The translations under genes were made by a program, and so were the position numbers. 55,457 nt of DNA from Undibacterium sp. (GTDB taxonomy: Bacteria; Pseudomonadota; Gammaproteobacteria; Burkholderiales; Burkholderiaceae_D): contig NZ_JAUSFI010000040.1 of NCBI RefSeq assembly GCF_030651495.1, positions 1 to 55,457 of the forward strand, read 5' to 3'. The notes beneath the pieces are model-generated. The model was not told where the DNA came from and searched no databases. It saw nothing but the letters and a program-made list of their open reading frames with translations. Positions 1 through 55,457 of the stretch are shown here, one piece after another. The first letter of the stretch is position 1. Every line of letters starts with the position of its first letter.

Positions 1-373
1 CCTGGCCGCTCCAGTGACGAGCGGAGTGATCGAACAGCCACTTCAGCGGTTCGGAACCAAGGCGCTGGCGCGCCTGCGCCGCCGCACTCTTGCTGACAAA
101 AGGCGTTTGCGAATCCGGCACCGCCAATCCGAGATCATCCACTACTTCGCCGATGGACTTGTGGCGATACAGCGCCAACGCCACCATCAGCCAAACTACT
201 TGTTCGGCTGGCAGCCGCCGATGGCGGATGCTGGTGGCATCGGTGCGCTGCACGGCCTGTTCGATCCACTCGATAGGCAAATGCTCTCCGAGTCGCCGCC
301 AGTCGGGTGACTCAAGGTGGTTTGCCAGGAAATGAAGAGTATCGTCGAACATTGCGACGAAGGTTAACAGCAT
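1..373 (-). CDS. IS4-family transposase, N-terminal part (cut by window edge)
   Basis: The minus-strand frame starts at ATG 373 (a second ATG lies at 355) and stays open to base 1, giving about 124 residues. It contains the pattern typical of the IS4 transposase N-terminal domain: 'LPIEWIEQAV', then 'RHRRLPAEQVVWLMVALALY', then 'KSAAAQARQRLG' and 'PLKWLF'. This domain precedes the DDE catalytic core, which would lie outside the window. The plus-strand ORFs over the same bases are shadows. Whether the full gene is intact cannot be seen. Confidence 0.8.
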   Translation of the reverse strand, partial: MLLTFVAMFDDTLHFLANHLESPDWRRLGEHLPIEWIEQAVQRTDATSIRHRRLPAEQVVWLMVALALYRHKSIGEVVDDLGLAVPDSQTPFVSKSAAAQARQRLGSEPLKWLFDHSARHWSGQ

Positions 374-401
374 GCCGTAACGTTTACAAGCACTAAATAA
401 A

Positions 402-431
402 AATGCCGTTCAGTCTTAACTGAACGGCATT
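402..431. repeat. Perfect 13-bp inverted repeat at the IS4-type end
   Basis: AATGCCGTTCAGT (402-414), a 4-base loop CTTA, then ACTGAACGGCATT (419-431) form a perfect hairpin. The outer arm coincides with the proposed terminal inverted repeat, so the end of the element is itself palindromic. It could act as a transcription barrier between transposase and flanking DNA or as part of the transposase binding site. The arms are seen directly; the role is inferred. Confidence 0.7.
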
Positions 432-504
432 ACCAAGTTTTGGGGCTTTTTTAGTTTTTGTACTGCTTGCCGTACTTACTGCTCCAAGATAGAGTATTTG
501 AGCT

Positions 505-1140
505 TTATTTGCATTTGTCTGTCGCTGCTAAAAATGCAATTAACGGTATAGCCAATAAACCGGCTCCTGTGGTGTCTTTGCCGATACAGTCGGGTTTCGC
601 TGCCTGATTGACTGCTGTCTGAAACCTATCGTATTTGCTGCTGGCGAGGGTATTCATTTCTTTGCCGCTGGCATCTGCCATTTTTTGTATGTCGCTCTTG
701 CTATCATCGTAGGCTTTGCGTATGGCCTTTGCATCAAGCTGCAGAGTGGGTGAAAGTATGTTGTTTGCTGCCGGAGTGTTGTTGGTGATAGTGGTCGCGG
801 TAGTGACTTCTGGGGCAAGCAGATTAGTTGCTGCTGTGGTTTGTTTTTCTCGATAACTCAATTGAGCTGCCTTAGCCCGTTTGACAATTGCTGGGTTGGT
901 GCTTGGGATTTTGGCCGCTACTTTGGGTGATTTTTCAGAAAAAAATGGTAACAGTATCAGCGTACTGGGTTGGCCTGTTATCTCGCGTACCCCATGGCTG
1001 CTAGAACGGTGATTAAGCTGTTGCAGCATGAAAAGGGTGATGAGCGTAGCCAGTAAGGACGCGGTTAAACGTTGTGTGCCACGCCTGGGTTGCCAGTTTT
1101 GTTGCTGATGTGCGGTGTCCGACATGGCGATCATGGGCAT
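505..1140 (-). CDS. Hypothetical membrane-anchored protein
   Basis: A 211-residue protein I do not recognise by name. The N-terminus has one hydrophobic stretch at about residues 28-42 ('LLATLITLFMLQQL'), suggesting a single membrane anchor. A Thr/Ala/Asn-rich linker at about 95-130 follows, then a more conserved-looking end with 'KYDRFQTAVNQAAKPDCIG', a hydrophobic segment 'GAGLLAIPLIAFLAA' and a final Cys. The two C-terminal Cys residues could pair in the periplasm. An AAGG motif five bases before the ATG supports the chosen start. It lies between two insertion sequences with no obvious partner, so no function can be assigned. Confidence 0.6.
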   Translation of the reverse strand: MPMIAMSDTAHQQQNWQPRRGTQRLTASLLATLITLFMLQQLNHRSSSHGVREITGQPSTLILLPFFSEKSPKVAAKIPSTNPAIVKRAKAAQLSYREKQTTAATNLLAPEVTTATTITNNTPAANNILSPTLQLDAKAIRKAYDDSKSDIQKMADASGKEMNTLASSKYDRFQTAVNQAAKPDCIGKDTTGAGLLAIPLIAFLAATDKCK

Positions 1141-1328
1141 GGCCTTATTAAAATGAACGATGCTGGCAAAGATGTATATGCCTCTTCGATAGCAAAGTTG
1201 GTAATAAGTTCACGCCAAGACAGTACTTAATAGGATAAGCAATATCGAAAAGCATATCGCATTATCCATGCGCCTTTCGAGGCCATTTCGTGCCACGATG
1301 CGCATGGATGTTTATATGAACGCCTCCC

Positions 1329-1618
1329 ATTTGCCAAGGTTTTTTTCATGTTTTGTTCAACAGGCTAGTTTGCAGTTTTATATCCGGCCTTGTTGCAGGG
1401 CTTAATTCTGCGGGCCTTAATGGAATCTGCTGACTCACACCTCATTTGCGTGGCGGGCTAAAAGCCCAAGCATCCATACAGGTTTAGTGAATCACGGTCT
1501 TACCTATTTACCAATACACTCAAATCGCCTTGCTCAACGCTGATCTTCGCCATCCTCACTTCTGACGTGCTACTTCTTTCCTTGCTAAACAGCTTTTTCT
1601 TCTTAATTTCCGTCGTGC
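1329..1618 (-). ncRNA. Candidate guide RNA (seekRNA/bridge RNA) region of the IS1111 element
   Basis: The 290 bases between the transposase stop and the right inverted repeat carry no convincing gene. In IS1111 elements this is where the target-guiding RNA is encoded. The segment CATTTGCGTG (1443-1452) occurs again just outside the left repeat (2789-2798). ATGGATG of the right flank (1304-1310) occurs as its complement at 1471-1477. The two segments bracket a small hairpin, GGGCT-AAA-AGCCC (1455-1467). This fits a target-binding loop but is inference; transcript ends are unknown. Confidence 0.4.
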
Positions 1619-2641
1619 TTAACTTGCTCTGGCACTGACGAAACTGCCTTCGTACTGCCGATCGTGCGCTAGCAGCGCCCAGATCGTCCTTGCCATTTTG
1701 TTCGCCAGCGCGACCGTCACGACATTCTTTGGCCGGCGCTGACGTATTCCTTTGAGCCATTCATTGGGCTCTTTGGTTCGGCTCAATGTCGACCTCGCAC
1801 CATGTATCAGCAGCGTGCGTAAGTAGGTGTCGCCGCGCTTGCTGATACCCAATAAGCGCACCTTGCCACCCGTACCGCTCTGCCCAGGCACCAGACCTAA
1901 CCACGCGGCAAATTCTCGCCCGGACTGGAACGCCTTGGCATTGCCCATCGTGGCGACCGCTGCCGTGGCCGTCAACAGACCAACACCGGGGATGGCAGCG
2001 ATCCTTTGACACGATGGATCCGCCTTCCTCCAGGCTTGCAGGCGTCGCTCTATCTCGGCAATCCTGCCATCGAGGTGGCTCACCATCGCCCATTGTTCGC
2101 GTAGCGTGTCGATCAAGGCCGCTGGCAAACGCCCGGCTAATTTCGCCAATACTTCTGGCAATGACTTATTTAATGCCGCCCTACCTAAGCCCATTACTTC
2201 GCCATATTCGGTCAACAAACCACGCAGTCCATTGATTTGCATCGTACGAAATTTGACCAGTTGTTGCCGCGTCCTATGGAGCGCTAACACCGCTTGTTGC
2301 GACTCCGTTTTGACCGCGACCGCTTTGACATTGGGCTGCTGCACGGCGGCCCAGATGGCCCTGGCATCGGTTGCATCATTCTTGTTTCCCATCACGAAAG
2401 CTTTCACTGCCTTACCTGCCATCAGCTTGACCTGATGTCCCATGTCACTTAGCCGTCTGGCCCAATGTTGTGCGCCACCACAGGCTTCCATCCCGATCAG
2501 GCACGTGGCTCGATTGGCGAAATGTTCGAGAAACTTGGCACGCTTGATCTGCTTGCTAAAGACTTCACCGGTTTCCTGATCCACCCAGTGCAATTGGAAT
2601 ACGCTTTTTGCGATGTCGACGCCATATACGGTATGATGCAT
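1619..2641 (-). CDS. IS110/IS1111-family transposase
   Basis: DEDD transposase of 340 residues from ATG 2641, chosen over the upstream in-frame start because GGAG precedes it at good spacing and family members begin with a short run before 'YGVDIAKSVFQL'. The RuvC-like N-terminal half carries the acidic residues: D in 'VDIAKS' (about residue 9), E in 'GMEACGGA' and two D in 'NKNDATDA'. A coiled middle region follows, then the C-terminal Transposase_20 domain with 'AAIPGVGLLTA' and 'LVPGQSGTGGK', the region that bears the catalytic serine in this family. No frameshift is seen, so it looks functional. It probably works with the RNA proposed from 1329-1618. Confidence 0.9.
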   Translation of the reverse strand: MHHTVYGVDIAKSVFQLHWVDQETGEVFSKQIKRAKFLEHFANRATCLIGMEACGGAQHWARRLSDMGHQVKLMAGKAVKAFVMGNKNDATDARAIWAAVQQPNVKAVAVKTESQQAVLALHRTRQQLVKFRTMQINGLRGLLTEYGEVMGLGRAALNKSLPEVLAKLAGRLPAALIDTLREQWAMVSHLDGRIAEIERRLQAWRKADPSCQRIAAIPGVGLLTATAAVATMGNAKAFQSGREFAAWLGLVPGQSGTGGKVRLLGISKRGDTYLRTLLIHGARSTLSRTKEPNEWLKGIRQRRPKNVVTVALANKMARTIWALLAHDRQYEGSFVSARAS

Positions 2642-2861
2642 TTTGGATTCTCCTTCTCTTAAGTGGATAAGTACTGCGTATCTACTTTGGCACATCGATG
2701 CCGTCGAGTTGTGAGAATCCTTCTTCATTTCTATTCTCTGTTGCCCGACTGCCTCATTGCCATCCCTTTCGGGGGGAGGCGCTCATTCCATTTGCGTGAG
2801 GCATTTCTAATTTTGATAATTTTGTAGCTTGGGCTAGCGCTTCATCAGCCTAGCCTACGAG

Positions 2862-5800
2862 TTATTTCACACTAATCCCCGCATTCGGCAATTCCCCAAA
2901 CATCTCAGGCGCATACATCGCCTCTACTCTCGTCTGCGGCAATTTGAATTCGCCGACATTATTCAAGCGCATGGTGTAAGACGCGCTGAATTTGCCTTTG
3001 GGGACGAACTGGTAATACGCGCGATACGACTCGAAGCTGCGCTCTTCGTAGGCCATCCAGGCGTTGCTGGTGTTTTGCTCTGTTTTTGCTGGTTCTGTGG
3101 CGATGGCGGCATCCCTGCCCAGGCCAGAACCCAGCAAGCTGGCACCGGCGGGGATAGGGTCGGTCAGCACTACCCAGGTCATGTCGGTCTGGGCATCGAC
3201 TTCCACGGTGACCTTGATGATGTCACCGCGCGTGGTTTTGCCTTTCTCTTTTTGCTCTACCGGCGTGAAGGTTTTAGTGATGCGGTAGCCGCTGCTGAAC
3301 GGTGCTTTCAGCGCGACCGCGGCCAGGCTTTGCACTGTCACCCACGGCTTGCCCTTGCCTTCGTGATTGAGCCTGATACTGTCAACCGCTGCACCTGAAT
3401 TTATACCCCCGGTCGGCCAAGGCAACATGAGTTTGCCGCCGCCCGCTGGCGTCCAGTTGTAGGTCTGGGCTGGTGCGCTGACTCCGCCTTGTTGCAGGTT
3501 TGCCTTGGTGCTGCCGGCGACTTTTTCTGTCTCAAATTTCTGTGCGAATTTCTCTAACGCCAGGCTACCCCAGACGTTGGCGGTGGTGGACATCCAGTGG
3601 CCGCGGATTTGTCTTTGGATGGCACCGGTCATCAGCTTGGGCATGTCGTCGGCCCAGGCCGGGTTATTCAGCATCAACAGGATCAGTCGGTTGGCGCTGT
3701 TGTCGCTATTGCCCATCAGCCACCACCAGTAATCGTCTTGCTCGTTCGAGAAGCCCAAACGCGTGCCCTGGTAATTCAGGCGCGAGCGCAAGATCTGGTC
3801 GGCTTCTTTGAGGTAGACATCGCGTTTACTGATGCTGGCTGTCCTTTGCAGGATGGCGATCCAGTCCATCACGGCCGACGTCGGCCAAAGATTGGGGTTA
3901 ATCTGTATCGACCCTAGCATGCGTTCCTGTACCTGACCGTAACGCGACAGGGCTTCCAGCGCAGCCAGCTTGCGCACTTCCAGATCTTTTTTAGGTGACC
4001 AGAAATCGCGCGTGATCTTGCCTTCGACGAAGGCCGCCAGCCCTTGCAGCATCTTGTTGCGGCTGGCGTCCGGGATGGCGAAATTGGCTTCGTTGGTGGC
4101 GGCGATCAGGTATGCCGTTAAAGTGTCGCTACCGCGATTGCCGCCGTCATTAGGCGGGTAGTAATACGCCAGCCCATCGCTGTCGAGATAGGTCGGCAGG
4201 TCGTTGGCGACTTTTTGCCACATGGCGCTATCGCGCAAGCCTATGGCCTTGGAGGTTTTTTGCTCCAGGCACGAGTAAGGATAATCGGCAAAATAGCGGC
4301 GCAAGCCTTCGTGCGAACCGGCCAGACTAGGCAGCAGCGAAATCGCCAGACCGCCGCGGCCTGGCAGGCTGTCTGCCGGTTGGGCGATCGCCATGCTGAG
4401 GGTCTTATCCAGTTGCATCAAACTCGCTTGCTGCACCGTCACCGGCACGGCGGGGACCACGCGTTGGGTAAACTTTAAGGCATCCTTGACACCGGCACCG
4501 CCCTGCTCTTGGGCCTTCAGTTCCCAGACCAGTTGCTGATTATCTTGCGCTTGCGCGGAGGCTGGCACAGTCACATTCCAATGAATTTCACGCGATTCGC
4601 CGGCAGGTATCGCGCTGCTTTGTTTAGGCAATTCGCCAGGCAACCCCGTCACCAACGCCGCCACCTCGACTTGCATCGCATGGCTCGTGGTATTGCGCAC
4701 GGTCAGCATGGCGGTGAACGCATCGCCCTCGCGCACCAGCGGTGGCAAGCCCGAGATGATTTGCAGATCCTGGGTAGAACGGATGCTGACACTGCCGGTA
4801 CCGAACAAAGCTTCGCCGCTTTGCGCAATGGCGACGATCTTGAAGCTGGTCAGCGCATCGTTTAAAGGCACATCGATTTGCGCCCGGCCATTCGCGTCGA
4901 GGAGGACGACTGGCTTCCAGAGTAATAAGGTGTCGAGCAATTCTCGTGTCGGTGATTTACCGCCGCCACCGCCCACCGCTACCGCCTTGCGGCCGTAATG
5001 GCGCTTGCCTATGACTTGCATTTGCGCGGTAGCGGTCTCTACACCGTAGCTGCGCCTTTGCAGCATGGCGGTCAATAAATCCCAACTGCCATTCGGTTGT
5101 AATTCCAATAGTGCTTCATCCACTGCGGCCAATGCGATCTCGTCCCCGGCGGCCGGTTTGCCATTCGGCAACATAACTTGCACCGTGGTTTTAGCGGTGG
5201 CGCGAATCGGGTAACTGCTCTTGTCGGTGCTGACCGTTACACCCAGCTTATGCCCGGCGGTGCCGACGGTAATTTCGGCGATGCCGTATTTGTAGGCGGG
5301 TTTGGCCAGATCGACGGTGGCGCTCGGGTCTTGGTATTCGCGGAATTCGCTCCACCAATTCAGCGGTTCTTTCCAGCCCCAGGTGAAGAAAGAATACCAG
5401 GGCACTTCGCGCATGCGGCCGCGTACTGCCAGCACCGAGACGAATACATTCGGGCCGTATTCGGCCTTGATCGGCACATTGACACTCGGGTCGCGGCCAT
5501 TGAGTTGCACCACCATGGTATCAATCACGCCCTCGCGCTCGATGGCGACCAGGGCAGTGGCATAACGGAAAGGCATACGCACCTGGAAAACGGCAGTCTC
5601 GCCCGCTTCATAATGCTTACGTTCAGGTAGCAAATCCATGCGATCCTGGTTTTCGCCATCGAACCAGATCTCGCCACGGCCTGTGACCCAGGCTGAGGTT
5701 TTGGCTAAGGCCGCTTTGCCGTTGTCGTCTTTGGCCTTGGCGAGAATCTCGATATTGCCGGGTTCGGCCAGGCTGACTTCACAGATAAACAAGCCACGTG

Positions 5801-8708
5801 CATCGCTTTTGCCTGAACACAGGCTACCTAAATCCTTGCTACTCTCGGCATTTTCATAAGCGTAAAAACCGCCGACCATACGCTTGCGGTGCGAGTTGTT
5901 TTGCTTGGCGGTGCCTGTCATTTCTATCGCCACGCCTGCTTTAGGCTTGCCGTAGGTATCGAGCGCGATCGCGCTGAGCGTGATTTTCTTTTTGACCGAA
6001 ACCCACTGCCCGGCCTTGACGCCCACCACTACGGCGGACGGCCATAAAGGCGTGACGGCGGTGATGGTTTGTATTTCGCCATTCGGGTCAGCATAAGTCA
6101 TCTCCGCTACCAGTTCTTGCGGTTTGACTATGGCGGGCAGGTTTTTGATGACGGTCTTGCCGCTGCCGTTTTTATCTAAACTGATGGGTAATTTATTCGC
6201 GACGATTTTTTGTTCTTCATCCGCTTCGCCAGCATAGAATGAAAATTCTTCATACGCTGGATAAGACATGGCTTTATTGCGCAGCATGCCGGTGATTTGC
6301 ACCGCCAAGCCAGACGCACCGCCACCATTGAGATAATTCAGTTGCACATCCAATGGCAATTCTTTCGGTGAAATCTGTACCGCTTTCGGTGGCGTGATAT
6401 GGCCTTGCAGCAAGGGCAGGCGGAATTCTTCTACTCTGAAACTGCCGGTCGCATAGCTGCCGGCGCCGTAGCGATTTTCGCCATCGCCTTCATCCTGATG
6501 ATCGTCACTGGTCAATTCCGTCTTGGCTTTGATGGCGCCTTTATCAAGAATGATGTCGTAAGTGCCAAGCTTGGCTTGCTTGGGCAAGACGAAGACCGTT
6601 TCTGCCGCATTTCTGTTACGCCATACCAGCGGAAACTGGAATTCCTGATTGCTGCCCTGATGGATGATTCTGGCGCGATCTGGCAATAACGCGGCTTTTT
6701 GCAAGGCTAAGCCGCGCAGGTTTTCTATCCGAAACACATGCTTCATCGAGACCGTTTCACCGGCGCGAAACAGGCTGCGGTCAAGGATGGTGTGCGCCCT
6801 GACGGTGGACGATTTGCTGGTATCGGTAGGCAGATTGAAGCGATACGATTCTATGCCGTTGTTCCATGAGCTGAGCGCAAAGGCCATGTCGGCGCGGCCT
6901 TTTTCATCAACCTTACGGGCGCTGACAAAAAAACCGTTGATCTTGCTCGGATTGCCCGGATTGCCCGGATTACTTGCCTCGGCATTTTCGTAGTTGCTGC
7001 ATGGGTCACTCAAGGCCGTGGGCAACATCACGATGCCTGTCGCATTGGTCAGGCCGCGCCAGATTTCTTTGCCTTTACAATCCGAGATACGGACATCGGC
7101 AGCGGCGACAGGTTTGGCCTGGTCTAGGGTAGTGACCCAGACTGCGCCGTTTTCCCGGCCTAACTTGATATGCACCGCCATATTGGTGACCAGCGCGCTG
7201 GTGCGGACAAACATCGGGGCAGCTTTGCCCAGCAATGCGCTGCCGAGTTTTTGCGATTCCAGCTCGACCACGTAAAAGCCCGGGTCTTTCAAGGGGATGC
7301 CGATGACTTCAAACGGGCGGATTGCCGGATCAGCATCTTTGGTAGCGGCGGGTAAATCGAGCTTGCGTACCCCAGGCTCATTGGCCAGCAGACCTATGCT
7401 GCGCGTTTCCACCGATTGTCCTGCAATACCGATGCGGCTCTCGTGATAACGATTCAGCTTGGCAATCCAATTGATGATACCGGCATCATCGCTGACTTTC
7501 AGGTGATTGACTTTACCAGGTGAATTTTTGCCATCGACACTGCGCACCAGCAGATTTTTCTCTACATTCCTGAGCGTGACCGGTAGCGTCGCATCGGCAT
7601 TGAGTTCGATGATGCCGAATGGCGATGCCGGGAATTTTGCCAGCGGCGGAAAATCGGCCGTTAACAACTTTAAAGGGAACTGCGCCGCATTCGATAGGCT
7701 GCGGCCACTTTCATCGACCAATTTGGCCGGCAAAACCACCGCGTATTCGGTCTTTTCGGCAAACGGCGGCTTGAAACTGACTGACTGCACCATCGCCTCC
7801 TTATCATCACGGCGAAAGTCAGGTTTGACGCTGCCCTTGCTGCCTTTGATCAGGATCTCTTCGGCCAGCTTGCGGCTGATGGGCGAGCTAAACGACAAAG
7901 TAATCGGCGAAATCGGTGTGCAGGCGGCATTGGCGTTTTCGCGCTGGCAGCTCAGGCCGGCGCTAAATGCCTTGCGGGTGCTGAAGGTAAATGCTTGTGG
8001 CTTGCTACTGGCCAGACCCGATGCCGTCATGATGCCCTTATCCCAGACTAGCTTGACCGCTGCCTCATTCGGGAAGCGCTGTTGGCATTGCACTGTCGTG
8101 ACGCGTGCCGGATCGTCATTGGGGGTAAAGTGTTTTAGCAGGGCGCTACGCGCCTCCTTATCTAAAAACTTGACCGGCACTCTTTCATGGATGCCCTCTA
8201 CTTCACAATACAGATGCTGGCGTATGCTGGCCTCGGTGGCAGCACCGTTTTGCGTCAGGATGAACGCCTGTTCTTCTTCAATACTACTGCCGGCATAAGG
8301 CTGCACCCGCAATACCGCCGGCCCCCCAGTCGAAAACTGAAATGCCGACTTGCCGGTGACCGGATTGCCGGCGACAGTCTTAAAACCCGGCGTCAGACTA
8401 AAGTTGCACTGCGTGCCGGGCGGCAAGTCGCGGTTAAAATCAAAGATCCAGTTTTTATCGTCGGCCCAACGTGCCGTACCAGCTTCATTACATTTAACGT
8501 CAAATGGCGCTGCCGCTTTTGGGTCACCAAACGCCACGGCAGCTTCAGAGAAGCTTGCCCTTACCTGACGAATCTGGGCAACTTCGCCTTGCGGCGAAAA
8601 GCGGGTAATGCTGGCCGCCTGCGTCGTTGAAAAAAATGTCAGACCAAGCAGCAAGCCAATCGTGGCTTGAGAAAGCCTGATCACAGATTTCGACGATAAA
8701 CTATTCAT
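2862..8708 (-). CDS. Giant bacterial alpha-2-macroglobulin with thioester motif
   Basis: A 1948-residue protein starting at ATG 8708, chosen over an in-frame ATG at 8720 because GGAAG lies five bases before it. Residues 1-31 form a signal peptide ending '..FFSTTQA' without a lipobox Cys, so the protein is probably periplasmic and soluble. MG-type beta-sandwich domains fill the first 1300 residues. The thioester motif is visible in 'YPYSCLEQ', with Cys at about 1480 followed by Glu and Gln, inside an alpha-helical barrel region. Such proteins are thought to trap proteases in the envelope. The usual partner penicillin-binding protein (pbpC) is not adjacent; instead the gene starts 2 bp after the stop of the MFS/acyltransferase gene, suggesting co-transcription. 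Confidence 0.9.
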   Translation of the reverse strand: MNSLSSKSVIRLSQATIGLLLGLTFFSTTQAASITRFSPQGEVAQIRQVRASFSEAAVAFGDPKAAAPFDVKCNEAGTARWADDKNWIFDFNRDLPPGTQCNFSLTPGFKTVAGNPVTGKSAFQFSTGGPAVLRVQPYAGSSIEEEQAFILTQNGAATEASIRQHLYCEVEGIHERVPVKFLDKEARSALLKHFTPNDDPARVTTVQCQQRFPNEAAVKLVWDKGIMTASGLASSKPQAFTFSTRKAFSAGLSCQRENANAACTPISPITLSFSSPISRKLAEEILIKGSKGSVKPDFRRDDKEAMVQSVSFKPPFAEKTEYAVVLPAKLVDESGRSLSNAAQFPLKLLTADFPPLAKFPASPFGIIELNADATLPVTLRNVEKNLLVRSVDGKNSPGKVNHLKVSDDAGIINWIAKLNRYHESRIGIAGQSVETRSIGLLANEPGVRKLDLPAATKDADPAIRPFEVIGIPLKDPGFYVVELESQKLGSALLGKAAPMFVRTSALVTNMAVHIKLGRENGAVWVTTLDQAKPVAAADVRISDCKGKEIWRGLTNATGIVMLPTALSDPCSNYENAEASNPGNPGNPSKINGFFVSARKVDEKGRADMAFALSSWNNGIESYRFNLPTDTSKSSTVRAHTILDRSLFRAGETVSMKHVFRIENLRGLALQKAALLPDRARIIHQGSNQEFQFPLVWRNRNAAETVFVLPKQAKLGTYDIILDKGAIKAKTELTSDDHQDEGDGENRYGAGSYATGSFRVEEFRLPLLQGHITPPKAVQISPKELPLDVQLNYLNGGGASGLAVQITGMLRNKAMSYPAYEEFSFYAGEADEEQKIVANKLPISLDKNGSGKTVIKNLPAIVKPQELVAEMTYADPNGEIQTITAVTPLWPSAVVVGVKAGQWVSVKKKITLSAIALDTYGKPKAGVAIEMTGTAKQNNSHRKRMVGGFYAYENAESSKDLGSLCSGKSDARGLFICEVSLAEPGNIEILAKAKDDNGKAALAKTSAWVTGRGEIWFDGENQDRMDLLPERKHYEAGETAVFQVRMPFRYATALVAIEREGVIDTMVVQLNGRDPSVNVPIKAEYGPNVFVSVLAVRGRMREVPWYSFFTWGWKEPLNWWSEFREYQDPSATVDLAKPAYKYGIAEITVGTAGHKLGVTVSTDKSSYPIRATAKTTVQVMLPNGKPAAGDEIALAAVDEALLELQPNGSWDLLTAMLQRRSYGVETATAQMQVIGKRHYGRKAVAVGGGGGKSPTRELLDTLLLWKPVVLLDANGRAQIDVPLNDALTSFKIVAIAQSGEALFGTGSVSIRSTQDLQIISGLPPLVREGDAFTAMLTVRNTTSHAMQVEVAALVTGLPGELPKQSSAIPAGESREIHWNVTVPASAQAQDNQQLVWELKAQEQGGAGVKDALKFTQRVVPAVPVTVQQASLMQLDKTLSMAIAQPADSLPGRGGLAISLLPSLAGSHEGLRRYFADYPYSCLEQKTSKAIGLRDSAMWQKVANDLPTYLDSDGLAYYYPPNDGGNRGSDTLTAYLIAATNEANFAIPDASRNKMLQGLAAFVEGKITRDFWSPKKDLEVRKLAALEALSRYGQVQERMLGSIQINPNLWPTSAVMDWIAILQRTASISKRDVYLKEADQILRSRLNYQGTRLGFSNEQDDYWWWLMGNSDNSANRLILLMLNNPAWADDMPKLMTGAIQRQIRGHWMSTTANVWGSLALEKFAQKFETEKVAGSTKANLQQGGVSAPAQTYNWTPAGGGKLMLPWPTGGINSGAAVDSIRLNHEGKGKPWVTVQSLAAVALKAPFSSGYRITKTFTPVEQKEKGKTTRGDIIKVTVEVDAQTDMTWVVLTDPIPAGASLLGSGLGRDAAIATEPAKTEQNTSNAWMAYEERSFESYRAYYQFVPKGKFSASYTMRLNNVGEFKLPQTRVEAMYAPEMFGELPNAGISVK

Positions 8709-8710
8709 GA

Positions 8711-10597
8711 TTACTTCCATTCACCACGTAAGGATTTCACTTTTTCTTGCAACATGATCGGATTGACCGCGGCTGGCTCCAGTGCCTCGCCCACCACCAA
8801 TTCCAGTTTAGAGAAGGGGCCACGGCGGAAAGAGCGTTCAAACGCATTCCCCTTGTCGCGCGTCAAAAAGCTGCCCCATAAACCGCGCAACGCCATCGGG
8901 AACACCGGTACCGGGCTACGCTCCAGTATCTTCATGATGCCGCCTTTGAATTCATTCATATCACCGGTGGCGGTCAGCTTGCCTTCAGGGAAAATGCAGA
9001 CCAGTTCGCCTTCGTGCAGCGCCTTGGCAATATCAATATACGATTTCTCCATCAGCCACGGGTCTTCTTTGGCGGGAGCAATCGGGATCGCCTTGGCAGT
9101 TCTGAAAACCCAGGATAAAAATGGAATCTTGAAAATGCGGTGATCCATCACAAAGCGGATAGGCCGCGGGCTGTACGCCATAATCACAATCGCATCCATA
9201 TAGCTGACGTGGTTACAGACCAGAACGGCGGCGCCCTCTTCCGGCAAACGTTCTATATTCACGCCGTTAACCCGATGCACGGTATGGATAAGCAGCCAGG
9301 CAATAAATCGCACCAAAAATTCTGGCACAAGACTAAAGATGTAGGTCGCCACGATGGCATTGAGAATCGCCGTGGCCAGAAACAACTGTGGAATACTGAA
9401 ACCGGCATTGAGCATCAGCATCGCCGCCAACGCCGCTACCACCATAAAAATGGCATTGAGAATATTCATGCCGGCGATGGTGCGCGACAGATGCTTGGGG
9501 TCGCAACGGGTCTGTATCAGAGCAAACAAAGGGACAATATACAAGCCGCCAAAAATACCAATCATGCTGATGTCAAACAAGATACGCCAGCTACCCGTTT
9601 GCTGCATGAACGCCATCATGTCGACTGCGGCGGTGTTGGTATAAGTCAGACTCGATAGATACAGGTCAAAGCCAAATACGGATAAACCAATGGAGCCGAA
9701 CGGCACCAGACCGATCTCGACCTTATGACCGGAAAGCCGCTCGCATAATAAAGAGCCGGCACCGATACCAAACGAGAATATCGTCAGTAATAAGACGAAT
9801 ACATAGTGATCGCCATGCAGGTAATTTTTGGCAAAGAGCGGAAACTGCGCCAGGATGATCGCACCGTAAAACCAGAACCATGAATTACCCAGCAAGGATA
9901 AAAACACGGGACGATTCTGTTTGCTGAAGCTGATGTTACGGATCGTTTCTGTGACCGGATTCCAGTTAACTTTTAATTCTGGCTCAGGCGCCGGAGAATA
10001 CGGAATACGCAAGCTGGTCAGCCAGCCGATGATGGCAATGGCGATCGCGCCGCCCGCTACCAGCTCTATGCCCCAGCCTTCTTGCACCACCAGTACCGCC
10101 CCCAATATTTCGCCCAGCAAGATGCCGACGAAGGTACCAGTTTCGATCACGCCGTTACCGCCAACGAGTTCATCATTTTTTAAATGCTGCGGCAAGTAAG
10201 CGTATTTCACCGGGCCAAATATGGTGGAATGTATCCCCATTCCGGCCACGGCGGCGATCAATAACCATAATTGATGCGTCATCCACCCGGTAGCGGCGAT
10301 GATCATGATGACGATTTCCAGCAATTTCACCTTGCGTGCCATGCCGGCTTTTTCAAACTTATCGGCCAATTGGCCGGAAGTGGCTGAAAACAGGACAAAC
10401 GGCAAAATAAATAAGCCAGGAATCAGATTGTTCAGTAAGCCCACATCCAGCTTGGTCCAATGCAAGGCATCATAAGTGAGGATGGTGAGTAATGCGGTCT
10501 TGAACACATTGTCATTAAACGCGCCAAGGAACTGGGTCCAGAAAAAAGGCGCGAAACGGCGCTGTTTGAGAAGGGTAAACTGGCTGTGTTGGCTCAT
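8711..10597 (-). CDS. MFS transporter fused to a PlsC-type acyltransferase
   Basis: A 628-residue fusion. Residues 1 to about 425 form a 12-helix major facilitator domain resembling the lysophospholipid flippase LplT ('FFWTQFLGAFNDNVFKTALL' near the N-terminus). The C-terminal 200 residues form a glycerolipid acyltransferase with the H-x4-D motif in 'NHVSYMDA' (His about 463) and 'FPEG' at about 535. By analogy with E. coli LplT-Aas it would bring lysophospholipid across the inner membrane and re-acylate it, but the acyl-ACP ligase domain of Aas is absent, so acyl groups must come from elsewhere. It is the upstream gene of the alpha-2-macroglobulin pair, pointing to envelope maintenance. Confidence 0.85.
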   Translation of the reverse strand: MSQHSQFTLLKQRRFAPFFWTQFLGAFNDNVFKTALLTILTYDALHWTKLDVGLLNNLIPGLFILPFVLFSATSGQLADKFEKAGMARKVKLLEIVIMIIAATGWMTHQLWLLIAAVAGMGIHSTIFGPVKYAYLPQHLKNDELVGGNGVIETGTFVGILLGEILGAVLVVQEGWGIELVAGGAIAIAIIGWLTSLRIPYSPAPEPELKVNWNPVTETIRNISFSKQNRPVFLSLLGNSWFWFYGAIILAQFPLFAKNYLHGDHYVFVLLLTIFSFGIGAGSLLCERLSGHKVEIGLVPFGSIGLSVFGFDLYLSSLTYTNTAAVDMMAFMQQTGSWRILFDISMIGIFGGLYIVPLFALIQTRCDPKHLSRTIAGMNILNAIFMVVAALAAMLMLNAGFSIPQLFLATAILNAIVATYIFSLVPEFLVRFIAWLLIHTVHRVNGVNIERLPEEGAAVLVCNHVSYMDAIVIMAYSPRPIRFVMDHRIFKIPFLSWVFRTAKAIPIAPAKEDPWLMEKSYIDIAKALHEGELVCIFPEGKLTATGDMNEFKGGIMKILERSPVPVFPMALRGLWGSFLTRDKGNAFERSFRRGPFSKLELVVGEALEPAAVNPIMLQEKVKSLRGEWK

Positions 10598-10699
10598 AGT
10601 GCGTGTTGGTTAATGGGAAATGTTGACGATTATAATTTAATCATGCTGCAATTTACGCAATGTTTTCACTCCGTCACACTATCCACCAAAAACTTCCTC

Positions 10700-10785
10700 A
10701 GGACTTACGCAAAATTGTTCCAGCTAGGCGTACCGCCGAAGACAGTACTTTAGCAACGACGCTGGGGCGGTTTTACGTAAGTCCT
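10700..10785. repeat. MITE-like element, copy 1 (short form)
   Basis: An 86 bp element with ends AGGACTTACGCAAAA and TTTTACGTAAGTCCT (14 of 15 complementary). It matches the copy at 18400-18501 almost base for base but lacks a 16 bp internal segment (TACGGCTAGGCGAGTG). It encodes nothing and lies in the 339 bp gap between the MFS/acyltransferase start and the 116-residue gene; I see nothing else distinct in that gap except a weak promoter for the latter. Probably a non-autonomous element moved by a transposase encoded elsewhere. Confidence 0.85.
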
Positions 10786-10936
10786 ATTCCTATCTTCGTC
10801 GCGTCAGTGCCAACAGTTTCACGCCTATAGCGCGCAGCATCAACACATACAGAAATGCTACTGTACGGCCCTCTTTTAAAGAATTTACCGCCAGCGCTAA
10901 GATTACAAGCTAGCAGAGATCTGCTATGCTATAAAA

Positions 10937-11287
10937 ATGACTACCGATACCGACATCCAACTTAGCGGCCCGTTCAAGGCCACCGACTCATCCGGCGCCG
11001 GCCATGAAGTCAAGGCGATCCGTATTTTTGATGAAGGCTACGGCATCATCGACGTTTACGTCGATTTTTCCGCGCCCATTGAGAATAGCTTGTGCAAAGA
11101 CAAAGTGCTGATCAGCCAGATTATGGCGCGCCTGCGCAGCCTCGGCTACGTCGGACCAGATTTCGAACACAGCGATCTGGGCCTGCAAGAAAGAAAGCTG
11201 ATCGTACTGGAAGCGCCGGAAGAATTTTGCGACTTTGCCAAAAAACATGGCTGGAAAAATCTGGCCGAAGAATTCGACGAAGACTGA
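10937..11287 (+). CDS. Conserved hypothetical acidic protein
   Basis: A 116-residue, acidic, soluble protein without signal peptide or membrane segment, and no family I can name. It is rich in Asp and Glu, ends 'EEFDED', and contains a central 'YVDFSAPIENSLCKDKVLI' segment suggesting a small alpha/beta fold. No Shine-Dalgarno sequence precedes the ATG. A TATGCT hexamer at 10925-10930 would place the transcription start almost on the ATG, so the mRNA may be leaderless. A strong hairpin terminator follows 20 bp after the stop, supporting a real monocistronic gene. Confidence 0.7.
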   Translation: MTTDTDIQLSGPFKATDSSGAGHEVKAIRIFDEGYGIIDVYVDFSAPIENSLCKDKVLISQIMARLRSLGYVGPDFEHSDLGLQERKLIVLEAPEEFCDFAKKHGWKNLAEEFDED

Positions 11288-11306
11288 AACTGAGACTGAG
11301 TTTATC

Positions 11307-11333
11307 AATGGCACCCCAGAGTGCCATTTTTTA
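11307..11333 (+). terminator. Rho-independent terminator after the 116-residue gene
   Basis: AATGGCAC (11307-11314), loop CCCAGA and GTGCCATT (11321-11328) form a perfect 8 bp stem running into a T-rich tract. It ends the plus-strand 116-residue gene. Confidence 0.85.
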
Positions 11334-11392
11334 TCTCAACGACCTGCAGCAGATAAGTTATGGGGGAGGATTTCCCCCTTTACCACCTTAAC

Positions 11393-12088
11393 TCAAGCCG
11401 TCACCAGGCCCTCATCGGACAAGCGCAGAATCCGGTCGCAGCGTTTCGCCAGCTCGGCATCATGAGTCACGATCACAAACGCGGTTCCCAAGGTGCCGGA
11501 AAGCTCTAGCATCAGTTCAAAAATCTGCTGGGCAATCGCGTGATCCAGATTGCCGGTAGGTTCATCGGCTAACACGCAGGCCGGTTGCGTGACGAGCGCA
11601 CGAGCGAGGGCGACGCGTTGTCTTTCGCCGCCGGAGAGTTCACCGGGCACATGCGAGACGCGATGTGACAGCCCTACCCTTGCCAGTATCACGCGCGCTG
11701 CTTCTTGTGCTTCCGCCCGTTTGACACGACGGATCAGCAAAGGCATCGCGACGTTATCCAAGGCAGAGAACTCAGGCAATAAATGATGAAACTGATACAC
11801 AAACCCCAGCGAGCTATTGCGCAAATTGCCGCGGGCGGTTTCGCCTAAACTGGCAAAATCCTGCCCTTGCAGGATCACCTTACCGGTGGTCGGCGCATCC
11901 AAGCCACCCAGCAAATGCAGTAAAGTGGATTTACCCGAACCCGAAGCGCCGATGATGGCGACGCGTTCGCCCGCGTTGACGCTGAGATGAATGTTGTTCA
12001 ATACCTTGACGGAATAATCGCCCTGGGTAAACGTCTTACCCAGATTAGAGCAAGACAAGACTAATTTAGTTGCAATAGGATTATTCAT
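11393..12088 (-). CDS. lolD: Lipoprotein-releasing ABC transporter ATPase LolD
   Basis: A 231-residue ABC ATPase with Walker A 'GASGSGKST' (47-55), a Q-loop near '[10 protein letters not shown]' (98-106), signature 'LSGGERQRV' (151-159) and Walker B ending 'VLADEPTG' (172-179). The 'HHLLPEF' stretch after the Q-loop is typical of LolD. It powers release of outer-membrane lipoproteins from the inner membrane to LolA. Its ATG overlaps the end of lolC by 8 bp, so the two are translationally coupled. Confidence 0.95.
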
Positions 12089-13337
12089 AACGCAGTGCCT
12101 CCGCAGGTTTTACGCGGGCAGCGCGCCAGCTAGGGTAGATCGTGGCAAGAAACGCCAGGACGATGGCGACGCCACCGATGGTCCAGACATCCGACCAGTG
12201 CAGATCCGAAGGTAAGGCGCTAATCACATACACTTCTTTCGACAAAAACTGTATGCCCAGTACATGCTCAATAAACGGCACGATGACATCAATATTGAGC
12301 GCCACTACGATACCTGAGCCTACGCCTATCGCGGTGCCGAGTAAGCCGACCAGTGCCCCCTGGATCATAAAAATCTTCATGACTGACCAGGGCGAGGCGC
12401 CTAGCGTGCGCAAGATGGCGATGTCGGCTTGTTTCTCGGTCACGGTCATCACTAAGGTGGAGACCAGGTTAAACGCCGCCACCGCAATGATCAGGGTGAG
12501 GATGATGAACATCATGGTTTTTTCGGTCTTCACGGCGGCAAAATAATTGCGGTTTTGCTGCGACCAGTCACGCGGGATCAGGTTGCTGGTCAGCGTTTGG
12601 CTTAACTCGTTTGCCACTTGCGGGGCGTTGAGCATATCTTTGATGCGCAGGCGCAGGCCGGTCGGCGCTGGCTGGCGGAAAAACTTCTCGGCGTCCGTAA
12701 TATGGATAAATGCCATCCCAGAATCAAACTCGTAATGCCCTGCCTCAAATACCGCCACCACGGTAAATCCCTTCAAGCGCGGCACCATGCCTGCGGGCGT
12801 GAGTTGGCTTTCGGGGGCGGCCAGCGTGACCTTATCGCCGATGCTTACATGCATGGCACGCGCCAACTCAGAGCCGAGAATGATATTGAACTCGCCGGCG
12901 CGCAGATCGGTCAGCTTGCCCGCCTTGATCTTGCTGGCCACGACCGAGACCTTAGGCTCTTGATCCGGCAAGATCCCGCGCAGCATCACGCCGCGCATGA
13001 TGCCGTCGCTGATGATCATGGCTTGCGCATCGACATAAGGCGCGGTGCCGATGACGGCCTTGTTTTTTTGCACTTCTATTGCCGCGGCTTGCCAATCGGG
13101 CAGTGCACCGCTGACGTCAAAGACCTCGATATGCGACAGCACCGACAACATGCGGTCGCGCACTTCTTTCTGAAAGCCGTTCATGACCGAGAGCACCACG
13201 ATCAGTGCAGCAACGCCAAGCGCAATGCCGGCCATCGAGATCAGCGAGATAAAGGAGATAAAACTATTCCGGCCACTACGCCGTCCGGCGCGGGTATAGC
13301 GCAAACCGACCAGCCATTCAAAAGGGAGATTTTTCAC
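12081..13337 (-). CDS. lolC: Lipoprotein-releasing ABC transporter permease LolC/LolE
   Basis: A four-helix permease of 418 residues from a GTG at 13337. This start matches the family length and the usual opening '[16 protein letters not shown]'; an upstream TTG at 13382 would add 15 atypical residues. The first transmembrane helix is at about residues 25-52 ('[23 protein letters not shown]'), followed by a large periplasmic domain and three C-terminal helices in the FtsX-type region. It forms the membrane part of the Lol transporter with LolD. No second permease is adjacent, so the complex may be a homodimer of the LolF type. Confidence 0.9.
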
Positions 13338-13523
13338 GAATATTTTCAATTTAATTAGCGTATGGCGCTGATAGAAAATCAATTACCGGGATGCAGACCA
13401 AGGCGCAAACCGGAACAATACGTCGGTATTGTGAGGATTTGCAACGCAGGTATGCGCCCGAGAATTGGTTTTATAGGCGCGCCTTTATTTGGGCAGCCCG
13501 CTAGTTTGCCATACAATAGGGCC

Positions 13524-14573
13524 ATGAACCATTTAGAAATTATTTTGCCGTTTTGCATTCCCCCTGCACCACTGGCACCAGACCTGTTACGAGAACTGCA
13601 GACACCCGCCTTTGCCAAGCTGATTGCACTGGCAAATCGAGGTGAAATGCAGATATTTGACACTTTTTCCAGGCGACTCCCGCATGAATCCTTGCTCGCA
13701 GGCCATTTTAGCCTTGAAAGCCGCACCGGCATTGCGCAATCGGATTTCAATTTAAAGGAAAATCGCCTCAACAGCCCCGCCACGACCCATCACAAGATGC
13801 GGGAATTCGGTTTGACTCCGGACGAAGGATTTTGGTTCACGCTCAGCCCGGTGCATATCCACATCGCACGCGACCATCTGGTGCTGACCGATCAGCGCCG
13901 GCTCAATTTGAGCGAAGCAGAAGCGCGCGTGCTGTTTGACGCGGCCTTGCCCATGTGTGCCGAGCTAGGTAAAACCTTGCTTTACGGCGATGCCAAGACC
14001 TGGTTTTTGCGCGCCGATGCGTGGCACGCATTGCAGACCGCCACCATGGACGCGGCCTGCGGCCATAACATCGACATCTGGATGCCGAAAGGCGAACAGG
14101 AAGTCGCCTGGCGCAAACTGCAAAATGAGATTCAAATGCTATGGTTCATCCACGATGTCAACGCCCAGCGTGACGCACGTGGCGACAATCTGGTCAATTC
14201 GGTATGGCTCCATAGCGGCAGTGCGGCATTGACGCCCATGCCAGTGATCCAGTCGTCCCGCACCGACCTCGGCGCGATCATTAGCGGCATGAATAGCCAG
14301 CACAAGACGATCTTGCAGCTTGATGCCTTACTGGAACCTGCGCTCAATAACGACTGGGCCAACTGGCTAGATGCGATGCACCAGCTGGAAACGCATTGGT
14401 TCGCGCCCTTGGTACAGGCGCTGAAGGATAAAAAAATCCGCCGGCTTAGCCTGGTGGCGACCGATGCCAATCGCCTCATGAGGTTTTCATTGACGTCCAA
14501 CAGCTTGTGGAAATTTTGGCGCACACCTTCGCTGGATCAACTCTTTTCCAGCGCCACGACGGATACACCATGA
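13524..14573 (+). CDS. RpfE-like conserved protein upstream of recJ
   Basis: A 349-residue cytoplasmic protein starting at ATG 13524 ('MNHLEIILPF'); the longer open frame from 13362 overlaps the divergent lolC and is rejected. It resembles the RpfE family of beta- and gammaproteobacteria, annotated variously as regulatory protein or phosphoglycerate-mutase-like protein, with no settled biochemical role. Features include 'LTPDEGFWFTLSPVHIHIARDHLVL' in the first half and 'EIQMLWFIHDVN' in the second. Its TGA overlaps the recJ ATG (ATGA), so the two are coupled, as in the Xanthomonas rpf region where rpfE is close to recJ. Confidence 0.75.
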   Translation: MNHLEIILPFCIPPAPLAPDLLRELQTPAFAKLIALANRGEMQIFDTFSRRLPHESLLAGHFSLESRTGIAQSDFNLKENRLNSPATTHHKMREFGLTPDEGFWFTLSPVHIHIARDHLVLTDQRRLNLSEAEARVLFDAALPMCAELGKTLLYGDAKTWFLRADAWHALQTATMDAACGHNIDIWMPKGEQEVAWRKLQNEIQMLWFIHDVNAQRDARGDNLVNSVWLHSGSAALTPMPVIQSSRTDLGAIISGMNSQHKTILQLDALLEPALNNDWANWLDAMHQLETHWFAPLVQALKDKKIRRLSLVATDANRLMRFSLTSNSLWKFWRTPSLDQLFSSATTDTP

Positions 14574-16258
14574 CCAGACTCAGAATACGCCCCTACTCTT
14601 TACGTCAATCCGAAATGCTGCGCCAAAGCGGTTTGCATCCGGTATTGGCAAGGCTGTTTGCGGCACGCGGCGTCGCCGACAGCAGCGAACTGGCGACCGA
14701 ATTGCCCGCATTGATTGCGCCCGGCGCTTTATTGCATATCGATAAAGCGGCGGTTTTTTTGGCCGATGCGATTGCGCAGAATAAAAAAATGGTCATCGTC
14801 GCCGATTACGATTGCGACGGCGCCACCGCCTGCGCGGTCGGCCTGCGCGGCTTGCGCATGCTCGGCGCCCAGGTCGATTACATCGTGCCGAATCGGTTTG
14901 AATATGGCTATGGCCTCACGCCTGAGATCGTCGCGCTGACGGCCAGAGAGAAAAACCCTGACATCATCGTCACGGTCGATAACGGCATTGCCAGCATCGA
15001 CGGCGTGGCAGCAGCGAATGCGCGCGGCATCCAGGTGGTGATTACCGATCACCATTTACCGGCAGATACCCTGCCCGACGCCAGCGTAATCGTGAATCCG
15101 AATCAGCCCGACTGCGGCTTCCCGAGTAAAAATCTGGCCGGGGTCGGCGTGATGTTTTACGTCTTGCTGGCACTACGGGCCGAGCTGCGCAAGCGCGGCG
15201 TGTTTGACAGCCAGAGCCAACCCAAATTAGACAGCTTGCTCGATCTGGTGGCCTTGGGCACCGTGGCCGACGTGGTTAAACTTGATCCGAATAATCGTAT
15301 TCTGGTAGCGCAAGGCCTGAAACGCATGCGCGCCGGCCGTATGCATGCAGGCATCGCCGCGCTGTTCCGCGTGGCCGGACGCGAGCCGCGCAATGCCAGC
15401 CCGTTTGATCTCGGTTTTGCGGTCGGGCCGCGCTTAAATGCCGCCGGCCGGCTGGCCGATATGTCGCTGGGCATAGAATGCCTGACCACCGACGATGAAG
15501 GACGCGCCTGGCAAATCGCGCAAGAGCTCAATAGCATCAACGCCGAGCGCAAAGACATAGAACGCGACATGCAAGATGCCGCGCTGTTGCATCTGGATGA
15601 TTTCAAGGCCGACGCCAGCCATACGATTGCGGTGTTTGACGCCAGCTGGCATCAGGGTGTGATCGGGATCGTCGCCTCGCGCCTGAAGGATAAATTCTTC
15701 CGCCCGACCATCACTTTCGCCCCTGGCGATGAAGGCTTGATGAAAGGCTCGGGCCGCTCTATTCCCGGCTTTCATCTGCGCGATGCGCTCGATCTGGTCT
15801 CCAAGCATGCTCCGACGCTGATCCAGAAATTTGGCGGCCATGCGATGGCGGCCGGCCTGACCATCCGCAGCGAAGATTTTCCTGCCTTCCAGGCCGCTTT
15901 TGAAGCCGTCGGCAAAAGCTGGCTCAAGCAAGAACAGCTGGAGCGCATCATAGAAACCGACGGCGCATTGGAAGACGCCTACTTCACCACCGATTTTATC
16001 GACCTGATTGCCGGCCAGGTCTGGGGCCAGGGTTTCGCCCCGCCGGTGTTCTGCGACGACTTCAAGCTGATCTCGCAGCGCATCCTGAAAGAGCGCCACC
16101 TGAAAATGGTGCTGGAAAAAAATGGCCTGCGCTACGACGCGATCTGGTTCGGCCATACTGATAGCTTCGGCGACAAGGTCAAGGTGGCTTTTCGTCTGGA
16201 TGCAAATGAATATAATGGCGTAACGAAGGTGCAATTATTGGTCGAACATGTGGAGTAA
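14570..16258 (+). CDS. recJ: Single-strand-specific 5'-3' exonuclease RecJ
   Basis: A 562-residue DHH-family nuclease. The start at 14570 is chosen because its ATG overlaps the preceding TGA and because the extra residues of the longer frame are not part of the family. Metal-binding motifs are 'DYDCDG' (79-84), 'VDNG' (about 136-139) and 'DHH' (160-162). The DHHA1 domain follows with 'FGGHAMAAGLTI' near 420, and a C-terminal OB-fold region. RecJ acts in RecFOR recombination, mismatch repair and base excision repair. It is co-transcribed with the rpfE-like gene and probably with bluB. Confidence 0.95.
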   Translation: MTRLRIRPYSLRQSEMLRQSGLHPVLARLFAARGVADSSELATELPALIAPGALLHIDKAAVFLADAIAQNKKMVIVADYDCDGATACAVGLRGLRMLGAQVDYIVPNRFEYGYGLTPEIVALTAREKNPDIIVTVDNGIASIDGVAAANARGIQVVITDHHLPADTLPDASVIVNPNQPDCGFPSKNLAGVGVMFYVLLALRAELRKRGVFDSQSQPKLDSLLDLVALGTVADVVKLDPNNRILVAQGLKRMRAGRMHAGIAALFRVAGREPRNASPFDLGFAVGPRLNAAGRLADMSLGIECLTTDDEGRAWQIAQELNSINAERKDIERDMQDAALLHLDDFKADASHTIAVFDASWHQGVIGIVASRLKDKFFRPTITFAPGDEGLMKGSGRSIPGFHLRDALDLVSKHAPTLIQKFGGHAMAAGLTIRSEDFPAFQAAFEAVGKSWLKQEQLERIIETDGALEDAYFTTDFIDLIAGQVWGQGFAPPVFCDDFKLISQRILKERHLKMVLEKNGLRYDAIWFGHTDSFGDKVKVAFRLDANEYNGVTKVQLLVEHVE

Positions 16259-16268
16259 CAGAACAATC

Positions 16269-16919
16269 ATGAATTCCCATCAATTTTCCGAGGCAGAAAT
16301 TCAAGGGGTGTATCGCGCCATCTACGAGCGGCGCGATATGCGGCATTTTTTGCCCACACCCATTCCACCCGAACAACTATTGCGCTTTATCGAGGCGGCA
16401 CACCATGCCCCTAGCGTCGGCTATATGCAGCCGTGGCGTTTTGTCCGCATCGTTGATCCCGCCTTGCGCCGCGACTTACATCAGCATGTGAACGAAGAAC
16501 GCCTGCTGACGGCCGAGGCATTAGGCGAGCGCGCCAATGCCTTTATGCAACTGAAGGTAGAAGGCATGTTGTCCTGTGCAGAATTGCTGGCAGTGGGCTT
16601 GACGGATGGCCGCGAAAAACACATCTTTGGCCGCCGCACCATGCCAGAAATGGATTTAGCATCCGCTTCCTGTGCGATACAAAATTTTTGGTTGGCGGCA
16701 CGCGCCGAAGGCATAGGCATGGGCTGGGTTTCGATGTTTGACCCTGAAGTGATCAGGGAAAAACTCCACATGCCGATCGGCAGCCGTCCTATCGCCTTGC
16801 TCTGCGTTGGTCACGTTGAAGAATTTTACCCGGCACCGATGCTGGAAACAGAGAAATGGGACAGCCGCCGTCCTTTATCAGAGGTACTGTTTCAGGATAG
16901 CTGGGGTGAAATCAAATAG
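16269..16919 (+). CDS. bluB: 5,6-dimethylbenzimidazole synthase BluB
   Basis: A 216-residue nitroreductase-fold flavoprotein that splits reduced FMN to make the lower ligand of vitamin B12. Recognisable features are 'YERRDMRHFLPTPIP', 'HHAPSVGYMQPWRFVRI' near the start and 'ARAEGIGMGWVSMFDP' near residue 145, a pattern distinguishing BluB from general nitroreductases. Two starts are possible: ATG 16248, inside the recJ end, and ATG 16269, preferred here on family length. No other cobalamin genes are in the window, so it may serve B12 remodelling or a pathway encoded elsewhere. Confidence 0.88.
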   Translation: MNSHQFSEAEIQGVYRAIYERRDMRHFLPTPIPPEQLLRFIEAAHHAPSVGYMQPWRFVRIVDPALRRDLHQHVNEERLLTAEALGERANAFMQLKVEGMLSCAELLAVGLTDGREKHIFGRRTMPEMDLASASCAIQNFWLAARAEGIGMGWVSMFDPEVIREKLHMPIGSRPIALLCVGHVEEFYPAPMLETEKWDSRRPLSEVLFQDSWGEIK

Positions 16920-17158
16920 TATTCAGCCGTTCGCCGAAAGGCAGCAGGAAGAGCCTGCGGTTGATGCATTTGCGGCACTTAATGTGGCAACTAATGTAGT
17001 AATTACGGCGGCAAATGCACCAACTCCTTTGTCTGCCGCGTATTTTTTCCGACGCATTGCTTATGCAGGCAATGCGCGGGTACCATCAGGCGACGTCAAG
17101 CTAGCAATTATTTTGCCTGACAAACACGTGAGGCAGAATGCGTGGGCAATCAGCGTCC

Positions 17159-18382
17159 TTAGTCTGGCAACGAATGCGAGTAAAAAAAGCGCATCATTTC
17201 CTGCGCCGCATCCGGACCGGCAGGATCGGTATACGTGCCACTCTTGCTGCCGCCCGACCATGCATGACCGGCACCATGGAGTAGCCATTGTTCCGCAATA
17301 ACCTGGCCGCCGCTGTTGCGGTGCATCGTGCAAGTGTATGACTGACCATGCTTGCTCTGCCCTTCCTGCACGATGACATCCGGAATCCCGGATGAGCCAT
17401 GCAAGCGCGACAATGACTGCGACATAATATTGTCGCCATTACGTGGATGCACAGTCTTGTCGCGATCACCGTGAAACACGATGATCGGTATTACTTTTGC
17501 ATGCGCTGCCAGCTTCGGCATGCCTGCAGCAGCGCCGCCTCTCATGGCACCCAGTGCCGATGGCAGATCATGCGCAGCGCCGAATGCCAGACCAGAATGC
17601 ACGCCAGCAGCCGCATAGATATCAGGATAAGTCGCATGCATGATCGCTGCCATCGCACCACCGGCGGACAAGCCTGCGATATACACCCTGCTTGAATCGA
17701 CCTGGTATTCTTCACTGATCTTGCGCGTGATACCGGCAATGATCGACGGCTCGCCCTGATCGCGCTTCTGGTCGAGGGCATTAAACCAGTTCCAGCATTT
17801 CGAACTATTCGCTCCCTGTGTCTGCGCAGGGTAAACCACCAGACATTGATGCTCTTCTGCGAGCGCATTCATCTGGGTGCCATTGGCAAAATCATCCGGG
17901 TTTTGCGTGCAACCATGCAACATGACTACCAGCGGCAAGGGTTTATCCAAGGGTTTATCCTTATAGCAGCTAGGAATATAGAGTTTGTACTGACGGGTAC
18001 CTGCCTGATTCGTGAAAGATCCCGAAATGAAGCGGCCACCGGTTGCCGTCGCTGTTTTCGCTGCCGCTTCTGAGATGTCGCCTGGCGGCGTAAATGACGG
18101 CGCGTCGAAGGGCGTGCCCTCTGCCGGCATTAAGATGCGCAACTTGGCCAGCAGATCCGGTACAAACCCGGCCATTGAGTCTGCCATTGGACCGGCCATC
18201 GTTTGCGTACCTGACGCGGCCTTACCAGAGGGCGCTACCCGGGCATCGTGCTTTGGCACCTGCATCGTTTGCGCCCCGTTCAGCGCGCGTTGAATGGCAG
18301 CAGTCGCCGCATGCGGACCAGCGGCGAGCAAAGTGCGGGTGGTATCACGCATCTGCATAAGTATGTTTTGATCGATTTTCAC
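17159..18382 (-). CDS. PHB depolymerase-family esterase
   Basis: A 407-residue alpha/beta hydrolase of the Esterase_PHB family. The GTG at 18382 is taken as start because AGGAAAG precedes it; the longer open frame runs into the MITE-like repeat and is artificial. An N-terminal helical region has 'AATAAIQRALNG', and the hydrolase core starts at 'LPLVVMLHGCTQNPDDF'. The lipase box is 'GLSAGG', with likely partner Asp in 'FHGDRDKTVHP' and His in 'GAGHAWSGG'. No signal peptide is obvious, so an intracellular location is possible. A CopG-type regulator lies just upstream, separated by a mobile repeat. Confidence 0.85.
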   Translation of the reverse strand: MKIDQNILMQMRDTTRTLLAAGPHAATAAIQRALNGAQTMQVPKHDARVAPSGKAASGTQTMAGPMADSMAGFVPDLLAKLRILMPAEGTPFDAPSFTPPGDISEAAAKTATATGGRFISGSFTNQAGTRQYKLYIPSCYKDKPLDKPLPLVVMLHGCTQNPDDFANGTQMNALAEEHQCLVVYPAQTQGANSSKCWNWFNALDQKRDQGEPSIIAGITRKISEEYQVDSSRVYIAGLSAGGAMAAIMHATYPDIYAAAGVHSGLAFGAAHDLPSALGAMRGGAAAGMPKLAAHAKVIPIIVFHGDRDKTVHPRNGDNIMSQSLSRLHGSSGIPDVIVQEGQSKHGQSYTCTMHRNSGGQVIAEQWLLHGAGHAWSGGSKSGTYTDPAGPDAAQEMMRFFYSHSLPD

Positions 18383-18399
18383 TGTTATTTCTTTCCTAT

Positions 18400-18501
18400 A
18401 GGACTTACGCAAAATTGTTCCAGCTAGGCGTGCCGCCGAAGACAGTACTTTAGTACGGCTAGGCGAGTGCAACGACGCTGGGGCGGTTTTGCGTAAGTCC
18501 T
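18400..18501. repeat. MITE-like element, copy 2 (long form)
   Basis: A 102 bp element with perfect 15 bp terminal inverted repeats AGGACTTACGCAAAA / TTTTGCGTAAGTCCT. It is the long version of the copy at 10700-10785, with 16 extra internal bases. A TA dinucleotide at both edges could be a target duplication. It ends 18 bp before the GTG of the esterase gene, so it separates that gene from its former upstream region and may carry or remove promoter signals. Confidence 0.9.
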
Positions 18502-18593
18502 ATTCTATTGAGCCATCGGATAATCCGATGACAAGAGCGGTGTTGCGCTTAGGGCGGCGCTGGGCCAATTTCAAGCGGACAACTCAAAAAATG

Positions 18594-19007
18594 CTAACGA
18601 ATACGCCCGGCAAGAGCCGATTTAACGTCGGCACTGGCATGCAATGCACCAAGCACAACGATCGATTCTATCGTCGCCAAAGCCAGTTCAGCGGTGACGT
18701 CTGGGGCAATACTGGCAAGCCCTAGCACCTGAATTTGCAGGCGTTGCCCGGCGTCGCGCGCGGCTTCCAGATCGGCGCGTGAATAGTGATGTAAGCCCAG
18801 TACCAAACTCTTGCGCGCCACAGTCTGCTTCACAATGTCAGCGTGCGTACTGAGCTGGTTGCGAATTGCAGTACGGATCAAATCCGTCCTGTTTGAATAA
18901 AAGCCTTCTTGCACCAAAAGATCTATCTGGCCAAGATCAATTAATCCGAGATTAATGGTGATTTTTTCGCTCTCAACCAGCTTAGGCCGAAGTTCTTGTA
19001 CGTTCAT
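18594..19007 (-). CDS. CopG-family ribbon-helix-helix regulator
   Basis: A 137-residue protein with a ribbon-helix-helix domain at about residues 14-52: the beta strand 'KITINLGLIDLGQIDLLV' followed by 'YSNRTDLIRTAIRNQL'. The remaining 85 residues have no motif I recognise and may mediate oligomerisation. GGAGGG lies ideally before the ATG at 19007. It is encoded on the same strand just upstream of the PHB depolymerase-type esterase, a pairing seen in other Burkholderiales, so it may regulate that gene. The MITE-like insertion now lies between the two. Confidence 0.8.
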   Translation of the reverse strand: MNVQELRPKLVESEKITINLGLIDLGQIDLLVQEGFYSNRTDLIRTAIRNQLSTHADIVKQTVARKSLVLGLHHYSRADLEAARDAGQRLQIQVLGLASIAPDVTAELALATIESIVVLGALHASADVKSALAGRIR

Positions 19008-19260
19008 TTACCCTCCAATTAGAATCCACAAGCCATCTGTATGGATGTTATTTTAGGCCAATGACTGTTGATGTCAAGCTGATTCTTTTCCGGGCGCAAT
19101 TTTTTCCTCGTGTAGCGACGCAAAAGAATCGAGCAACGCACTCAATGAATCCAGTCTGGCAAACCCGTAAGTACGCTAGTGTAAGAAGGGAACGGGAAAT
19201 GAAAGGGACTGAGAACTTAGCCCCGTTGATGAATCATCTGATAAAAAACAAAAACTGATG

Positions 19261-19334
19261 CCGCCAGCGCGCATAGTCCATGCGGCTTGCAGGCCATGCA
19301 GGCTGGAGAAGCGCATGGGATATGCGTGAGCGGG
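19261..19334 (+). repeat. Dispersed palindromic repeat, copy A
   Basis: About 74 bp with outer arms CCGCCAGCGCGCATA and TATGCG-TGAGCGGG, inner arms CCATGCG / CGCATGG and a central CAGGC-rich loop. The same element recurs at 26952, 36943 and, inverted, at 55087. It lies in the roughly 400 bp non-coding interval between the CopG gene and the L-lactate permease; besides this repeat and the hairpin at 19357 I see nothing convincing in that interval. Confidence 0.85.
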
Positions 19335-19356
19335 CCATGCCATTTTCAACGACAAA

Positions 19357-19386
19357 GGGGCGCAGCACTCTACAGTGCTGCGCCCC
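19357..19386. terminator. Strong hairpin downstream of lldP
   Basis: GGGGCGCAGCACT (19357-19369), loop CTAC and AGTGCTGCGCCCC (19374-19386) form a perfect 13 bp stem about 20 bp after the lldP stop. T-rich stretches follow on both strands but are short (TCTTTCT on plus, TTTGTCGTT on minus), so the strength as an intrinsic terminator is uncertain. Confidence 0.7.
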
Positions 19387-19405
19387 TCTTTCTGGCAATA
19401 ACTTA

Positions 19406-21103
19406 TTAATACACCAGGCTGGTGAACGGATACACGTAAGCCTGCATGAACACCAGTATACCTACCAGCACGGCCAGCGCCAGACTGTGGAAGAAGACAA
19501 AACGTAAAATTTCGCCTTCATGTCCATACCAGCGGGTGGCAGTACTGGCGACCACGATACTTTGCGCGTCGACCATTTTACCCATCACACCGCCCGAGCT
19601 ATTCGCCGCCGCCATCAGTACCGGACTCAAGCCCAATTGCTCTGCCGTGGTCTTTTGCAAGCCGCCAAACAGTACATTGGCGGCCGTATCAGATCCGGTC
19701 AGCGCCACACCAAGCCAGCCGAGCAGCGTACCGAAAATCGGATACATCATGCCGGTATGGGCAAATACCAGTCCCAGAGTGGCATCGGTACCGGAATAAC
19801 GTGTCAGATAACCCAGCGCCAACATCAGGACGATGGTCAGCAGCGAGTAGCGTACCAGCCAGATGGTACGAAAATAAATCCGAACCAAGTTGAGTAATGA
19901 GTATTTCATCAACACGCCGGCAAGGATAGAGGCGATGAAAATACCTGTGCCGGTAGCCGATAACCAGTTGAGCGTGTAAATCGCCGCTTCTTTATGCGGT
20001 TTGGCAACCACGGGGGCGACTTTCTCGACCAGATTATGCAAGCCGGTGAAAGGAATTTTGAAGACAGAAATACCGTCGACCCATTTTTTGAATTCCGGAA
20101 TACCCCAGATAAAGACTAAAGCAGTCAACACTACCCACGGCATCCACGCCATGATCAAGGCGCGGCGGTCGTGTTTTTTGAACATGGCCGCAGCCGCATC
20201 AGCTTCGTGGCCGTGTGGTTTTTCACTCTCTAAGTCTGGCGTGCCAGAGTCAGTCTCATGTCCGTTGAGCGAGGTGGACGTCCAGATTTTCTTCGGCTTC
20301 CAGACTTTCAGGAACAAGATCAGGCTGACCATGGAAACAATCGCAGCAACCACATCCACTAACCAAGGACCGTGGAAATTCGATACCAGATACTGTGGAA
20401 TGGCAAAACTCAAGCCAGCCACCAGAATAGCAGGCCAAATCTGCAGCATGCCGCGGAAACCAGCAAATGCCCAGATCAGCCAGAACGGCACCATTAATGA
20501 AAACAGCGGCAACTGACGTCCTATCATGCCGGAAAGTTGCATCAGATCAATCCCCGTCACCGCTGCCAGCGCGATGACGGGCGTACCCAATGCACCGTAG
20601 GCGACTGGTGCAGTATTGGCGATCAGACATAAACCCGACGCGGCCAGTGGCGAAAAACCCAGACCTATCATGATGGCCGCAGTCACCGCGACCGGCGTAC
20701 CAAATCCGGCGGCACCTTCAAAGAACGCGCCGAAGCAAAAGGCGATCAGCAAGAGCTGAATCCGGCGGTCATCGGTGATGCCGGTAAGACTGTCCTGCAG
20801 CACCTTGAATGAACCGTTTTCTATCGTTAGCTGATGCAAAAATATAATATTAAGTACGATCCAGCCGATTGGCAGCAAACCAAAAGCAGCACCAAAACCC
20901 GCCGCGTTCCAGGCCAGGCCAGCTGGCATGCCGAAGCCAAAAATGGCCACAGCCAGTGCACTTGCCAGGCCGAGGCCAGCCGCATAGTGCGCCTTCATAT
21001 GTCCAAATGCGATGCATCCCAACATCACTACCACCGGGATCGCGGCCATCAATGCCGACCACCAAATATTCCCCAGCGGATCATAAACCTGACTCCAAAC
21101 CAT
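19406..21103 (-). CDS. lldP: L-lactate permease (LldP/GlcA family)
   Basis: A 565-residue polytopic inner-membrane protein of the lactate permease family, which imports lactate or glycolate with protons. Family features include 'VYDPLGNIWWSALMAAIP' at the start, 'FCFGAFFEGAAGFGTPVAV' at about 135-153 and 'NSSGGVMGKMVDAQSIVVA' near 500. GAGGAG precedes the ATG at 21103. A cytoplasmic loop of about 60 residues rich in charged residues ('SEKPHGHEADAAAAM') divides the protein near residue 290. No lactate dehydrogenase or GntR-type regulator is adjacent, so the gene stands alone. Confidence 0.92.
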   Translation of the reverse strand: MVWSQVYDPLGNIWWSALMAAIPVVVMLGCIAFGHMKAHYAAGLGLASALAVAIFGFGMPAGLAWNAAGFGAAFGLLPIGWIVLNIIFLHQLTIENGSFKVLQDSLTGITDDRRIQLLLIAFCFGAFFEGAAGFGTPVAVTAAIMIGLGFSPLAASGLCLIANTAPVAYGALGTPVIALAAVTGIDLMQLSGMIGRQLPLFSLMVPFWLIWAFAGFRGMLQIWPAILVAGLSFAIPQYLVSNFHGPWLVDVVAAIVSMVSLILFLKVWKPKKIWTSTSLNGHETDSGTPDLESEKPHGHEADAAAAMFKKHDRRALIMAWMPWVVLTALVFIWGIPEFKKWVDGISVFKIPFTGLHNLVEKVAPVVAKPHKEAAIYTLNWLSATGTGIFIASILAGVLMKYSLLNLVRIYFRTIWLVRYSLLTIVLMLALGYLTRYSGTDATLGLVFAHTGMMYPIFGTLLGWLGVALTGSDTAANVLFGGLQKTTAEQLGLSPVLMAAANSSGGVMGKMVDAQSIVVASTATRWYGHEGEILRFVFFHSLALAVLVGILVFMQAYVYPFTSLVY

Positions 21104-21497
21104 CGTATCTCCTCGTTATTGTAATAGTACACAAGCGTGACAACTTGCAACGGGATGGATGGTAACGCAGGAACTCCGTCACAAATCACCCCATCAACTT
21201 GAAATGAATTTGACGTATCGTTGAACTAAATTGACGTGTTTGCAAAAGGCGAGGCGCGCGCTATCTGATTGAGAGTGCCAGGATCGTGATGAGAAAGAGA
21301 ATAGGCAGAATAGGCGCCCGAGTTTGGCATGAATAAGCCGCCGAGTTGGCAAGCGCTGAACGCCATATTCGATATATGTCATTTTGTACCAGGTCGACGC
21401 CACACCTGCGATACCAAACTTTGTTCAATATTGGCCGACATATGTCTGGTTAAAGTACTAAACTATGGCTTCTCGAACAACAACATGGATTAAAGAC
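21104..21497. other. Intergenic region between lldP and the cytochrome b561 gene
   Basis: About 390 bp between divergent genes, expected to hold both promoters. It contains a short direct repeat (TTTGACGT at about 21209 and AATTGACGT at about 21230). A minus-strand frame at 21194-21403 (69 codons) has no recognisable sequence and no ribosome site, so I do not call it a gene. Nothing else stands out. Confidence 0.5.
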
Positions 21498-22049
21498 ATG
21501 TCTTCCGACACTCAGACTCTCTTGCGCTATGATACCAAGTCGATTTGGTTGCATTGGCTGACCGCCGCATTGGTTATCTCGCTCTGGTGCGTGGGAGAAA
21601 CCATCGACTGGTTTCCGCGCGGCACCGCCAGAACCTTCGTGCGCAGCCTTCACATTCTTGCCGGAGCCACACTCGGCATGTTATTTTTATATCGAATCTG
21701 GTGGCGCAGCACTGCCGGCGCCAGATTACCGGCAGCCGCTACTGGCCTCACTCAAATGTTGGCAACGACGGTGCATTTAGCCCTGTACGCAGCGGTTATT
21801 GCTACCCTGCTATTAGGCATAGCAAATACCTGGGTGCGCGGCGATACGCTATTTAACCTGATCAGCATCCCGGCATTCGACCCGGGGAACAAAGTATTGC
21901 GCGAAAACGTTGAAGAGTTGCATGGTCTCGCTGCTAACGTGGTGTTGATACTCGTCGCGCTGCACGCTGCTGCCGCCTTGCTGCACCACTATCTATGGAA
22001 AGATCAAGTGCTGCGACGCATGATTCCCTTAGGCAAACCCGTTAAATAA
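21498..22049 (+). CDS. Cytochrome b561
   Basis: A diheme b-type cytochrome of about 183 residues from ATG 21498 (an upstream ATG at 21465 would add 11 residues; neither has a clear ribosome site). Four transmembrane helices are visible: 'IWLHWLTAALVISLWCV', 'RSLHILAGATLGMLFLYRIWW', 'MLATTVHLALYAAVIATLLLG' and 'HGLAANVVLILVALHAAAALLHHYL'. Heme-ligand His residues are in 'IWLHW', 'RSLHIL', 'TVHLALY' and 'ALLHHY'. It likely passes electrons between quinol and periplasmic acceptors or superoxide. There is no operon partner. Confidence 0.88.
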   Translation: MSSDTQTLLRYDTKSIWLHWLTAALVISLWCVGETIDWFPRGTARTFVRSLHILAGATLGMLFLYRIWWRSTAGARLPAAATGLTQMLATTVHLALYAAVIATLLLGIANTWVRGDTLFNLISIPAFDPGNKVLRENVEELHGLAANVVLILVALHAAAALLHHYLWKDQVLRRMIPLGKPVK

Positions 22050-22154
22050 AACTCGATTCAACATTCCTCCCTGCAGGGTTCTACGCGGCACTAGCACTGC
22101 CGTGTTTTACTTGTTACCATTGATAAAATTTCAATCATCTTACCAAGAGATAAA

Positions 22155-22526
22155 ATGACCATAGATCAACTGACGGCAACCGGTCAAACAGGAGCAGCAG
22201 CGCAAGCGAGCGCTGAGCGGACGCCGTCTATCTCATTGAGCCATGTCGTATCAGACAAATCCATGCACACGTCCCCGCTTAGCCCAGCGGCTAAGCCTGT
22301 GGATACTGCCTTACTGAAAAAATCCGTAGCGGCAATCAACGATTTTGTTCAGCCTCATTTGGGGAATATAGAATTTAGCCTTGACGATGATTCTGGTAAG
22401 ACTTTGCTTAAAATCATAGACAAAGAAACGAATACCGTACTGATGCAATTTCCCTCTAAAGAAGCCTTGGCGCTCTCGCAAAATATTGGAAACCTCAAAG
22501 GCTTTTTTATCAAGGATTCGGCCTAA
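22155..22526 (+). CDS. FlaG family flagellar protein
   Basis: A 123-residue protein: a low-complexity Ser/Ala-rich N-terminal half, then the FlaG domain at about residues 55-118 with 'LKKSVAAINDFVQPHLGNIEFSLDDDSGKTLLKIIDKETNTVLMQFPSKE' features (quoted in part). FlaG proteins influence filament length and are usually encoded near fliC and fliD. Here it stands alone more than 23 kb from the flg cluster, with no flagellin or cap gene nearby. AGAG lies before the ATG. Confidence 0.82.
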   Translation: MTIDQLTATGQTGAAAQASAERTPSISLSHVVSDKSMHTSPLSPAAKPVDTALLKKSVAAINDFVQPHLGNIEFSLDDDSGKTLLKIIDKETNTVLMQFPSKEALALSQNIGNLKGFFIKDSA

Positions 22527-22557
22527 ACATGTTTAGCCTGCGCCCTCAATACTTTAA

Positions 22558-22599
22558 AAATATCAAATATCAAATATCAAATATTAAATATTAAATATC
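22558..22599. repeat. Tandem heptanucleotide repeat, six units
   Basis: Six head-to-tail copies of AAATATC/AAATATT at 22558-22599. The last units overlap the stop codon of the minus-strand PLP enzyme gene. Seven is not a multiple of three, so changes in copy number could in principle alter the last codons, but the stop lies in the first unit read, so the effect should be small. Confidence 0.9.
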
Positions 22600-24102
22600 A
22601 TTAGATAGAATAATCTTTTTAATTTGATCTAAGGCTGCCATAGCATCCGCTATCGCACCATCAGCACCGGCACCATCGCCCTGACATGCGGCAACGATCA
22701 TCGGTACGCTCACACACAGCCGCAGTGCGCTGACCGCAACACCATCATGTTCGCCGCATGGCACTGGCTGACCTAATTGAAAGCGCCTTGTTTCAGTGCC
22801 CGCACCGGGATGACGTAAGGTTTCATAGACGTGCTTGGTTTCATTACGCAACAAAGGGCGGCGGCCTGCGGAATCATCCGGTTTGTAGACGACAAAAGGG
22901 AAAATGGTTTGCTCTGTGTCCCAGCTTACTTTATGCCTTAGCACGCGACGGCTCAGCATTGCTACCGGTAAGGATTCAAAACAAGTGTCATGCGCCAGGC
23001 GCGCTTTGACTGCCGCAGCAAAGTACTGCAAAAATTTGGTAATGCGGTGCTCTGGAGTTGTAAAAAAAGTGCGCAGTTCTGCCATCGCCGCTTCCCAGCG
23101 CAACAACAGTCCAAAGTTCGTTGCAACAGGCAAAGATCGTCCCGCAAGCCAGTCTGAGGGCCAATCAGCAGCATTCGAGTAGGTATGTGCGCCTGGCGCC
23201 AAAGCCATATCCCGATAACGCACTGAGACTGAGGGCGGGATCAGTAAGGTGCCGCAGAAAGTCGGGCCGGCAATAAACTTCGAGCCAGTCAGCGCTACCA
23301 TGCAATGATGGGACAGATAGGCCCGAATTGTTGGTGCAGACAGGCGAAATTGGCAGGCATCGACTAACACATCTACCTGCTCAGGCCAGCGCTGCTTCAA
23401 TGCCAAGACGGTTTCGATACGGGGAAAAATCAAGCCTGTTTTACTCACGTCAGTCAGTATCAGCAACACCTGCTGCCCTGCCTCCGCGGCTTCACTCACC
23501 AGTGCCACGCATTCCGCATCGGTAATGGCAGCATCACGCAAGGAACCGTCTGCCTGGCGCGCTGCCATCATGAACAGATCGCCCTGCCAATCGCCCACCA
23601 ATGCCCCCATCGCCACTTTACTACCGCAAGCAGATTGCCGATTAAAATGTTGCCCCTGAACTGCCGCCGGCACCCCGCTACCGGTCTCTGTTTCCGTAAT
23701 CATTATTGTACGTTGCGGCCGCAACCATTGGGTCGCCAATAAGTGCAGATCGGTTCCCGAAGCGGCAAATATGGCATTCACGCCATCTGACGAAGCGAAG
23801 CCACACAATGCCAACAACTCTGACCGCAAGCGCTCCATTTGCATCGTATACACGGATGTTTTTGACTCGTATTGCACTTGTTCGAGACAGATTTGACGCA
23901 AGGCGCTGGCCGCGGCCCAGCCTTTTTCAGAAATGGATGAAGCCGTGGACGACCCTAGCGCGACCAAATCCGGGTCTGGGCCGGGGCCGCAGCCATACAT
24001 CGTCAGACCGGAAACAGCGTCAGGTACGATGCGTGTATCGCCGCCAGAAGCCAGTAAGGTAGAAGTATCAGGGAGTGTTTTTATTGGTTTCTCGCTCATC
24101 AC
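22591..24102 (-). CDS. Uncharacterised PLP-dependent enzyme, fold type I
   Basis: About 503 residues from GTG 24102 (or ATG 24099), starting 3 bp after the stop of the ATP-grasp gene. Fold-type I features are a phosphate-binding 'FAASGTDLHL' near residue 110, the pyridine-nitrogen Asp in 'VLVDACQFRLS' and the likely Schiff-base Lys in 'LTGSKFIAGPTFCG' (about 275). The overall look recalls class V aminotransferases and cysteine desulfurases, but I cannot place it in a named subfamily, and the reaction is unknown. It is the third gene of a decarboxylase/ATP-grasp/PLP trio. The last codons fall within a heptanucleotide repeat. Confidence 0.65.
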   Translation of the reverse strand: MMSEKPIKTLPDTSTLLASGGDTRIVPDAVSGLTMYGCGPGPDPDLVALGSSTASSISEKGWAAASALRQICLEQVQYESKTSVYTMQMERLRSELLALCGFASSDGVNAIFAASGTDLHLLATQWLRPQRTIMITETETGSGVPAAVQGQHFNRQSACGSKVAMGALVGDWQGDLFMMAARQADGSLRDAAITDAECVALVSEAAEAGQQVLLILTDVSKTGLIFPRIETVLALKQRWPEQVDVLVDACQFRLSAPTIRAYLSHHCMVALTGSKFIAGPTFCGTLLIPPSVSVRYRDMALAPGAHTYSNAADWPSDWLAGRSLPVATNFGLLLRWEAAMAELRTFFTTPEHRITKFLQYFAAAVKARLAHDTCFESLPVAMLSRRVLRHKVSWDTEQTIFPFVVYKPDDSAGRRPLLRNETKHVYETLRHPGAGTETRRFQLGQPVPCGEHDGVAVSALRLCVSVPMIVAACQGDGAGADGAIADAMAALDQIKKIILSNDI

Positions 24103-24105
24103 AAC

Positions 24106-25341
24106 TTAAACCGTCACAAAACTCTGACGGGCGTTTTCCAGCATCTGCCGAAATGCCGTGAATACCTTGCGCATCGCTGGCTTTTTATACGGATACAGCT
24201 CTTCCGGGTCCATCGCATGGACGATCATCGCGTTATCAATTTCAAAAATCAGCAAATCACCGGCACGGGTTTCGGCACAATCGATGCCTAAATAAGTCAA
24301 GCGCATGCCCAGGTAAATTTCCTGCAAAGCGGCAGCATGGCGCACGGCAAACTCTTCGTCAAAATGCGCCATGCAGGCGGCTTCTTCTGCACGCTTTTCA
24401 GCGCTTTCGTTCATTCCGGCGTTCAGATAGTGAATCATCCAGTGCGAAGACACGGCGAAATGGCAGACAAAAGGCCGTCCCTCGATCAGGGCAATACGGT
24501 ATTTGCGAAACAAACCATCGGCACTGCTGTAGTCAACGAAACGGGATACGTAAAATCGTTCAGCCGACACGCGGGCAAGATAACTGACAAGATCTTCCTT
24601 ATTCATCAACTTATCCAGATTTTGGCCAGCGTGTGAACCGATAGGTCGCACGATTAAAGGAAAATCATCCTGCGGCAACAATGCAGCGACCGTGATCGCG
24701 CCAGAACCCAAGGCTTGTAATGTTGCCCTGTCAGCGCGCACCGTAACCGGCATATCAACGCCGGGCAAATTTTGCAAGGCGGCACAAACGCCATCGCGCG
24801 ACAGCACGGCAATATGTTCCGGCAAATTAATCACTGGGCGCGGCCAGTTCGCGACTAGCCCGGCAACACGCCTTAGCAAAGGCTGATTCGCTTCTGATTC
24901 AGCCATCGCCACCATCATCACATCATGATCTGGGACGATTTCTGGCCACGCCGAATCCAGTGTCAGATACAGCAAATCGACAGAGACATCCGCGTCTTCC
25001 AGCAAAAACTCTATCGGCGTATTGGCCATCAGATCGCCTGGCCCCATGATGACCAGCAAACGCAATCGAGGCGCGGCATGATGACAGGGCAAGGAATACA
25101 GCGCCTGCATCTCTATCGCCTGATGCTGCATGGATAACGCGATATCGCGATGGCCGATGAGTTGCAGTACGGTCGAGCAATCCAGATAGGCATTGGCATC
25201 AGTGGGATTATTCTGGGCACGCGTGAGCAGCGCTGCGCCCAGAGGTTTCAGATCTTCGTTGAGAAAGGCACGCCGCATCAAGGGTGCGACGCCGATCAGC
25301 GGAGCGAACGGTTGGCTTGCAGATTCAATAAGTTCAAGCAT
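24106..25341 (-). CDS. ATP-grasp ligase with N-terminal TPR-like helices
   Basis: A 411-residue protein from ATG 25341, preceded by AGGA at good spacing; the longer open frame overlaps the decarboxylase gene and is rejected. Residues about 20-80 look like one or two TPR-type helical pairs ('NNPTDANAYLDCSTVLQLIGHRD', shown in part). A Rossmann-like pre-ATP-grasp region begins at 'RLRLLVIMGPGDLMANTPIE'. The ATP-grasp core has 'FPLIVRPIGSHAG', 'FYVSRFVDY', 'RKYRIALIEG' and the metal-binding 'LIFEIDNAM' near residue 375. Such enzymes join a carboxylate to an amine or thiol through an acyl phosphate. Substrates are unknown; adjacency to a decarboxylase suggests an amine partner. Confidence 0.7.
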   Translation of the reverse strand: MLELIESASQPFAPLIGVAPLMRRAFLNEDLKPLGAALLTRAQNNPTDANAYLDCSTVLQLIGHRDIALSMQHQAIEMQALYSLPCHHAAPRLRLLVIMGPGDLMANTPIEFLLEDADVSVDLLYLTLDSAWPEIVPDHDVMMVAMAESEANQPLLRRVAGLVANWPRPVINLPEHIAVLSRDGVCAALQNLPGVDMPVTVRADRATLQALGSGAITVAALLPQDDFPLIVRPIGSHAGQNLDKLMNKEDLVSYLARVSAERFYVSRFVDYSSADGLFRKYRIALIEGRPFVCHFAVSSHWMIHYLNAGMNESAEKRAEEAACMAHFDEEFAVRHAAALQEIYLGMRLTYLGIDCAETRAGDLLIFEIDNAMIVHAMDPEELYPYKKPAMRKVFTAFRQMLENARQSFVTV

Positions 25342-25393
25342 AGGTTTTCCTGTAAAGATTTTTATAATGCATTTGAATCCCTCTTTTAGTAGG

Positions 25394-26860
25394 TTATTGA
25401 GCACCTGAGTGACAGCGTGCCGCGCCGATAGTGAGCACTGCAGAGAGTAAGGCATCGATATCTTGTACGCCAGTGCGATGATTGACGATCGCGGCACGAA
25501 TCGCCAGTTTGCCATCGACCGTGGTGGTAGAGGGCACGGCAATACCGGATTCATGCAAATCTGCGACAAGTTCCCGATTGACGCTATCGACATCGACGCT
25601 TTCATCTGCGCAACGGTAACGAAAGCACACAATATTGAGCGCCACCGGTGCCAGCAACTCCAGTTCCGCATGCGCTTGCACTTGCTGCTCCAGATAACGG
25701 GCTAAGCGGCAGGTCTCGGAAATTACCTGTCCCAGTTTTTCAGTACCATAGACTTTAATCGTGAACCAGGTTTTCAGGGCGCGAAACCCACGCGATAAAT
25801 CGGGGCCAAAATCGCAGGGCCAGGGCGAACCGCCCGCCAATCCCCTTGCCTCACGGCGCAAATACGCCACCGGTGCCGCAAACGCATCCATATGCTGCGA
25901 CGCCTCCCGCACCAGCAAAAAGCCGGCGTCGTAAGGTACTTGGCCCCATTTATGAAAATCGAAAGCGATCGAATCAGCCCGTTCTATGCCAGCAAGTAGC
26001 GGCGCAATATCCGGTGCCAGCATCCCTAGCGCGCCATACGCGCCATCAATATGAAACCACAGCGATTCGCGCTGCGCCACTTCGGCCAGCGCGGTCAAAT
26101 CATCGACCGCGCCAACATCGACAGTACCTGCCGTGCCCGCGATAAAAAATGGCCGTAAGCCAGCCTGACGGTCGGCAGCGATGGCCAATTCAAGCGCCTC
26201 GATGTCGATTTGATGTCTGGCGTTGGTGGGAATACGGCGCAATGCCGCCGTGCCGAGACCGGACAAATCCATCGCCTGGGCGATACAGCCATGCGCGGCG
26301 GTTGAAGTGTACGCCACCAGCTGCGCACCGCGGTCGCCTAAGCCCTCCTGCCTGACAGTGCTACCCAGAGCAACCGTTCTGGCCACCAGCACGCTCATCA
26401 GGTTCGCCATAGAAGTGCCGGTAACGAAGACCCCGCTGGCGCTATCCGGAAAGCCAAACAATTCGCGCATCCAGCGCACAATCTGCCGTTCGACCTCGAC
26501 CGGCATCTGATTCCGTCCGCCCAGATTGGCATTGAGCCCTGCCGCCAGCATTTCAGCCACCATGCCTACCGGCGTACCGGCGCCATGCACCCAACCCATA
26601 AAACCGGGGTGAACATTGCCCACGGCGTAAGGCAGCACCTCGTGCATAAATGTCTGATGTGCGGCGGCCAGGCTAGTGGCTGAGTGAGGCAGCGGTTCCT
26701 GAAAGTGATGGCGAATCTCATCAGGAATCGGCTGCCAAACAGGGCGCTGGCGAATGTTCTCGACATAGTCGAGCATATCCTCAAGCATACGATGACTTTG
26801 GGCCCGAAAGGCGACCCAATCGTCTGGATCCAAAGAGTTGAAAACAGGTTTTTGCATCAC
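25394..26860 (-). CDS. Group II pyridoxal-dependent amino-acid decarboxylase
   Basis: A 488-residue decarboxylase of the aromatic amino acid/glutamate decarboxylase family. It shows 'HPGFMGWVHGAGTPVGM', the phosphate-binding 'GVFVTGTSMANLM', 'STAAHGCIAQAMDL', the PLP-nitrogen Asp in 'WFHIDGAYGA' and the Schiff-base Lys in 'DFHKWGQVPYD' (about residue 304). It removes CO2 from an L-amino acid to give an amine; the substrate cannot be told from sequence alone. It is the first gene of the minus-strand trio, 52 bp ahead of the ATP-grasp ligase, and its promoter must lie in the interval up to fadD. Confidence 0.88.
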   Translation of the reverse strand: MMQKPVFNSLDPDDWVAFRAQSHRMLEDMLDYVENIRQRPVWQPIPDEIRHHFQEPLPHSATSLAAAHQTFMHEVLPYAVGNVHPGFMGWVHGAGTPVGMVAEMLAAGLNANLGGRNQMPVEVERQIVRWMRELFGFPDSASGVFVTGTSMANLMSVLVARTVALGSTVRQEGLGDRGAQLVAYTSTAAHGCIAQAMDLSGLGTAALRRIPTNARHQIDIEALELAIAADRQAGLRPFFIAGTAGTVDVGAVDDLTALAEVAQRESLWFHIDGAYGALGMLAPDIAPLLAGIERADSIAFDFHKWGQVPYDAGFLLVREASQHMDAFAAPVAYLRREARGLAGGSPWPCDFGPDLSRGFRALKTWFTIKVYGTEKLGQVISETCRLARYLEQQVQAHAELELLAPVALNIVCFRYRCADESVDVDSVNRELVADLHESGIAVPSTTTVDGKLAIRAAIVNHRTGVQDIDALLSAVLTIGAARCHSGAQ

Positions 26861-26951
26861 GCTGCATAGAAAGAAAGAAGGAACTTATTATCGCATCTGA
26901 CAAGAATTTTGCGCGGTTTTTAACTCAGTGCGTCGAGAGATTTAACCAACA

Positions 26952-27032
26952 CCCCCGCCAGCGCGCATATACCATGCGGCTTGCAGGCCAGGCAGGCTGG
27001 TGAATCGCATGGGATATGCGCGCTGGCGGGGG
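26952..27032 (+). repeat. Dispersed palindromic repeat, copy B (best preserved)
   Basis: The arms CCCCCGCCAGCGCGCATAT (26952-26970) and its exact complement (27014-27032) are perfect over 19 bp. One mismatch and a further 7 bp (CCATGCG / CGCATGG) extend the stem. The loop carries CCAG-GCAGG-CTGG, a nested hairpin. It lies between the divergent decarboxylase and fadD genes. The rest of that 417 bp interval shows no gene. Confidence 0.92.
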
Positions 27033-27277
27033 GGCATTGGCGGCTACGTATTCGATCTACGCAGCCCACCTCGCCCTAGACCAGGCAGCAGTAAAAAGCA
27101 ACAGGCATTCAAGCTCTAGTGAAGTTATTCCAATATCAACCTTTCTGCTTGCCGCCAGACTTGTCGCCCTCTAATATCGGGCTTGGAGAACCAGCAAGCT
27201 ACGGTCTTGATGCAAGCCAGAGCGATGTCAAAATTCTACCGATTCCAACTATAACAATGACAATTCAGAGGCGAAGC

Positions 27278-28960
27278 ATGGAAAAAATTTGGCTTAAGGC
27301 TTATCCCAAAGGCGTACCCGCAGAAATCGACTACACCCAGTATCGCTCCCTGGTACATTTACAGGAAGAGGCTTTCCAAAAGTATGCGAGGCGTAATGCG
27401 TATGCCTCGATGGGCAAGTTTCTGACCTATAGTGAAGTGGACCAATTATCTCAAAAGCTGGCTGCCTGGCTACAGAATACAGGGATGAAAAAAGGTGCGC
27501 GAGTCGCGCTGATGATGCCCAATGTATTGCAATATCCTGTCCTGATCGCCGCCGTGTTGCGTGCTGGCTACACTGTAGTCAACGTCAACCCGCTATACAC
27601 GCCGCGAGAACTGGAGCATCAACTCAACGATTCCGGTGCCGAAGCGATTTTCATACTTGAAAACTTTGCCGGCACGCTGCAACAAATCTTGCACAAAACC
27701 AAGCTACAGCATGTAATCGTTACCCGCATGGGCGATTTACTTGGCACCGTCAAAGGCACGCTCGTTAACTTCGTGGTGCGTAAGATAAAAAAAATGGTCC
27801 CCGCATATTCCTTGCCGACGGCGATCAGTTTTAAGCAAGTGTTGTCGCAAGCCAGCCGCCTGCGTTTAACAGAAGTCGATCTGGAGCATGAAGATGTGGC
27901 ATTTTTGCAGTACACCGGCGGCACCACGGGGGTCTCAAAAGGAGCAACGCTGACCCATCGCAACATTATCGCCAACATATTGCAATGCGAGGCATGGCTG
28001 CAACCGTCGCTTGGAGCCACACTGCAAGTCGAGCAGTTAAACATCGTCTGCGCGCTACCGCTTTACCATATTTTCGCACTGACAGCCTGCTGCCTGCTCG
28101 GTACGCGCGCAGGGGCAATGAATATCATGATCGCCAATCCACGCGACATTCCGGGCTTCATCAAAGAACTGGCCAAACACAAATTTAATATGGTGCCGGC
28201 GGTGAATACCTTATTTAACGCCTTGATGAATCATGCTGAATTTTCCAAGCTGGATTTCTCTGGACTGAAAGTGAGTATCGGTGGCGGTATGGCCGTGCAA
28301 AAGGCCGTTGCCGACAAGTGGTATGCAGCTACTGGCTGCCCTATCATTGAAGGTTATGGCTTGTCCGAAACCTCGCCCGGCGCAACCTTTAATCCAGCCA
28401 ATGCCACTGAATATTCCGGAAATATCGGGCTGCCTCTTCCATCGACAGAAATCGCCATTCTGGATGACGAAGGCAAGCCCGTAGCGCTAGGTGAATCCGG
28501 CGAAATCGCGATTCGCGGGCCGCAAGTCATGGCCGGCTATTGGAATCTGCCTGATGAAACCGCCAATGTCATGACCGCCGATGGATTCTTTAAATCAGGT
28601 GACATCGGCATCATGGATGCGCAAGGCAACACCAGGATTGTCGATCGTAAAAAAGACATGATCTTAGTGTCTGGCTTTAATGTGTATCCAAATGAGATAG
28701 AAGGTGTGATCGCCATGCATCCGGGGGTCTTGGAATGCGCCTGTATTGGGGTGCCGGATCTTCACTCAGGCGAGACAGTAAAACTATTTGTCGTGCGTAA
28801 AGACCCTGCGCTCACTGCAGAAATGTTGATGATGTATTGCCAGGAGCAATTCACCGCGTACAAAAAACCCAAGCACATAGAATTTCGCGACGAGCTCCCT
28901 AAAACCAATGTCGGAAAAATACTTAGGCGCGAATTACGCGATGAAAAAAAAGCGGCATAA
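27278..28960 (+). CDS. fadD: Long-chain fatty acid-CoA ligase FadD
   Basis: A 560-residue adenylate-forming enzyme. ATG 27278 is chosen because AGAGG precedes it and family members begin 'MEKIWLKAYPKGVPAEID'; the upstream extension from 27119 has no homologous look. Motifs: P-loop 'YTGGTTGVSKGATLTH' near 210, 'GYGLSETSP' near 365, 'GYWNLPDET' and 'TGDIG'-like 'KSGDIGIMD' near 440, and the catalytic Lys in 'TNVGKILRREL' at the end. It activates fatty acids with ATP and CoA for degradation or lipid synthesis. It is monocistronic and closed by a strong terminator. Confidence 0.93.
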   Translation: MEKIWLKAYPKGVPAEIDYTQYRSLVHLQEEAFQKYARRNAYASMGKFLTYSEVDQLSQKLAAWLQNTGMKKGARVALMMPNVLQYPVLIAAVLRAGYTVVNVNPLYTPRELEHQLNDSGAEAIFILENFAGTLQQILHKTKLQHVIVTRMGDLLGTVKGTLVNFVVRKIKKMVPAYSLPTAISFKQVLSQASRLRLTEVDLEHEDVAFLQYTGGTTGVSKGATLTHRNIIANILQCEAWLQPSLGATLQVEQLNIVCALPLYHIFALTACCLLGTRAGAMNIMIANPRDIPGFIKELAKHKFNMVPAVNTLFNALMNHAEFSKLDFSGLKVSIGGGMAVQKAVADKWYAATGCPIIEGYGLSETSPGATFNPANATEYSGNIGLPLPSTEIAILDDEGKPVALGESGEIAIRGPQVMAGYWNLPDETANVMTADGFFKSGDIGIMDAQGNTRIVDRKKDMILVSGFNVYPNEIEGVIAMHPGVLECACIGVPDLHSGETVKLFVVRKDPALTAEMLMMYCQEQFTAYKKPKHIEFRDELPKTNVGKILRRELRDEKKAA

Positions 28961-28973
28961 CACGCTTGCAATA

Positions 28974-29004
28974 AAAAAACCGCCTGAACGGAGGCGGTTT
29001 TTTT
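28974..29004 (+). terminator. Rho-independent terminator of fadD
   Basis: AACCGCCT (28978-28985), loop GAACGG and AGGCGGTT (28992-28999) form a perfect 8 bp stem flanked by an A-run before and a T-run after, so it can act in both directions. It lies 14 bp after the fadD stop. Confidence 0.92.
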
Positions 29005-29138
29005 CTGCGCAAAACAGCATCAATAGTCACTAAACTAGCTATGGATGTATTTTTCTATGAAGCGACACATCGACCACTGGATAGTAAAATTGACGCATTG
29101 CGTGTTGAGCGTTTATGCTGCAATTTTTAAACGCGCAA

Positions 29139-29870
29139 TTAGAAGCGGTAACCCACAGCGGCAAAAGCGACGATAGGATTCAGCGTCAAAGTCGTGCTGC
29201 TTTTTACCGTACCAACTTTAGTCGCCAAGGTGGTCAGATCCGCATCCGTTTTCAAATCAACATAAGTCAGGGACAAATTTGCATACCAGTTATTATCGAT
29301 TTGATAGCTGACACCAGCGTTAATGCTAGGTGAAAAACCACGGCTCAATTCGGCAGTTGTCACAGCCGCTGGTGAACCAAATTTTGCACCTACCACTTGC
29401 TGAAACCTGGAACTCAGTTCGACGTCAGAGTAACGAACATACGTTACGCCAGCACCGACATATGGACGCCATTTAGCCTTAGCCTCACCAAAAAAATACT
29501 TCACAAAAACCGTCGGTGCCCATTGCTTGGCAGTGCCAATCTGACCTACGCCAGCCAGCGTACCTTCACCATGCAATTTATAGGTAGGAGGTGCACCCAG
29601 ATCGGCAGCAAAGACGATATTGTCTGTATAGAAATAATTGATGGCGATACCAAGTGTCTCCGTTCTGGAAACGCCCGTGCCTGAATCAGGTATCGGGCCC
29701 AATGCCGGCTGCGTGATCGTCAACGGGGTACTAGAATCGTTAGGCGTAATATGCGCCCAGCCTACGTTAACAACAGTGCTACCTGCACTTTGTGCCAGTA
29801 CCGGTGCAGCACAACTGGCGAACAGGGACAGTACCGCGATTTTTGAAACGGCAGCTAATTTATGTTGCAT
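29139..29870 (-). CDS. OmpW-family outer membrane protein
   Basis: A 243-residue beta-barrel protein of the OmpW family. A signal peptide covers residues 1-26 ending 'APVLA'. The mature part shows the family pattern 'VNVGWAHITPNDSS', 'LGIAINYFYTDNIVFAADLGAP', 'WAPTVFVKYFFGE' and 'RPYVGAGVTYV', and ends with the terminal Phe ('AAVGYRF') recognised by the BAM assembly machine. OmpW proteins form small eight-stranded barrels that admit hydrophobic compounds. It lies convergent to fadD, possibly related to uptake of fatty acids, though that is only suggestive. Confidence 0.9.
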   Translation of the reverse strand: MQHKLAAVSKIAVLSLFASCAAPVLAQSAGSTVVNVGWAHITPNDSSTPLTITQPALGPIPDSGTGVSRTETLGIAINYFYTDNIVFAADLGAPPTYKLHGEGTLAGVGQIGTAKQWAPTVFVKYFFGEAKAKWRPYVGAGVTYVRYSDVELSSRFQQVVGAKFGSPAAVTTAELSRGFSPSINAGVSYQIDNNWYANLSLTYVDLKTDADLTTLATKVGTVKSSTTLTLNPIVAFAAVGYRF

Positions 29871-30388
29871 TAATTTACTCCAAAAGGATATTTTCTAATA
29901 CGCTGATTATTCAGTTTGCAGATTGAAAAATCAGCTTTTTAAAGATCACTTAAATTTTGGGATTTCTGGCGCATCCTTGTGCAGGCCAGGCAAAGCCAGG
30001 AGGATTCGCCAAATACGAGTCCGCAATAAAAGTGGAGGTGAGCTTCAAGCTGGCTCCCACTTGATCAATAACAGAGTAAGCCCTGATCCTGATTGCGTGG
30101 GTATCACTAACAATTTCTCAGGCCGAATTCTAACTCCCTGCACGATGTAAAATTTAGAGGTTTCCCTCAAGCATTAATTTGTACGATCACTCACTTGTAT
30201 CTCGCAGCCAAACAGTTAAAAAATACTCGACGTGATTTTTTTCTGCGCTATGCCATCAAACATGCAGATCAGCTAGGAATTTGAACTTTTTTTGATTAAA
30301 TGATGTCCACTTTGCATCAGCAAAAACAATCATCTTTCATGCACATACTGGATTCTCAAGAAAACCCTGAATACGTCTGGCAACAGCG
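29871..30388. other. Intergenic region between ompW and the histidine kinase
   Basis: About 520 bp between divergent genes with no convincing reading frame. A stretch near 29983-30010 (GCAGGCCAGGC followed by AAAGCCAGG) recalls the centre of the palindromic repeat family but lacks its arms, so I do not call it a copy. Promoters for both flanking genes are expected here; I could not pick a clear one. Confidence 0.5.
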
Positions 30389-31894
30389 ATGCTTGGCAGG
30401 CAAGACATATCCGCTATGTTAGCGAGGCTTTCTTTCCGTCAACTATTGCTCGCTGGCTTTGTATTCATCGCCCTACTTTTGAGTGCGACCTCGTTGCATA
30501 CTTTACTCACCCTGGAGCGACTGGCAAAGCACAGCCGTACCGTAGCTCGTCAGGCGGTAAAATTAACGGAAGATACCCAAAGATTAGACGAAAGAACTGT
30601 CGCGATGGAGCGCAGTGCACGCCAATATCTGGTGTTGGACGACACAGTATTTCGCACAATGTTTTTTACCGCTTGGCAAGAAGCGCAGACGTCTTTGAAG
30701 GCGTTGACATTGGCTATCCCAAACTTGCCAGCACAACAAGTGGCGGAATGGAATACGCAAAGCGAGCTTGCCTGGAAAATTTTACAAGAGAGCAAGCCAT
30801 CAAATAACAATAAACTTAGCGCACTAATCAAGCCAAATAAGCCAAGCACAACTAGTACAAACCAGCAAGCCCTCTATCAAGTCTTTATTCGCTTACCCGA
30901 AATTAACAATCAATTGGCTCTCGCCAGCAAACGTGAGATCGAGCGCCGGAATGATCTATCTCTGGCGGATCTGGAACGCCAACGCCATCTGTTAATGAGC
31001 TTATTGGTTGGCGCGATGATATTGGCGATACTGCTAGCCCTGTCCTTCGGCATGTGGCTATCTCGTCCACTGGCACAGATAGAGGCAGTAATAGAGCGCT
31101 TAGGCGAAAACAAATTTGACAAGACGATAGACGTGAGCGGTCCGGCCGATTTGCGTAAGCTAGGACAACAACTAGAGTGGTTGCGCCTGCGACTGGCAGA
31201 TCTGGAAGCAGACAAGGCGCGATTTTTGCGACACATCTCGCACGAATTGAAAACGCCACTGGCGGCACTACGAGAAGGTGTCGCACTATTGGAAGACGAG
31301 GTAGTCGGCACGCTATCACACCAGCAACGTGACATTGCGCGCATCTTGCGCCAGAACACGGCTTCACTGCAAACCCAGATTGAGGATTTACTGCGCTATA
31401 ACGCCGCCGCGTTTGATGCCCATCAGCTGCACCTATCGCCTGTCAACCCGACATACCTATTACATACGGTCATTGACGATCAGCGCTTGCAATGGCAGTC
31501 TCGCGGGCTGCAAGTGGACCTGATCGAAGCGCCCGGTCATGTCGGAAGTATTCTTGCCGATGCCGAAAAATTAGGTATTTCCTTGGCAAATTTACTCGCC
31601 AACGCTATCCGTTTTAGCCCTCTTGATGGAACAATCCGTTTCATGATTGACACCATCAACAATCAATTGTGTATTGATTGTATAGACCAGGGGCCTGGCG
31701 TTGCAACATCTGACGCGGCGCGTATTTTTGACCCCTTTTATCAAGGTATCAGACAAGCATCTGGCGCTCGCAGTGGCAATGGTATTGGTTTGTCTATCGT
31801 CGAAGAATACATCGTTGCGCATGGCGGAAAAATACGTCTATTACAGACGAATACAGGTGCCCACTTTCGGATTGAATTACCCTATGAACATTAA
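30389..31894 (+). CDS. glrK: Sensor histidine kinase, GlrK/QseE type
   Basis: A 501-residue membrane kinase. One transmembrane helix lies at about residues 18-38, a periplasmic helical sensor of about 170 residues follows, and a second helix at about 208-230 ('LLVGAMILAILLALSFGMWL') leads into a HAMP-like linker. The HisKA box is 'FLRHISHELKTPLAALREG' with His 285; the ATPase has N-box 'NLLANAIRFSP', G1 'DQGPGV' and G2 'GNGIGLSIV'. A start at ATG 30416 is also possible. It overlaps the next gene by 11 bp and the response regulator follows, reproducing the enterobacterial qseE-qseG-qseF order. Confidence 0.88.
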   Translation: MLGRQDISAMLARLSFRQLLLAGFVFIALLLSATSLHTLLTLERLAKHSRTVARQAVKLTEDTQRLDERTVAMERSARQYLVLDDTVFRTMFFTAWQEAQTSLKALTLAIPNLPAQQVAEWNTQSELAWKILQESKPSNNNKLSALIKPNKPSTTSTNQQALYQVFIRLPEINNQLALASKREIERRNDLSLADLERQRHLLMSLLVGAMILAILLALSFGMWLSRPLAQIEAVIERLGENKFDKTIDVSGPADLRKLGQQLEWLRLRLADLEADKARFLRHISHELKTPLAALREGVALLEDEVVGTLSHQQRDIARILRQNTASLQTQIEDLLRYNAAAFDAHQLHLSPVNPTYLLHTVIDDQRLQWQSRGLQVDLIEAPGHVGSILADAEKLGISLANLLANAIRFSPLDGTIRFMIDTINNQLCIDCIDQGPGVATSDAARIFDPFYQGIRQASGARSGNGIGLSIVEEYIVAHGGKIRLLQTNTGAHFRIELPYEH

Positions 31895-32498
31895 GTCGTT
31901 GCCCCATCGCCCCCTATTCTCTTACCTCAGTGGAGTATGCTGCCTATGCACCCTACTGGCGGCATGCAATACGGTACCTGCAGCACCAGAACGACCAACA
32001 GTTGCAACGCGTGTGCCAGCGGAACAGAGCGTGACAACTGAAACTGACGATTTATTGGCGTACTACAAGAAAACACGCGCTTTGCCGCAAGCTGAGCTGG
32101 CAAAACTCATGGCCGATTTAAATGCGTCCACGCCGTCTCTCAAGAGACACTATCACGATATGCAAAAAGCCATCGTTCTCGGGTTCCTGCGCGGAAATAG
32201 CGATCTGCTTCGCGCCCAAGTGATCTTGGACGGCATTCTTAAATCAAGTGAAGCGGAGGCCGAAAAAATCAAGCCGCTGGCCTTTTTACTGAGCAATAAC
32301 TATGGTGAATGGCGCCGACTGGATGACAACATCGAAAAACAAAATCAACAAGTCAAAGAGCTGCAGCGTCGCGCAGAACAGTTAAACCAAAAACTGGAAG
32401 ACTTAAAAGCGATAGAGCGTCAGTTGCCGTCAAGATCCCGCAACCCAAGCAATGGCAACCTCGTGCTCCCACCACCGAACGCTGAAGTTAAACAGTAA
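31884..32498 (+). CDS. QseG-like lipoprotein between kinase and regulator
   Basis: A 204-residue protein starting at ATG 31884 inside the end of the kinase gene; the longer frame from 31701 is an artefact of overlap. A signal peptide ends in the lipobox 'LLAAC' with Cys 28, marking a lipoprotein. The mature part is helical, with a coiled coil near residues 150-185 ('IEKQNQQVKELQRRAEQL'). Its position between a QseE-type kinase and a QseF-type regulator matches QseG, an outer-membrane lipoprotein that in E. coli controls the kinase. Sequence similarity to QseG cannot be judged here; the assignment rests on position and architecture. Confidence 0.7.
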   Translation: MNIKSLPHRPLFSYLSGVCCLCTLLAACNTVPAAPERPTVATRVPAEQSVTTETDDLLAYYKKTRALPQAELAKLMADLNASTPSLKRHYHDMQKAIVLGFLRGNSDLLRAQVILDGILKSSEAEAEKIKPLAFLLSNNYGEWRRLDDNIEKQNQQVKELQRRAEQLNQKLEDLKAIERQLPSRSRNPSNGNLVLPPPNAEVKQ

Positions 32499-32520
32499 AA
32501 ATTTACGATAAAAAGAAGCC

Positions 32521-33909
32521 ATGAGCACAATCAATCACCAAGCCCCTATTTTATTGGTCGATGACGATCCCGATCTATTGACGCTCATCTCAATGCGTCT
32601 AAGCGCTGCCGGCTATCGCGTCACTGCTGTTGATAGTGCCGAAGCGGCGCTGACCAGGATGGCGATAGAAATGCCCGCCTTGGTTATCAGCGATATACGT
32701 CTGCCTGGCCGTGATGGCTTGGCCTTGTTTAATGATATACGCAGCCAACATCCAGCGTTGCCGGTCATACTGCTGACCGCACACGGCACGATACCGGATG
32801 CGGTTGAAGCGACCTCACGCGGTGCCTATGCCTATCTGACCAAACCCTTCGATGGTCATGTCTTGCTAGATAAGGTGGCACATGCATTGAGCTTGAGCGG
32901 TACCTATCCTGCCAATACGAATAAGGATGAGACCTGGCGTGCCGAGTTAATCAGCCGTAGCCAGCGTATGGCCGACATGCTGGCGGAAGCCAGGCTGGTG
33001 GCAAGCACGGATGCCAGTGTTTTACTCCAAGGCGAAAGTGGCACCGGTAAAGAATTGCTGGCGCGCGCAATACATCGCGCCAGCCCCAGGGCAAAAGCGC
33101 CTTTCATCGCCGTCAATTGCGGTGCCATACCAGAGCAATTGCTTGAGTCAGAATTGTTTGGCCACGTGAAAGGTTCATTCACTGGTGCTATTACCCATCG
33201 GCATGGGCTGTTTCAATCCGCTAATGGCGGCACCTTATTTTTAGACGAAATTGGCGACATGCCCCTTCCTTTGCAAGTGAAATTATTGCGGGTATTGCAG
33301 GAGCGATCAGTCCGGCAGGTGGGTGCCGATCAGGCGACCAGTATCGATGTACGGATACTGTCGGCCACCCATCGCGACCTCGATAGTGCGATGCGCGAGG
33401 GCCAGTTCCGTGAAGATCTTTACTACCGGCTCAATGTCGTTACGCTGACGCTGCCATCGCTGGCAGAACGGCGCGAAGACATTGCGCTACTTGCGAACCA
33501 TTTTCGCCAGACACTGACAGAAAAATACCAGAAACGGATTCACGGTTTCGCCCCGGATGCGCTTGCTGCGCTGATGGCGGCCCCGTGGCCAGGTAATGTG
33601 CGCCAATTGCATAATGTAGTCGAACAAGTTTGTGCTCTCGCCACCGCGCCACTGATACCGCTATCGTTAGTGCAACGCGCATTAAGGGTGCCATCTTTAG
33701 AGGTGTTGAGCTATACCGAGGCAAAACAAAAATTTGAACGTGACTACCTGATACAACTATTAAAACTCACCGACGGCAACGTGTCTGATGCTGCAAGACT
33801 GGCAGATCGTAACCGCACCGAATTCTACCGTTTGCTACAAAAACACGAATTAACAGCGAGCCTGTTCAGGGGCGATGGCGAGGCTGTCGCTGGTGAGCGA
33901 CAGCAATAA
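32521..33909 (+). CDS. glrR: Sigma54-dependent response regulator, GlrR/QseF type
   Basis: A 462-residue NtrC-family activator. The receiver domain has the acidic pocket 'VDDD' (13-16) and phosphorylation site Asp 58 in 'VISDIRLPG'. The AAA+ domain has Walker A 'GESGTGKE' (171-178), the sigma54-contact loop as 'GSFTGA' (218-223, Ser replacing the usual Ala), Walker B 'GGTLFLDEIGDMPL' and an R-finger region. The C-terminus ends in a helix-turn-helix ('NVSDAARLADRNRTEFYRLL'). It pairs with the kinase upstream. In Enterobacteria this system drives sRNA and envelope genes; targets here are unknown. Confidence 0.9.
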   Translation: MSTINHQAPILLVDDDPDLLTLISMRLSAAGYRVTAVDSAEAALTRMAIEMPALVISDIRLPGRDGLALFNDIRSQHPALPVILLTAHGTIPDAVEATSRGAYAYLTKPFDGHVLLDKVAHALSLSGTYPANTNKDETWRAELISRSQRMADMLAEARLVASTDASVLLQGESGTGKELLARAIHRASPRAKAPFIAVNCGAIPEQLLESELFGHVKGSFTGAITHRHGLFQSANGGTLFLDEIGDMPLPLQVKLLRVLQERSVRQVGADQATSIDVRILSATHRDLDSAMREGQFREDLYYRLNVVTLTLPSLAERREDIALLANHFRQTLTEKYQKRIHGFAPDALAALMAAPWPGNVRQLHNVVEQVCALATAPLIPLSLVQRALRVPSLEVLSYTEAKQKFERDYLIQLLKLTDGNVSDAARLADRNRTEFYRLLQKHELTASLFRGDGEAVAGERQQ

Positions 33910-34132
33910 GCATTTAAAAATCAATGGCTTACGGTTTTGTGTTTTTTACCTGTCGTCACAACCCGACATTTTTTCGATAAGACCTGTCTATTTACTAGAA
34001 AATTCGCCTTGCATTACTGATAAGCCATTGAATATAAACAGTTTTTATACAGGTGACATGGTCTGTGCAGTAAGTTTAAACAGTAGCGCCAATACGACGT
34101 TGCTTTAAACCTGAAACTTAAAAGGATTTACC

Positions 34133-34492
34133 ATGCAAAAACGTAAACTGATCGCCCCTGTATTGTCTGCCATCACGGTCGCCATTTTATCTATGAGCGC
34201 CGTCACTTCCTTCGCTGCCGCACCGGTGGCGATCGCGCAAGCTGAAGCACCAAGCATGACCCAGAAAGCAGCGGTCGCAATAGAAGATTCAGTGATTACT
34301 GCCAAAGTAAAGCGTGCTCTGGTATCGGATAAAGAAGTCTCTGCGCTGAAGATTAATGTTGCCACCAAAGGCGGTGTTGTTATCCTGACTGGCGCTATAC
34401 CGTCTGCCGCAGCTGGTGATCGCGTCGTCAAAATGGTGGCAGTGATTGAGGGTGTAAAAGACATCCAAAGCGAACTGCAAGTCAAAGGCTAA
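34133..34492 (+). CDS. Periplasmic BON-domain protein
   Basis: A 119-residue secreted protein. A signal peptide covers about residues 1-28 ('SAVTSFA'). One BON domain at about 50-117 has 'DSVITAKVKRALVSDKEVSALKINVATKGGVVILTG' (quoted in part) and 'RVVKMVAVIEGVKDIQSEL', matching OsmY and related proteins that bind envelope phospholipid. AAGGA precedes the ATG. It follows the two-component locus by 223 bp on the same strand and might be a target of it, but no sigma54 promoter is clear in that gap. Confidence 0.85.
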   Translation: MQKRKLIAPVLSAITVAILSMSAVTSFAAAPVAIAQAEAPSMTQKAAVAIEDSVITAKVKRALVSDKEVSALKINVATKGGVVILTGAIPSAAAGDRVVKMVAVIEGVKDIQSELQVKG

Positions 34493-34494
34493 AA

Positions 34495-34543
34495 AATTAA
34501 GCTGAATAATTAAGCCGAACAATTAAGCCGAACAATTAAGCCG
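34495..34543. repeat. 13-bp tandem repeat after the BON gene
   Basis: Nearly four copies of AATTAAGCCGAAC follow the stop codon directly; the first copy has two differences. A small stem GGCGGG (34563-34568) / CCCGCC (34576-34581) comes after, without a T-run, and may mark the transcript end. Confidence 0.85.
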
Positions 34544-34594
34544 CTACCCGTCGACTAAAATCGGCGGGTTTAATGCCCGCCTTGACTGCTCTGC

Positions 34595-34624
34595 TTGACG
34601 CAACACCCAAAGTTCATTTATAGT
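34595..34624 (+). promoter_or_regulatory. Probable sigma70 promoter of the leu leader
   Basis: TTGACG (34595-34600), an 18 bp spacer and TATAGT (34619-34624). Transcription would begin about 6-8 bases after the -10 box, at 34630-34632, which is on the ATG of the first leucine-rich ORF. The mRNA would then be leaderless or nearly so. The hexamers are seen; activity is inferred. Confidence 0.6.
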
Positions 34625-34630
34625 CAAATC

Positions 34631-34759
34631 ATGTCTTCTACATCGATCACATCTACTGCCTCATCAATGACCCGCGCCAGGAAAAACCTGCTGCTGGCGT
34701 CTTCGGCATGGATGCTGCTAACTCTGCTAGCGCTACTGGCAACGCTACTAGGTAAATAA
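34631..34759 (+). CDS. Leucine-rich short ORF 1, candidate leu leader peptide
   Basis: A 42-codon ORF whose second half reads 'NLLLASSAWMLLTLLALLA', with 11 Leu in total, encoded by six CTG and five CTA codons. CTA is normally a rare codon. It lies directly at the proposed promoter with no ribosome-binding site, consistent with translation from a 5'-terminal AUG as known for rhizobial trpL. Its position about 375 bp ahead of leuA fits a leader whose translation senses leucine supply. The alternative is a small single-helix membrane protein. It is too short for usual gene callers. Confidence 0.55.
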   Translation: MSSTSITSTASSMTRARKNLLLASSAWMLLTLLALLATLLGK

Positions 34760-34819
34760 TCACCAGTAGCAACATCGGCAACATCGTTTTATCTCTCGAA
34801 TCACCCACCAGCATCATCC

Positions 34820-34845
34820 GAGTTAGCCAGCGGCTAACTCTTATT
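34820..34845 (+). promoter_or_regulatory. Hairpin after leader ORF 1, possible attenuator
   Basis: GAGTTAGCC (34820-34828), loop AGC and GGCTAACTC (34832-34840) form a perfect 9 bp stem followed by TTATT. The left arm GAGTTAGC is also fully complementary to GCTAACTC at 34717-34724, inside the leucine codons of ORF 1, so two mutually exclusive pairings exist. The U-run is weak, so full termination is uncertain. Confidence 0.5.
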
Positions 34846-34857
34846 AAAAAGCGCAAT

Positions 34858-35001
34858 ATGCATTGCATCACGAACCCTGTAACGAACATCTCTGGCGCCG
34901 CTGTCGCTACGATGTTCTTTGCCCGTTCGTCGCAGGCAGAATCCACTTTATCAGTAACCCTACTGACGCTACTGGCACTACTGCGATTACTGACCGGTTA
35001 A
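34858..35001 (+). CDS. Leucine-rich short ORF 2, second candidate leader peptide
   Basis: A 47-codon ORF (ATG 34858; internal ATG 34912) ending 'LSVTLLTLLALLRLLTG', with nine Leu in the last 17 residues coded by CTA, CTG and TTA. The core 'LLTLLALL' is shared with ORF 1, suggesting duplication. No good ribosome site is visible. A stem CTGACCGG (34990-34997) / CCGGTTAG (35030-35037), with one G-T pair and an inner GGCC/GGCC pairing, overlaps its stop codon, so translation of the ORF would disturb the structure ahead of leuA. Confidence 0.45.
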   Translation: MHCITNPVTNISGAAVATMFFARSSQAESTLSVTLLTLLALLRLLTG

Positions 35002-35136
35002 CTGGCCTTGCGTTAGCTTCATGTGGCCGCCGGTTAGCCTGTTTGCCACTTCCCCCCATTTTGAATTTATCCGCTCTGACCTAGTGTAATTTCACGCTAT
35101 GGCGAGCCGACGTTTATTACAAGAAAGAAGCACGTG

Positions 35137-36843
35137 ATGTCACCTACTCCGTCAAACAAATACCGCCCTTTTCCTGCCATACAGCTGCTTGACCGAACCT
35201 GGCCGGACCAAATAATCAGCCAGCCGCCGATCTGGATGAGTACCGATTTACGCGATGGCAATCAGGCCTTGATAGAGCCGATGAACGCGGCTAAAAAATT
35301 GCGATTCTTTGAAATGCTGGTCCACATCGGCATCAAAGAAATTGAAGTCGCCTTCCCTTCCGCATCCGATACCGATTTTGATTTCGTGCGCAAATTGATC
35401 ACCGAAAATCGTATCCCAGACGACGTCACCATCGAGGTGCTGACACAGTCGCGTGAAGACTTAATCCGTCGCACCATAGAGTCGGTACAAGGCGCCCGGC
35501 GCGCCATCGTGCATCTGTACAATCCGATCGCCCCCGCTTTCCGGCGCATCGTGTTTAATATGTCGCGTGAAGAGATCAAGGCCATTGCCTGCAATGGCAC
35601 ACGCCTGATAAAACAATTGACCGACCAGCGCCCCGAGACCGAATGGGTATTTGAATATTCACCAGAAACCTTCAGCATGGCAGAGCTGGATTTTTCAAAA
35701 GAAGTCTGTGATGCGGTATCCGCGATCTGGCAACCCAGCCCCGCACGCAAGATGATCATCAATTTACCGACCACCGTCGAGTGCGCCACACCGAATATTT
35801 ATGCCGATCAGATTGAATGGATGCACCGCCATCTGGCCAGACGCGACGCCATCATCCTCAGCGTGCATCCGCACAATGACCGCGGCACTGCCGTAGCATC
35901 AGCCGAACTGGCCATCATGGCGGGAGCGGATCGGGTAGAAGGCTGCCTGTTCGGCAATGGCGAGCGCACCGGCAACGTCGATCTGGTTACCCTGGCCCTG
36001 AATCTGTATACCCAGGGCGTCTCTCCGGGACTCGATTTTTCTGACATTGACGCCGTCAGGCAATGTGTCGAAAGCTGCAATCAATTGCCGGTGCACCCGC
36101 GCCATCCGTATGTGGGCGATCTGGTGTTTACCGCGTTTTCCGGTTCGCATCAGGACGCGATAAAAAAAGGCTTGGCCCAACAAGCCAAGGACACCCTCTG
36201 GGAAGTACCGTACTTGCCTATCGATCCGGCTGATCTTGGCCGCAGCTATGACGCCGTGATACGCGTCAACAGCCAGTCGGGCAAAGGCGGCATGGCATTT
36301 TTATTGGAACAGGAATACGGCCTGGTCTTGCCGCGCCGCCTGCAAATCGAGTTCAGCCGTGCGGTACAAGCCGCAGCCGACCGAAGTGGCCAAGAAATGA
36401 CGGCAAACGCTATCCATACCATTTTCTGCCAAGAGTATCTGGGTACATCCCCGGCTACCGCAGCGACTTACGCCTATCAAGCCCATCACATTCTGGAACA
36501 CAGAACACCGTCATCTGATCCTGCGCATTTACAATTGAGCATCGATCTGCTGCACCACGCACAGCCACAAGCGCTGCACGGTGCAGGTTGTGGCACACTC
36601 GATGCCATCGTGCAGGCCTTTCAAACAATAGGACAAGAAATCAGCATCATGGACCAGCATCAGCATGCCGTAACGGTCGACCAGCAAGCCAAAACAGCCT
36701 GCTATATTGAGCTGCGCAGCAACGACGGCATCACGCGATTTGGCGTGGGAATCGATGACAATGCGGTCGCGGCGACGATACTGGCGATAGTCAACGCTTT
36801 GAATCGGGATGCCGGGGCGCGGGAAACCAGACTAGCGGCATAG
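35137..36843 (+). CDS. leuA: 2-isopropylmalate synthase
   Basis: A 568-residue enzyme of the long (type 2, actinobacterial-like) LeuA class, starting at ATG 35137 with an alternative GTG three bases before. It condenses acetyl-CoA with 2-oxoisovalerate, the first committed step of leucine synthesis. The HMGL-like TIM barrel shows '[15 protein letters not shown]' (about 33-47) and metal-binding '[13 protein letters not shown]' (about 247). A C-terminal regulatory LeuA dimer domain follows from about 440, where leucine feedback acts. It stands alone, without leuBCD, behind a leader with two Leu-rich ORFs, suggesting control by leucine supply at two levels. Confidence 0.93.
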
Positions 36844-36942
36844 CTCTTGAAAGCTGATCAGGGAGCGAACATTTCTTTGATCAGCGCTCCGATGCAGAAC
36901 CTGCCGCGCTGCGAACCTGAGTGAAAAACTCAACAAGACATA

Positions 36943-37016
36943 GGCCGGACACGCATATCCCATGCGGTTCTCCAAGCACATAGGCTGGAAAGCCGCATGG
37001 GATATGCGTGAGCGGG
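36943..37016 (+). repeat. Dispersed palindromic repeat, copy C
   Basis: CACGCATATCCCATGCGG (36950-36967) and its perfect complement at 36993-37010 form an 18 bp stem with a loop containing a CAGCC/GGCTG-like remnant of the family core. It lies between leuA and ygiQ. The open frame that runs from here into ygiQ is therefore not part of the ygiQ protein. The rest of the 346 bp interval shows no gene. Confidence 0.9.
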
Positions 37017-37189
37017 CAGGCACTTTTCAACATTCTTTCAACATTCTTTTCAAGATTTGGGCCACACTCCCGCGTCCAATCTTGAATGCGATGCTGAGTC
37101 GCGCGCAAGAAAATAGTCATTTAATTAAAATACTCCGCAATATCAAGGCCTTAGCACGAAGATTGGCCATTTCCGGTACAATCGCGCCC

Positions 37190-39541
37190 ATGAATCCTCT
37201 CCCGCAAAACCTATTCTCGTTTCCCCGTTATCGTCCCGAAGTCGGCGGCAGCAATGCTGCGCCGTTTTTACCTATGTCGCGTGCCGAAATGGACGTGCTG
37301 GGGTGGGAAAGTTGCGATGTCATTTTAATCACTGGCGATGCGTATATTGATCACCCCAGCTTCGGCATGGCCTTGGTCGGGCGTTTACTGGAACAGCAGG
37401 GTTTTCGGGTCGGAATTATCAGCCAGCCAGACTGGCATTCGGCCGAGGCATTTCGCGCCTTGGGTCGGCCAAATCTGTATTTTGGCATTACCGCCGGCAA
37501 TATGGATTCGATGGTAAATCGGTATACGGCTGACCGCAAGATACGTTCTGACGATGCCTACACCCCGGACGCCGAACCAGGCAAGCGCCCGGATCGCGCG
37601 GTAGTCGTGTATGCACAGCGTGCGCGTGAAGCCTTCCCGGAAGTCAATGTGGTGATCGGCAGCATTGAAGCGAGTTTGCGCCGCATTGCGCATTACGATT
37701 ATTGGTCAGACAAAGTGAAGCGCTCGGTGCTGCCAGATTCTAAAGCCGATATTTTATTGTTCGGCAATGCCGAACGGGCGCTGGTCGACCTGACCCATCG
37801 ATTGGCCGCCGGCGAGCCGATCAAGGCGATCCGCGATTTACGCGGCACTGCCTTCATGACGCCGCCAAATTGGCTGCCTGACGCAGACTGGGTAGAGATC
37901 AATTCAACCAAGATGGATACGCCGGGCAAAATCGAGGGACATACCAATCCTTACGAAATGATGCCGGAAAAAGAGGCGAAATGTGCCACCGGTGACGGTG
38001 CCAATACGACTGCGGCAGATCCAGTCGCAGACGTCGTAAAACAGCAAGCGGTACGCATCATGAGCCGTGAAGAGCGGCAAGCCATGCTGCGCGACAAGCA
38101 CAATAAAACCGTGATTCGCCTGCCCTCGTTTGAAGCGATCAAGGATGATCTGGTGATGTATGCGCATGCCTCGCGGGTGTTCCATCTGGAAGCCAATCCG
38201 GGTAATGCCAAGGCGCTGTCACAAGCCCATGGCGAGCGCGATGTCTGGATTAACCCGCCACCGTTGCCGCTGGCAATGGATGAAATGGATGGCGTGTACG
38301 ACCGCGAATACGCGCGTGCGCCCCACCCTAGCTATGGCAAGGCGCGCATCCCGGCATGGGAGATGATCCGTTTTTCCATCAATATCATGCGCGGCTGCTT
38401 TGGCGGCTGCACTTTTTGCTCGATTACCGAGCATGAAGGACGGATTATCCAAAGCCGTTCCGAGCCGTCGATCTTGCGCGAGATTGAAGAAATTCGCGAC
38501 AAGACCAAGGGCTTCACCGGCACGATTTCTGATTTGGGCGGACCAACCGCCAACATGTACCGGCTCGCCTGCAAGGATAAAAAAATCGAGGAAACTTGCC
38601 GCCGCTTGTCTTGCGTGTATCCATCCATTTGCAGCAATCTGGGAACCGATCACAGCAAGCTGATTTCACTGTACCGCAAGGCGCGCGCGGTGCCCGGCGT
38701 AAAAAAAATCCTGATCAGCTCTGGCTTGCGTTATGACCTGGCAGTACGTTCGCCGGAATATGTCAAAGAGTTGGTCACGCACCATGTCGGCGGCCTGTTA
38801 AAAATCGCCCCTGAGCATACCGAAGCCGGGACTTTATCCAAGATGATGAAGCCTGGCATCGGTGCGTATGATGAATTTAAGGCGATGTTTCACAAGTATT
38901 CCAAAGAGGCAGGTAAAGAGCAATACCTGATCCCTTACTTCATCGCGGCGCATCCAGGCACCACCGATGAAGACATGGTAAATCTGGCCTTGTGGCTCAA
39001 GAAAAACGATTTCAAGCTCGATCAGGTGCAAACCTTTATGCCAACCCCGATGGCGCTGGCGACGACCATGTATCACTCGCGTAAAAACCCGCTTAAAAAG
39101 GTGACGCAGGATTCGGAAGTGGTAGAAACGGCCCGTTCAGGAAAAATCCGCAAGTTCCACAAAGCCTTGCTGCGCTACCATGCGCCAGAAAACTGGGAAA
39201 TGGTGCGTGAAGGTTTGTTGCGCATGGGCCGGGCCGACTTAATCGGCAGCAGCGAAAAACATCTGATTTCCTCGCGCCCGCCAGCTTTGCCAGTAGTGGC
39301 GGCAAACGGAACGGCAACTGGCATCAAAACAGGGAAAGCCGCACTCAAAACGACAGGCCAGGCAGCTGGCAGCGCCAGCAATCCTGCACGGACGATGGCG
39401 CCGAAAATGAATACCTATGGAAAAAAACCTGCTGCACATGGCAAGCCAAGCAGCACAGTGAGCAATCCGGCCGTGCGACCTGCCTTGGCTTATCGTTCGG
39501 CCAAAGCAAAGCCCGCAACGGCAAAAACTGGCCGCAAATAA
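37190..39541 (+). CDS. YgiQ family radical SAM protein
   Basis: A 783-residue protein from ATG 37190 ('[16 protein letters not shown]'), the start shared by the family; the longer frame from 36962 passes through a repeat. An N-terminal domain ('[20 protein letters not shown]') resembles a B12-binding-like fold. The radical SAM cluster is 'CFGGCTFC' (Cys 403, 407, 410), in the spacing C-x3-C-x2-C. A DUF3362-type C-terminal domain follows ('[19 protein letters not shown]'), and then about 85 residues of Ala/Lys/Pro-rich low-complexity tail. The reaction of YgiQ is not established. Confidence 0.88.
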
Positions 39542-39593
39542 TCTTAAAAAATAAGACCGGAAAACGCCTCAAGGTTTAATCAAGCTTGAACAC

Positions 39594-39633
39594 AAAAAAA
39601 ATCCCGCGCTAGCTAAATAGCGCGGGATTTTTT
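39594..39633. terminator. Bidirectional terminator between ygiQ and purL
   Basis: ATCCCGCGCT (39601-39610), an 8-base loop and AGCGCGGGAT (39619-39628) form a perfect 10 bp stem with an A-run on the left and T-run on the right. It serves both convergent genes. Confidence 0.93.
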
Positions 39634-39649
39634 ACATCCATCTACCAAC

Positions 39650-42600
39650 TTAACCGACCCAATGGCGTGCGTTTCTGAACATGCGCATCCATGGTGCATC
39701 CTCACCCCATCCTTCTGGGTGCCAGGAATGCAGCACCGAGCGGAATACGCGCTCTGCATGCGGCATCAGTACGGTAAAACGGCCATCTTCATTGGTGACC
39801 GAGGTAATCCCTAGCGGTGAACCGTTAGGATTGTACGGATAAGCTTCCGTCGCCTGACCTTGGTTATTCACGAAACGCATGGCTACTTGCGCCGCCTTGA
39901 TATCGCCGGTGGTAGAGAAATCGGCAAAGCCCTCACCATGCGCGATGGCGATCGGGGTTTGTGTACCGGCCATGCCTTGCATGAAGATAGAGGCAGATTC
40001 CATCACCTCGACCATGGCGAAGCGGCCTTCAAATTGCTCCGACTTGTTTTTGGTGAATTTCGGCCATGCGGTGGCGCCGGGGATAATGGATTTCAGATTA
40101 CTCATCATCTGGCAGCCATTGCAAATACCCAAGCCAAAGGTGTCTGTCCTATGGAAAAATTCTGAGAATTGCTCGGCCATCATGGCATTGAACAAGATCG
40201 TTTTTGCCCAGCCCTCACCCGCTCCCAGCACGTCGCCATAGGAGAAGCCACCGACGGCAATCAAGCCTTTAAAGTCGGCCAAACGGGCACGTCCGGCGAT
40301 CAGATCGCTCATGTGCACGTCGACCGCAGTGAAGCCGGCCTTATGCATCACATAGGCAGTTTCAATATGTGAATTTACGCCTTGCTCGCGCAAGATAGCG
40401 ATCTTAGGACGTACGCCGCTGTTGATGTACGGTGCAGCGATATCGAGTTGTGGATCAAAGCTGAGTTTAGGTTGCATACCCGGATCAGTCAGGTCCGTCA
40501 AACGGGCATATTCGGCATCGGCACACGCCGGGTTATCGCGCATGCGGGCGATTTGCCAGCTGGTCTTACTCCAGATCTGGTGCAGGCTGCTGCGCGACTG
40601 GCGGTAAATCTGTCTGGCGTCACGGGCAAATTCTATTGTATCGCTGGCATTTGGCTTACCGATAATATGGCTACACGCGCCCAAGTTATGCGCCCGCAAG
40701 ACATCCATGACTTCTGAACGTTGCTCGGTACGAATCTGGATCACCGCGCCTAACTCTTCGCTGAACAGGGCGCGCAAAGTCATGTCATTGCGTCGTTCGG
40801 CCACTTGCCCGGCCCAGTTTTTAGCATCGCCCTGATCGGCCGCGTGTTCGCTTTCCATGGTCAGGATATCGAGATTAATCGCCAGGCCACTGCGACCGGC
40901 AAAAGCCATTTCGCATAAGGTGGCATACAAGCCGCCGTCAGAACGATCATGATACGCCAGCAATTTATCTTCACTGTTCAGTTGCTGAATCGCAGCAAAG
41001 AATGCTGTTAAATCTTCTGCGCTATCGACGTCTGGCGTCTGATCGCCCAGCTTTTGCATGACTTGCGCAAAACAGGATGCGCCGAGACGGTTTTTACCAC
41101 GCCCCAGATCAATCAAAATCAGGCTGGTATCACCGGCATCGAGCTTGATTTGCGGAGTCAGCGATTTACGCACGTCATGTACCGGCGCAAAGGCAGAAAT
41201 AATCAGCGAAACCGGTGAAGTCACTGATTTATCTTGCCCCTCATCCTTCCAGGTAGTGCGCATGGAGAGTGAATCTTTACCGACCGGAATACTGATTCCC
41301 AGCGCCGGGCAGAGTTCCATACCGATGGCTTTAACGGTATCGAACAAAGCGGCATCCTGGCCTGGCTGACCGCAGGCGGCCATCCAGTTGGCGGACAATT
41401 TAATATCGGAAATATCTTTGATCGCTGCGGCGGCAATATTGGTAATCGCTTCGCCGATCGCCATACGGCCGGAGGCGGCGGCATTGATGACCGCCAGCGG
41501 TGTGCGTTCGCCCATGGACATGGCCTCGCCCAGATAGCCTTCGAGACTCATGGCGGTGACGGCGCAATCGGCTACCGGCACTTGCCACGGACCAACCATC
41601 TGATCACGTACCGACGTGGCACCAACCGTGCGATCACCGATAGTGATCAGGAATGACTTGTCGCCGACGGTAGGCAGGCTCAAGACGCGCTGGCTTACCT
41701 CCAGCAAATCCATGCCGGTCAAATCGATGGCAGGAAAATTAATCTCTACGTGTTTGACGTCCCTGTGCATCTTAGGCGGCTTACCGAGCAAGACATCCAT
41801 AGGCATATCGACCGGTGTGTTGCCTTGTTCAGAGTCGATCACTTTGAGTTGCCGCTCTTCCGTCGCGGTGCCGACTACGGCAAACAAGGCGCGCTCACGC
41901 TCGCAGAGATATTGAAACAGTGGCAGGCTCTCTGGTGCAATCCCGAGCACATAACGCTCTTGCGACTCGTTACTCCAGATTTCTTTGGGCGCCATGCCGC
42001 TTTCTTCCAAGGGCACTTTGCGCAAATCAAAAATCGCGCCGCGCTTGGCGTCATTGGTGATTTCCGGGAAGGCGTTCGACAAGCCACCGGCACCAACGTC
42101 ATGAATCGACAAAATCGGATTATCGTCACCCATTTGCCAGCAAGAATTAATGACTTCCTGGGCGCGCCGCTCCATCTCCGGATTACCGCGTTGTACAGAA
42201 TCAAAATCCAGATCGGCAGTATTGGTACCGGTCGCCATCGAGGATGCGGCACTGCCGCCCATGCCGATACGCATACCCGGACCGCCAAGTTGTATCAGCA
42301 GGCTGCCAACCGGCAAGTCGTTTTTATGCGTGTGTTTGTCAGAGATATTGCCAATACCACCAGCGATCATGATGGGCTTGTGATACCCGTGTACCGTACC
42401 GCCGACATTTTGCTCGTAAGTGCGGAAATATCCACCCAAGATCGGGCGACCAAATTCATTATTGAAAGCGGCGCCACCGAGTGGGCCTTCCAGCATGATT
42501 TGCAATGGAGAAGCGATGCGATCGGGCTTGCCGTAAACCGCCGTTGCGCTAGCCGAATTGACAGCAGAACTCAGGACATCGCGCGTGTTTTCCCATGGCT

Positions 42601-43663
42601 GCGGCGCATCTGGCAGCATCAGGTTAGACACAGTAAAGCCTGTCAGGCCCGCTTTTGGCTTGGCGCCACGGCCAGTTGCACCTTCATCACGGATCTCGCC
42701 ACCGGCGCCGGTAGAGGCACCAGGAAACGGTGAAATTGCCGTCGGGTGATTATGCGTCTCGACCTTCATTAAGGTATGTGTCAATTCGACCGACGTCTGG
42801 TATTCATTACCCTTAGCTGCGCCGTTTGGGTAAAAACGGCTGACGACCGCGCCTTCCATAATAGAAGAATTATCGCTATACGCAACGATGGTGCCCTTAG
42901 GTTGCAGTAAATGGGTGTTTTTGATCATGCCGAACAGGGAGATATCCTGCTCAACGCCATCGATAGTCCAGTCGGCATTAAAAATCTTATGCCGGCAATG
43001 TTCACTGTTTGCCTGAGCAAACATCATCAACTCGACATCGGTAGGATTGCGCTTGGCGCTGGTGAAAGCATTGACCAGATAGTCAATTTCATCATCCGAC
43101 AACGCCAGCCCCAAGGTACTATTTGCCGATAATAAAGCGTCTTTACCGCCGACCAGCACATCAACGAACTCTAGAGACTTGGCTTCAAGTTCGGTAAACA
43201 ATCCACTGGCAGCATTAACATCAGGCAAAACCATTTCTGTCATGCGGTCATGCAACAAGGCGATCACGCCCTGTTTGGATGTTTCTGCGAGTTTTTTGGC
43301 CCCGCCTAGCAAGCCGCTCTTGACTTGAACAAAATACTGCACACCACGCTCTATACGCTTAATTTGATGCATGCCACAATTGTGCGCGATATCAGTTGCC
43401 TTGCTGGCCCAAGGGGAAATCGTCCCAAAGCGCGGGATGACAACAAAACTATCACCGTCTTCTGTGCCGGTAAAGGCATCGCCATATGTCAGCAAGGCGT
43501 TTAGGCGGTCAATATCGTCCTGAATAAGCGGTGTCGCTGTTTCAATAAAATGGCAAAACCTTGCAGTCACTCCGACGACGTTGCTATCGACAGCGTGCAA
43601 ACGAGAGAGTAGACCTTGGGTACGAAAAGCAGACAAGGCATTGGAGCCTGGCAATATCAACAT
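39650..43663 (-). CDS. purL: Phosphoribosylformylglycinamidine synthase
   Basis: A 1337-residue single-chain PurL, which converts FGAR, glutamine and ATP to FGAM in purine synthesis. An N-terminal adaptor domain is followed by two AIRS-type domains; '[13 protein letters not shown]' at about 218 and '[32 protein letters not shown]' (quoted in part from about 300) mark the ATP and substrate sites. The C-terminal glutamine amidotransferase carries its nucleophile Cys in 'GICNGCQMM' and His in '[10 protein letters not shown]'. The length agrees with E. coli PurL. Monocistronic, with a 517 bp upstream interval. Confidence 0.96.
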
Positions 43664-44180
43664 GGCGAGAGAGTAGTTGAGGCAATGCGCTGGCGTATCA
43701 GCCAGTGTGGTGCGGCATACTTAACGTGGCAAATAAAAGCGATGGCCATTCGTGCCAAACTGGGCACAAACCACAGCAATAGCTAGCCTATTGCGAGGAT
43801 TTGTAACGGCGTATGGTGCGAAAATACGCGCTTTTATGTTCCGTAAAGTGTGCAGCACTACACCAAGATAGCCGCCACATCGCGGGGTGAATCAGAAAAC
43901 GCGATTATACCTTGATGCCTGCTTGCGCTCCAGCACGATCAATCAATGACGCTAAGATAGCGCCACATTATCTAAAAAATGATGAAATTGGAAAATATTT
44001 AGTTACTTCGAATGTCATGAAGTATCTTATATATTCGAGACGAAAACTTCTTCTGGTAGTACGCTATTAGTTTGCACTGGACATTAAAAAATAAACGTAA
44101 CATAAGCTGCATACTACGGTTAAAAATACATTATTCAGAGTTCTGCGTAAATTTACATCAATTCAACCCATCATTTGAGT
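43664..44180. other. Intergenic region between purL and the amidase gene
   Basis: About 517 bp between divergent genes. It holds small hairpins (CTGGC/GCCAG near 43691 and GTGCC/GGCAC near 43754), a near-direct repeat AAGATAGCCGCCACAT (43865-43880) and AAGATAGCGCCACAT (43954-43968), and an AT-rich half from about 43970 on, which should carry the amidase promoter. No reading frame is convincing. Confidence 0.55.
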
Positions 44181-45512
44181 ATGAAGCCAATCAATTCGAA
44201 ATCAATTAATGCACTTCAATCCTACTCTCGTAAAGCACTGATTGAAGCCAGTCTTGAAGTTGCCGGACAAACTCACGCTATCTTCACCAAGCTTTATCCC
44301 GAGTCAGCATTAGCTGCGGCCATGCATGCCGATACTTTACGCCGTATCGGCATGCATCCCTTATCTCCGATTGCAGGCTTGCCGGTCTCCATCAAAGATT
44401 TGCTAGATGTGGCCGGCGAAACGACCCTAGCCGGATCTATTGCACTAAGAGATGCGCCACCAGCTAAAGAAGATGCACAGGCAGTAAAACGGCTTCGACA
44501 GGCTGGCGCCGCCATCTTAGGCAAAACGAATATGACTGAATTTGCCTATTCTGGAGTGGGTCTTAATCCCCATTATGGTACTCCCTCCAATCCTGCTGAT
44601 CAGACAGTCAACCGGATTCCCGGCGGCTCATCATCCGGCGCGGCAGTCTCGGTGGCAACAGGTTTGTGTATTGCGGCAATCGGCTCTGACACCGGTGGAT
44701 CAATCCGCATCCCGGCTGCACTGTGCGGTTTAAGCGGGTTCAAACCAACAGCAAAACGTGTGCCGACAACAGGCTCGATTCCTCTTTCAATTTCCCTTGA
44801 CACCATTTGCGCGATAGCACGCACAGTGGATGACTGTATTTTAATGGATCGCATCATTGCAGATGATGTGTTAACGATTCCAATGCTATCAATCAAGGGG
44901 CTGCGCCTGGCGGTACCACAAACATTGATGCTAGAGGAGTTGGATCATCATGTCGCCAATTCGTTTGCAGCTACTTTGACGTTATTATCAAACGCTGGGG
45001 CCAATATTATTCATGTCCCCATGAGCCTATTGTCAGAATATCGCGCAATAGCAGGATTTTCAGGTGCCGAAGCCTATTCTTGGCATCAAAAATTAATAGC
45101 GGAGCGTGAACACGAATACGATTCCCGAGTCGCAAAAAGAATTCAGCTCGGTGCCCCTATGATGGCGAATGAATATATTCATTTACTTACTGAGCGCAAG
45201 CGCTGGATAGCCGCCATGCAGAATGAGTTTGCTCCATTTGATGCGGTGCTTATGCCTACGGTGCCCATTGTTGCGCCCGTCATCGCGGAACTTGAAGCAT
45301 CGGATGAAGCTTTTTCACAGGCGAATAATTTATTATTAAGAAATACAGCTGCGATTAATATTTTGGATGGCTGTGCCATTTCCATCCCCTGCCATCAACC
45401 TGGTAGCTTGCCAGTAGGATTAAGTATTGCCGGCGTGGCAAAACAAGATGCCAGAGTCTTGGCGGTTGCAAGACTAATCGAGGCAGAAATTGCCAAAGTA
45501 TTCTTAATTTGA
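44181..45512 (+). CDS. Amidase signature family hydrolase
   Basis: A 443-residue amidase from ATG 44181 (a TTG at 44175 is also in frame). The Ser-Ser-Lys triad is visible: Lys 72 in 'VSIKDLLDVAG', the cis-Ser in 'PGGSSSGAAVS' (about 150-152) and the nucleophile Ser 174 in 'GSDTGGSIRIPAA'. It is closest in style to GatA-like and aryl-amidase proteins, but no gatB or gatC is nearby, so it is probably a stand-alone amide hydrolase. Substrate unknown. The AT-rich upstream DNA hints at separate acquisition. Confidence 0.85.
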   Translation: MKPINSKSINALQSYSRKALIEASLEVAGQTHAIFTKLYPESALAAAMHADTLRRIGMHPLSPIAGLPVSIKDLLDVAGETTLAGSIALRDAPPAKEDAQAVKRLRQAGAAILGKTNMTEFAYSGVGLNPHYGTPSNPADQTVNRIPGGSSSGAAVSVATGLCIAAIGSDTGGSIRIPAALCGLSGFKPTAKRVPTTGSIPLSISLDTICAIARTVDDCILMDRIIADDVLTIPMLSIKGLRLAVPQTLMLEELDHHVANSFAATLTLLSNAGANIIHVPMSLLSEYRAIAGFSGAEAYSWHQKLIAEREHEYDSRVAKRIQLGAPMMANEYIHLLTERKRWIAAMQNEFAPFDAVLMPTVPIVAPVIAELEASDEAFSQANNLLLRNTAAINILDGCAISIPCHQPGSLPVGLSIAGVAKQDARVLAVARLIEAEIAKVFLI

Positions 45513-45577
45513 ATTAACTATGACAGATCAGGCTGAGTTGCCATTCCAGATGTAGCGCACTCAGCCTGATCAGAGGA

Positions 45578-46777
45578 TTAATTAATATAATTAAACAAAG
45601 ACAACGATGATGTTTTGACGAATGATTGCTGAGCGGCTTGCAATGTAACTTGCTGCTGATTCAGTTCCGTGATCGCTTTAGCATAATCAAGATCTTGTAT
45701 CTGAGACAATTCTTGTTTATAACTCAGACTAGTGCTGTCTCCGACATTATCCAAATCATCAATTTCTTTAAGGCTAGTGCCAAATTGCGTTCTTGATGTC
45801 AGTACATTATTTAAAGATTTATCGAGATTATTGTTTGCTTGCGCAAGGCCAGCGGCCAAGTCCAGTTTTGCTGCGGAATTATTCGCCGGTGTTTTAAGCG
45901 TATTAATCAGATCTGTCAGCGTTTCAAAAATATTTTGATTACCCGGTTGAACAGAGAAACGATCTCCTGACGCGGGCACCCCTGTCAACGTCACAGCAAT
46001 TCCCTCAAAAGGAATTGCGGGACCAGCAATTGAAGTGCTTGGCCCGACGGCCCCTGTCGTCTTGTTAGTAATGGTGAAATTAGCTGCAGTACTATCAAAA
46101 CTAATTTCGTAATTATTCCCCGTCAAACTACCTGCGGTTGCAACATCGATAGTGGCAGTGGCAACTGCCGTTCCCAAATTAGAGGGATTGGCAACGGTAT
46201 TAAATTGCCCATTCGAGGTTCTGATATTTCCAAAAATAGCTGAACCCACGTCACTTAAAGGAAGTTGACGCGAGGTATCTACCTGCAAATATCGTTGCCC
46301 TTGGTCACCATTATATGTTGCACCACCAGGAGTCTTAGAATAAGGTGCGACAGTCGACGAAAAACCTGAAAAAAGATAGCTTTCTGTTCCGTCAGTAGAA
46401 TTCGCCAGGCCCAGCAACTGCTCCATATCGCCCTGTAACTCATTGGCTATAAAACCACGTTCAGTGTCGGTTAAAATACCACTGCCCGCACTCACTATCC
46501 GCGTTTTTACATTTTGCAATACAGAGGTAACACCACTCAAAGTACTTTCCGCAATACTCAAGCTATTTTTTGCGCTCTTACGATTGACTGCATATTGATC
46601 ATTCACAGAATCTGCTTGAGTAATAACGAGTGCACGAGCAGATCCAACCGGATCATCAGACGGAGTTAATATCTTGCGACCAGCGGCAATCTGCTGTTGA
46701 GTTCGATTCAATCCAACCTGCAGATCACTGATTCTTGATCCGCCAGTTTCGTAGATCGTGCTTGTACTAATACGCAT
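45578..46777 (-). CDS. flgL: Flagellar hook-filament junction protein FlgL
   Basis: A 399-residue hook-associated protein 3. The N-terminal helix 'MRISTSTIYETGG' and 'ISDLQVGLNRTQQQIAAGRKILTPSDDP' (in part) and the C-terminal coiled segment 'DLDYAKAITELNQQQVTLQAAQQSF' are typical of the D0/D1 domains shared with flagellin. The central part at about 220-300 contains 'NYEISFDSTAANFTI..IPFEGIAVTLTG', with a 'PASGDRFSVQPG' end that resembles modules in FlgK. Nine bases after flgK, so co-transcribed from the sigma28-type promoter. Confidence 0.93.
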   Translation of the reverse strand: MRISTSTIYETGGSRISDLQVGLNRTQQQIAAGRKILTPSDDPVGSARALVITQADSVNDQYAVNRKSAKNSLSIAESTLSGVTSVLQNVKTRIVSAGSGILTDTERGFIANELQGDMEQLLGLANSTDGTESYLFSGFSSTVAPYSKTPGGATYNGDQGQRYLQVDTSRQLPLSDVGSAIFGNIRTSNGQFNTVANPSNLGTAVATATIDVATAGSLTGNNYEISFDSTAANFTITNKTTGAVGPSTSIAGPAIPFEGIAVTLTGVPASGDRFSVQPGNQNIFETLTDLINTLKTPANNSAAKLDLAAGLAQANNNLDKSLNNVLTSRTQFGTSLKEIDDLDNVGDSTSLSYKQELSQIQDLDYAKAITELNQQQVTLQAAQQSFVKTSSLSLFNYIN

Positions 46778-46786
46778 AATAAAATC

Positions 46787-49048
46787 CTACCTTCCTATAG
46801 CCAACAAGGTATCAAATAATTGACTGGCAATTTGCATTAATTTACCAGCAGCCTGATAAGCCTGTTGATAGCGAAGTAAATTGGCAGCTTCTTCATCTAA
46901 ATTAACTCCAGACTCGGATTGCTGTGCTTGCACTGCTTGCGCCAGCAATTTTGTTTCTGACGCATTGGTTATCTCGATTTCATGTGTCTTATTACCCACC
47001 AGACTTACGAACTGAGCATATGCACCTTGAAAACTGGTGGAATTATTCCCCAAAGTATTTTGAGTTTGTAATTTTGAAAGTAACAAGGCATTGCGATTAT
47101 CACCAGAACCACTTGCATTCTGACTGACATTAAATACATCGCCATTTGCGGGTGAGCCGGACAGTGCAAAACTGATGCCTTCATAACTAATCGTTGCACC
47201 TTCGGTATAAGGCACTGCAGATCCTGCCGGATAAGTTGTCGATGTACTTCCGTTCGTAACAGTTACGTTCGCGCTGGCAGGGAAGCCGGACAAAGTTTTA
47301 CTAAGAGCATTGAAGGTTAGCGTGCTTGGCGTTACTGGTACAGATGCTGCTAACGTAAAGGTATCTCCGCCTGAAGGAGGTGATCCGCCGTCTTTAATAA
47401 CAAAACTGACACCGCTAAAACTAATCGTTGCGCCGCTGGAATAAGGCACCGTCGCAGGAGGCGGATAGTTAGTAGTGGTGCCACCAACTTTAACAGAAAC
47501 CGTTGCTCCAGCAGGAAATCCAGACAAAGTATTCGCCGGAGACGTAAAGTTCAAGGTAACTGGAGAAGCTAAGGTGGAACCGACATAGGAGTCATCAACG
47601 GTAGCCGTGCTAATCGTTGCCGTCAAAGAGGTGCTTTTTGTCGCAACTAGAGAGCTAACCGCTCCCGCAGTCAATTTGCCACTACCGGTATTGGTACTCG
47701 GAAATGAAGTGGAAATGGGTGTAGCAGCGGCAATTTTAGATGTATCTGATATGGCGACGCCAAAATTTGTAGCACCATTTGCTGTCGGACGAACCAGAAA
47801 TTCATCGCCATTAACCGGTTGCGCCGCAGGAGGAGCTGGCGGCGGTGAAAAGGTAATCCCATCAAAAACGACTGGCAAGGTTGGGGATAGCGCAGGTGTA
47901 GGCCCGCCGCCATCTGACACGCGAGTAATTTTATAATTACCGGCCAGATACTGAACACGATAATCGCTGGTAGTTAAGGCACCAACATCAGAAATAGAGG
48001 CGGAGATATTAATGGATGTATCGCTATTAGCGCTGCTTGGCAAAGATATTGGAGTTCCGACATTAAAAAAATCGCCCCCAAGTTTGCCATTAAGATCTTG
48101 TCCCAACTTATGCTGCTCGTTGAAAGCAGTCGCTAATCCTATTGCCACTCTGCCTAAAGAATTTTGAGAGACATCTAGAGTATTCGCACGAAAACTGAAT
48201 AGGCCTCCCAACTTGCCGCCAGTTAGGCTAGATTCTGGAAGTTGCACTAAGGTGCCATTATTTTCGTAGGCAACTTCAACTCTTGATGGATCGGTCAAGG
48301 AACTTGTTGCTTGCAAGGTATAGGCTTTTTCTCCTAAAACCAGTGGTTGCCCATTGCCCATAAAAATGTTTACTTTTGGTCCTTGCGGAATCACAGAAAC
48401 ATTCACTAATTTACTCAGTTCAGTAACAAGATTGTCACGCTGGTCCAACAAATCATTGGGAGCGCCGCCAACACTCGCGGCTCGTTCTATGGTTTGATTC
48501 AGTTCAGATAACTGGCTCGCATAGCTATTGATAGAACCAATCGAATCCTGAATTTCAGTATTGACCCCGTCATTAAGCTGATCCAGTCGCCCTTGCAAAC
48601 CCTGGAGCCTCGACGTTAACGCAGCCCCGGTTGATAAAACTGATTGCCGAGCCGCAGCACCAGCCGTGCCATTTGGGGTCGTAGCCAAATTTTGTACTGA
48701 GTTAAAAAAATCCTGTAACGCAGGTGAAACCCCAGCACTAGCGTCGGCAACAAGGTTATTTATTTGTTTAATTTGATTGTAATAAGCGTCAGCGTAATTT
48801 TTTGTTGATTGAGTAGCATTAACCTGCTGGCCAATAAAATCATTATAGATACGCGTAATCTGTCCAACCTGAACACCGGTCCCGACAAAAGAACCACCAG
48901 AATTTTGCGGTGATGAGGCTGTTTGCAACAGAACTTGGCGGCTGTAGCCAGGCGTTGATGCGTTGGCAATGTTATGACCGGTTGTGGCGATCCCCAACTG
49001 CGCTGCAGCAAGTGCGCTTTGTCCGATGCCTAATATGCTGCTACCCAT
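46787..49048 (-). CDS. flgK: Flagellar hook-associated protein FlgK, enlarged
   Basis: A 753-residue hook-associated protein 1, longer than the usual 450-650. N-terminal D0/D1 ('LGIATTGHNIANASTPGYSRQ') and C-terminal 'VNLDEEAANLLRYQQAYQAAGKLMQI' are standard. The additional length comes from repeated beta-rich modules: two of 78 residues at about 497-575 and 575-653, each with 'TLSGFPA', a 'VPY..GATIS' strand, 'GVSF' or 'GISF' and a 'GD.F' end, and a related one near 375-425. These sit on the outer face of the junction. Co-transcribed with flgL. Confidence 0.93.
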   Translation of the reverse strand: MGSSILGIGQSALAAAQLGIATTGHNIANASTPGYSRQVLLQTASSPQNSGGSFVGTGVQVGQITRIYNDFIGQQVNATQSTKNYADAYYNQIKQINNLVADASAGVSPALQDFFNSVQNLATTPNGTAGAAARQSVLSTGAALTSRLQGLQGRLDQLNDGVNTEIQDSIGSINSYASQLSELNQTIERAASVGGAPNDLLDQRDNLVTELSKLVNVSVIPQGPKVNIFMGNGQPLVLGEKAYTLQATSSLTDPSRVEVAYENNGTLVQLPESSLTGGKLGGLFSFRANTLDVSQNSLGRVAIGLATAFNEQHKLGQDLNGKLGGDFFNVGTPISLPSSANSDTSINISASISDVGALTTSDYRVQYLAGNYKITRVSDGGGPTPALSPTLPVVFDGITFSPPPAPPAAQPVNGDEFLVRPTANGATNFGVAISDTSKIAAATPISTSFPSTNTGSGKLTAGAVSSLVATKSTSLTATISTATVDDSYVGSTLASPVTLNFTSPANTLSGFPAGATVSVKVGGTTTNYPPPATVPYSSGATISFSGVSFVIKDGGSPPSGGDTFTLAASVPVTPSTLTFNALSKTLSGFPASANVTVTNGSTSTTYPAGSAVPYTEGATISYEGISFALSGSPANGDVFNVSQNASGSGDNRNALLLSKLQTQNTLGNNSTSFQGAYAQFVSLVGNKTHEIEITNASETKLLAQAVQAQQSESGVNLDEEAANLLRYQQAYQAAGKLMQIASQLFDTLLAIGR

Positions 49049-49111
49049 AATTGTACCTATTCACTCTGTGCGCTCTATTTACTTTAACTTTATCAGCAGT
49101 ACTCTTGTAAG

Positions 49112-49138
49112 TTAACGGGGAATAAAGCGAAAACTTTA
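49112..49138 (-). promoter_or_regulatory. Sigma28 (FliA) promoter for flgK-flgL
   Basis: On the minus strand TAAAGTTT (49138-49131), an 11-base spacer and CCCGTTAA (49119-49112). The -35 equals the sigma28 consensus and the -10 differs from GCCGATAA at two positions. It lies in the 107 bp gap before flgK, as expected for late hook-associated genes. Confidence 0.8.
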
Positions 49139-49155
49139 ATGACTGCTCCGCCGCG

Positions 49156-50082
49156 CTAGGCAGACAATGTTTGTTTAATAATTCTTGAGAGCTTATTGGC
49201 ATATTCTGGGTCAGTCGCATAACCTGCCTTCTGCAACCCGTGCGCAAAACTGGTGGCATCTTTGGCGTTGGCAATCACACTCTCGTAGCGAGGATTACGG
49301 GTTAGTAATTTTGCGTAATCTTTAAAGGCGTCACCATAGGAATCATAAGCCTTGAACTTTTGAACTTTGCGAGATGCTACGCCATTAACATATTCAGTCG
49401 TCACCGCATCCACCGTTTTCCCTTTCCATTGGCTGGTAGCTTTAATGCCGAAAATATTATGGCTAGATGAACCATCCAAAGTTTTAATTTCTCGACGGCC
49501 CCAACCACTCTCCAAAGCAGCTTGTCCAAGCATAAATTTTGCAGGAATACCCGTTTCAAGACTTGCCTGTTCAGCATGAGCCGATAGTTTCTCTTGAAAT
49601 TCTCGAACATGATTTGGAACAGCCCTACTTGCACTTACCGGACTTTTAATTTGTCTTTCAAAGCTCGATTGGGTAAGGTAAGAATCTATCCCACTTAAAT
49701 TTTTCGCTTCCGAATTCAATCCAACGATAGCACTATTAGCGTTATTGGAGAGTGCATCAGGTTGAAGAATTTGATTTCCCGCATTGTTTGAAAGTTGCCG
49801 TACCAGTGCATCTGCCAAGCCAATTCCACGACTCGCCATATTTTGCGACAATTGTTGATCCAGCATAGATGTGTACATTCGACTTTGTTCATTTTCAAAT
49901 GGACTATCTTTACTTTCTGCCTGCCGCATCGATTTCAGCATCATATTCATAAACAAGGCTTCAAACTGTTTTGCAGCAGCCTTCAACGCATCGGGCGAAT
50001 TATTTTTAGCAGATTGTTTTAATTCATCAAGACCTTTGCTGTCGAAAGCCAACTTATCTGATAAATCTGCGCGCCCTATCAT
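49156..50082 (-). CDS. flgJ: Flagellar rod assembly protein / peptidoglycan hydrolase FlgJ
   Basis: A 308-residue dual-domain FlgJ. The N-terminal rod-capping domain has 'AAKQFEALFMNMMLKSMRQA' and 'YTSMLDQQLSQNMASRGIGLADALVRQL' (in part). The C-terminal glucosaminidase domain at about 150-305 carries its catalytic Glu in 'GQAALESGWG' and 'NIFGIKA'. It opens the cell wall for the growing rod. Separated from flgI by 9 bp. Confidence 0.94.
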   Translation of the reverse strand: MIGRADLSDKLAFDSKGLDELKQSAKNNSPDALKAAAKQFEALFMNMMLKSMRQAESKDSPFENEQSRMYTSMLDQQLSQNMASRGIGLADALVRQLSNNAGNQILQPDALSNNANSAIVGLNSEAKNLSGIDSYLTQSSFERQIKSPVSASRAVPNHVREFQEKLSAHAEQASLETGIPAKFMLGQAALESGWGRREIKTLDGSSSHNIFGIKATSQWKGKTVDAVTTEYVNGVASRKVQKFKAYDSYGDAFKDYAKLLTRNPRYESVIANAKDATSFAHGLQKAGYATDPEYANKLSRIIKQTLSA

Positions 50083-50091
50083 GACATTTCC

Positions 50092-51222
50092 TTAGATAAT
50101 TTCTAAATCGGCATGTAAAGCACCCGATGCTTTCATTGCTTGCAAAATCGCCAGCAAGTCTTGAGGAGTTGCACCAATAGAGTTCAATGCCTTTACGACA
50201 TCACTTAACGAGGCTCCGGCCTTGAGTACCATCAACTGTCCTGCATCTTTAGCAATCGAAACAGTTGAATTCGCTGTGGCAGCTGTTTGCCCTCCAGCCA
50301 AAGCATTGGGTTGGCTAATAGCGTTATCAGTATTGATCACGATAGACAAATTACCGTGCGAAATAGCACAAGTATCCAGCGTGACTGCCTGATTCATCAC
50401 TATCGAACCAGTACGTGCATTCAAAATAACTTTTGCGGCAGTCTGCGCGGGGGTGACATCAATATTTTCCAATGCGCCCAAAAAAGTCACGCGCTGATCG
50501 TTGTTGACAGGCGCTTTCACCTGTATCACACGACCATCGACCGCGGCAGCGGTATCCACCCCGAAACGCTTATTGATCGCCTCGACGACTCGACTGGCAG
50601 TTGAAAAATCAGAGGTATTGAGTTCTAGCTGGATCATATTGCCATTACCCAAAGCAGAAGCGACGGACCTTTCCACGGTCGCCCCTGAAGAAATTTTACC
50701 TACACTCAGGTGATTAATCTGCGCCTTACTACCATTCGCTGATGCACCAACCCCACCTACCAGTACATTTCCCTGCGCCATTCCGTAAATTTGATTATCC
50801 GCACCTTTTAACGGTGTCATCAACAAAGTACCGCCACGCAGGCTCTTTGCATTTCCGATTGAAGAGACGGTCACATCCAACGTTTGACCAGGCTGAGCAA
50901 ATGGCGGGAGTGATGTCGTCACCATCACCGCTGCGACATTTTTTAACTGTAAACTAGTACCAACCGGAATGCTGACACCCAATTGTTGCATCATACTAAT
51001 GATGCTTTGCACCGTAAACGGCGTCTGCGTAGTCTGATCACCACTGCCGTCGAGCCCCACCACCAAGCCATAGCCTATCAATTGATTTTGCCGCACGCCC
51101 TGAATCCCGGCCAGATCCTTTAACCGCTCTGCCCGGCTTTCTGGCGCCGCTAAAGATAGCAACATGCTCAGGCAAAGAGCGAGAGAAATAGGATATTTCG
51201 AATAGGATAAGACGTTCATCAC
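50092..51222 (-). CDS. flgI: Flagellar P-ring protein FlgI
   Basis: A 376-residue P-ring subunit located in the peptidoglycan layer. A signal peptide ends 'SLAAPESRA', then the family opening 'ERLKDLAGIQGVRQNQLIGYGLVVGLDGSGD' (in part) follows, with 'LLMTPLKGADNQIYGMAQG' later. Starts at GTG 51222 or ATG 51219. 18 bp follow the flgH stop, so flgH and flgI are co-transcribed. Confidence 0.95.
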   Translation of the reverse strand: MMNVLSYSKYPISLALCLSMLLSLAAPESRAERLKDLAGIQGVRQNQLIGYGLVVGLDGSGDQTTQTPFTVQSIISMMQQLGVSIPVGTSLQLKNVAAVMVTTSLPPFAQPGQTLDVTVSSIGNAKSLRGGTLLMTPLKGADNQIYGMAQGNVLVGGVGASANGSKAQINHLSVGKISSGATVERSVASALGNGNMIQLELNTSDFSTASRVVEAINKRFGVDTAAAVDGRVIQVKAPVNNDQRVTFLGALENIDVTPAQTAAKVILNARTGSIVMNQAVTLDTCAISHGNLSIVINTDNAISQPNALAGGQTAATANSTVSIAKDAGQLMVLKAGASLSDVVKALNSIGATPQDLLAILQAMKASGALHADLEII

Positions 51223-51240
51223 TTAACTCTTTGCATTTCA

Positions 51241-51906
51241 CTAGAAAGGAATAAAACTCAGGAAGAACCGTGTCAATAAGGAGTTCGCCTCAGCAATATC
51301 AACATGACTTGTGGAGCGATATTCAAAACGAGCATCCGCCACTTGCGTCGATGCAACAACATTTCCTGCGGCTATAGTCAACGGATTGACTACACCAGAG
51401 AAACGTACAAATTCAGCTCCTTTGTCAAAAGCGATCTGCTTCTCGCCACTCACCAATAAATTTCCGTTAGGTAAAACATCAATCACCGTTACACCTATGG
51501 TCCCGGTAAAGCTATTGCTGGCAGTTTCAGCACCTTTTTCATCAAATTTGCTGGATGAAGTCGTCGAAATAGAAGCTTTAGCAAGGGTCGATGCCGGAAT
51601 GCCCAATACGGTAGGAGCGGAAAATGAGGCATTGCCAGATTTACTCCCAGAAGTGGCCGCGGCTTTACCTGCGGAGGTCTTCTCACTGATAGAAACAGTC
51701 ATGACATCACCGATCAATCGTGCTCTGGCATCCTCAAATAAGGGGCGATAAGATGCCGTCTGAAAAATGGCACCATTCATTTCCCGCTGGGGTTTTGCCG
51801 ATTGCGGCTGCACAGACATAGGTTGATGCACGATCGCCGGTGGCGTAACGGCACAACCAGTCAAACTAGCTATCCAGAACCACATCGAAACAGTTTTCAA
51901 TTTCAT
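51241..51906 (-). CDS. flgH: Flagellar L-ring lipoprotein FlgH
   Basis: A 221-residue outer-membrane lipoprotein forming the L-ring. The signal peptide ends in the lipobox 'LTGC' with Cys 18. The mature domain shows 'LFEDARARLIGDVMTVSISEKTSAG', 'GNLLVSGEKQIAFDKGAEFVRFSGVVNP' (in part) and the C-terminal 'LTRFFLSFIPF'. It depends on the Lol system, also encoded in this window, to reach the outer membrane. Confidence 0.95.
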   Translation of the reverse strand: MKLKTVSMWFWIASLTGCAVTPPAIVHQPMSVQPQSAKPQREMNGAIFQTASYRPLFEDARARLIGDVMTVSISEKTSAGKAAATSGSKSGNASFSAPTVLGIPASTLAKASISTTSSSKFDEKGAETASNSFTGTIGVTVIDVLPNGNLLVSGEKQIAFDKGAEFVRFSGVVNPLTIAAGNVVASTQVADARFEYRSTSHVDIAEANSLLTRFFLSFIPF

Positions 51907-51928
51907 GATAATTAACCAATCAACATCA

Positions 51929-52711
51929 TTACAATTGGGACAACTTTTGCAACATCTGATCGGAGGTCGTAATCGCTTTACTATTAATTTCGTAAGCCCG
52001 CTGGGTTTGTATCATGTTAACCAATTCCTCAGCCACGTTCACATTAGAGGTTTCGACAGACGCTTGTATCAACAAGCCCGCGCCATTGGTTCCCGGTGTG
52101 TTAGTACCCGGATTGCCGGAAGCGGCGGTCTCTACATACAGATTCTCGCCCATCGCCATCATGCCAGCCGGATTGATGAAGGTAGCAAGTTGAATAGAGC
52201 CAACCTGCACCGGGGCACTTGATCCTGGCTGAGTGACAGACACGGTGCCGTCGCGACCGACAGTGATGGTCTGCGCATTGGCTGGGATAGTAATCGCGGG
52301 TTGAATAACAAAGCCGCTGGAGGTCACCATCTGCCCCTGGCTATCTACCTGAAAAGAGCCGTCCCTGGTGTAAGCAGTTGCACCATCTGGCATCAATACC
52401 TGAAAAAAACCTTGTCCATTGATGGCCAAATCTTTACTGTTTCCGGTTTGCTGTAAATTTCCTTGCGTAAATATACGTTCAGTAGCGACTGGACGAACGC
52501 CGGTACCTAACTGCAATCCAGATGGCAATTGAGTTTGCTGGGAGCTTTGTGCACCTGGCTGGCGCAGGTTTTGATACATCAAATCCTCAAATACTGCTCG
52601 TGACCGTTTAAATCCGGTCGTGCTGACGTTTGCCAGATTATTCGTGATCACGTCCATCTGCGTCTGTTGCGCATCTAGTCCGGTTTTGGCGATCCATAGT
52701 GAACGTATCAT
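51929..52711 (-). CDS. flgG: Flagellar distal rod protein FlgG
   Basis: A 260-residue rod protein. '[20 protein letters not shown]' and '[24 protein letters not shown]' at the start and '[24 protein letters not shown]' near the end are the standard D0/D1 rod signatures. The long central '[25 protein letters not shown]' (in part) fits FlgG rather than FlgF. 22 bp before flgH. Confidence 0.95.
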
Positions 52712-52787
52712 TTTTACTCTCCCATTTGCCGCAGTGGCAACACTTTGAACTATTTTGGTTTATTGCGCTATTTTGCTACTGCCACCA

Positions 52788-53528
52788 TCAACTCAAAGTC
52801 AGAATCTGACTGGCTTTATTGGCGTTACTCTCCGCATTCGTCAGCAACTTCATTTGCATTTCAAATGAACGGGCCAAATTAATCATGCTGACCATGGATT
52901 CCACAACATTGACGTTACTTCCTTCCAACATGCCACCAGCAACAGTTACCGCAGCATCGGCATCCGCTGTTGTGCCATCTTTAGTCTTAAATAAACCATC
53001 ATCACCACGTACCAGATTGTCTTCCGGCGGATTGACCAACTTCAAACGCCCAATCACCTCAACCGCATTCGGTTTACTTCCGCTAGGCACGGTCGACACT
53101 GTTCCATCTTTGGCTAGCGCTATCGATACATCCGGTGGAATGGTGATAGGACCGCCATCCCCCATGACATTGAGGCCACTCTGCGTTTGCAACACACCAT
53201 TTTCACTGACTTTCAAACTACCATGACGTGTTAATGCTTCAGAACCATCAGCCTTTTGAACCACCAGCCAACCTTTCCCTTGAATTGCGACATCTAATTC
53301 GCGCCCAGTTATTTGCATGCTACCGGCTGAAAAATCAGTACCGACCGTAGCGTCAACAACAAAGGCGCGCGTGGGCAAGCCCTCGCCCAACACAGGTACA
53401 GCACGAAATGAATCGAGCTGCGCACGAAAGCCAGTGGTAGTGGCATTGGCCAGATTGTGCGATGTCGTTGCCTGCTGCTCCAGAATGTGTTTCGCTCCTG
53501 TCATCGCGGTATAAATTAACCGATCCAT
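52788..53528 (-). CDS. flgF: Flagellar proximal rod protein FlgF
   Basis: A 246-residue rod protein. 'MDRLIYTAMTGAKHILEQQAT' and 'SHNLANATTTGFRAQLDSFRAVPV' open the protein, and 'VNVVESMVSMINLARSFEMQMKLL' closes it. Shorter than FlgG and with 'LDVAIQGKGWLVVQ' in the core, it matches FlgF. 76 bp before flgG. Confidence 0.94.
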   Translation of the reverse strand: MDRLIYTAMTGAKHILEQQATTSHNLANATTTGFRAQLDSFRAVPVLGEGLPTRAFVVDATVGTDFSAGSMQITGRELDVAIQGKGWLVVQKADGSEALTRHGSLKVSENGVLQTQSGLNVMGDGGPITIPPDVSIALAKDGTVSTVPSGSKPNAVEVIGRLKLVNPPEDNLVRGDDGLFKTKDGTTADADAAVTVAGGMLEGSNVNVVESMVSMINLARSFEMQMKLLTNAESNANKASQILTLS

Positions 53529-53586
53529 TGCACACTCCTTACCAACATGCTGCTTTTAATTAGATGTTCAGACATACTTTAAATGG

Positions 53587-54939
53587 TTAGCGTAAATTCA
53601 CTAAAGTCTGCATTACCTGATCCTGCGTTTTAATGGTTTGCGCATTGGCCTGATAAATACGTTGTGCGGTAATCATGTTGACAAGCTCACCAGTTAAATC
53701 TGTATTGGAATCTTCCGTGGCACTTGAAGTCAACACACCCAAGCTCCCTGAACTTGGAGGACCAACCAATGCTGGACCAGAAGTAGAAGTTTCGGTCCAC
53801 TGATTATCCCCTGATGATTGCAAGCCATTAGGATTGGTAAAATTTGCCAAGGCTACTTGCCCCAATACGGCGGTTTTTCCATTAGTGTAACTACCCACAA
53901 TCGTGCCATCTTTTGCGGTACTAAATTTCGACAATTTGCCTGAGGTATAACCGTCTTGTTTAATCGCGTTGACACTAAAATCGGAGCCAAACTGGGTACT
54001 ACCTGTTAGATCGAAGTCAATAGTCGGGGTCGAAATTAACGGAACCGCACCGGTAATGACAGGAACTGCGATAGGCAGCATATTCGGTTTTACCGGAGTG
54101 GCACTAGGGTCAAGAGTGGTTGCACCTGTCAGCTTGCCTACGTTATTGAAACCAATTTTACCAATTGAGTTGGCAGGAGACCCAGCACCACTGCCCAAAC
54201 CGGCAATGAGAACGCCATCCACGGTGGCAAACACGTCCCATTGAGCTGTGGTGCCAGCAGGTGGAACCCGTGTAACAGGATCAACCTTGACAAAGAATGT
54301 TTGCAATACATGAGAGTTACCCAAGCTATCAAATACCGCAACGGATGTCGCGTTGCTATACGACAATGGGTCTGTGATCGAAAATGCGACGGGAACAATC
54401 ACTGGCGGTATCGTGACTGGAGTCTGGGTACCAGGAACATTCTTACGTGAGTCCAAATTTATCAAAGCGTTAACAATGTCCGTTTCTTTCGGAGGAATGT
54501 CAGCCGTATTGATCGTCAGCGGAACTGCCGCTCCAGTCGAGAGTACACCGTTCGTATCCGCAATGTACCCCGTTAGCTGCGAGCCTTGCGCATTCACAAT
54601 CCCGCCATTTTTATCTAGCTGAAATTGTCCGTTGCGGCTATAAGTCACCGCCCCATTTGACGACATTCTAAAAAATCCCGCTCCGTTAATAGCGATATCC
54701 AAGGGGTTATTGGTTGAGCTGATATTTCCTTGCGTAAATTGCTGGGCAATCGTAGCAACCTTGACACCAATACCAACACTACTACCACCGGCGCCGCTGA
54801 GAGAGTTGGCAAACACGTCGGCAAACTGTGTTTGCGCCATCTTAAATCCAACTGTGTTTGCGTTTGCAATATTATTGCCGATGACATCCAGTGATTTAGA
54901 TGCTGCATTCAATCCACTTAAGCCTTGTTGAAAACCCAT
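53587..54939 (-). CDS. flgE: Flagellar hook protein FlgE
   Basis: A 450-residue hook protein. 'MGFQQGLSGLNAASKSLDVIGNNIANANTVGF' (in part) and the C-terminal 'LTGELVNMITAQRIYQANAQTIKTQDQVMQTL' (in part) are the conserved ends. The centre carries low-complexity Pro/Val/Thr-rich segments ('VPGTQTPVTIPPVIVPVA') in the surface-exposed domains. It is the most upstream flg gene in the window; flgD and flgBC, which usually precede it, are not in the adjacent 500 bp. Its promoter should lie in the AT-rich DNA at 54940-55080. Confidence 0.95.
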   Translation of the reverse strand: MGFQQGLSGLNAASKSLDVIGNNIANANTVGFKMAQTQFADVFANSLSGAGGSSVGIGVKVATIAQQFTQGNISSTNNPLDIAINGAGFFRMSSNGAVTYSRNGQFQLDKNGGIVNAQGSQLTGYIADTNGVLSTGAAVPLTINTADIPPKETDIVNALINLDSRKNVPGTQTPVTIPPVIVPVAFSITDPLSYSNATSVAVFDSLGNSHVLQTFFVKVDPVTRVPPAGTTAQWDVFATVDGVLIAGLGSGAGSPANSIGKIGFNNVGKLTGATTLDPSATPVKPNMLPIAVPVITGAVPLISTPTIDFDLTGSTQFGSDFSVNAIKQDGYTSGKLSKFSTAKDGTIVGSYTNGKTAVLGQVALANFTNPNGLQSSGDNQWTETSTSGPALVGPPSSGSLGVLTSSATEDSNTDLTGELVNMITAQRIYQANAQTIKTQDQVMQTLVNLR

Positions 54940-55086
54940 GATTTCTCTCCATTACATTGAATACAGGAATTACGCAAAAAGAATGTTAATAATGCGCGAA
55001 TTCGGCTTTACGACGCTAAGACATCTAGATCAAGCTAAATGATTACTTCAAATATATATAAATCTACAAATCAAAAAGTGAGCATG

Positions 55087-55161
55087 CCCACCGCGCATTG
55101 TTTATGCGCCTCTCCAGCCTATCCGGCCTGCAAGCCGCATGGGGATTGCGTGCTGGACGGG
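55087..55161 (-). repeat. Dispersed palindromic repeat, copy D (inverted)
   Basis: Read on the minus strand it contains CCATGCGGCTTGCAGGCC, the core of copies A and B, but its arms have diverged (CACCGCGCATTG versus GATTGCGTGCTGG). It lies between the flgE start and the next gene and is the most decayed copy. Confidence 0.75.
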
Positions 55162-55179
55162 TGTTGTTTCAGATGTGGG

Positions 55180-55434
55180 CTATCCCTTGCGCCCTACCAT
55201 CTTGCCTGCGGCCAGTAACTGCTCGCTCATGGTTTCCAGCACCTTGACTTGGGCGCGCATGGCATCCACCGCAAGCACAGAAAAAGCGAATTCAGCAGGC
55301 GTTGTCCAGCCTGGAAAGCGGATGATTTTCAATAATTCCTGCAGGCTGGTGCCTTTGCCAAGATGGGCCAAGGCATCGCTCAGCTCAGTAATTTTTTTAT
55401 CCAGTACAACCACATGATCTTCGTGTTTTAACAT
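55180..55434 (-). CDS. Small hypothetical protein upstream of flgE
   Basis: An 84-residue protein with GGAGA before the ATG at 55434, so it is likely real. It appears fully helical with alternating hydrophobic positions ('LDKKITELSDALAHLGKG', 'AMRAQVKVLETMSEQLLAA'), possibly a coiled coil or small helical bundle; one segment is 'RFPGWTTPAEFAFS'. I do not recognise a family. It is not flgD. It is on the same strand as flgE but separated by a repeat. Confidence 0.6.
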   Translation of the reverse strand: MLKHEDHVVVLDKKITELSDALAHLGKGTSLQELLKIIRFPGWTTPAEFAFSVLAVDAMRAQVKVLETMSEQLLAAGKMVGRKG

Positions 55435-55457
55435 GATGACATCTCCATTAATCGGGC

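Follow-up and report, generated by a model that had tools for sequence, protein, structure and literature searches.

The enterobacterial leu attenuator, leuL, has one leader and an intrinsic terminator. In that system a leader peptide with rare CUA control codons precedes the leucine genes, and replacement of CUA by CUG is reported to have cut the sensitivity of the attenuator in S. typhimurium (PMC1183508). A different arrangement is found in the Actinobacteria, where the LEU element combines an ORF with leucine codons and interleaved helices before leuA, with a base stem that joins the leucine run to the leuA Shine-Dalgarno sequence (PMC1262725). Tandem leaders are represented by the ermA type, for which one proposed model holds that ribosomes stalled on the first leader switch on translation of the second, and that those stalled on the second allow the gene to be translated (PMC8274638). 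Lastly, the rhizobial trpL transcript is described as beginning at the ATG of the leader ORF, with Trp codons, one leader, and a terminator and antiterminator (PMC7298713). The open-access literature searched yielded no tandem leucine leader before leuA, in line with the original prediction, which regarded such a doubled leader as not known to be described; the proteobacterial attenuator comparison of Vitreschak 2004 may list some of these leaders.

The locus considered here lies on the forward strand of a 55,457-nucleotide stretch from Undibacterium sp. (positions 1 to 55,457 of contig NZ_JAUSFI010000040.1), the whole of which is referred to as the window. A promoter, TTGACG-N18-TATAGT, occupies 34595..34624 (TTGACG at 34595-34600 and TATAGT at 34619-34624) and is separated by a 6-nt gap from an ATG at 34631, so that transcription is predicted to start at, or adjoining, the first base of leader ORF 1 (34631..34759). 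This ORF, predicted to be leaderless and conserved as a class, has 42 codons, of which 11 specify leucine and five are CTA; leader ORF 2 (34858..35001) has 47 codons, including nine for leucine (three CTA, four CTG, and two TTA). Downstream and in the same direction is leuA (35134..36843, starting at GTG 35134 or ATG 35137), which encodes a long-type 2-isopropylmalate synthase, as judged from matches to NCBIfam TIGR00970 and PRK03739, both above cut-off. Upstream of the leaders, on the same strand, is an OsmY-like gene (34133-34492; matches to PRK10568 and PRK11023 in NCBIfam fall below cut-off). The original prediction had placed two leucine-rich ORFs, this promoter, and a long-type leuA here, with an LLTLLALL run in both leaders, and in all of these points, the leucine and CTA counts included, it was borne out. 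The run is spelled CTG CTA ACT CTG CTA GCG CTA CTG in ORF 1 and CTA CTG ACG CTA CTG GCA CTA CTG in ORF 2; it is absent as a shared motif from all three relatives examined (L003, L138, L098). First-order Markov shuffles of the 542 nt gave at least one such leucine-run ORF in 419 of 5000 cases and two in 14 of 5000, so a single ORF of this kind is not rare while the pair is. The comparative evidence for the leaders is far stronger than this local shuffle test.

Comparison was based on 80 named loci (among the matches listed, of 593), loci from a search of the family that gave a match in 142 of 195 genomes, and 100 fetched regions. Removal of 12 duplicates and of L020, which has no upstream DNA, left 197 distinct loci, and 147 of these, mostly from Oxalobacteraceae, form the main set; L003 (of which L083 is the duplicate) is Undibacterium hunanense, of the same genus as the window. 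The conservation that the original prediction proposed to look for upstream of related leuA genes is indeed present: a promoter at leaderless distance followed by an AUG-first leucine-run ORF precedes long-type leuA in 125 of the 147 loci, compared with 1/2940 Markov controls and 1/147 on the reverse strand. The promoter spacer and the gap to the start codon are nearly constant (18/6 in 97 of the 125, 18/7 in 16, 17/7 in 11, and 18/5 in one), and the start codon is ATG in 125/125, GTG and TTG having also been permitted by the search. This constant promoter-to-AUG distance supports a leaderless first ORF. The cut-off applied to leader 1 is conservative, as five loci (L005, L016, L151, L183, L188) have the promoter and a weaker leucine ORF. 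Beyond the main set, promoter and leader 1 occur in 2/50 loci.

The second leader ends in an RNA element, described below. Leader 1 and this element occur together in 108 of the 147 loci, or 118 if variants are counted, and in 91/147 leader 1 is accompanied by a leader 2 with at least three leucines in its last 12 codons. Apart from the 118, seven loci have leader 1 only, nine the element only, and 13 neither. Four loci (L019, L022, L179, L180) in which leader 1 stands alone near leuA, without the leader-2 element, are a natural single-module version. A second leuA in the window's genome, of the short type (L002:1210-1346, G000:C45), has its own leucine leader, MNFALISFSISAKTNLSGLLSLLVLTALNLLVR, with CTA as five of its ten leucine codons, and this leader is preceded by TTGCAC-N17-TATAGT-N6-ATG, a spacing from which it too may be leaderless.

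The RNA element consists of two interleaved helices. The 5' arm of H1, GGTTAACTGGC (34996..35006), overlaps the end of ORF 2, whose TAA stop sits within it, and pairs with GCCGGTTAGCC (35029..35039) in a covarying helix of 11 bp. H2, GUGGC:GCCAC, has its 5' arm (GTGGC, 35023..35027) within the H1 loop and its 3' arm (GCCAC, 35045..35049) past H1. In many loci leader 2 ends in CTA-CCG-ATC-GGT-TGC-CTG-GCC-stop or a similar series, the last codons of which pair with the downstream arm of H1. The element was found by complementarity in 117 of the 147 loci, with a further 10 variants, compared with 6 of 2940 shuffles; at least three leucines are present in the last 12 in-frame codons before H1 in 100 of the 117, and fewer in 17. 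Covariation was assessed on an alignment of 53 rows, selected with a search pattern in which H1 pairing is not required, and the window, which matches the resulting model with an E of 3e-10, is itself one of these rows. H1 is paired in 98.1% of cells, with double changes in five of its 11 pairs, and for H1 and H2 jointly 44 double-changed cells were counted as against 13.0 in shuffled alignments; the signal is lost when the partner arm is slid, and RNAalifold recovered H1 unprompted. Since the search pattern partly imposes invariance on H2 in this alignment, only variants count as covariation evidence for the second helix, and these are the compensatory GCGGC:GCCGC in L178, L185, L187, L190, and L198 and CTGGC:GCCAG in L138, a locus from the same genus as the window. 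Scans against Rfam, T-box included, gave no family above gathering threshold in the window or in 10 relatives, and at relaxed thresholds the window stretch and five relatives gave unrelated weak hits only.

As aligned, H1 and H2 share no bases, so that both could be present at once in a pseudoknot. When the unblocked window sequence is folded by the model, H2 dominates, with H1 at 0.03; across loci, H2 forms in a part of them only, even with the H1 5' arm blocked (mean 0.05 to 0.24). In Herbaspirillum (L013, L017, and relatives) and in L229 the element is kept with a leucine-poor leader 2, and CTA is still found just before H1. Inspection of L210 by eye pointed to a possible H2 variant, GCGACA:TGTCGC, beside an H1-like helix some 105-38 nt before leuA. 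A stop-spanning hairpin after leader 1 was considered as a second copy of H1 and rejected, its stems being no stronger than those of shuffled sequence.

Both leaders are biased toward CTA. This codon makes up 599/1018 of the leucine codons of leader 1 (125 loci) and 252/480 of those within the 12 codons that precede H1 (117 loci), compared with 1/1205 in the bodies of 29 leuA genes. Within the window the contrast is smaller, as other genes there use CTA more (7/66, 1/64, and 14/80 leucine codons, with 1/46 in leuA). The position of the codon is also conserved, in that the triplet exactly 9 nt ahead of H1 is CTA in 104 of the 117 loci that have the element.

In many relatives a further link probably connects leader 1 with the start of leader 2. 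No consensus structure emerged when the leader-1 tails were aligned globally; in group-wise alignments a pyrimidine box in leader 1 lies opposite the leader-2 Shine-Dalgarno sequence in four of six groups, that of the window's genus not being among them. Pairing was examined in 77 loci, all other than the window, with a clear leader-2 Shine-Dalgarno sequence. Pairing between the leader-2 start region and leader 1 is 0.625 for native sequences and 0.353 when leader 1 is shuffled, with 40/77 loci exceeding at least 95% of their shuffles. In the 66 strongly pairing loci the box is centred at a median of 27 nt past the AUG (26-28 in 52/66), and the next CTA lies within 20 nt of it in 56. Among 37 representatives of the 77 loci the duplex of the box with the leader-2 ribosome binding site (RBS) is at -11.96 kcal/mol for a locus's own partners and -9.37 kcal/mol for permuted ones, a difference reached in 0/2000 permutations; the excess is greatest for windows that begin 18-24 nt inside leader 1. 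The result was again 0/2000 at 35, 19, and 10 diverged representatives, in a test where related lineages are not fully independent. Controls with the later part of leader 1 (832 and 748 of 2000) and with the box set against the region where leuA starts (1840 and 773 of 2000) were not significant. These data suggest that in relatives the leader-2 RBS base-pairs to leader-1 RNA and would thereby be masked. Pairing is weak in several lineages (for example L084, L087, L091, L155, and L168), and no clear box is seen in the species of the window.

We propose, with a probability of roughly 60%, that the two leucine-rich leaders and the covarying element form a two-step, ribosome-operated leucine gauge that raises leuA expression when charged tRNA-Leu for CUA is short. 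The transcript would begin at the AUG of leader 1, and in many relatives a box some 27 nt into this ORF, usually shortly before CTA, would pair with the leader-2 RBS; the coevolution of the two segments leads us to infer that a ribosome held up at the leader-1 CTA codons would occupy the box and so make leader 2 accessible. In most loci, where CTA stands 9 nt ahead of H1 and the last codons of leader 2 form its 5' arm, a stall at that CTA would let H1 form, while a ribosome at the leader-2 stop would keep H1 open, with the interleaved H2 as the alternative. The coevolution seen in many relatives suggests a relay, and a narrower version of this proposal may be formulated, to which we give somewhat less than even odds: the RNA of a leaderless leucine ORF locks the start of a second leucine ORF, whose stalled ribosome then sets a switch before leuA. 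By the same, slightly unfavourable odds, the main target of one leader peptide would be another leader peptide. In the window's species a hairpin between the leaders may replace the box in the first step. Points that count against the gauge are the potential of H1 and H2 to coexist, the limited formation of H2 in the fold model, the weak pairing of the leaders in several lineages, the 17 element loci with few leucines ahead of H1, and the loci that have a single module.

That hairpin, GAGTTAGCC-AGC-GGCTAACTC, is a terminator-like structure of 9 bp followed by TTATTA (34820..34846), and a leader-1 segment, GCTGCTAACTC (34714..34724), shows complementarity to its 5' half (hairpin at 34820-34840) and is a possible antiterminator, in the window only, since the complementarity was not seen as a family-wide feature. 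The pair invites another explanation, in which two independent leader-peptide transcription attenuators follow one another, each equipped with a terminator and an antiterminator, so that their effects multiply without any relay. Such an arrangement would accommodate the occurrence of single modules in some loci, as well as the runs of T directly after H2 (at least five in 8 nt) that would make H2 a potential intrinsic terminator in L003, from the window's genus, in L084, and in four of 16 loci outside the main set (L033, L036, L042, L070). Against this, terminator-like sites between the leaders are no more frequent than in controls (9/108 loci vs 75/1080 shuffles), and the T-tract after H2, counted apart because the terminator scan took loops of 3-8 only and is blind to H2, is present in just 2/108 loci of the main set and absent from the window; between the element and leuA the scan found 0/108 terminator-like sites vs 52/1080 in shuffles. 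Intrinsic terminators were for these reasons rejected as the general mechanism, and the coevolution of the leader-1 box with the leader-2 RBS likewise speaks against independent modules. Serial attenuation of this kind therefore appears unlikely, although in some lineages H2 may act as a genuine terminator. For the attenuation suggested in the original prediction this means that its leucine-rich leaders prove to be conserved, but that the classical form with an intrinsic terminator is unlikely as a general mechanism, given how rare the U-tract is; the prediction is supported, but it did not include the RNA element in which ORF 2 ends, the coevolving leader box, or the rarity of the U-tract.

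Two other explanations would each reduce the part played by ribosomes as leucine sensors. H1 and H2 could form one pseudoknot, protein-binding or self-acting, as has been proposed for the actinobacterial LEU element, with the leucine ORFs being secondary. The helices interleave without shared bases and both have compensatory changes, the actinobacterial leuA leader is described as a leucine ORF with a pseudoknot (PMC1262725), and some loci retain the element with few leucine codons in leader 2. The preference for CTA, and its constant position 9 nt ahead of H1 (104/117), would be expected of codon-specific stalling and not of protein binding, and we regard the pseudoknot explanation as improbable. 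The role of leader 1 has also to be considered, as it might merely bring ribosomes to the 5' end, for protection or coupling, and leave leader 2 as the only sensor; among the 16 element loci outside the 147-locus set, only L080 passes the leader-1 test. Against this stand a CTA share that is higher in leader 1 than before H1, the seven loci that have leader 1 alone, and the pairing of its box with the leader-2 start region, and a non-sensing leader 1 is the least probable of the explanations considered.

Under the proposed two-step gauge the least certain step is the output. Masking of the leuA RBS by H1 was considered and rejected, as Shine-Dalgarno pairing is unaffected when the 5' arm of H1 is blocked (0.34 to 0.36). 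The leuA RBS is paired with leader 2 at 0.328 in native sequences and 0.261 in shuffled ones, with 20/107 loci at no more than one in 15 shuffles, and in four permutation tests leader 2 coevolves only weakly with the region around the leuA start (3, 112, 47, and 8 of 2000), with no fixed partner position. Given the rarity of a U-tract after H2 and the weak link between the leuA RBS and the element, control is most likely exerted on transcription across the stretch that precedes leuA, perhaps with involvement of Rho. This stretch, counted from H2, is 34.5% C and 16.2% G and is unstructured (mean z +0.93). Unstructured stretches are usual for ribosome-binding regions, and the excess of C over G (0.36) is matched in the first 90 nt of leuA (0.34), so that both properties are weak evidence for Rho.

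The element is not confined to the family. Out of 399 genomes in the order, at least 24 matched the model at E values up to 0.001, as did at least 6 of 369 in the class; these counts include the window's own genome in both, nine of the 24 are that genome or members of the same family, and the scans used stricter filters by which weak matches were lost. Long leuA lies downstream of the element in 20/20 order-level loci (from 25 order-level matches, with the own locus and eight of the same family included) and in 5/5 class-level loci, in L234 as a contig-end fragment only. In the window's own genome this locus is the sole confident match, two others having E values of 3.9 and 8.5 and no leuA match. 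An AUG-first leader 1 is present in one of 11 order-level loci outside the family (L229) and, at the class level, in L234, L235, L237 (where it is short), and L238.

If the two-step gauge and its relay are true, amino-acid attenuation can be a cascade in which one leader peptide regulates another, with a steeper or gated response. The work also adds an RNA element that has no Rfam match in our scans and lies upstream of long-type leuA in 25/25 order- and class-level loci examined, together with a large number of naturally occurring leaders, predicted to be AUG-first, on which leaderless initiation, rare-codon sensing, and RNA switching can be studied in laboratory strains.

This returns us to the systems with which we began. 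With leuL the locus shares a leader ORF that carries codons for the regulated amino acid, rare CUA among them, before a leucine gene; it differs in having two leaders, the first predicted to be leaderless, with a coevolving link between them in many relatives, and in a U-tract that follows the element in 2/108 loci only and not in the window. Candidate alternative structures overlap leader 2, whose last codons double as the 5' arm of H1; this helix covaries and compensatory variants support H2, but the two have no bases in common and may coexist. The likeness to the actinobacterial LEU element is that of a leucine ORF and pseudoknot-capable interleaved helices before leuA; one ORF is described there, compared with two here, and the stem between the leucine run and the leuA Shine-Dalgarno sequence has no fixed place here and shows weak coevolution. 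The ermA-type leaders are likewise arranged in tandem such that, in the proposed model, stalling on the first would activate the second, as is predicted here, but the arrest there is induced by a drug, whereas the signal proposed for leuA is amino-acid starvation, and for leuA a leaderless first ORF is predicted, with a probably transcriptional output. Rhizobial trpL has Trp codons and a single leader with a terminator and antiterminator, and what the leuA loci would have in common with it is the AUG-first leader, predicted here from conserved promoter spacing.
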